DNA of 32,999 bases, taken from the NCBI GenBank assembly GCA_030595715.1, contig JAUVCN010000022.1, positions 1 to 32,999 on the forward strand, given 5' to 3'. Below, piece by piece: positions 1-32,999 of the stretch; position 1 is the first letter of the stretch; each line of letters opens with the position of its first letter. The translations under genes and the position numbers were made by a program. The notes beneath the pieces were generated by a model. It saw nothing but the letters and a program-made list of their open reading frames with translations. It did no database searches and was not told the origin of the DNA. Source of the stretch: Thermoplasmatales archaeon. GTDB taxonomy: Archaea; Thermoplasmatota; Penumbrarchaeia; Penumbrarchaeales; Penumbrarchaeaceae.

Positions 1-1173
1 ATCCACCTCGGAGGTTCCCTCGAGGTCTCCTATTGAAAGAAAGATCTCTCTGGCTTCGATAAGCATGTTCCTTGCTGTCGGGAACTTTCCATTTCTCGCA
101 CTTAGATCTGACAGATTGGTCAAAGATAGGGCCCTTGCCCATGGAATGTCCTCTTTTCTTGAAAGGGTCCTGACCTTCTTCCATTGGATCCCGGCTTCCC
201 CTTCCTTTCCCATCCTGAAGTACATAACCCCAATGTTGTTCAAACAGATCGCTAATAGATTAAATGATCTTGTAGCATGGAAATGACCTAACGCAGACCT
301 ATATAATTTTCCAGCATCCTCAAATCGGTGAAGATCCGAATAGATATCCGCTTTTAATCTCTTCAGAAGACCCTTGTGATTATTCTCGGATGTTTTACTC
401 AAAGTTGTATCGATTTCTTTTAGGGCCTCTTCCACATTCATGGAATACCTTATTGTCTGAATATATCCCATTTTTGCCATGATCCAACTATCCCCTTCCG
501 TGGCTATTCCGGATTCGAGTATTCTTTGAAAAAGATGTATACTGTCCTGAATGCGTCCCTGTCTTCTTAGAATATCCGCTTCCAGGAGAGCTTCGTCAAT
601 AACAATCGGCTGTTCCTCTTTTTCCTGAACTCGATCCCGATTGATCGAGTTCAAAGATGAAAGATCCCTGGGCTGGCCCCCATCATTGTAATTTTCTGTT
701 ATCAATTCCCTTTTGAGAGACATGAACTTGGATCCTTCTTGCATGCCGGATTCAATATGAATGAATTTCATTATATCGAATCCGTTCCTTTTTTGAAGTT
801 CATTGAGTAAAGGGATGAGGACCTTTGGAGCCCTCAGGGCCTTGATGAAATAATCAAGTTTCACCTTTCTCTCGATCGAATATCTATTATGATCAAGATA
901 GATGCCCTTTAATCCTTCCATTATTTCGGCATATTTTTTCTTACCCATCCCGGACAATCTGATCCGGAATGGTCTCCGTCCCAACTTCTTGATCAGTTCC
1001 ATATTCGATAGGTTCCCAAAATATCTCAGAAGTGTTGTACGATCGATCCCAAGAAGATCCGGAAGATCACTGATATCGCTTACATTATCTTCACAGGGTG
1101 ATCGGTCCTGAAGAATACCCAGGGAGATAAGGACCAATTCCTCTCTTGTAATTTCAATACCTCTTCTTCTCAT
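1..1173 (-). CDS. wHTH-TPR regulator-like protein (3' end beyond window)
   Basis: The minus-strand frame is open from an ATG at 1173 to the window edge: 391 codons, no stop, so the C-terminus is missing. Residues about 10-80 look like a winged helix-turn-helix (a helix-rich stretch with DLLGIDRTTLLRYFGNL, then a basic wing with GRRPFRIRLSG). From about residue 195 the chain is a series of TPR-like helical hairpins (LLEADILRRQGRIQDSIHLF; DIYSDLHRFEDAGKLYRSAL; NNIGVMYFRMGKEGEAGIQW). This is the architecture of archaeal DNA-binding regulators whose TPR part senses or recruits a partner. A TATA-like box about 27 nt before the ATG fits a leaderless transcript. Target and signal are unknown. Frame and domain type are seen; a regulatory role is inferred. 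Confidence 0.8.
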   Translation of the reverse strand, partial: MRRRGIEITREELVLISLGILQDRSPCEDNVSDISDLPDLLGIDRTTLLRYFGNLSNMELIKKLGRRPFRIRLSGMGKKKYAEIMEGLKGIYLDHNRYSIERKVKLDYFIKALRAPKVLIPLLNELQKRNGFDIMKFIHIESGMQEGSKFMSLKRELITENYNDGGQPRDLSSLNSINRDRVQEKEEQPIVIDEALLEADILRRQGRIQDSIHLFQRILESGIATEGDSWIMAKMGYIQTIRYSMNVEEALKEIDTTLSKTSENNHKGLLKRLKADIYSDLHRFEDAGKLYRSALGHFHATRSFNLLAICLNNIGVMYFRMGKEGEAGIQWKKVRTLSRKEDIPWARALSLTNLSDLSARNGKFPTARNMLIEAREIFLSIGDLEGTSEVD

Positions 1174-1195
1174 GGATATGTAAAAATATATTGAA

Positions 1196-1205
1196 CATTA
1201 TATTT
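1196..1205 (-). promoter_or_regulatory. TATA box of the wHTH-TPR gene
   Basis: On the minus strand this reads AAATATAATG, centred about 27 nt upstream of the ATG at 1173. That spacing puts transcription start at or next to the start codon, as in archaeal leaderless mRNAs. A second A/T-rich run at about 1183-1195 is too close to serve. Confidence 0.45.
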
Positions 1206-1264
1206 CAATCCGATCATCAGATGTATCCTAAAAATTTTGGATATTGAATTTTTTATGATTTGGA

Positions 1265-1396
1265 TCATTGTTTCCTGAAAAGAACGACCCTGTTCGTATT
1301 GGTCCCCTTCGAATTATTGCTCACACCCCAGATGTTGGATGTCTTGGTGAAGCTGTGGGAATTGATCAGGACCCCTACACATTCGAATCCCGCATC
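1265..1396 (-). pseudogene. C-terminal remnant of a DNA methyltransferase
   Basis: On the minus strand this stretch encodes 43 residues and a TGA stop (1265-1267). They align without gaps to the last 43 residues of the intact methyltransferase encoded at 1902-3185. By hand count 28 of 43 are identical, including FTKTSNIWG and KGTNTNR. The frame upstream (codons to about 1412) has no similarity and no start is present, so it is a tail only. Its codons (GTC, CTG, ATC, TCC, AAG) resemble the surrounding chromosome, unlike the A/T-ending codons of the intact copy. It begins within about 20 nt of the stop of the adjacent endonuclease candidate. The likely origin is a resident methyltransferase gene displaced by the incoming module. 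Confidence 0.85.
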
Positions 1397-1414
1397 GGAA
1401 ATGTGTAGTAGGAA

Positions 1415-1888
1415 CTATTTTAGTAATTTGATCAATCGAAGTGCTTTTTCTCTTGTGATTTTGGTATTATTCCCTAATAATTTATTCTCCCACCATTCCT
1501 GAACAGTATCTTTTGATATTTCCCAGAAAGGTATGTTTGGAAAGTGAGTAATATCCGAAATAATATAGCCCTCGATTTCAGAGAGTTTTTGAAGGAAGCC
1601 ATCAACGTGAAATGATCTTCCAGAACCTACCATGTAACTAGGGCAGAAATATATTCCACCTTTTGATATACTCCGGACTTCCCATTTACCTCCTTGAGGA
1701 TCTATCACATCATATCCTGCACCCTCACTTGGGGCAAGTGTGCCGTTTAAAAATTCGTATGCGATTCTTCTCTCAAGAAGAAATGAAACTTTTCTTCCGT
1801 CTGTGAAATAATTCCTAACATCATTTTCTGAAATCTTTAATGCTTTTGAAATTTCAGAAACATTCCACTTTAAAAATCCTTCTCTCAT
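1415..1888 (-). CDS. Putative type II restriction endonuclease of the R-M pair
   Basis: The protein has 157 residues from the ATG at 1888; an upstream TTG at 1924 would add 12 and overlap the methyltransferase by 23 nt. The N-terminal third looks like a helix-turn-helix (NVSEISKALKISENDVRNYF). It is followed by a compact core with D60 in GYDVIDP and E70-x-R72 in KWEVRS. This resembles a PD-(D/E)XK nuclease centre with Arg in place of the usual Lys. The C-terminus is helical (EWWENKL). It lies directly behind a methyltransferase on the same strand and shares its A/T-rich codons, so the two probably arrived together. I do not recognise the family by name. Context and the partial motif support a restriction endonuclease; an accessory or control protein is the alternative. 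Confidence 0.6.
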   Translation of the reverse strand: MREGFLKWNVSEISKALKISENDVRNYFTDGRKVSFLLERRIAYEFLNGTLAPSEGAGYDVIDPQGGKWEVRSISKGGIYFCPSYMVGSGRSFHVDGFLQKLSEIEGYIISDITHFPNIPFWEISKDTVQEWWENKLLGNNTKITREKALRLIKLLK

Positions 1889-1901
1889 AACTAACAATCC
1901 A

Positions 1902-3185
1902 TTATTCCTTGACAAATAATACAATTCTATTTGTGTTTGTGCCTTTCTTCATATTATTAATACCCCATATATTTGAAGTTTTTGTAAATTTTTGGCTGTT
2001 TACGACAATACCTTTGCATTTAAAACCTGCATTTACACCAAGAGGAATAACACGTTCATCTAACTTGATTTTCCCATTTTTAATCTCCCCCACCTCAAAT
2101 GCGACCCATCCACCTTTTTGTATTATTCTATAAAACTCTTTGAATGCCTCGCCCATTACAATTTCCCAATTCTCAATAGTCTTTGACATTGTAATATTTG
2201 AAGCTACTTCTTCAACATCAATTGAGTTGAACCAACATCTTAACCAGTTGTCATTTGCATATTGAACGATATTGAGAAATGGTGGAGAAGTGACAATAAG
2301 TTGGACAGAGCTATTTTCGATTTCTGGTGTATTCCTTACGTCTTTTACCAAAAAACGGCAAGTTTCTCCCGCTTCTTTAAGACGTGATATTTTATTTTCA
2401 GATAAAGTTCGAACAAGTGTCTTGGTTTTTCTTCTAATCAAGTGTCTAACATCTCGATATTCTGGTTTCTGATTTCTTTTAATATTTATTTTTATTTGGC
2501 TTTCACGGCTCACAGCTTGATTTGGTGGCAGTGTATACACAGAGAAGAATCCTTTTGAGTGACCAGTTAGTCGATTTGTTGCAACCATTCTAATCCATTT
2601 ATCGATCAGATCTTCTTCATTATTCTCATTTTTTTCTCTTAAATAATTTTTAATAGATATTATTTCCCCAAGAGTTTTTGAATGAAAAAACATCGAAAGA
2701 TCCATTTCAGATTCGTATTCAGAATTTATTTTAATTTCATCCAGTCTTTCAGTAATCTCATTTAGCTTTGGATAAAAAAACCTTGGATATGCTAATATTC
2801 CACTTAGTGGATTAATATCATTTGATATTATTTTTCTACCAAGAATGCCAGCTTCAATTACTGTTGTTCCTCTTCCTGAAAAAGGATCGTAAACAATATC
2901 ATTTTCCTTGGTGAGTAGGTTTATAAAAAATCTTGGCAATTGAGCCTTAAAACAAGCTCTATAGGAAATTTCATGAATAGAAGATGATTGTCTCTGTTTT
3001 GAAGTCCAATACTCATTAATATATTTCTGATAAATCTGATTCCCAATATTAATATCATTAATAATAGTAGTATTATTTGATATTTCTGAGTTATTATCAT
3101 ATGAGAATAGATCCATGTTAATATTCTTATTAAAGGTAAAATTTTCCAGATACTGGGATATGGATGAATCTGAGGATATCACCAT
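1902..3185 (-). CDS. Site-specific DNA methyltransferase (amino-methylating, permuted)
   Basis: The protein has 427 residues from the ATG at 3185, which sits about 25 nt after a TATA-like box; a TTG at 3194 is an in-frame alternative. It is a SAM-dependent exocyclic amino-methyltransferase. The motif X/I region comes first (SIHEISYRACFKAQLPRF, then DPFSGRGTT at about 100-108). The catalytic motif IV TSPPF comes late (about 299-303), with roughly 190 residues between them that may hold target recognition. TSPPF is common in N4-cytosine enzymes, though N6-adenine activity cannot be excluded. The order is opposite to classic beta-class enzymes. The gene is markedly A/T-rich (AAT, ATT, AAA, TTT codons) against its neighbours, a sign of transfer. 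It is followed by a probable endonuclease and then by the tail of a related methyltransferase. Confidence 0.9.
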   Translation of the reverse strand: MVISSDSSISQYLENFTFNKNINMDLFSYDNNSEISNNTTIINDINIGNQIYQKYINEYWTSKQRQSSSIHEISYRACFKAQLPRFFINLLTKENDIVYDPFSGRGTTVIEAGILGRKIISNDINPLSGILAYPRFFYPKLNEITERLDEIKINSEYESEMDLSMFFHSKTLGEIISIKNYLREKNENNEEDLIDKWIRMVATNRLTGHSKGFFSVYTLPPNQAVSRESQIKINIKRNQKPEYRDVRHLIRRKTKTLVRTLSENKISRLKEAGETCRFLVKDVRNTPEIENSSVQLIVTSPPFLNIVQYANDNWLRCWFNSIDVEEVASNITMSKTIENWEIVMGEAFKEFYRIIQKGGWVAFEVGEIKNGKIKLDERVIPLGVNAGFKCKGIVVNSQKFTKTSNIWGINNMKKGTNTNRIVLFVKE

Positions 3186-3204
3186 GATTATCAAGAGAAT
3201 TAAG

Positions 3205-3216
3205 TCATATTTATTT
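3205..3216 (-). promoter_or_regulatory. TATA box of the methyltransferase gene
   Basis: The minus strand reads AAATAAATATGA, centred about 25 nt before the ATG at 3185, which suggests a leaderless transcript and favours the ATG over the upstream TTG. The surroundings are A/T-rich, so chance is possible. Confidence 0.4.
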
Positions 3217-3345
3217 TTTATTAGCAGGGCACTGTATTGAATCTGGTAAGTGTATTATTATTGGGAGATGGAGTTTTGATGTTTCCTCAGACCAAAACCA
3301 TGAAATAATCTCGATCGGGTTGAACCCCTGCATCGAGGAATATGT

Positions 3346-4089
3346 ATGGTAGACGCATTGGAGAAGCTGAAGGTGATCGATCCATCGGACAGCATGCAGA
3401 ACACGTTGGATGCTGTCAATGAGGTGTTGGATAGGATAGGGTCATATGATGATAATGGAACGGCCGCTCTACAATTGATCTCGCAGAAGGAAGAAAAGGC
3501 CAGGAACTACTATCTCAGACCATTTGATTCGGAGGATATCTACAACAGGCTCATCGATATCCACAAGGAAAAGGACGAAGATGATATGGTTGCAAGGTAC
3601 AGAAGATGCCTTGACCTCAGAGAAGCTCGAAAATATACGATCCTTGGCGATTCATATGCCCTGATGGGGATCAATACCACAGCATCGGAATATCTGGAAA
3701 CTGCACTCGATCATGGTCCGTCGGAGGACCTGGTGGAAGAGGTTGAAAAGACCCTGGTAAGGGCCAGGAAGAGGGTTGCCAAGGCAAGTGATGAGATACA
3801 TATCCTGTTAATGAAATTGGATAAGGACCCCACCCACCAGAAGAACCTTATCAAGACCGTTACCCATCTCATTGACCTTGACAGGTTCGATGAAGCGATT
3901 CTAAGAGCAGATGTTGGGCTGGATGTATGGAAGGACGATCCGGACCTCAGGTACAGGAAGGGCTGCGCCCTGTTCGGAAGAGGAGATATGGAGGAAGCTC
4001 TTGTGCTATTCAACGTATTGCTGGAGATAAAACCAACATCCAACAATTACAAGCGTGCTGTTAACCTCTCTCATGAGATGATGAAATGA
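3346..4089 (+). CDS. TPR-repeat protein
   Basis: This 247-residue all-helical protein has no signal peptide. The ATG is preceded by GAGGA (3335-3339) at a normal spacing. TPR-like units are visible around residues 95-125 (YTILGDSYALMGINTTASEY) and 165-240 (LIDLDRFDEAILRADVGL; YRKGCALFGRGDMEEALVLF, with the typical Gly, Ala and Leu positions). The N-terminal 90 residues are helical and charged. It is probably a cytoplasmic adaptor. Its stop codon abuts, on the opposite strand, the stop of the giant helical-repeat protein, so the two genes are convergent with no base between them. No specific function can be assigned. Confidence 0.8.
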   Translation: MVDALEKLKVIDPSDSMQNTLDAVNEVLDRIGSYDDNGTAALQLISQKEEKARNYYLRPFDSEDIYNRLIDIHKEKDEDDMVARYRRCLDLREARKYTILGDSYALMGINTTASEYLETALDHGPSEDLVEEVEKTLVRARKRVAKASDEIHILLMKLDKDPTHQKNLIKTVTHLIDLDRFDEAILRADVGLDVWKDDPDLRYRKGCALFGRGDMEEALVLFNVLLEIKPTSNNYKRAVNLSHEMMK

Positions 4090-7000
4090 TCAGGCCTTCC
4101 TGATCTGATGTCCGGCTTTCTTGGAGAGGAGGATCGCCTTCTTATATTCCCTCAACGAGAATGCCTCTTTGGCTTTATTGTAGATGCGGTTTGCACCAGA
4201 GGTATCTATGCCCTTCCTCTTCTTGGTCAGTATTTCCACATGGGCATTGTTCATTTCATCGAAGGCAGAATCCCTGAGCGATTGTTGATCGATCTCTGAG
4301 AGCATGATCTTGGCCAATGTGATCATCTGTCTTCCCTTATCGAATTCATCCTTTTCAAAATGCTCCCGTGCTTTATCGAAGAGGAGTGATACCTTCGATG
4401 TATCGATACCTTTGTTCTTCAGTTCAGCGATACCGATCTCGACATTCCTTGACATTTCAGTTGCCTGTGATGATCTGAAGACGTAGAAGAACTGCTGGAT
4501 GTTTGCGATGTCGATCTTTTCAACCTCGGCCCTGGCTTCCTCTGCTTTGGTCTTTGCTGCCTTGAACTTCTTGTTCTTGAACATATTCCTGGCCTCATCC
4601 AGTTTATTCTCTGATGGGCCCAGCTTCTTTGACACTCCCGAGAAATTGTCAATGAGATAATGAATCATCGCATCGACGAATTCGATGGTCTCGAGCGATG
4701 TCTCCCTCATATTCCTCTTGACAATATCCTTAACAGATGTTCTGACACTCTTGATCAACTTCTCGGCATTTTCGATCTTCCCATCAAGAAGTGCCTGTTT
4801 TGCCCGAGATAATAATTTTTCCGAATTGGACACATTGGATCCAAGGGTCTTCAGTTTGGTCAACATCTGTTTGACCGAAGCTACCTCTTTGCCTAGCAGG
4901 CTCTCTGTCTCATCCAGTTTGGTCTTCTCAATGGACCTCAAGACATCCCTTATCTCGATATTGGCCTCGGCCAATTCTCCTGACCTGAGCATTACAGCGG
5001 CCTTTTTTATCTTTGCTTTGAGTTGATCGGACTCCTCCGCATCGGCCTGCATTTCCTTGATACCGGAGGTTGCACTGGAAATATATTTCTTGACGAGGTC
5101 AGCCATCTTTGGTTCTGCTTTCTTCTTTAGGATCTTGTCGGTCTTCTCCAAGATCTTACTCAGGACCACAATATCCACAGGATCGACGGAAAGTAATTTA
5201 TCAGCTCTCGTGAAAACCTTTTCCAGCTTTGTCATCTTCTTGATGCCGATCTCTCTGAGATCGGAATAGAGGGCCTTTTGTGTTTCGAGCACATCCCTCA
5301 GAGAATCAACTTCGTTCATGACCCTGATCTCCTCACCCAGTTCAAGGATCGAGCTGAACTTTGACACCGCTTTCTTATCTTCTCCCTGTGTATGGAGTTC
5401 TTTTCCCTCCTCATAGATCTTGACAAGGTTACTTATGTCGATATCCCTTGAGCTAAGTTCTTCGAAATATGATTCGATCTGCTGCATGTAGCCTTCAGCT
5501 GTTGTCCTCTGGAATGAGTTCAACTTTGCATTTGCGCCCAATAGTGCAGTTTCAAGGTAAGCTGTGGCATCCATGAATTGACTTTTATCGAGGGCTTCCT
5601 GGGCTACGGATACCATATATTCTTCATCTTCTGTGGGGATGCCCATCTGTTTAAGCTGCTGGACCTGTTTTTCCAATTCCACCAGTAGATCTCTGTATTC
5701 CTTCTGTTCATAGGCCCTGGATGCTTCGTCAAGGAGTTCCCTTCCATTTTCGATCTCGCTCATCGCCCCATCGAGATCACCTCGTTCGAAGAGCTCGTTG
5801 GATATTGTGAGCTTGTCCTGTATATTTATGACCTCGATCCCTTTCGAATGTGCCTCTACCATTTTCCCCTTCAACTCGGACAGGTCCCGTTGAACCTTCT
5901 GGACTATATAGGGTCCCTGGTTCCTATGAAGAACATCCTGGATCTGTAGATTGATCTCATCGCATCTATCTAGATCTCCCCTTCTAAGAGCTACTTTAAG
6001 TTCCCGGATAAGCTTTTCTTCGAATGTTGTGTCGACCCCCATGTCCCTCATGTTCGCAAGGAGGATCTCTGTTGTCTGGATGGACGACTCCATGAGCCTT
6101 TTCTTCATCTGGACCCGCTTTTCGTTCAATCCTATCTTGATCCCTTCCAGAACATGTTCTGCCTGGTCGAAATCCGCCTTGACGAGAAGTTCACCTGCGA
6201 GGCTGAACATGTCTGTCTCATCACTGATGTCGATGTTCTCAGCCTGTGCCACGGTGAGGAGTGTCCTCACCTCATCGTAATATGTCTGCACGATCTCTCT
6301 TCTTTTTGATGTTTCCTTCTGGTCAAATGAACCCTCAAGGAATTTGATGACCTTTCCCATCAATTTATGCGAGATCTCGAAGTCTCCTCTTTCAAAGGCA
6401 TCCTTGGCCATGTTGATATTGTCACGGGATAGATCCACCTCATTATCCATTCCCACGGTCTTTTCCATGATCTTATTGACATGATCGATATTGTTGAGGT
6501 ATTTATCCTTGTAGAAATCGTCTTTTCGATTCTTGAAATCTTCTTGGACCTTTTCAATGGTCTCAAGAGCTTGATCATAGTTCTCGTTATTGAAAAGATC
6601 TTCAGCTTCTTTCAAAAGGCCGGTAACGTCATCCAGTTCGAGGCCCTTGGCAATTGCGTGATCTATCTGTTTCTGTACATCGACAAGGGTTTCGGGGATG
6701 GTGAGGGATACCTGGGATCTGTAAACTTCATTTGAGATATCCTCTGCCTTGTTCAGCCCGTCAACGGTAGATATCAGATCCCCGTCATCCATATGACCTG
6801 TAGCTTCATTCAGATAAGATCTGGCCAGTTCGGTATCAAGTCCCATCACTTCCAGTTTTCCAACTTTTTTTGCAATAACTTCCATTTTCTTTGGAACCTC
6901 TTCTTTGAGATAGGATCCCTTTGAGAAGTTCAGATGTTCCTTGATATCCAATGTCATGGAATATGCTTTTTCATATTTCTCCTCCATGAACAGCCTCTCG

Positions 7001-9336
7001 GCCTCTATCATCAGTGTCTCTGCTTCGATCGTGCTGATGCCTATATCGCTCAGTTGGCCGATCTCATTTTTAAGGGTGGAGATGGTATCCATTGCACCGT
7101 TCGAAAAATAATCCTGTCTCTTTTGGTCGATGGTCTCCTTTGCCTGGTAGACCATATCATTGACCTCATCGTACATCTCCTTCTCGAAGTAGGTCTCAGC
7201 CTCTTCAAGAAGATCACTGGCATCATCTATGTCCAGTCCAAGCTCGTTTGACTCCATGAAGTAGTCCTTCAATCCATCCAGGTCCTCTCTGATATGGCCT
7301 TTCTTGGATTCCATCCATTTCGATTTTACGGATGATTCGATCCTGCTTGCAATGTTTTTGGATGCACGATAATCCCCGTTTCTCAACAGGTTCTTTGCCT
7401 CGATGAGAAGTCCAGTCTGGTCTTTGACATCCACGCCAGCTCTGTTCGCTTCTTCGAAGAGGAATTCCGCTGAATTGATAAGTGCCTCTGCCTCATCGAG
7501 ATCTTTCTGATCCTGTATTTCGTGGATCTGATCATTGACCTCTTTCAGGAGTCCACCGGATGAGAGATATTCCCTGTCTCTGTATAATATTCCTGCATCC
7601 TCTATCTTTTTTTCGAGATGGGTTGTAATTTCCGGTTCAATGTCTGTCGAATCCATGGATCCCTGGATATTGGTCACCCAGGAGTTGTAATTATCTCTGT
7701 AATACTCAGACATCTCCTTATCGAGGTCGCTCCTGATCAAAGTGAGTTTTTCGGAATAATCATCATCTTCGATGTCGGTCAACAGACCCTCGATCTCTTC
7801 AAGCCTCTTGATCATGTTCCCTTTCTTTTCGGTCTTGATGTCCACGTTATCAAGGAGGTTTCTTATTCTGCTGTTCTCATGATCGAAATCCTCGATCCGG
7901 ATCTCTTTCTTCTTTTCACGGACCATTCCCTCTGCAACATCCACCTCTGCCATGACACTGTCCAATTTCAGGTCTTCCAGGAGGAACATTTGACCGATCT
8001 TAAGGATCTCGTTATTTATCTCATCGATCTCAATGTTTTTCGCCAGGAATCCCTCGATATCGTCAAGAAGACCAATATACCTGTTCTTTGATGATTCCAG
8101 AGACATCTCACCGTCGGCCTTTGTGAATATCGATTCAGCCATGGATAGATATTCCATGGCCTCTGTGATGTTCCTGTTCTCCAGTGAGCTTATCGTGGAG
8201 GTCCTCAGATCCATTATATTGCTTCTATCATTATCTGTCAATCCTGCAGCGCCTTCAAGGTCTCTGTCCACTGTCTTCAATCTCTGATTTGCCTGCTCCT
8301 CGAAGTTCTCGAAGAGGATATCCTTGATATCCGTCAGAACCTTTTGACCTTCATCCATGAATTTCTTGGGTGGATGGGTGGTTACGTCATCTTTCAGTTC
8401 TTCCAATCTCTTCATCTGGTCGGAAAGGTTGATAAGGGGACCATATTCATCGATAAGGTCCTGGGCATCAAATATCGATAGGTTTCCCTTTCTTCTGAAG
8501 TATTCCTTTTCGGTTCTTGATATACTCTTCGCAAGTCTGCTCAATGCTGATTGTGCCTCGATGACATTTGATGGGTCCAGACCTTTATTCAATCTATCCA
8601 GCTGCTTGGATATGGATTCCTCTCCCAATCCCAATCTTTTGAAATCCTTCATGGTCTCTATCATCTTCTCCAATTCATCCTTGATCACCTTGAAGCGATC
8701 CTTAGAGATATCATCGATACCTTCGTTCTTGACAATTGTATATAGAAGGTTCGAATAAACGAGGATGTTCTTGACGTCCCCCTTTTTCAGGAGTGTCTTG
8801 ATCTTTTTGAAATACTTCTTGTGTTTTGGTAGATCTGTTTTGGACCCGGTGATACCTTCGAATGCGTTCAAGGCCTTATCGAAGGATGTGAGAGTTTCCG
8901 AGGAAAGGAGTTCCGGATATCCCTCCGAGATCGATTCGATATCGGACAATACCCCATCGATACTTTTTTTAACCTGGTCGGGGCCTTTTTTTGAACCTTC
9001 CAGTTTTCCCAGTCTCGTTCGGAAAGCGGATGTATCAACTTCCTTTTCATCGAGATCATTGAGGATCCAGATAAGAAGGTCTCTAATCATGGTGTTTCTC
9101 TGTTCTCTCCATTCGATCCACCCTTCATCGAGGAGTTCTTCGAGCTCTTCACCGCTCTTTTTCACTCCTTTATCGCCCTTTTTCAATTCCTTTTTATATG
9201 TGGTCATTCGCTTTTTAATACTATTAACAGGGATGTTCAGCGATCTCAATTGGTCCATCCGCCTCTCCATCTTTTCACTGGAGGTAAGGTCCAATTCATT
9301 CTCAGAACCATCTTTCTTTCCCTTTTTGGCGGCCAT
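4090..9336 (-). CDS. Giant helical-repeat protein (1748 aa)
   Basis: A single 1748-residue frame starts at an ATG preceded by a good GGTGATGG site. It has no signal peptide or hydrophobic helix, so it is expected to be cytoplasmic. The Lys-rich N-terminus (first about 60 residues) precedes an entirely helical, very acidic and basic chain. From about residue 564 to the end a unit of about 66 residues repeats. Each unit has a G-[ILV]-D hinge, then about 13 residues later an Ala in a pattern like LLxEAExLFxxxxYxxA, then a coiled-coil connector. Units are divergent, and weaker copies appear before 564. Half of each unit resembles a TPR hairpin. A disordered protein and a KaiC-like ATPase lie upstream on the same strand. 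A scaffold or filament role is inferred from architecture only; I recognise no named family. Confidence 0.85.
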   Translation of the reverse strand: MAAKKGKKDGSENELDLTSSEKMERRMDQLRSLNIPVNSIKKRMTTYKKELKKGDKGVKKSGEELEELLDEGWIEWREQRNTMIRDLLIWILNDLDEKEVDTSAFRTRLGKLEGSKKGPDQVKKSIDGVLSDIESISEGYPELLSSETLTSFDKALNAFEGITGSKTDLPKHKKYFKKIKTLLKKGDVKNILVYSNLLYTIVKNEGIDDISKDRFKVIKDELEKMIETMKDFKRLGLGEESISKQLDRLNKGLDPSNVIEAQSALSRLAKSISRTEKEYFRRKGNLSIFDAQDLIDEYGPLINLSDQMKRLEELKDDVTTHPPKKFMDEGQKVLTDIKDILFENFEEQANQRLKTVDRDLEGAAGLTDNDRSNIMDLRTSTISSLENRNITEAMEYLSMAESIFTKADGEMSLESSKNRYIGLLDDIEGFLAKNIEIDEINNEILKIGQMFLLEDLKLDSVMAEVDVAEGMVREKKKEIRIEDFDHENSRIRNLLDNVDIKTEKKGNMIKRLEEIEGLLTDIEDDDYSEKLTLIRSDLDKEMSEYYRDNYNSWVTNIQGSMDSTDIEPEITTHLEKKIEDAGILYRDREYLSSGGLLKEVNDQIHEIQDQKDLDEAEALINSAEFLFEEANRAGVDVKDQTGLLIEAKNLLRNGDYRASKNIASRIESSVKSKWMESKKGHIREDLDGLKDYFMESNELGLDIDDASDLLEEAETYFEKEMYDEVNDMVYQAKETIDQKRQDYFSNGAMDTISTLKNEIGQLSDIGISTIEAETLMIEAERLFMEEKYEKAYSMTLDIKEHLNFSKGSYLKEEVPKKMEVIAKKVGKLEVMGLDTELARSYLNEATGHMDDGDLISTVDGLNKAEDISNEVYRSQVSLTIPETLVDVQKQIDHAIAKGLELDDVTGLLKEAEDLFNNENYDQALETIEKVQEDFKNRKDDFYKDKYLNNIDHVNKIMEKTVGMDNEVDLSRDNINMAKDAFERGDFEISHKLMGKVIKFLEGSFDQKETSKRREIVQTYYDEVRTLLTVAQAENIDISDETDMFSLAGELLVKADFDQAEHVLEGIKIGLNEKRVQMKKRLMESSIQTTEILLANMRDMGVDTTFEEKLIRELKVALRRGDLDRCDEINLQIQDVLHRNQGPYIVQKVQRDLSELKGKMVEAHSKGIEVINIQDKLTISNELFERGDLDGAMSEIENGRELLDEASRAYEQKEYRDLLVELEKQVQQLKQMGIPTEDEEYMVSVAQEALDKSQFMDATAYLETALLGANAKLNSFQRTTAEGYMQQIESYFEELSSRDIDISNLVKIYEEGKELHTQGEDKKAVSKFSSILELGEEIRVMNEVDSLRDVLETQKALYSDLREIGIKKMTKLEKVFTRADKLLSVDPVDIVVLSKILEKTDKILKKKAEPKMADLVKKYISSATSGIKEMQADAEESDQLKAKIKKAAVMLRSGELAEANIEIRDVLRSIEKTKLDETESLLGKEVASVKQMLTKLKTLGSNVSNSEKLLSRAKQALLDGKIENAEKLIKSVRTSVKDIVKRNMRETSLETIEFVDAMIHYLIDNFSGVSKKLGPSENKLDEARNMFKNKKFKAAKTKAEEARAEVEKIDIANIQQFFYVFRSSQATEMSRNVEIGIAELKNKGIDTSKVSLLFDKAREHFEKDEFDKGRQMITLAKIMLSEIDQQSLRDSAFDEMNNAHVEILTKKRKGIDTSGANRIYNKAKEAFSLREYKKAILLSKKAGHQIRKA
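4093..7647 (-). repeat. Array of about 66-residue (198 bp) protein repeats
   Basis: Hinge positions in the giant protein, counted by hand, fall at residues 634, 700, 766, 832, 898, about 966, about 1034, 1100, 1166, 1232, 1298, 1364, about 1433, 1499, about 1569, 1643 and 1709. Most intervals are exactly 66; the exceptions are 68-74. Examples of the conserved core are GLDIDDASDLLEEAETYF and GLELDDVTGLLKEAEDLF. The DNA copies have diverged, so this is an old protein-level duplication and not a recent DNA tandem repeat. Confidence 0.8.
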
Positions 9337-9419
9337 TGATCCATCACCTGCTTCGAATTATCGATCCCTCTACTTCATTTTCAACAGTTTGATCTGTGCA
9401 ACCTCGAATACGAAATAGG

Positions 9420-9433
9420 TATTAATTAATATA
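9420..9433 (-). promoter_or_regulatory. Probable promoter of the giant-protein gene
   Basis: An A/T-rich element containing the perfect 12-nt palindrome TATTAATTAATA (9420-9431) lies about 90 nt upstream of the start at 9336, inside the 172-nt gap behind the preceding gene. It is the only good TATA candidate there and would give a leader of roughly 60 nt. The gap holds no gene. Confidence 0.4.
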
Positions 9434-9508
9434 CTGCTGAAATTTCGGATAATCGAGAATGAAAATAGTAAGATATATGAAAGATAATTATCACATCTTA
9501 GAGAGAAT

Positions 9509-10249
9509 TCAATCCTTTCGGGGGAAAACCCTTCTCCTGAATTTTCTCATCAATGACATTTTTTTCTTTTTTTCTATAGGCTCTTTCCGGGTCATAGGCT
9601 CGCTATTTTTCCTATCCGGTTTGTGGGTTACGTCCATGACTGCCTCTGATCCGGTTTCAATGGGCATCAGTTCCTCAAGTTGTTCGAGGTTCTTATCAGA
9701 TGGTGGTTCGATCGGGATGTTATCCCATACAGGGAGGATCTCTTGATCGGTTGGTTCAATTGACGATTCCCCCTCGGTGGGGGTTGATCTGAGCATTGTC
9801 TTGGATCCTTTCTCCTCTCTCTCGATCTTCTCCATTTCATACTTTCTTCTTTTCAATTTATTCTCCAATTGTAGAACATTTGCGATCTTGTTGTTGAGGT
9901 CGGGTGAGGTTGGTATCTTCCCCTTGGCTAACTTCGGAGCGGGTCGATCTTTCTTACTCTCTTTCTTGATCTTTGGTGGATCACGATCAGTAAGGTCCTT
10001 TTTTTCCGGTCCATCCCTCGAGAAAGGCGGCATAGGTGGAGATGATCCATTGATGATTTGCCTCAGATGGTTACTTTCACTCTCCATCTGGATGGTGTCG
10101 ATCTTCTCTTTTTCCTCGAAAGGCCCCTCTATTTTCTCTTCCTTGGTATCCTTCAAGATCTCATCTTTGATCTTCAAGAGTTCGAATTGGATCGAGTCAT
10201 GCTCGTTCAACCACTCATCGGTGGTCATATTCTCGTCCTCTTCGTTCAT
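9509..10249 (-). CDS. Disordered charged protein, unknown
   Basis: The protein has 246 residues and starts at an ATG 7 nt after GGTGATC. It is almost wholly low-complexity: acidic N-terminus (NEEDENMTTDEW), long stretches of E, K, D and P, and a Pro-rich segment (GSSPPMPPFSRDGP). One helical basic patch has LENKLKRRKYEMEKIEREEK, and the C-terminal tail is strongly basic (MRKFRRRVFPRKD). There is no signal peptide or membrane segment. It follows the KaiC-like ATPase by 19 nt and is almost certainly co-transcribed. It may be a flexible linker or substrate of that ATPase, with the basic tail contacting nucleic acid or membrane; this is inference. Confidence 0.7.
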   Translation of the reverse strand: MNEEDENMTTDEWLNEHDSIQFELLKIKDEILKDTKEEKIEGPFEEKEKIDTIQMESESNHLRQIINGSSPPMPPFSRDGPEKKDLTDRDPPKIKKESKKDRPAPKLAKGKIPTSPDLNNKIANVLQLENKLKRRKYEMEKIEREEKGSKTMLRSTPTEGESSIEPTDQEILPVWDNIPIEPPSDKNLEQLEELMPIETGSEAVMDVTHKPDRKNSEPMTRKEPIEKKKKMSLMRKFRRRVFPRKD

Positions 10250-10268
10250 TGTTCGAGATCACCTTCAA

Positions 10269-10994
10269 TTATTCAAAAATTGGTCCAAGCACACAAATTT
10301 TCCCCATCCTCAGGTCCATCGCATGAAGCTCCATTGAATGTTCACAGGCCCTCATTTTTTCGACCTGGATGAATCTGCTCAATCTCCCCTGTCTCCGTTT
10401 CAGTCCCAGGTAAATGATACCATCCGCGAGGAAACCTTCATTTCCAAGTAGATGTGATTCGCTATCCTGAGATCTTTCCATTACTATGAAGCAGTATAGA
10501 TTCAGGTCCCTTAAGAGTTGGAAGAAGTGGTACATCTTCTTCCTCATGTTCTTTTCCCCATCCATGAGTGAATAAAGGGCACCCAGAGAGTCCAGGGCAA
10601 AGCAGGTGAACTTGTCTCCCTTTACCTTTTTAAAATGTCTTAACATCTTTTCGAGGAATTTCAGGTAATCTATCTGATCTCCATCCTGGCGAATATCGGT
10701 GAAGTCAGTTATCTGAAGGTTCAGACATAGATTGATACCCAGGTTTTCCATATTGGACAGGTGTGATGATACGGATTCCTCAAGGGTTGTATAAACGCCG
10801 AACTCGTTCGTTTGTGAAAGGTGGAGTGTCAAGAGAGTATATATGAAGCTGGATTTCATGGATCCGGGTGGTCCGGTTACCAGAACGACCTTCGGCCTTC
10901 GAATGTCGTCTTTGAAGACCTTGTTGAGCCCAGTAACCGTGTTTATGAACATGCCCCTATCTCCTAGATCCTGAAAATTCACTCTATGAAACAT
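10269..10994 (-). CDS. KaiC-like RecA-superfamily ATPase
   Basis: This is a single-domain KaiC-family protein of 241 residues. The Walker A is GPPGSMKSS (41-49). TLEES (70-74) carries the paired Glu typical of KaiC catalytic centres. The Walker B is FALDS (132-136). The C-terminal strand (FIQVEKMRACEHSMELHAMDLRMG) matches the family. Such archaeal single-domain relatives act as ATP-dependent regulators or motor accessory proteins (ArlH and GvpD belong to this wider group); no archaellum or gas-vesicle gene is present here. Its start is divergent from purA, with a TATA-like element about 22 nt upstream. It heads a two-gene unit with the disordered protein. The exact role is unknown. Confidence 0.85.
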   Translation of the reverse strand: MFHRVNFQDLGDRGMFINTVTGLNKVFKDDIRRPKVVLVTGPPGSMKSSFIYTLLTLHLSQTNEFGVYTTLEESVSSHLSNMENLGINLCLNLQITDFTDIRQDGDQIDYLKFLEKMLRHFKKVKGDKFTCFALDSLGALYSLMDGEKNMRKKMYHFFQLLRDLNLYCFIVMERSQDSESHLLGNEGFLADGIIYLGLKRRQGRLSRFIQVEKMRACEHSMELHAMDLRMGKICVLGPIFE

Positions 10995-11010
10995 TCGTAT
11001 GAATGAATTT

Positions 11011-11028
11011 CATTATAATCGTTACGAT
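11011..11028 (-). promoter_or_regulatory. TATA box and 11-nt dyad of the KaiC-like gene
   Basis: On the minus strand GATTATAATG lies about 22 nt before the ATG at 10994, consistent with a leaderless start. It overlaps the perfect dyad ATCGT-T-ACGAT (11018-11028), which is placed where a repressor could block TATA binding. Operator function is a guess. Confidence 0.4.
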
Positions 11029-11069
11029 GACATTATTATTTTTCGATAAAGATGGAATGTAAAATTCGA

Positions 11070-11079
11070 CATATAGAAA
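11070..11079 (+). promoter_or_regulatory. Possible TATA box of purA
   Basis: CATATAGAAA lies about 40 nt upstream of the purA ATG and would give a short leader containing GTGGGA (11104-11109) as a weak ribosome binding site. It is the best candidate in the gap, but weak. Confidence 0.3.
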
Positions 11080-11111
11080 TAACATATGACATTACTTGAA
11101 ACCGTGGGAAA

Positions 11112-12443
11112 ATGCCTGCTACAGTTCTTATTGGGACCCAATGGGGTGACGAAGGTAAGGGAAAGATCACTGATATCCTTGCTGGATCGGCAGATGCAGT
11201 GGTAAGGTTTCAGGGCGGTAATAACGCTGGTCACACGATCGTGATCGATGGAGAGACCTTCAAACTCCATATCGTGCCATCCGGTGTCCTCAGGGATGAG
11301 CAAAGAGCGGTGATCGGGGATGGATGTGTTGTGGATCCGTGGATGCTGAAGAAGGAATTGGATTATCTACATGAAAAGGGCATCCAAACAGAAAACATCG
11401 TCCTTTCCGATCGAGCCCATCTAATAATGCCATATCACAGGAAGTTGGATGGTATTCAGGAAATGAACAAGGAAGAGGGAAAGAAGGTTGGAACGACAAA
11501 GAGGGGAATCGGGCCTTGCTATCAAGATAAAGCTGCCAGGATCGGTATCAGGGCAGGTGATCTGAGATATCCAAATTTATTAGGAGAAAAGGTAGAACAG
11601 GGAGTAAACAACGCCAATCTGTTCATTTCTGCCCTCGGTCTTGAGAATGATCTATTCGATAAGAAACAGGTATTGAACGAGTTGGTCGAGATATCCGAGG
11701 TTGTGCTTCCCCACATCAGGGACGTTCCTCACATGCTCCACGGACTCCTTAATAATGATCGGAATATTATTCTAGAGGGGGCTCAGGGAGCTTTCCTAGA
11801 CATTGATAAGGGCACCTATCCTTTCGTAACATCTTCTTCCTGCACAGCAGGATATGGAAGCTCTGGATCGGGGATCGGTCCTCTTGATATCGAGAAGGTA
11901 GTTGGGGTTGTGAAGGCATACACCACAAGGGTAGGAGAAGGTCCGTTCCCAACCGAACTGAAGAATCAGATAGGCCAGATGATCCAGAAAAGGGGTCATG
12001 AGTTCGGAACGACCACTGATAGACCGAGGAGATGCGGTTGGTTGGACCTGGTGATGGTCCGATCCTCGGTAAATTGGAACTCGATCACTGCCCTGGCACT
12101 AACAAAGATCGATGTGCTATCAGGGCTCGATCCTTTGATGGTATGCACTGAATACCGGATACCACCGGATGCTGCAGAGCTTCATGGGATCGGAACAACC
12201 CTCAGACACTTCCCTTCTCATCTTGAACTGCTTGCGGAAGCTTCTCCTGTCTATATCAAGATGCACGGTTGGAAGGATATGGATAACGATGACTGGATGG
12301 AAGTGAAGGAGACCGGAGATATTCCAAAAAGGGTTCAGGATTATATTGACCTTATCGAGAGGGAGGTCCTGGCCAATGTTGAGATCCTATCATTTGGAAA
12401 GGGAAGAGAGCAAACAATGGATCGATCAGGCGAGGTTATATGA
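11112..12443 (+). CDS. purA: Adenylosuccinate synthetase
   Basis: This enzyme joins IMP and aspartate using GTP to form adenylosuccinate, the first committed step from IMP to AMP. The N-terminal signature TQWGDEGKGK (residues 9-18) is the GTP/IMP catalytic loop. Also visible are GGNNAGHT, GTTKRGIGPCYQDKAAR, LEGAQGAFLDIDKGTYPFVTSSS and, late, TTTDRPRRCGWLD, all in the family order. At 443 residues it is full length, like bacterial and eukaryotic enzymes and longer than the roughly 340-residue form of some archaea. Its stop overlaps the start of pcm (ATGA), so the two are translationally coupled. hpt and a nucleoside phosphorylase nearby supply IMP by salvage. Confidence 0.97.
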   Translation: MPATVLIGTQWGDEGKGKITDILAGSADAVVRFQGGNNAGHTIVIDGETFKLHIVPSGVLRDEQRAVIGDGCVVDPWMLKKELDYLHEKGIQTENIVLSDRAHLIMPYHRKLDGIQEMNKEEGKKVGTTKRGIGPCYQDKAARIGIRAGDLRYPNLLGEKVEQGVNNANLFISALGLENDLFDKKQVLNELVEISEVVLPHIRDVPHMLHGLLNNDRNIILEGAQGAFLDIDKGTYPFVTSSSCTAGYGSSGSGIGPLDIEKVVGVVKAYTTRVGEGPFPTELKNQIGQMIQKRGHEFGTTTDRPRRCGWLDLVMVRSSVNWNSITALALTKIDVLSGLDPLMVCTEYRIPPDAAELHGIGTTLRHFPSHLELLAEASPVYIKMHGWKDMDNDDWMEVKETGDIPKRVQDYIDLIEREVLANVEILSFGKGREQTMDRSGEVI

Positions 12444-13108
12444 GATCATTCATGGACATCGATCGCTCTTTGAAGGAACTTGTGGAGTATCTGGAATCAC
12501 AGGGCTACATCAAGACAGAAAAAGTGAAGAATGCATTCCTTGATGTTCCAAGAGATATTTTTATAAAAGATGTTTTCCCGGGAAAAGCATACATGGATAC
12601 ACCTTTACCCATCGGAAATGGTCAGACGATATCCGCTCCACACATGGTTGCGATCATGGCAGAGGAACTGAGGCCCTGTTCCGGTCACAGGGTATTGGAG
12701 ATAGGAGGTGGATCGGGATACCACGCAGCCATCGTTGGAAGAATGGTAGGACCTGAGGGTCATGTGATATCACTCGAGAGATTCGAGGTCCTGGTAAAAA
12801 AAGCCAGGAATGCACTGGCAAGCATCGGGATCGAGAATGTTACGATGATCCATGGGGACGGTTCAGAAGGATATCCGGAACACGGTCCATATGATCGGAT
12901 CTATTACACCTGTGCTGCCCCATACGTTCCGAAGGAAGTGTTCGATCAATTGAAGGTTGGTGGAATATTATTATCTGTGGAAGGGGAACCTTATTCGACC
13001 CAGAGGCTGATCAGATATTTCAAGGTCGGTGATTCACAGATCGAAAAAGAAATGCTTACTCTCTGTGTATTCGTACCTTTGATCGGAAAATATGGTCATC
13101 GCTCCTGA
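12440..13108 (+). CDS. pcm: Protein-L-isoaspartate O-methyltransferase
   Basis: A 222-residue SAM-dependent repair enzyme that methylates isoaspartyl residues in aged proteins. It carries VPRDIFI and the family hallmark GNGQTISAPHMVAIM (59-73), with the conserved Ser of TIS. The SAM loop is VLEIGGGSGYHAAIVG (85-100), where the usual EIGTG is EIGGG. DRIYYTCAAPYVP and LKVGGILLSVEG follow. Length and motif order are typical. It overlaps the purA stop by 4 nt. Its 3' end overlaps the convergent hydrolase gene by 13 nt. Confidence 0.95.
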   Translation: MRSFMDIDRSLKELVEYLESQGYIKTEKVKNAFLDVPRDIFIKDVFPGKAYMDTPLPIGNGQTISAPHMVAIMAEELRPCSGHRVLEIGGGSGYHAAIVGRMVGPEGHVISLERFEVLVKKARNALASIGIENVTMIHGDGSEGYPEHGPYDRIYYTCAAPYVPKEVFDQLKVGGILLSVEGEPYSTQRLIRYFKVGDSQIEKEMLTLCVFVPLIGKYGHRS

Positions 13109-13689
13109 GGACGCAAACTGAAGGGGGCACCATGGCCCGGGATGAACAACTTCGCATTGGATCCGAGGGCCTTTGACCGGCTCTGGAGAAGAATATCCCT
13201 GTCCTCGGCAAATTCATCGGGTAGTGAAAGCAATATGTCATGATCGGGTATTGGATCCATGTCCACTGTCCACCAGAAAAGATCGCCGCAGATGAAGACC
13301 TCACCTTCGGTCGTATTCACCAGTAATGAAGCATGATCCCGTGTGTGACCAGGGGTCTGGATTATTTTTATCCCGGTATCCGGTATATATCCCGAATGTG
13401 GTATCATCTTGATCCCCCTGCGGATATAGGTGGGATCGATCAGCTCCGCATCTTTGAACAACACGGCGTTCGTTGTATGGTCCAGGTGTTCATGTGTCAA
13501 GAAGACCGTATCGATCTCCTCGGGCCAGACAGAATGCCTTTCAAGGACCTCGATCAATCTGGGATCGCATCCCGGGTCCACAATGATCTTCTTTCTACCA
13601 TGTTCTATCAGGGTCGTGTTCGAAACGGCCTCCCAAATTTCTCCGTCCTTTCTGGCCCAACCCTTGTTCAAGACCTTAACAGATGCCAT
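13096..13689 (-). CDS. Metallo-beta-lactamase-fold hydrolase
   Basis: A 197-residue single-domain MBL-fold protein. The metal-binding motif THEHLDH (65-71, HxHxDH) is followed by TPGHTRDHASL, then ICGDLFW carrying the bridging Asp, and the C-terminal IPGHGAP. All ligands of a dinuclear zinc or iron site are present. The short form, without added domains, resembles glyoxalase II/MBLAC1-like proteins; the substrate cannot be read from sequence. The ATG at 13689 lies 67 nt behind hpt on the same strand, so it could be the last gene of that unit. It overlaps pcm tail to tail. Confidence 0.88.
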   Translation of the reverse strand: MASVKVLNKGWARKDGEIWEAVSNTTLIEHGRKKIIVDPGCDPRLIEVLERHSVWPEEIDTVFLTHEHLDHTTNAVLFKDAELIDPTYIRRGIKMIPHSGYIPDTGIKIIQTPGHTRDHASLLVNTTEGEVFICGDLFWWTVDMDPIPDHDILLSLPDEFAEDRDILLQSRSKALGSNAKLFIPGHGAPFSLRPQER

Positions 13690-13756
13690 TGAGCCATCAG
13701 CATTGATAATTTAAATAATCATTTCCCTCTCATTTTCCAGATCGGGAACTTTCTCT

Positions 13757-14368
13757 CTATTGATCGGAGCTAGGTTTGACCCTGCAGTATCCATCGATGA
13801 CCTCGATATCAAGCAATGTTTCTATAGGGAATCCAAGGGCATTCTGGAGAGTGATCCGTTCATCTCCCATCTTGTTGAAAAGGACAACAGCGAGAGCTAC
13901 TTCCCATCCTGCTTTTTCAACCCCCTCTGCCAACGCCCTCAACGTTCCACCGGTAGAGAGCACATCATCGATGATTATCAGCTTTCCATTCTTCCCTGGA
14001 AGGTTCAGGTACAGATCGGAGCTGGAATAACCTGTTCTCTGCTCAACAACGATCTCTCCATCAAGGCCATATCCTCTCTTTCTCACGATATTGAATGGCA
14101 ATCCGGTCTTGATGGACACAACGGATGTGATGGGGATCCCCATTGCTTCCGGAGTTAGAATGATATCAACGTCCAAGACCCTGTCGATCATCGATGATAT
14201 CTCACTTCCAAAAGCTTCGAGCATCGATGGATGGATGGCCCTGATGCCGTCGGAAAGAGGATGTATGAAGTACTGGTAACCACCCTTGTCGATCACGGCG
14301 ACCCCTTTGAACGAATCGATCAATATCTGCATGTCCATTCCATTCGACCGTTCCACGGCTTCTTCCAT
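13757..14368 (-). CDS. hpt: Hypoxanthine/guanine phosphoribosyltransferase
   Basis: This type I phosphoribosyltransferase makes IMP or GMP from a purine base and PRPP. The PRPP loop is LIIIDDVLSTGGTL (130-143). The archaeal Hpt pattern is evident along the whole length: GGYQYFIHPLSDGI, then TPEAMGIPITSVVS, then RKRGYGLDGEIVVEQRTGYS. Start choice is open: the ATG at 14368 has no clear ribosome binding site, and ATGs at 14338 and 14332 would trim 10-12 residues to the usual family start. It lies 43 nt behind the nucleoside phosphorylase, which would release the base it uses, and purA then consumes the IMP. The gene ends in TAG. Confidence 0.92.
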   Translation of the reverse strand: MEEAVERSNGMDMQILIDSFKGVAVIDKGGYQYFIHPLSDGIRAIHPSMLEAFGSEISSMIDRVLDVDIILTPEAMGIPITSVVSIKTGLPFNIVRKRGYGLDGEIVVEQRTGYSSSDLYLNLPGKNGKLIIIDDVLSTGGTLRALAEGVEKAGWEVALAVVLFNKMGDERITLQNALGFPIETLLDIEVIDGYCRVKPSSDQ

Positions 14369-14411
14369 GCACGGTCAGTGACGAACCCGATGAAAAAGAT
14401 TGTCGGTATTG

Positions 14412-15143
14412 TCAGATCTCCTTCGGAAGGTCCTGAAGGACCTGTGATACCTTATTCCATTTCGATCTGGCATCGTTCAGGATCTCCCGAAAATCTAGTT
14501 CCTCATCGACGACACCATGAGCATAATTATCAACCGTCAGCAGTGATCCACATCGGATCCCCGATTCTGAACATAGGGTAGCTTCCGGTCCTAGGTTCAT
14601 TCCGACCAGGTCCCCCCATGAAGAGAGAAGTTTGACCTCAGCCTTTGTTTCAAGTCTGGGCCCTCTCATCTGGATATAGGTCCCGCCGGTATATGGTTCC
14701 AGTCCCATTGAAACACAACTCTGGATTATCGCATTCTGTATGTCCTTATCCAGTTCCGGCGTGGCATGTTCTATCCTATCATCAATGAAGGTAGCTCCCG
14801 AGAAAAGATCGATATAATCATTCGGGACAGCGAAGCCAGGAACGGTGATGCCCTTATGAAGTGCCCCTGTCGAGCAAATGGAGATGATCATTTCGACCCC
14901 ATTATCGATGAGGGCCTGAATATTGGCTCTGTGTTCGATCCTGTGAGGTGGAATATGTGGTGGGATCCCATGGCGGGAGATGATCGAAAAGTGATGATCT
15001 CCTAGCTTCGATGCCATTATCCCGCTGGACGTATTTCCGAACGATGTGTGGACGGGGTCCTCCGTATTGTGCTCTTGCGGTGGTAGAATTGATCCGATCA
15101 GGATTCCGATCCTCATGGGTTGGTTATCGATCATTACTTGCAT
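14412..15143 (-). CDS. Purine nucleoside / methylthioadenosine phosphorylase family
   Basis: This family cleaves purine nucleosides or S-methyl-5'-thioadenosine with phosphate to base and sugar-1-phosphate. Seen are an N-terminal strand with IGILIGS, then the PNP/MTAP signature SRHGIPPHIPPHRIEHRANI (56-75), STGALHKGITVPG, and the substrate region MRGPRLETKAEVKLL with VGMNLGPEATLCSESGI. The usual MT-x-x-PEA-x-LARE is here MNLGPEATLCSES, so substrate preference (MTA, methylthioinosine or inosine/guanosine) is uncertain. Length is 243, or 234 from the internal ATG at 15116; typical is about 250-270. It begins 11 nt after the large receptor gene and precedes hpt, so the three are probably co-transcribed. 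Confidence 0.87.
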   Translation of the reverse strand: MQVMIDNQPMRIGILIGSILPPQEHNTEDPVHTSFGNTSSGIMASKLGDHHFSIISRHGIPPHIPPHRIEHRANIQALIDNGVEMIISICSTGALHKGITVPGFAVPNDYIDLFSGATFIDDRIEHATPELDKDIQNAIIQSCVSMGLEPYTGGTYIQMRGPRLETKAEVKLLSSWGDLVGMNLGPEATLCSESGIRCGSLLTVDNYAHGVVDEELDFREILNDARSKWNKVSQVLQDLPKEI

Positions 15144-15154
15144 AATATTTTCGG

Positions 15155-18100
15155 TTAGGTCTGTTCAAAGGTGCTGATCCTTTCAGCAGGATAGAATCTG
15201 GCGGATTTGGAATCCCTGGTATATGTGACGACTCCCCCTCTGATGAGGTTCTTAACATGGTAGTTCACTACCTGACGTGAAACACCTATGGACCTCCCTA
15301 TCTGTTCCATGGTCACCCCCGGATGGTCCAGGATAATATTGAAGATCTCCTCCTGCTTGGACACATTCTTCTTCAATTTGCTGATATTGATATTTGCCGG
15401 GTAATATCTCTTGTAGATCCCATCATACATGGATTTGATGAAGCCATTCTGTTCAAGGACCTTCAAGTGATACGCAAGGGTTCCATTGTTCAGATCGAGG
15501 TTCCTTTTGATGGATGAATAGTGATCACCTGGATTGGCAATAATATAACCCCTGATCAAACCCCGGATCTCATGGTTGAGGATATCCTTCTTGCTGAGCT
15601 TCGAATAGATGGACATGCCAGCAGTCACCATTGTGACAAAACCCACCTCGGACCAGAGCAAGAACAGGATCCCTCCCATGATGATGCCACTCAGACCACC
15701 AATTATCGCCCAAGGAGTATCATTCTCATCCGGGTCTTTGGGGGCGATAATGCTATCAGTGTAGCTTTGGGTGTCCTTCCCATCATCTCCCGGGGGTCTT
15801 TCAGGTTCTTCTCGGGGGGTCGGTGGGTCGAAAGGCCAGAGTAGTTTGATATACTCCGTTGTCGAAGTTCCTACCCCATCATAGGCTCTGATGAACACAT
15901 ATATACCGGAACCTGGAACGGCCTTCTCTTCGACAAGGAAGGACCAGCTGGAAAAACCCCAGGAATCCCTCCATTCTCCCGTCCCGATCCTGTATTCTAT
16001 CCTTCCTCCGGAATCATCCGGATCCGTAACGATGCCAGAAATGACCCACCCCATATCCCTCTGGTATTCTACATCCTGAATGGCAACTTCAGGAATATCA
16101 TTTACCTCTTCTATCTCTACCTTCAAGCGGTCTGTAAGGGTGATATTCTCTCCGATAAGCTCTATCCATACGGTCTCCTGTCCAAAAAGATCCTGAGATG
16201 GGATCAGGAACAGGTAAGGTTCGTTACCTGACAGGTCAAAATAAGTGTGTAATCTTGGATCCGATGAATATGAAAGGAGCTCATATTCTGAAAGGTGTGT
16301 ATCAGGATCGACCATCCATCCATTCAATTCGATCTTTGTTGGAGTATCTTGATCCTCGCTGAGGACGATCAGTCCGGGGTTCTCTCCGATCCATGGTTTG
16401 GAATCTATGTTCTTGATCCTGAGATGTACGATCGCAACAGCTTGCTCGGAAGGTTTTGTGAATGGATCGTTCGCCGTGATCTCCAATCTAGCCGTTCCAC
16501 CCATTCCCGTTATCAGAGGAGAGATGGTCAAATGATCCTGTTCCATTGATATTTCCAGATGATCCATCAATTCCAGAGGTTCTGTTGAGATGATCCTTTG
16601 ATCGAAGGAAAGAGTATCCCCGTCGGGATCAATGAACAGTCCTTCGGGACCCGAAAGCTGGATCTTTGCTTCTTCTCCCTCGATGATGTGTATCTCATCC
16701 ACACCATTGATCAGGACCGGTGGGTCCTGTACCGCAAGGACCTTAAGTGTGATCGGTGAGGAAACGGATATGGAATATCTGTCCCCGACCCCTATCTGGA
16801 AAACGATCTCTCCATATAGGTCCGGATATTCGGATGCATGTGAGATAAGACCTCCATTCCTGTCAATGAAAAGGAGGCCGAGGGGAATCTCGGATATTGG
16901 AAGGATATCAAGGTCCAGCATTTCCACATCCATAAGGTCATCTTCAAGGTGGTTCCTGATGTTGATAAGGGTGGTTCCCAGGGATCCTTCCATTATCTGC
17001 AGTTCGGATGGCATCGATGGAAGGATGATCGGAGGTGAATCGTAAGTAACCTCTGCAGGGCCAACCATGACCTTCCCACCTGATCCTGCAGAGACCATGA
17101 AGGGAATGAACGCATCATCGAAGTCATCTTGGGCTTTTTGTACAGATAAAAGGAAGCTCTGTGAATTGGATGCTTCGAAGGTGATGTCGTAGGTGATGGA
17201 GAGGCCACCGAACGATATGAACCCATTCGATCCTTCAATGTCAATGTCAATCCTGTGCAAGATATTGCCATACTCATCCGATAGGGTTGGGGTTAGAGAG
17301 CTGGTTTGGATCAGTTCACCGATATCCAATGATGTGGCACTCGTTCCAGAAAACGTATGATCCAATGTGGACTCTATCGAAGATAATGAGATCTCCTCCA
17401 CACCCTTCCAGATCAAGTCCGACATGATCAATCCATCGGTCTTTTCGATGGAATAGATCTTCCCCGATCCATCCAGGTCCATATCGCCCAAGATGGATAA
17501 TGTCCGAAGGCCATGTCCCTGGGAAAAGATATGGGTCCCGATCGGATCGGATACGGGGATCAGGTGAAACAATCCGTCATGGGAAATTGCGTAGAGGAAT
17601 CCTTCCGAGCCAATGTATGCGCCGGAATCACCATAAGTGTCCCGTGTCAACACGCGGGGTGAGGAGGTTGTAATATTGAAATCGATCCAGGACCAGGACA
17701 CCTCATTTTCACCATTTATCCCGATCACGGCCATATCATCATATTCACCTGATGTGAAATAGAACTCCTGACCCCCATCTCCGTCCATATCCAATGTTGC
17801 TCCCACTCCATTTATAGAAAGGTGGGATCCAAGGTCTACATAGGTTTTCTGATCTTCTACTTCCCTGTCGCCTGAAAGGATGATAGTTACATTTTCATTC
17901 TCCGGGAACAGGATAAGGTCCATTTTCCCATCGCCATCGGCATCAAGGGATCCTACACCGGAGATATTGGTGATGTCATTCATGATCAACTGTTTCATCA
18001 ACGCTCCACTTTCTGTGAAAGAGCACCTGGAGATTCCAATTCCAGAATCACCTATTACCATGATCTCTGTTCTTTCATTCCTTCCGTTCTCCAATACGTG

Positions 18101-19000
18101 GAATCCGATCTTATCGGGAGAGAGTCCTGATGAAAGGACCATTTCCTCCATCCCGATATCAGGATCACCCTTCAGGAACGAGATCCTGTCCCTGTCCGCG
18201 CTCGTATTTGAGTATTGAACTATTATGCCGCCGATCTGAACATCATTCCAACTGATCGCCCGAATGATACTTCTTCCAACCACATCCGACAGGATCATGT
18301 GTCTCTTTGGCGAGGAGTTATTGATCAGATCGATCATATAGACCGCTGAATCGGAAGTGGAATGATATATGATCTCGTCCAAACCATCGTTATCGATATC
18401 ACCCGCATCGATGGATTCCACATTAACATCCGATGGAAGGAGATCGAAAAGGTTGATCTTCAAGCCGCTTTCCGGTGTTGGCGGGGTCGATATCTCAACA
18501 TTGGAATCATAGACCTTTGCCCCTCTTGGGATCAACAGTGATATCTCATTTCCCCTTCCGGAGATCAATTCTCTATTGATGGTGCTTTCGGTGATGAAGG
18601 TGTTCTGTTCACCCATTGTTCCTTCCGCCCCTTCTCCGAAAGCCCATTCGATCCTTCCGTCTATTCCGATGTCTATGGAGACAAGATCAGGACCCTTCGC
18701 TCCTGGAACCGTGGATATTGTAAAGGATGTGCTGATAACCGGACCTTCACCGGGAATGGGAAGTGAAAGACTTGGATCGATCCCACCATTCGGCCCGAAT
18801 TCCAGAATGATCGAATCGTATTCCATATTTCCTTTCTTGATAATCTTTGAAACTTCACCATTCGATAGCATGGGTAATACGGAGGATATCACCATGACCG
18901 AAAGGATCAGGATCGAAATGAATGTGATCGAGATGCTGCCGAACGATCTTCTTCCTCGGGTACTTTGAAGCTCTCGTCCGGATCTTTCGCATTCACTCAT
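15155..19000 (-). CDS. Transmembrane receptor with VCBS/cadherin-like ectodomain and two cytoplasmic wHTH domains
   Basis: A 1281-residue protein. A hydrophobic segment at about 23-45 is a signal sequence or first membrane anchor. The ectodomain (about 46-1095) holds several FG-GAP/VCBS-type Asp-rich loops: DIDNDGLDE (201-209), DADGDGKMD (353-361), DMDGDGGQE (404-412), DMDLDGSGK (506-514). Two cadherin-like beta domains with DPDGD and DPDTH loops and a fibronectin-like segment follow. After a Pro/Asp-rich linker, about 1096-1135 is strongly hydrophobic (one or two membrane helices). The last 146 residues form two winged helix-turn-helix domains: one with SSIKRNLDLNNGTLAYHLKVL and wing GIYKRYYP, the other with MEQIGRSIGVSRQVVNYHVKNL and wing ARFYP. 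It looks like a one-component membrane-bound transcription regulator. Ligand and targets are unknown. Confidence 0.88.
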   Translation of the reverse strand: MSECERSGRELQSTRGRRSFGSISITFISILILSVMVISSVLPMLSNGEVSKIIKKGNMEYDSIILEFGPNGGIDPSLSLPIPGEGPVISTSFTISTVPGAKGPDLVSIDIGIDGRIEWAFGEGAEGTMGEQNTFITESTINRELISGRGNEISLLIPRGAKVYDSNVEISTPPTPESGLKINLFDLLPSDVNVESIDAGDIDNDGLDEIIYHSTSDSAVYMIDLINNSSPKRHMILSDVVGRSIIRAISWNDVQIGGIIVQYSNTSADRDRISFLKGDPDIGMEEMVLSSGLSPDKIGFHVLENGRNERTEIMVIGDSGIGISRCSFTESGALMKQLIMNDITNISGVGSLDADGDGKMDLILFPENENVTIILSGDREVEDQKTYVDLGSHLSINGVGATLDMDGDGGQEFYFTSGEYDDMAVIGINGENEVSWSWIDFNITTSSPRVLTRDTYGDSGAYIGSEGFLYAISHDGLFHLIPVSDPIGTHIFSQGHGLRTLSILGDMDLDGSGKIYSIEKTDGLIMSDLIWKGVEEISLSSIESTLDHTFSGTSATSLDIGELIQTSSLTPTLSDEYGNILHRIDIDIEGSNGFISFGGLSITYDITFEASNSQSFLLSVQKAQDDFDDAFIPFMVSAGSGGKVMVGPAEVTYDSPPIILPSMPSELQIMEGSLGTTLINIRNHLEDDLMDVEMLDLDILPISEIPLGLLFIDRNGGLISHASEYPDLYGEIVFQIGVGDRYSISVSSPITLKVLAVQDPPVLINGVDEIHIIEGEEAKIQLSGPEGLFIDPDGDTLSFDQRIISTEPLELMDHLEISMEQDHLTISPLITGMGGTARLEITANDPFTKPSEQAVAIVHLRIKNIDSKPWIGENPGLIVLSEDQDTPTKIELNGWMVDPDTHLSEYELLSYSSDPRLHTYFDLSGNEPYLFLIPSQDLFGQETVWIELIGENITLTDRLKVEIEEVNDIPEVAIQDVEYQRDMGWVISGIVTDPDDSGGRIEYRIGTGEWRDSWGFSSWSFLVEEKAVPGSGIYVFIRAYDGVGTSTTEYIKLLWPFDPPTPREEPERPPGDDGKDTQSYTDSIIAPKDPDENDTPWAIIGGLSGIIMGGILFLLWSEVGFVTMVTAGMSIYSKLSKKDILNHEIRGLIRGYIIANPGDHYSSIKRNLDLNNGTLAYHLKVLEQNGFIKSMYDGIYKRYYPANINISKLKKNVSKQEEIFNIILDHPGVTMEQIGRSIGVSRQVVNYHVKNLIRGGVVTYTRDSKSARFYPAERISTFEQT

Positions 19001-19315
19001 ACAATGTTATTATTTTTTCCCTGGTATAAGTTTTTATCTGTAGGTTTTTGCCTGGCCAGGCCAGTGGATCCATACCAGGACCTTGATATGTTTGGTCGGT
19101 TGGATAAGATCTTTCCGATCGATATTCACAAGGCAAGATATTTGCAGAACACCATGGAATATTACGAATAGATCACACACTGTGGGATCAATGGAAGAAG
19201 GTTTCCCGAGCTTGAACGAACGAATAGAGCATCGGTGTTTCGCCTTCGACCTACAAACCTTAAATATCCACCCTCACCCTACTCCGGATATCAACCGTAT
19301 AGGAGGGGGAATCCT
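19001..19315. promoter_or_regulatory. Divergent intergenic region with nested dyads
   Basis: This 315-nt gap separates two divergent membrane-sensor units. It holds an 8-bp inverted repeat CCTGGTAT (19020-19027) with ATACCAGG (19072-19079). Inside the span is the perfect dyad CTGGCC-A-GGCCAG (19052-19064). The left arm overlaps the minus-strand element CTTATACC, a plausible TATA box for the receptor gene starting at 19000. A 27-codon frame at 19088-19171 is present but unsupported. The TATA box of the rightward gene is at 19258. Nothing else is evident. Confidence 0.45.
19258..19269 (+). promoter_or_regulatory. TATA box of the surface-protein operon
   Basis: CCTTAAATATCC is a near-consensus archaeal TATA element. 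It lies about 50 nt upstream of the start at 19316, giving a leader of roughly 25-30 nt that contains the strong site AGGAGGGGGA (19301-19310). Confidence 0.6.
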
Positions 19316-20689
19316 ATGGTGCCGTTTAAACAACTTGGACAGGGCAAGGTATCATTACTGGTCCTTGTACTGACAATTATCTTCGTTCTTGTTCCGTTCG
19401 ATGTTGATGTTCTTTCCCAGGGAACCATCGAGATCTCATTGGGAGATAATATCAAAGAGGGAACCATCGACCTTGATGAGGATGGAAGTTATGAATATCT
19501 ATTGATCAACATTGATCTATTGGTCTACATCCCGGGGAGCTATGGACTCCATGGGGACATGGGCCAATCAGTTACAGCGAATACGGGTCCCTTCGATCTC
19601 GGGATCGGATCCCATGAGATGGAACTCCGTTTTTCAGGTGGTGCCATCTCTCGTTCATCCCTCGCGGGTCACCTGCAAGTAGAGATCGAAGCTTATTCAA
19701 GGGATCCGACCGTCGGATCAAGGACCGGGTCTTTCATCACTGAAGGAATATATGGATCATCAATGTTCGAACCCCCATCGGGAGGAACCGGAACAGAGGT
19801 ATCGATTATAGGAGATGAGGTGGTTCTCTCCGGGCCGATCATGGAAGTGAGGATGAACAAGACCGATCCGGAACTCTCTTTCTCCTATTCCGGTGATGTC
19901 GGAAAGGATACCAGGGCATATGTCAGATACCTTGAGGTGATCGCTTACAATGACCTGGATGATGATCAGAGATGGGATCCGGACATCGATGAGTTGAGAT
20001 ATCGGACCGACCTTGATGATGTCGATTGGGAGCTCGGAACAGATTTTTCCAAGGGATATCACATTACCCTGTACGGGATCCTTCAACTTGAACTTGCAGG
20101 TACCTCCACGGTTGCAGCATGGGCAAAGATGACATTCAGTATATCATCCGAGCATATGGACATGGAAGGACCTTCCCAGAAGTTCGATATTGATATCGAT
20201 CTCTGGCAACCATTGGATGCGGAGAGGATCGCTGTTCGACATGAGATAGTTGATAGGACCGGAAAGCTGGACCTGGTCGAAGGAGAGGTAACCGAAGATA
20301 ACGAACATGCCATTACCGTCATGAAGGGAAAAGACCGTGCATATGGTACCTATTCATGGACAGATGAGGTCCAGGTGGGCAGGACTGGACCTACGGATGA
20401 AGTCATTGCCAAGAGCTGGTTCGACATACAGGCAAGTTCCGCATCGGTATGGTTCTCATATCCACTGGGCGAGGATACCCAGATCATCCATCATGACCCG
20501 ACAATGAGCATGGACCCTGAAATCCCTGCCAATGAAAATGAGGATGAGTTCCTGGTAAATCGACCGATCCTGATGATGGGCGGGTCGATCGTTGGCATCA
20601 TTGTCATCACGGGGACGATCTTTATGAGACGGAGGATGGGAATGAAGGGCCCAGGAGATGATGACCATGGAACAAAGGGGGGTGATTGA
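19316..20689 (+). CDS. Secreted, C-terminally anchored surface protein
   Basis: The protein has 457 residues. The ATG at 19316 is chosen because AGGAGGGGGA lies 5 nt upstream and a signal sequence follows at once (KVSLLVLVLTIIFVLVPF, residues about 12-29); the frame is open further upstream. The mature part is acidic and beta-rich (repeated Gly, Asp and Thr, no Cys motif). At the C-terminus a hydrophobic helix (about ILMMGGSIVGIIVITGTIF) is followed by RRRMGMK, so the bulk is outside and the tail inside. An Asp-rich stretch DLDDDQRWDPDIDE may bind calcium. It is the first gene of a unit with a small membrane protein and a double-wHTH protein, which suggests the sensory or structural arm of that unit. 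No named family recognised. Confidence 0.8.
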   Translation: MVPFKQLGQGKVSLLVLVLTIIFVLVPFDVDVLSQGTIEISLGDNIKEGTIDLDEDGSYEYLLINIDLLVYIPGSYGLHGDMGQSVTANTGPFDLGIGSHEMELRFSGGAISRSSLAGHLQVEIEAYSRDPTVGSRTGSFITEGIYGSSMFEPPSGGTGTEVSIIGDEVVLSGPIMEVRMNKTDPELSFSYSGDVGKDTRAYVRYLEVIAYNDLDDDQRWDPDIDELRYRTDLDDVDWELGTDFSKGYHITLYGILQLELAGTSTVAAWAKMTFSISSEHMDMEGPSQKFDIDIDLWQPLDAERIAVRHEIVDRTGKLDLVEGEVTEDNEHAITVMKGKDRAYGTYSWTDEVQVGRTGPTDEVIAKSWFDIQASSASVWFSYPLGEDTQIIHHDPTMSMDPEIPANENEDEFLVNRPILMMGGSIVGIIVITGTIFMRRRMGMKGPGDDDHGTKGGD

Positions 20690-21004
20690 ACGGACACTAT
20701 TGGCATTGCAGCCATAATCAAGGACCTCCTCGTTGGCATTCTGATAGTCCTTTCCTTCGCTCTTACCATGATCGGTTATCTTTCCTGGTCAAGGTCGAAA
20801 AGCCCGAGGATCGCCATGGTGACGATCGCCTTTGGTGTGTTCCTCTTCAAGGGACTTTTCCTTGCCATTGGTCTTTACCTGACCGGATGGGTCAGCGTAC
20901 CAAGGGGATTTGCCGCAGCCTTCGATATCATGCTCATATCGGACTTTCTGGTGCTGCTGATGCTCTACACCGCCCTCTTCAGGAAGAAGAGGGGGGGTAT
21001 GTGA
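20690..21004 (+). CDS. Small three-helix membrane protein (start uncertain)
   Basis: The first standard start is the ATG at 20768 (78 aa), but it lacks a ribosome binding site and cuts the first hydrophobic helix. The frame is open back to 20690, immediately after the upstream TGA, and the extension completes a helix (IAAIIKDLLVGILIVLSFAL). GGGGGGTGAT (20677-20686) is ideally spaced for the ACG at 20690; ATT at 20699 is another option. The extended product is 104 residues with three membrane segments and a basic tail (FRKKRGG). Size, topology and position before a wHTH gene recall small membrane proteins found beside archaeal wHTH regulators (DUF7521-like), but this is from memory of the pattern. 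A single-base error or true non-ATG initiation are both possible. Confidence 0.65.
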   Translation, partial: TDTIGIAAIIKDLLVGILIVLSFALTMIGYLSWSRSKSPRIAMVTIAFGVFLFKGLFLAIGLYLTGWVSVPRGFAAAFDIMLISDFLVLLMLYTALFRKKRGGM

Positions 21005-21020
21005 GCGGGGTGCGTTCCGG

Positions 21021-21548
21021 ATGAAGGATGACCCCCTGGAACTGGACACTCGCAAGCGGATCTATCAACTCATCGAATCCACTCCCGGTATCCATTTCAG
21101 GGAGATATCGAGAAGACTTGATATTCCGATGGGTGTTGTTGAGTATCATATCCATTACCTGATCAAGAGGGATATGATCATTGCCCGGAAGGAAGGGAGA
21201 TACAAGAGGTACTACACGGAAGGAAAGGTTGGTTCCAGGGACAAGAAGGTACTGGCATTCCTCAGGAAGGATGTTCCCCGGAGGATAATAATGCATATCA
21301 TGTTGAACCCGGGGGCACGGCATAGGGATCTGAAAAATGAACTGGATGTATCAGGTTCGACGCTTTCGTTCCACATCAAGAAGATGATCAGGAAGGAGGT
21401 CATCAGGGAAGCTGATGACAACGGAACCAAGCGCTTTTATGTGGTGGATCAAGAAGCTGTTTCCAGGACACTGATAGTCTACAAGGGATCGTTCATGGAC
21501 GATCTGGTCGACTCCTTCACCGAGACCTGGATGGAAATGGACCTATGA
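21021..21548 (+). CDS. Tandem winged-HTH transcriptional regulator
   Basis: A 175-residue soluble protein whose ATG follows GGGGTG (21007-21012) by 8 nt. It has two wHTH domains. Domain 1 (about 8-65) contains FREISRRLDIPMGVVEYHIHYL and wing GRYKRYYT. Domain 2 (about 80-145) contains HRDLKNELDVSGSTLSFHIKKM and wing GTKRFYV. A short acidic helix closes the protein. Both domains resemble the cytoplasmic wHTH pair of the receptor encoded at 15155-19000, including the KRYY wing. It is the last gene of the surface-protein unit, 16 nt behind the small membrane protein, which could tether or control it. The 3' end overlaps the convergent gene by 6 nt. Confidence 0.88.
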   Translation: MKDDPLELDTRKRIYQLIESTPGIHFREISRRLDIPMGVVEYHIHYLIKRDMIIARKEGRYKRYYTEGKVGSRDKKVLAFLRKDVPRRIIMHIMLNPGARHRDLKNELDVSGSTLSFHIKKMIRKEVIREADDNGTKRFYVVDQEAVSRTLIVYKGSFMDDLVDSFTETWMEMDL

Positions 21549-21971
21549 TCTTGAAAGAGCGATCCGATTCTGTTCTTCTATCTCTACTTTTGTAGATCCT
21601 ACTTTATTGGTGAACCTGGCCCATGTGTCATTATCCCAGTAATCCGACCGAAGGGGATCCCTGTCCAGTACTTTGATCAGATGGTTGGCCATGGCCTCAC
21701 CTTCGGTACCCGGGAGATATCTGAAACGAAATATCGATCTGAAAGTGGAAGGTCCGATGAAATGGCCGTTCAGATGAGCGACCTCAACTCCACGCGAAGA
21801 AAAAGCCATCTCCCATGGAAATGGAGGATTGGCCCCCCTTACTTTCAGCGATAGGTCAGTTCTCTTGGAGAATATTATGACCGGTTCACCGATCTCCGTC
21901 AATGTGAACCGATCCAGGCCACTTTTCGGTCTCTCTATCTTTCCCTTCTTGATGGAATCGAAGGATACCAC
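21543..21971 (-). CDS. Conserved-looking protein of unknown function
   Basis: The protein has 142 residues from a GTG at 21971. There is no signal peptide or membrane segment; composition is that of a small mixed alpha/beta globular protein (GEPVIIFSKRTDLSLKVRGA; FRFRYLPGTEGEAMANHLI). The start is doubtful: the same frame is open for 17 more codons up to the nadE stop codon (TAG, 22023-22025), and those codons read like protein (INIWIIPNHIRP) but contain no ATG, GTG or TTG. It is very probably co-transcribed with nadE. Its stop is TAG. I do not recognise it. Confidence 0.65.
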   Translation of the reverse strand: MVSFDSIKKGKIERPKSGLDRFTLTEIGEPVIIFSKRTDLSLKVRGANPPFPWEMAFSSRGVEVAHLNGHFIGPSTFRSIFRFRYLPGTEGEAMANHLIKVLDRDPLRSDYWDNDTWARFTNKVGSTKVEIEEQNRIALSRS

Positions 21972-22022
21972 GGGTCTGATGTGGTTCGGAATGATCCATA
22001 TGTTAATAGGGCCTGACAGGAC

Positions 22023-22874
22023 CTACCACCTCTCCCTTAGATCGATCCCTATCGTATCTCCGTCAACCTTCGGGATCGCCAGGCTATGCCGTTTATGCCT
22101 TGTAGCTTTGACCGTTTCAATTATTCTGGTAACCAGTTCCACTTCCACCGGAGGTTCGAATCCAGCCCTATCCATTTCATCAATGGATGTGCTGGTGTGA
22201 TCGATATTATCTGCTATGAGGTCGGGCTGCAGACCAATTATGTATCCTTTGAGGATCTGGTCAAGGATAGGATATGGTACACCCATTTCTCCTTCGTCCG
22301 TCTGACCATGAACCAGTCCGGCACTTGGAGCCCTATCGATAATGGATCCAGGGATCCCGATATCCGATGCAAGCTCTCTCACCTGAGTTTTGAAAAGGTC
22401 GCCTATCGGATAGATGTCCGCTGCACCATCGCCATATTTTGTAAAGTATCCCATCAGGAGCTCGGTCTTGTTCGAAGTGCCAAATACAAGTCCGTTGTTC
22501 TTGTTCGCAAAGGTATACAGATAGATCATCCTGGCCCTTGCCATAAGGTTTCCTCTTATCATGCCATCCGTTCCGATCGGAACGGATTCCACGATGGGGG
22601 ATATGTCGATCTCCATTACTTCGATATCACATGATCGGGCTGCTTCTGCGGCAAATTCCCGATCATTCATGGACAGATCGCCGCAGGGTAGAAAGAATGC
22701 ACGGACCTTTTCCTTTCCAAGTGCACTGCACATCAGTTCGAGTAAAAGAGCTGAATCAAGTCCTCCGGATAGGCCTATCAGAGCGAGATCGGCCCCGGAA
22801 GAGCTGAACCTTGCACTGATGAATTGCTCTATGATCATTTTGGTATGTGGCACCTGACCGGGTATCAGCTCCAT
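22023..22874 (-). CDS. nadE: NAD+ synthetase, ammonia-dependent type
   Basis: This enzyme adenylates nicotinate adenine dinucleotide with ATP and amidates it, the last step of NAD+ synthesis. The PP-loop LIGLSGGLDSALLLE is evident, as are VFGTSNKTELLMGYFTKYGDGAADIYPIGDLFKTQVREL and PSAGLVHGQTDEGEMG, the family's NaAD-binding stretches. There is no glutaminase domain, so ammonia must be supplied. I chose the ATG at 22874 (283 aa) because GGTGG lies 4 nt upstream and MELIPGQ is where archaeal NadE usually begins. ATGs at 22946 and 22916 also lie in frame, but a TATA box at 22960 would place transcription start near the former. nadC on the other strand nearby supplies nicotinate mononucleotide. 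Confidence 0.94.
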   Translation of the reverse strand: MELIPGQVPHTKMIIEQFISARFSSSGADLALIGLSGGLDSALLLELMCSALGKEKVRAFFLPCGDLSMNDREFAAEAARSCDIEVMEIDISPIVESVPIGTDGMIRGNLMARARMIYLYTFANKNNGLVFGTSNKTELLMGYFTKYGDGAADIYPIGDLFKTQVRELASDIGIPGSIIDRAPSAGLVHGQTDEGEMGVPYPILDQILKGYIIGLQPDLIADNIDHTSTSIDEMDRAGFEPPVEVELVTRIIETVKATRHKRHSLAIPKVDGDTIGIDLRERW

Positions 22875-22959
22875 ACGACCACCATCGGGGTATCGGCCTT
22901 TCTTATTATTAATCATACATGGTCCGATCGTAATTGTCAGGTTCATTTTCAGTATATCT

Positions 22960-22968
22960 GTTTATAAG
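22960..22968 (-). promoter_or_regulatory. TATA box of nadE
   Basis: The minus strand reads CTTATAAAC. Start of transcription would fall near 22940-22945. That leaves a leader of about 65-70 nt for the start at 22874, or almost none for the ATG at 22946. Confidence 0.5.
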
Positions 22969-23049
22969 ATTGCGATCGATTTTTATTATTGATGAAAATA
23001 ATAGGAAAAACCTAATTATGGACTATCTCCCTTTCAAGTCGGGATAGGC

Positions 23050-23403
23050 GTGACCAACTACACGATCGAAAACATCATGGCATCCATGAACCTCAACACG
23101 AAGTTGAAGCTGAGAGAGATCTCGGAGAATATTGAGAACACAGAATACAACCCTGATAACTTTCCGGGTGTGATCTGGAGACCCAAGAACAATTACGGCG
23201 TCGTCATCATCATGGATGATGGACGCATGATGTGCACCAATACCAGGTCAATGGATGATGTGGATAGCATTTTCGAAAGAGTGACCAAGATGATGGAAGA
23301 GAAGGGTCTGATAACCCCCCGCCTCTCCTGTCCCAGCTGCGGGGCCGCGGTCGATGGTGAAGATGTGGTCTGTATTGAATGTGGAAACCTGCTTCAGGGA
23401 TGA
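23050..23403 (+). CDS. Single-lobe TBP-like protein fused to a zinc ribbon
   Basis: A 117-residue protein starting at GTG, with GGGATAGG just upstream. Residues 4-88 align by eye with one repeat of archaeal TATA-binding protein: YTIENIMASMNL (TBP: IENIVASVDL), then EISENIENTEYNPDNFPGVIWR (TBP: N-EY-PE-FPGLVYR), then DDGRMMCTNTRSMDDVDSIF (TBP: SGK-V-TGAKS-EDA). Full TBP has two such repeats; only one is here. F38 of the FPG loop is kept, while the second intercalating Phe position appears to be Met (VIIMDDG). The C-terminus adds a four-Cys ribbon: C94-P-S-C97 and C108-I-E-C111. It would have to dimerise to form a saddle. It is followed 6 nt later by a small membrane protein gene. Function unknown; regulation of transcription is inferred. 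Confidence 0.85.
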   Translation: MTNYTIENIMASMNLNTKLKLREISENIENTEYNPDNFPGVIWRPKNNYGVVIIMDDGRMMCTNTRSMDDVDSIFERVTKMMEEKGLITPRLSCPSCGAAVDGEDVVCIECGNLLQG

Positions 23404-23409
23404 TCCAAG

Positions 23410-23631
23410 ATGCGTAATGCCCAGTTAATACTGCAAACCGTTGGGGATGACCCCCTTTTCGAATTGATGGAATTGGACGAGACCTACGGGTGGACCCGTA
23501 GGATCCATACGTTGAGGTCGATATTCGAACCGAAGAGGTCACATTGGCCAGCAGTCGTCATCGGGATCGGAGTCGTTCTGGGCATTTCCCTGATCGCGGT
23601 AGCGGTCTATGTTGCGGTCACATATTCTTGA
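23410..23631 (+). CDS. Small single-pass membrane protein
   Basis: A 73-residue protein. The first about 45 residues are soluble and charged (DDPLFELMELDETYGW; IFEPKRSHW). The last 25 form one hydrophobic helix (AVVIGIGVVLGISLIAVAVYVAV) with only two or three residues after it, so it is tail-anchored in layout. It starts 6 nt after the TBP-like gene with a GGGATGATCC-type site before the ATG, so the two are one unit. Its 3' end overlaps the convergent HD-domain gene by 14 nt. Unrecognised; it could anchor its neighbour at the membrane. Confidence 0.72.
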   Translation: MRNAQLILQTVGDDPLFELMELDETYGWTRRIHTLRSIFEPKRSHWPAVVIGIGVVLGISLIAVAVYVAVTYS

Positions 23632-24955
23632 TGTCCAGAACACCTTTGGCTGCATTTTCAACGGCCTTCTTGGAACCTTCAGGGCATGATATTATCAGGC
23701 ACCAGGGAATGGGCGGTCTTCTCTGCAAGGCCCGTGCAAGAGATGAGATCGTTGAAAGGATCGTCGGCCTATCTCCAAGGACCTTTATGTCGGTCCTTCT
23801 GAGCCTTGGTTCGGAAAGTGTGAGACTGGGGTCGGGAATGTCGACGATCACCTTCCCCTCGGGAACATTTGCCTTCCTGGCGATCTCGGATCCTATCCTC
23901 CTGATCTCCTTTTCTGATGATAGTGACCTGATCTGTTCCCTTGTTCCGATCGCCCTTTCACTATCTCCGGAAACCGTTTCTGAATCGATCATGTAAGCTA
24001 CTTTGAAGAGCTGCCTGAAACGCAGTCTTGTCGCGATCTCTGCGACGAGGCCTCCCTGGTCTTTCATGTATCTGAGTATCTCGCCATCGGACATTTTCCA
24101 TATTAGTTGAAGCGCCTCTTCGGTAAGCAGTTCACCCGCACGACATAGCATCGACTCAGCTATCCTTGCAGTCTTGTGAAAGTAGACAGAGCTGTACATC
24201 AGAGATCTGGCAACAAGCATTCCTTCAAGAGCTGATATTCCTCTTTTTTCGATCATGATCTCTCCATGGAACAGGGTCGCCGTGTTCACTATCCTGTCAA
24301 GGTCGACTATTCCATATGCCACTCCCGTATAATGCGAATCCCTGAGAAGGAAGTCCAGCTGGTCAGCATCCAGAGCCGAGTGTATGATCTGATAGAGGTA
24401 ATCGGATTGGTGAAAGAAGGATTGTCCTTCCTGGACCTCCAATGTGTCCTGGACATCCGATGGAACTTTTCGATCCTGGCATATCAGGGATGCTACTTCT
24501 TTCGGGTCCATGCAATGCGATTCCAATATCTCGGGAACCGATGGTCCCCTTGTTTCCGGTGTGAGCCAATCCGATGTCCAGTCATCGGAAGAGCCTATGA
24601 TGATCTCTTTCGTGAGGGCCATGTGCTCCTTGCCCAGCCTATCATGGAAGACCTTTTCCATTGTATGGGAGAAAGGTCCATGTCCAAGGTCGTGGAGAAG
24701 ACCTGCCGTCCGAACGAGCTTAACCTCTTCTTGGTCTATCTCGATCGCATTTGCGAGCAATCCGGCCACATGGGATACTCCCAAGGAATGTTCGAACCTG
24801 GTATGATGGGCACCCGGGAATACAAGATAGGCGAGACCCAGCTGTCTTATCTGATTGAGTCTGTTCAGTTCAGGGGTAGATGCAAGGTCCAGTAATGGTC
24901 CTGATATCTTGATCGTTCCATGGACGGGGTCGTTGATGATCTTGTGCTCACTCAT
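23618..24955 (-). CDS. HD-domain phosphohydrolase (SAMHD1/dGTPase-like)
   Basis: A 445-residue member of the COG1078-type HD family, metal-dependent hydrolases related to dNTP triphosphohydrolases. The opening DPVHGTI is characteristic. TRFEHSLGVSH supplies the first His (H56), LLHDLGHGPFSHTME the HD pair (H88, D89), and ALDADQLDFLLRDS the distal Asp. All HD ligands are present. The C-terminal about 130 residues form an extra alpha/beta region (GKVIVDIPDPSLT). Likely activity is hydrolysis of dNTPs or a related nucleotide; the substrate is not determinable. It stands alone on this strand, overlapping the small membrane protein gene at its 3' end. The 205-nt gap upstream of it shows no further gene. 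Confidence 0.9.
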   Translation of the reverse strand: MSEHKIINDPVHGTIKISGPLLDLASTPELNRLNQIRQLGLAYLVFPGAHHTRFEHSLGVSHVAGLLANAIEIDQEEVKLVRTAGLLHDLGHGPFSHTMEKVFHDRLGKEHMALTKEIIIGSSDDWTSDWLTPETRGPSVPEILESHCMDPKEVASLICQDRKVPSDVQDTLEVQEGQSFFHQSDYLYQIIHSALDADQLDFLLRDSHYTGVAYGIVDLDRIVNTATLFHGEIMIEKRGISALEGMLVARSLMYSSVYFHKTARIAESMLCRAGELLTEEALQLIWKMSDGEILRYMKDQGGLVAEIATRLRFRQLFKVAYMIDSETVSGDSERAIGTREQIRSLSSEKEIRRIGSEIARKANVPEGKVIVDIPDPSLTLSEPRLRRTDIKVLGDRPTILSTISSLARALQRRPPIPWCLIISCPEGSKKAVENAAKGVLDIKNM

Positions 24956-25160
24956 TGGATGGGTGATGGCCGGGAAGGATGTTTAACGTTTCTCTCATAC
25001 TGGTAGCGTATCGGAACCTTCATTTTATGGCCTATCAGGCTCATCACCCGGGGAATGCATTACTTCTCCATTCCGATCCTTTCCAGGTATCCAATTGAAT
25101 GGGTTTCCTCCGACCTCGGTGATGATAACCATTATGTGAGGGTCCACCAATCACCCCAGC

Positions 25161-26048
25161 ATGATGGAACTCTCGAATGAGGAGATGGAGATGCTTCGCA
25201 GCTATATCTGGGCAGATTCCGGTGCAGGTGACCTCACATCCGTGCTTTTCGATGGTGAGGTGGGATCCGCTGTGGTGATCTCCGAGGAAGAATGTTTTAT
25301 TTCAGGGATCGAGGAGGCCAGATTCATCTTCGAGGAGGAGGGATGCACTGTTCAGACGGTCCCGGAGGCATTCGGTGACACACTCTGCAGTCCCGGATCG
25401 GAAGTGTTGCTCGTATCCGGTCCGGTAACCGGAATGCTCCGGGCCGAAAGGATATCCCTGAACATCCTATCCCGTATGTCCGGTATTGCGACCATTGCAT
25501 CCAGAGCTTCAAGGATCGCTGCGGAAGCCTCTACAGGAACAAGGGTTGCCGGGACCAGAAAGACCACTCCGGGTTTCTCCATGTTCGAAAAGAGAGCATT
25601 GATCGATGGTGGCGCCCTATCACACAGGAAGGACCTCTCTTCACTTGCCATGATCAAGGACAACCACCTTTCCGCAATTGGAGATGGCCCCGATCCTGTG
25701 GTGACCGGGGTGAAGAGGATAAGGGAAAGGTTCGGCCCATATATTCCAATCGAGGTCGAGGTCGAGGATATGGTATCCGGACTGGCTGCAGTCGAGGCAG
25801 GGGCAGATATCATCATGCTGGACAATGTTCCACCAGAGGACCTTGAAAGGATCTCGAAAGGACTGAGGAAGAGAGGCTTAGAGATCGGATCGAAGATAAC
25901 ATTGGAAGCTTCAGGTGGAATAACCCTGGACCGTATTCCCGAATATGCGCCATATGTCGATATCATCTCCATGGGAGTCCTGACGTATGGTGCAACTCAC
26001 AAGGGCTTTAAAATGGAATACAGGGGAGAAATAGAGTTAGTGGATTGA
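25161..26048 (+). CDS. nadC: Nicotinate-nucleotide pyrophosphorylase (quinolinate PRTase)
   Basis: This enzyme converts quinolinate and PRPP to nicotinate mononucleotide, CO2 and pyrophosphate. In family order are GDLTS (23-27), RAERISLNILSRMSGIAT, the active-site GTRKTTPGFSMFEKRA (131-146), HRKDLSSLAMIKDNHL (155-170), IEVEVE, GADIIMLDN, LEASGGI and ISMGVLTYG. Length (295) is normal. ModD, a relative, is unlikely because no molybdate transport genes adjoin. Two adjacent ATGs (25161, 25164) could start; neither has a clear ribosome binding site. nadA and nadB are not in the window; nadE is 2.3 kb away on the other strand. Confidence 0.94.
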   Translation: MMELSNEEMEMLRSYIWADSGAGDLTSVLFDGEVGSAVVISEEECFISGIEEARFIFEEEGCTVQTVPEAFGDTLCSPGSEVLLVSGPVTGMLRAERISLNILSRMSGIATIASRASRIAAEASTGTRVAGTRKTTPGFSMFEKRALIDGGALSHRKDLSSLAMIKDNHLSAIGDGPDPVVTGVKRIRERFGPYIPIEVEVEDMVSGLAAVEAGADIIMLDNVPPEDLERISKGLRKRGLEIGSKITLEASGGITLDRIPEYAPYVDIISMGVLTYGATHKGFKMEYRGEIELVD

Positions 26049-26134
26049 ATGGGTTCATATGAGATATATATTGAACATCAAGATCAGGATACATTGGATC
26101 ATTCGAACCTTTTTGAATGGTTGACGATGAATTA

Positions 26135-26146
26135 TTGAATATTCAA
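26135..26146. promoter_or_regulatory. 12-nt palindrome upstream of the leuS promoter
   Basis: TTGAATATTCAA is a perfect palindrome placed about 13 nt upstream of the leuS TATA box, where an archaeal activator or the BRE-binding factor TFB could be influenced. A chance occurrence in A/T-rich DNA is possible. Confidence 0.3.
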
Positions 26147-26158
26147 ATCAGAAAAACC

Positions 26159-26170
26159 CTTTTAATACTA
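26159..26170 (+). promoter_or_regulatory. TATA box of leuS
   Basis: CTTTTAATACTA is the best TATA candidate before leuS. It predicts transcription start near 26188-26192, which is the beginning of the leader hairpin. Confidence 0.5.
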
Positions 26171-26187
26171 GCGTATATCCGCTACAT

Positions 26188-26206
26188 CCTGAACGTTAGG
26201 TTCAGG
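26188..26206 (+). promoter_or_regulatory. Leader hairpin overlapping the leuS Shine-Dalgarno
   Basis: CCTGAAC (26188-26194), loop GTTAG, GTTCAGG (26200-26206): a perfect 7-bp stem at the predicted 5' end of the mRNA. Its last two bases are the first two of the ribosome binding site GGCGGTG (26205-26211). Folding could therefore restrain translation. As DNA it is also a dyad at the transcription start. Confidence 0.5.
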
Positions 26207-26217
26207 CGGTGGCAAAG

Positions 26218-29124
26218 ATGACCGGATATGACCCTCATATGATGGAGGCCAAGTGGCAGAAGAGGTGGGGAGAAGATGACATCTTCTCACCTGAAGGACC
26301 CGGTAAAGGTAAGAAGAAATTCTTCATGATATTTGCATATCCCGGGATATCGGGATACCTTCACGTTGGCCACATGAGAGGTTTCACCTATGCTGATGTC
26401 ATCACCAGATACAAGAGGGTCACCGGTCATAACGTCCTTTTCCCGGTGGGATTCCATGCATCCGGCATTCCTGCCATCGCCCTTGCAAAGAAGATAGAGA
26501 GAGGGGATGAAAGGACCAAGACCTACCTGCTCAGGAACGGCTGTCCTCCGGAGAAGCTCGAAGAACTCGCTGATGTGGACAAATTGATCGATTTCTTCTC
26601 CCATGTATACATCGAGGAATACTGGAAAAAGTTCGGTTTCGGGATGGATTTCACAAGATGCATGTCAACGGTCTCTCCCGGATACAAGAACTTCATTAAA
26701 TGGCAGTTCCACCGATTGAACGAATTGGGACATCTGATCACCAAACCGCATTACGCTCCATATTGTCCCAATTGCGGGCCGGTCGCAGTTGACAGCTCCA
26801 TGACAGATATATCCCAGGGTGGAGGGGCTGAATCACAGGAGTTCACAACTCTCAAATTCCGATTGATGGATGGGACTGTTCTACCTGCGGCAACTCTCAG
26901 GCCAGAGACCGTTTTCGGAGTCACCAACATGTGGCTCCATCCAGATGTCGATTACATCAAAGCAAAGGTTCTGGAAGAAACATGGATCGTATCTCGTGAA
27001 GCCTTAGTGAAGCTGAACTATCAGATGGAAGGAAGAGGTGAGGTCGAAGAGATCGGAACCGTGAAGGGAAGCGAACTGATCGGCCAAAGTTGCAAGACAC
27101 CTGTTGGAAGTAAGGTCCCCATCCTTCCCGGTACGTTCGTGGATACATTGATCGCAACAGGTGTCGTTATGTCAGTTCCGGCCCATGCTCCGTTCGATTG
27201 GATCGCTCTTCGCGATGTCCAGAATGGTTTGAGGACCGGAAAGAACCCATTCGATCTTGATGTTGACAAAGTCCTTTCATTGAAACCGATCACATTGATC
27301 CAGGCGAGAAAAGAGTTCACATCGGACCCGGCAGGGATCAAATGCCAGGATATGGGGATCAATGACCAGACCGATCATGATAAGCTCGAGGAAGCGACCA
27401 AGGCCATCTACAAAGAAGAGTTCCATGCAGGTGTCCTGATGGATATCTGCCAGGAATATTCGGGACTCAAGGTGTCCCAGATCAAGGACACCCTGCGTGT
27501 TGATCTCATTGGCAAGGGACTTGCGGATGTATTTCACGAGTTCTCGGAACCTGTCATCTGCCGGTGCGGCAGCGGTGTGGTCATCAAGAGGATCCCGGAC
27601 CAGTGGTTCATCAACTATTCCAATGAGGATTGGACTGCCAGGACCAAGGCTCATGTAAGTGAGATGGACATATCTCCGGATGAATACAAAAGGGATCTTC
27701 CCGCAGTGCTTGATTGGTTCGGTGATAGAGCCTGTATCAGAAGAGGTTCCTGGCTGGGGACCGAGTTCCCGTTCAAGAAGGATTGGACGATCGAACCGAT
27801 ATCTGATTCCACACTCTATCCCACCTATTACACCGTCTCCAAATATGTTAACGATGGCTCCCTCAAGGTGGAGTGGATGGATGATCGTTTCTTCAATTTC
27901 GTAATGAACGGGGTGGGGGAAATATCCGAATTCGATGAAGAGAGAAGGGATATCGTTGAAAGATGCAGGAAGGAGTTCCAGTACTGGTATCCCATTGATA
28001 TCAACCTCGGGGGCAAGGAACACAAGACCGTCCATTTCCCCGTCTTCCTGATGAATCACATTGCCCTGCTTGAAAAGGAGAATTGGCCGAGAGGATTGTA
28101 TGTCCACTGGTGGGTAACAATGTCCGGAGGGGACAAGATATCCAAGACAAAGGGTGGCGCGGAACCCATTCCAGAGGCAATTGATAAGTATGGTGTTGAC
28201 GCGATGAGACTGTACTACTGCCACATAGGTTCATCGGCGATGGACGTGGAATGGGTTGAAGATAGCGTTTCCCATTACAGGGTCAGGATGAGAAAGATCT
28301 ATGAACAGATCGACGATCTTTTTATCGTGGAGGATGAGAACGGGTCCGATATCGATCAATGGCTCATATCCATGATGGGTCATAGATTGCGAGAAACGAC
28401 AACTGCATTGGATGATGGGAAGCTAAGGGAAGCTTCCAATATCATATTCTTCACAATACCGGGTGATCTGAAATGGTATATCAAGAGAGGCGGGAACAAC
28501 AGACCGGTCCTCAGGGAGGCTCTTGGGATATTCGCAAGGATGCTTCATCCTTTCACACCCCATATGGCAGAGGAGATCTGGGAGAGGATGGGGGAGGAAG
28601 GATATATCTCCAGGAAGGAATGGCCGGAGATATCCGATGATAGGATCTCAGAAGGTTCTCTAAAGAAGGAAGAATATGTGATCAAACTTCTTGATGACCT
28701 TCGAAACATCAAGAAGATGACCGGGATAGATCCGAAGAGAATACTCCTCTACATAGCTGCTGACTGGAAATGGGACCTGATGGATACACTCTTCAAGGCA
28801 GCAGATGAAGGTGATGGAAGGATCGATCCTGGTAAGATGATCAAACCACTCATGGCCAGACCCGAACTCGGACCCTACAAGAAGATGATACCCAAGATGA
28901 TCGGAAGGCTCTCGAAGGATGTTGTCAAGATGGGAGAGGACGAGAGGAAGAGGTTCAGGGTCCTGAGGAATGAATATGATATCCTTCATACGCTCTCGGA
29001 TTTCCTGTCTGATGAGATGGATTGTGCTCTGAAGGTTTTCAAAGAGGACGATCCCGATAAAGAGGATCCCATGAACAAGGCGCAGGGAGCGGTTCCCCTG
29101 AAACCTGCGATCTTCATGGAGTGA
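26218..29124 (+). CDS. leuS: Leucyl-tRNA synthetase, archaeal/eukaryotic type
   Basis: Charges tRNA-Leu with leucine in the cytoplasm. This is a class I synthetase with HVGH (HIGH-type, residues 49-52) and KISKT (KMSKS-type, about 640-644, with Ile and Thr replacing Met and Ser). The zinc-like cluster CPNCGP, the large CP1 editing domain (TLRPETVFGVTNMW; VVMSVPAHAPFDWIAL) and the C-terminal anticodon-binding helices (FTPHMAEEIWERM) follow in archaeal order. I chose the ATG at 26218 (968 aa) because GGCGGTG lies 6 nt upstream; a GTG at 26209 is in frame and is part of that ribosome binding site. A leader hairpin partly covers this site. A 39-codon gene follows after 4 nt. Confidence 0.97.
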   Translation: MTGYDPHMMEAKWQKRWGEDDIFSPEGPGKGKKKFFMIFAYPGISGYLHVGHMRGFTYADVITRYKRVTGHNVLFPVGFHASGIPAIALAKKIERGDERTKTYLLRNGCPPEKLEELADVDKLIDFFSHVYIEEYWKKFGFGMDFTRCMSTVSPGYKNFIKWQFHRLNELGHLITKPHYAPYCPNCGPVAVDSSMTDISQGGGAESQEFTTLKFRLMDGTVLPAATLRPETVFGVTNMWLHPDVDYIKAKVLEETWIVSREALVKLNYQMEGRGEVEEIGTVKGSELIGQSCKTPVGSKVPILPGTFVDTLIATGVVMSVPAHAPFDWIALRDVQNGLRTGKNPFDLDVDKVLSLKPITLIQARKEFTSDPAGIKCQDMGINDQTDHDKLEEATKAIYKEEFHAGVLMDICQEYSGLKVSQIKDTLRVDLIGKGLADVFHEFSEPVICRCGSGVVIKRIPDQWFINYSNEDWTARTKAHVSEMDISPDEYKRDLPAVLDWFGDRACIRRGSWLGTEFPFKKDWTIEPISDSTLYPTYYTVSKYVNDGSLKVEWMDDRFFNFVMNGVGEISEFDEERRDIVERCRKEFQYWYPIDINLGGKEHKTVHFPVFLMNHIALLEKENWPRGLYVHWWVTMSGGDKISKTKGGAEPIPEAIDKYGVDAMRLYYCHIGSSAMDVEWVEDSVSHYRVRMRKIYEQIDDLFIVEDENGSDIDQWLISMMGHRLRETTTALDDGKLREASNIIFFTIPGDLKWYIKRGGNNRPVLREALGIFARMLHPFTPHMAEEIWERMGEEGYISRKEWPEISDDRISEGSLKKEEYVIKLLDDLRNIKKMTGIDPKRILLYIAADWKWDLMDTLFKAADEGDGRIDPGKMIKPLMARPELGPYKKMIPKMIGRLSKDVVKMGEDERKRFRVLRNEYDILHTLSDFLSDEMDCALKVFKEDDPDKEDPMNKAQGAVPLKPAIFME

Positions 29125-29128
29125 ACTC

Positions 29129-29248
29129 ATGAAGAAGCCCGTTTCCAGGAATGTTCGATCCAAGGAAGACCTCGTAGCAGAGGCCGATCTCGGAACGAAC
29201 GAAATGGCCTTCGTATCCTCAAAAAGAATTGAATCGATTTTTGAATAA
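29129..29248 (+). CDS. Small 39-residue protein behind leuS
   Basis: An ATG at 29129 lies 4 nt after the leuS stop, with GGAGTGA (29118-29124) as an excellent ribosome binding site. The product is hydrophilic, starting MKKPVSRNVRSKEDL and ending SSKRIESIFE, with no membrane segment. Position, spacing and ribosome binding site argue for a real translated gene coupled to leuS. I recognise no family. The TATA-like run before the next gene overlaps its TAA. Confidence 0.6.
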   Translation: MKKPVSRNVRSKEDLVAEADLGTNEMAFVSSKRIESIFE

Positions 29249-29269
29249 AAATTCATTTATTAGACGAAA

Positions 29270-30562
29270 ATGAATATCTATTCCCAAATTCATGACCTCT
29301 GCATGGGAAGTAGTAAGGGCCAGGGCGATCTGATACTTAGGACCAGTGATATCAGAAAGATGAAAAGGTCCTGGCCGATCATTATCGGCCTGATATTTTT
29401 TTCGATCATGGACTTCATATCGATTTCTTACATTTTTGGAATGATCTTCTTATGGGCCAATTTGATCATAACCGGTGATACTGCATCCCTCATCTATACT
29501 GTCACGATGACCATCATGAGTCCCATGTTCTTATTCGCAGGGGTTTTCTTGACCTGGTCTATCATCATCATCCTGAGAACCGGTGATATTGAGATCAGGA
29601 CCGAAGGTGTAAGATTATCCTTTCCCCCTGAATGGATCCCCAAGAAGGATATCATCGACGTTTTTGATAAACCTTCAGATCTTGACCGGTATCGTTCTGA
29701 ATTCAAGAACGAGTTCGGGACCTTCATCAGAGCCTTCAGGATCGGAAGGACGAAGATGGGGATCAATAAGGTCAAACGGCAACTTGAGGTTGGAAAGGGG
29801 GTTGTTGTAATATACAAGGATATGGCGCAGAGGTCCAGAGTATGTTTCCTCACAGCAAATGAGTTCAAGGACATCTGGAACGTGAGGGATGCCCTCCAGG
29901 TGATGATGGGTAAAAAGGAGAAGATAGGGGCCAATGAAGATGCCCCAAGAACCGCGCTTGAACCCTACAGGAAGATAGATGCATTCAAATTGGTTCCGGA
30001 GGTCGACATTGGGACAAAGAATAAGGTGATCAAGAGGATAATCATTGTCTCATTGATATCGATCGCTATCTCTTCCTCTGTTGTTATTGCGGGCATATTC
30101 ATGGGGGAAATCGTCTTCGTCTTTGGTTTAATGCTCATGATATTCTCATTTGTTCAGATCATGATTTTGATCTCGTTCAATGCTTTCCATCTTGCAGGTA
30201 GATATTCAAACCATTATAATATCGATGACAATGGAGTGAGGATAAGACCATTGAAGTTCCTGGAACTGATAATCGAATATGAGAATGTCCTGTCTGTTGA
30301 AAAGATACCTTTAAAATTAAATGAGGAAGCATTCCTTGCAAGAATGGGTTTTCGATACAGTAACCATTTCTACTATCCAACAAGGTTTTATCATAACCTT
30401 TTCTCGGCTAAACTGATACAACCTGCAAGATCAATATTAAAAGGAAAGGAGGGGGCAGGTCCGTATCAATACAATGCGTTCATACTCGGTGACGACCGGA
30501 AAGGTACACTCTATTCATTGTTCAAAGAGAGACTTGAAGATCCCAAGAAAGGAAACCACTGA
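29270..30562 (+). CDS. Four-helix membrane protein with two PH-like soluble halves
   Basis: A 430-residue membrane protein built as a duplication. Helices at about 36-66 and 74-103 are followed by a soluble beta-rich segment with DIEIRTEGVRLSFPPEWIPKKDIIDV. A second pair at about 250-275 and 278-303 is followed by YNIDDNGVRIRPLKFLELIIEYENV. The membrane-pair-then-beta-barrel pattern, with a strand containing EGVR/NGVR, resembles bacterial PH-like (bPH2/YdbS-type) membrane proteins; this is by pattern only. The ATG is about 25 nt after GAATAAAAA, so it may be leaderless with its own promoter. Function unknown. Confidence 0.78.
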   Translation: MNIYSQIHDLCMGSSKGQGDLILRTSDIRKMKRSWPIIIGLIFFSIMDFISISYIFGMIFLWANLIITGDTASLIYTVTMTIMSPMFLFAGVFLTWSIIIILRTGDIEIRTEGVRLSFPPEWIPKKDIIDVFDKPSDLDRYRSEFKNEFGTFIRAFRIGRTKMGINKVKRQLEVGKGVVVIYKDMAQRSRVCFLTANEFKDIWNVRDALQVMMGKKEKIGANEDAPRTALEPYRKIDAFKLVPEVDIGTKNKVIKRIIIVSLISIAISSSVVIAGIFMGEIVFVFGLMLMIFSFVQIMILISFNAFHLAGRYSNHYNIDDNGVRIRPLKFLELIIEYENVLSVEKIPLKLNEEAFLARMGFRYSNHFYYPTRFYHNLFSAKLIQPARSILKGKEGAGPYQYNAFILGDDRKGTLYSLFKERLEDPKKGNH

Positions 30563-30608
30563 ACCGATCATCGACAAATCCTTAATCGATGTCACTAATG
30601 AAGTGCCA

Positions 30609-31394
30609 ATGGACCTGATCAAAAAAGAAGGGATAGAGGATGTGAAGGACCTCAGAATCGATTATCTGAATGGCCTCTGCCAACCAGAGGAGCTCTATTC
30701 AGAGATCATGATGAGGGATTCGATCCCGCATGTGGTCATGGTAGGTTCAGAGGAAGCAGGATATGCTCTTGTGGGCACGGAGAAGGTCCTTTTGGAATTC
30801 CATCTGAGAGAGAGGTTCATACCAGAAGCCCTTGATATCTTCAAGCGAGTTATCAAGGACCTGAAGATAGAAAAGGCTGTTTGCCAGTCGTTCGATCATC
30901 TGTATCTTTCAATGTGCGTTCTTCATATGAAGGAAAGCAAGATATTGGGATACCATTTCAGGGATAGGATCGAACCTTTGGATCCAGTTCCCGAATTCGA
31001 TCTGAACGTCAGGACTGCCACACTCGAAGATGTGGGCCTGATCATGAAGTACCGTGATAAGATCTTTGAAGATGATGAGATAGATGATATTCCCTACTAT
31101 CTTGGAATCGGATCAATAATGTTATTCGAACAGGATGATGGGGCCTTCATCGGATACGGTATCTTCAACAGGACCATACCCGACAGGAACTGGTTCGATA
31201 TCGGGATGTATGTGAAACCCGAATTCAGGAAGAAGGGTTACGGGACCTTTATCATAGACAGGATGGCGGACCATGTGACAGAGATCGGTGGAAGACCTAC
31301 TGCAGGTTGCGATATAAAGAACAGGGGGTCGAAGAGGACCCTTGAGAGAGCAGGTTTCATCTCGAAACACGTGATGATCGAGTTCAGGTTCTGA
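30609..31394 (+). CDS. GNAT-family N-acetyltransferase
   Basis: The protein has 261 residues from the ATG at 30609; a GTG at 30603 is equally possible. The frame is open back to an ATG at 30474, but that would overlap the preceding gene by 89 nt. The C-terminal half is a GNAT domain: VRTATLEDVGLIMKYRD (strand 1/helix 1), GMYVKPEFRKKGYGTFII (acetyl-CoA pyrophosphate loop R-K-K-G-Y-G, about 207-212), CDIKNRGSKRTLERAGFI (the N-x-x-S-x-x-x-x-E-x-x-GF ending of the fold). The N-terminal 130 residues may be a second, degenerate acyltransferase-like half (YALVGTEKVLLEFHL). The acceptor substrate is unknown. Confidence 0.86.
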   Translation: MDLIKKEGIEDVKDLRIDYLNGLCQPEELYSEIMMRDSIPHVVMVGSEEAGYALVGTEKVLLEFHLRERFIPEALDIFKRVIKDLKIEKAVCQSFDHLYLSMCVLHMKESKILGYHFRDRIEPLDPVPEFDLNVRTATLEDVGLIMKYRDKIFEDDEIDDIPYYLGIGSIMLFEQDDGAFIGYGIFNRTIPDRNWFDIGMYVKPEFRKKGYGTFIIDRMADHVTEIGGRPTAGCDIKNRGSKRTLERAGFISKHVMIEFRF

Positions 31395-31460
31395 GTATAG
31401 CGACAGTTTTTTCGAACTCCTGAGAAACCGGCAGATTTGAAACTTTCTTCTAATATATGG

Positions 31461-31493
31461 CCATAAATATAATCATGGATAAGTTCCATGATT
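31461..31493 (+). promoter_or_regulatory. Promoter with TATA box and 9-bp operator-like dyad
   Basis: CCATAAATATAATC (31461-31474) is a good TATA element for the gene at 31511. Overlapping its end is a perfect 9-bp inverted repeat: AATCATGGA (31471-31479), spacer TAAGT, TCCATGATT (31485-31493). It covers the predicted initiation site, just before the ribosome binding site GGGGAG (31498-31503). A dimeric repressor bound here would block initiation. Confidence 0.55.
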
Positions 31494-31510
31494 CAATGGG
31501 GAGTTGAGAA

Positions 31511-32644
31511 ATGGCATCATCGGAAAACAAGGTCCTGGTCACATTCGGAGTGTTGATCGTTATAGGAGCTTCCATGGTATCTTTCATCACATTGACGGAT
31601 GAAATGGAACGCAATTCATCATTCGACCACATTCAGGATCATGACGATATCGATCTTTTGAGATGTGAATGGGCTCCGAATGACCATTCGGTATTCAGAG
31701 GATATCAACCCGAACAAGCACTCGAAAAGGTGAGAAGGGTACTTGGCAGTCCGGAGATCATGGAGGCCATTGACCTGACGAACGTTCCGTTCGAGAGAGA
31801 TGTTCAATACAGATGCGAAGATGGAACCCTGATCTTGATGAGAACCTCTTTCCACGCCGACAACAAGGTATCATATTCATTCTGGATCGAGATGAGCGAT
31901 CAAGGTATAGATAAGGTGGTTTATGGACCTGAACATGCTCTAGATGTGACAGGGGACCTCATGGATCGATTCCTTGAAGAGTTCGAATACAATGATCCGG
32001 ATGGTTTTGTAATGGAAGTAACTGAAAAGAGTAGAGATTGGAATAGCTGGAAGGTCGATATCGACCCTGTTCTGGATGGTGCTCGACTGGTAGGCGGGTC
32101 CATGGAGGTAAGGGTTGACTATAACACCGGTAAGATCCGTGGGATCAATATCTGGGATTGGATATATGTGTATGAGATCGAAAATATCCAATTCGATTGG
32201 ATAGATGCAAATGAGGAGATAATGGACTCGCTGAATAGACTGAACAATACGATGGAGTTTTTTATTTCAATGGAACCGGAACCGAATCATTCCACAGGTT
32301 GGTCGGAATTCGTTTCCATAGAGGTCGATGAAGAGGACCTCCTGTACGGTGGATTACAGCCGATCTTAGGAAGGCTTTGTATTGCAACCGTTCTATATGT
32401 GGAGGTCGACGGATCGTTTTCCAATTCATTCAGCTCCGTGAATAACCCCGATCCAAGGACGATATATTACAATGGGACGGTCGAAGGGACAAATACCTGG
32501 TTCTTCGATGTCGAGACCGGGAGATTGTTGAGATGGACCTTATGGTCCGAAAAAGGAGGGACAGAATTTGATTTCTCCGAGAACCTCGAAGGAGATAACA
32601 TTTCCTGGTATGATCACGTAATTCAATTCGAGGATTATTTCTAG
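31511..32644 (+). CDS. Signal-anchored extracytoplasmic protein, unknown
   Basis: The protein has 377 residues; the ATG lies 7 nt after GGGGAG. An N-terminal hydrophobic helix (about 8-27, VLVTFGVLIVIGASMVSFIT) is a signal peptide or membrane anchor. The remaining about 350 residues are acidic, rich in Trp and Tyr and strand-forming, as expected outside the cell. Alternating phrases such as GGSMEVRVDYNTGKIRGINIW and WFFDVETGRLLRWTLW look like two PepSY-like hairpins (a strand ending in D-x-x-TG-[KR]), a weak resemblance. There is no catalytic motif or C-terminal anchor. It is a single-gene unit under a promoter with a strong dyad. It ends in TAG. Confidence 0.78.
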   Translation: MASSENKVLVTFGVLIVIGASMVSFITLTDEMERNSSFDHIQDHDDIDLLRCEWAPNDHSVFRGYQPEQALEKVRRVLGSPEIMEAIDLTNVPFERDVQYRCEDGTLILMRTSFHADNKVSYSFWIEMSDQGIDKVVYGPEHALDVTGDLMDRFLEEFEYNDPDGFVMEVTEKSRDWNSWKVDIDPVLDGARLVGGSMEVRVDYNTGKIRGINIWDWIYVYEIENIQFDWIDANEEIMDSLNRLNNTMEFFISMEPEPNHSTGWSEFVSIEVDEEDLLYGGLQPILGRLCIATVLYVEVDGSFSNSFSSVNNPDPRTIYYNGTVEGTNTWFFDVETGRLLRWTLWSEKGGTEFDFSENLEGDNISWYDHVIQFEDYF

Positions 32645-32893
32645 GTCTTGACCTGTTCATGATCATTGCTTAACTGCTTGTACCAATTGAGTGGATCGCT
32701 CCATTATTCGTTATTGCTATTCTTGAAGCATCCGAGAGCTCTCCCGGTTCTACCAATCCCTATTGTAATGTACAGATGGTATGAATTGCATATTATTATA
32801 TTAATTCATATTTGTAGTAATGATCCTCACGTATGAACCGGATCCATGGTAGGTCCCTGAGAAGGACCCACATTTTGAAAGATGGGAACGTCC
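32645..32893. other. Intergenic region without a recognisable gene
   Basis: This 249-nt convergent gap is A/T-rich in the middle (32790-32820). A short inverted repeat, GGTCC with GGACC separated by 7 nt, lies near 32855-32871 just beyond the end of the LeuD-like gene and might help end transcription. I see no tRNA or open frame of interest. Confidence 0.5.
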
Positions 32894-32999
32894 TTATGGT
32901 GATCCTTCCTTCAGTTTCATCCTGGTATAGTTCAGCAAACCACCGGCATCCCTTATGGCCAGGATCTGATCGGGGAGTTTCGGAAAATCGAATTCTTCC
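32894..32999 (-). CDS. leuD: 3-isopropylmalate dehydratase small subunit, C-terminal fragment
   Basis: Only the last 34 codons and a TAA (32894-32896) lie in the window; the gene enters from the right edge. The residues DFPKLPDQILAIRDAGGLLNYTR match the C-terminus of archaeal LeuD/HacB-type swivelling subunits (pattern FDFP-LPD--L-I--AGGL--Y). With its large subunit the enzyme isomerises 2- to 3-isopropylmalate in leucine synthesis, or works on homoaconitate or citramalate in related pathways. The fragment is too short to separate these. Confidence 0.75.
   Translation of the reverse strand, partial: EEFDFPKLPDQILAIRDAGGLLNYTRMKLKEGSP

Follow-up and report, generated by a model that had tools for sequence, protein, structure and literature searches.

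The window, by which we mean the whole stretch of 32,999 nucleotides that was analysed, encodes on the + strand a protein of 117 aa (23050..23403, GTG start) in which a single lobe of the TATA-binding protein (TBP) is followed by a C-terminal zinc ribbon. This is a complete archaeal open reading frame with exactly one TBP lobe, and orthologs of the same one-lobe-plus-ribbon architecture were identified in seven of the eight genomes of this family of uncultured Thermoplasmatota (window genome included; 51-68% identity). The reading that we favour, with a rough probability of 0.35, is that the TBP-ribbon protein is a lineage-specific auxiliary TBP paralogue, probably dimeric, that would bind nucleic acid and would not serve as a general initiation factor.

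An earlier note on this DNA had predicted one TBP repeat and a four-cysteine ribbon from the letters alone, and profile searches confirmed both. The Pfam model PF00352 (TBP) matches residues 4-84 in a single stretch (E=6.1e-20; 71.3 bits, cutoff 22.9) and is matched by all seven orthologs. Alignments to the NCBIfam TBP models cover one of their two lobes only, and archaeal TBPs are the closest solved structures by sequence (1mp9, 1pcz, and 2z8u). The ribbon occupies residues 93-115, with cysteines C94, C97, C108, and C111 (CPSC...CIEC) that are invariant across the orthologs. The Zn_ribbon_3 model is matched in 7/7 of them; for the window ribbon the match (E=2e-5) lies slightly below the cutoff of the model. 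A single-chain AlphaFold2 model built on a shallow alignment of five sequences (mean pLDDT 75.6, pTM 0.64, residues 1-8 poor) has the order of a TBP lobe. Without exception, the 43 top-ranking PDB matches of this model are TBPs or complexes that contain TBP (best E=3e-5), most TBPs superposing at an rmsd of 1.3-1.8 over 78 columns. The 117-aa protein is thus modelled with the TBP lobe fold.

The note had also suggested looking for an ordinary two-repeat TBP. Besides three canonical TBPs with two lobes, the genome of the window encodes a divergent two-lobe paralogue and a single TFB, and the TBP-ribbon protein is therefore not the general TBP of its genome. The divergent paralogue (L008, G000:C67:11073-11582; also L038, G001:C108) is conserved in the family, and one kinking Phe is changed in each of its lobes (FILEDG in the N-lobe and SELPG in the C-lobe).

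Gene block and small membrane protein

The TBP-ribbon gene lies in a block that is kept in the loci examined (g19235-g20768-HTH-(g21543)-nadE-TBP/ribbon-(TM)-HD). Its divergent neighbour is the NAD synthase gene nadE (22023..22946, - strand; PF02540, E=1.9e-62), present in the block of all relatives checked, and its convergent neighbour encodes an HD-domain protein (23618..24955, - strand; HD and HD_assoc_2; PF19276, E=1.9e-39 and PF01966, E=2.8e-13), likewise conserved. An operon function in common with NAD genes was considered and dropped. In L042 and L078, the two relatives whose sequence reaches far enough downstream, nadC was not found beside the block, and for this reason no functional link to NAD genes is claimed. 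In the intergenic promoter region between nadE and the TBP-ribbon gene (22947..23049, + strand), a descriptive alignment of seven loci showed, some 25-45 nt before the start, an A-rich, TATA-like element that can be recognised in most relatives.

A conserved three-gene set at 19235-21548 (+ strand), whose synteny with the TBP-ribbon locus holds across the family, encodes a 484-aa membrane-type protein, a hydrophobic protein of ~78 aa, and a double winged-helix regulator. The 1281-aa protein encoded at 15155-19000 (- strand) combines a TM segment and a sizeable, probably extracellular part with winged-helix domains at the C terminus (HVO_0163-type HTH), and looks like a membrane-anchored transcription regulator. 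A 1748-aa protein encoded at 4090-9336 (- strand) is apparently repetitive and rich in coiled coils.

Six nt after the TBP-ribbon gene begins a gene for a 73-aa protein (23410..23631, + strand) that has no Pfam match. It has one hydrophobic segment at the extreme C terminus (residues 48-66 of 73, mean Kyte-Doolittle 2.85) and none at the N terminus; its relatives are alike, and the pattern fits a predicted tail-anchored membrane protein. The soluble N-terminal part is conserved (DDPLFELMELD..W.RRI..L), changes at a slower rate than the TM part, and holds the invariant residues (D14, P15, E18, L19, E21, D23, W28, R31, I32, L35, and K42). This fits a conserved partner of the soluble part, which we infer, from gene order only, to be the TBP-ribbon protein. 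The small membrane protein had been proposed as an operon partner. Its gene is indeed directly downstream and on the same strand in 6/7 loci, but the partnership is not obligatory, as in genus g4 the TBP-ribbon gene occupies the same place without it. Elsewhere the membrane gene was not detected at a convincing score.

A remodelled DNA-binding face and its possible functions

We aligned the seven single lobes against 36 N-lobes and 36 C-lobes. Positions are given in the human TBP numbering that we assigned to the lobe, where, for example, L5.1 is taken to be F210/F301. All seven members keep N8 (N163/N253), F38 (F193/F284), and T63 (T218/T309), and six keep R44 (R199/R290). Other positions have changed throughout: the V165/V255 position is Met or Ile and the V216/V307 position Met in every member, Lys/Arg at 204/294 is replaced by Tyr (Y49), G219/G310 is replaced by Asn (N64), and position 43 is Trp. 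Apart from V165/V255, each of these positions has a single residue across the seven. The loss of one kinking Phe suspected in the earlier note is real in the window, where L5.1 is Met55 and F38 is kept, so that this lobe lacks the pair of kinking Phe found in canonical TBP lobes; it is not a family-wide trait, with Met in four members and Phe in three. Furthermore, every member has a lobe of net negative charge (-1 to -5). Because of this acidity and of the several minor-groove contacts replaced in all members, DNA binding by the single lobe may be weak or lost.

The S1 strand joins the two halves of ordinary TBP. In the single lobes, its residues I6, E7, N8, A11, and S12 are invariant and the IENxxAS segment is nearly so. 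Since this edge is conserved and minor-groove contacts are retained, a homodimeric saddle is our first hypothesis for the auxiliary paralogue. Two copies would pair through S1, and the symmetric saddle would grip the minor groove with Asn8, Phe38, Thr63, and Arg44, the Val-to-Met/Ile, Lys/Arg-to-Tyr, and Gly-to-Asn changes altering its specificity or affinity. The ribbon could contact a protein, be it RNA polymerase, TFB, or some other regulator, and the tail-anchored partner, in those members that have it, might hold the factor at the membrane or release it. The factor would probably govern a subset of promoters, not initiation in general. Against this explanation, the flanking nadE and HD genes are ordinary, and genus g4 lacks the membrane partner. 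Its most specific version, in which a homodimerising half-TBP with a built-in ribbon is held at the membrane by the co-transcribed tail-anchored protein and released onto its own promoters, seems decidedly improbable.

The same family-wide replacements (M/I, M, Y49, and N64), the acidity of the lobe, and the co-conserved membrane protein would also suit an adaptor with a TBP fold that does not bind nucleic acid, whose concave face would bind a protein such as the soluble segment of the membrane protein. We regard this as possible, if doubtful: the central DNA contacts of TBP (N8, F38, T63, and R44) are retained, and the lobe persists in g4 without the membrane partner.

Dimerisation itself, which the earlier note gave as a must unless another partner is acted on, is not supported as a necessity, as RNase HIII binds RNA/DNA hybrids with a single TBP-like lobe (PMC4132731), and bacterial single lobes have been proposed as duplex binders (PMC7221094). 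By analogy, a monomer could grip a double-stranded nucleic acid with its one lobe in the manner of the RNase HIII N-domain, with the ribbon as a second contact. The S1 edge that pairs lobes in TBP is, however, among the most conserved parts of the protein, and no nuclease domain is attached, making a monomeric mode unlikely.

Less likely still is a factor that would modulate canonical initiation, negatively or as an alternative, by competing with or binding TBP, TFB, or RNA polymerase. The co-occurrence of several TBPs with one TFB is in line with such a role, as is an additional match of the ribbons of 4/7 orthologs to the TFIIB zinc-binding model (best E=2.8e-5), but generic zinc-ribbon models give stronger matches. 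The acidic pair L3.2/L3.4 of the TBP C-lobe contacts TFB (PMC7221094) and is Glu almost throughout the C-lobes of our set (E35 D1 and E36, respectively). This Glu pair is not conserved in the single lobes (L3.2: N5 S1 K1; L3.4: D4 E2 G1), which also speaks against a modulator.

Distribution, selection, and ancestry

The search for relatives covered 390 genomes of one phylum (Thermoplasmatota), in which only seven members of the family score below 1e-21. The TBP-ribbon gene was not found in the other 382 genomes; among the matches listed, other genomes show a lobe-only match, like ordinary TBPs. In the eighth genome of the family (G004), neither the TBP-ribbon gene nor the neighbouring HD gene was found, and as the flanking gene is missing too, the locus is probably absent from the assembly. 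No ribbon-bearing relatives were found in the viral contigs, plasmids, or phages searched; the halophile plasmid matches that were checked (query coverage 88-90%) are ordinary TBPs of 186-188 aa.

Single-lobe matches at L072/L074 and L026/L075 proved to be TBPs cut by contig ends. Apparently, other single-lobe ORFs exist at L043/L076 and L073. The first (L076:3981-4427, G010, same class) encodes 148 aa, and in place of the ribbon its C terminus carries an extended acidic tail. The second (L073:2951-3250, G107) encodes 99 aa and lies ~0.7 kb upstream of a gene for TFB; contig C1 of its genome measures 2.3 Mb, and the ORF may be genuine or the product of a long-read frameshift.

Among the least saturated pairs of orthologs, dN/dS values were 0.091/0.447 (L042/L041) and 0.116/1.071 (L040/L012). 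With dN well below dS, and with orthologs sharing a gene block in 7/8 family genomes, the TBP-ribbon gene is a real gene under purifying selection.

The single lobes of the seven members cluster together (supports 94/95 in one tree and 100/100 in the other). That the protein might be a surviving TBP from before the duplication, a form to which the earlier note had likened it, would agree with one tree, where the single lobes are placed between the groups of N-lobes and C-lobes. The supports for this attachment are weak (76/84 and 89/65, ~87 columns), and constraining the single lobes with the N-lobes or C-lobes of the family itself was not rejected (p-AU 0.32 and 0.30). As the gene is confined to one family among the 390 genomes, our results favour derivation from a two-lobe TBP, a recent derivation being the more economical account, and we consider a pre-duplication origin very improbable. 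The chance that the ORF is a truncated gene, a pseudogene, or an assembly artefact is negligible: truncated TBP ORFs do occur at contig ends in the phylum (L074 and L075), but this gene lies mid-contig in the window under strong purifying selection, and the identical complete architecture in seven independent genomes rules out a second repeat lost by assembly error.

Comparison with known single-lobe and two-lobe proteins

TBP is thought to have come about when a single duplex-binding lobe was duplicated. A conserved, free-standing archaeal lobe in which most contact positions are still recognisable would make it possible to test directly the capabilities of one lobe, whether it dimerises, and how partner specificity changes. 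The set of three canonical, one divergent, and one half TBP beside one TFB suggests that this archaeal lineage diversified its TBPs.

With the archaeal two-lobe TBPs (PF00352), the TBP-ribbon protein shares the lobe fold, the sequence family, and the N163/N253, F193/F284, and T218/T309 positions; it differs in having one lobe, a fused ribbon, and Met, Tyr, and Asn on the DNA face, and in lacking the Glu pair that contacts TFB. Single-lobe (monopartite) archaeal TBP-domain proteins are mentioned in PMC7221094, citing Brindefalk et al. 2013. Like ours, they are free-standing single lobes in an archaeon; the ribbon fusion and membrane partner, which are not known to have been described, would set our protein apart. 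RNase HIII also carries a single TBP-like lobe within a multidomain protein, but there the lobe accompanies a catalytic domain, whereas here it accompanies a ribbon and is far closer to archaeal TBP. Given these archaeal reports and RNase HIII, the single lobe as such is already known. No earlier description of the conserved ribbon fusion, the altered DNA face, or the membrane partner was found in the literature searched, and the TBP-ribbon fusion with its altered DNA-binding face looks like a previously undescribed variant of the TBP family.
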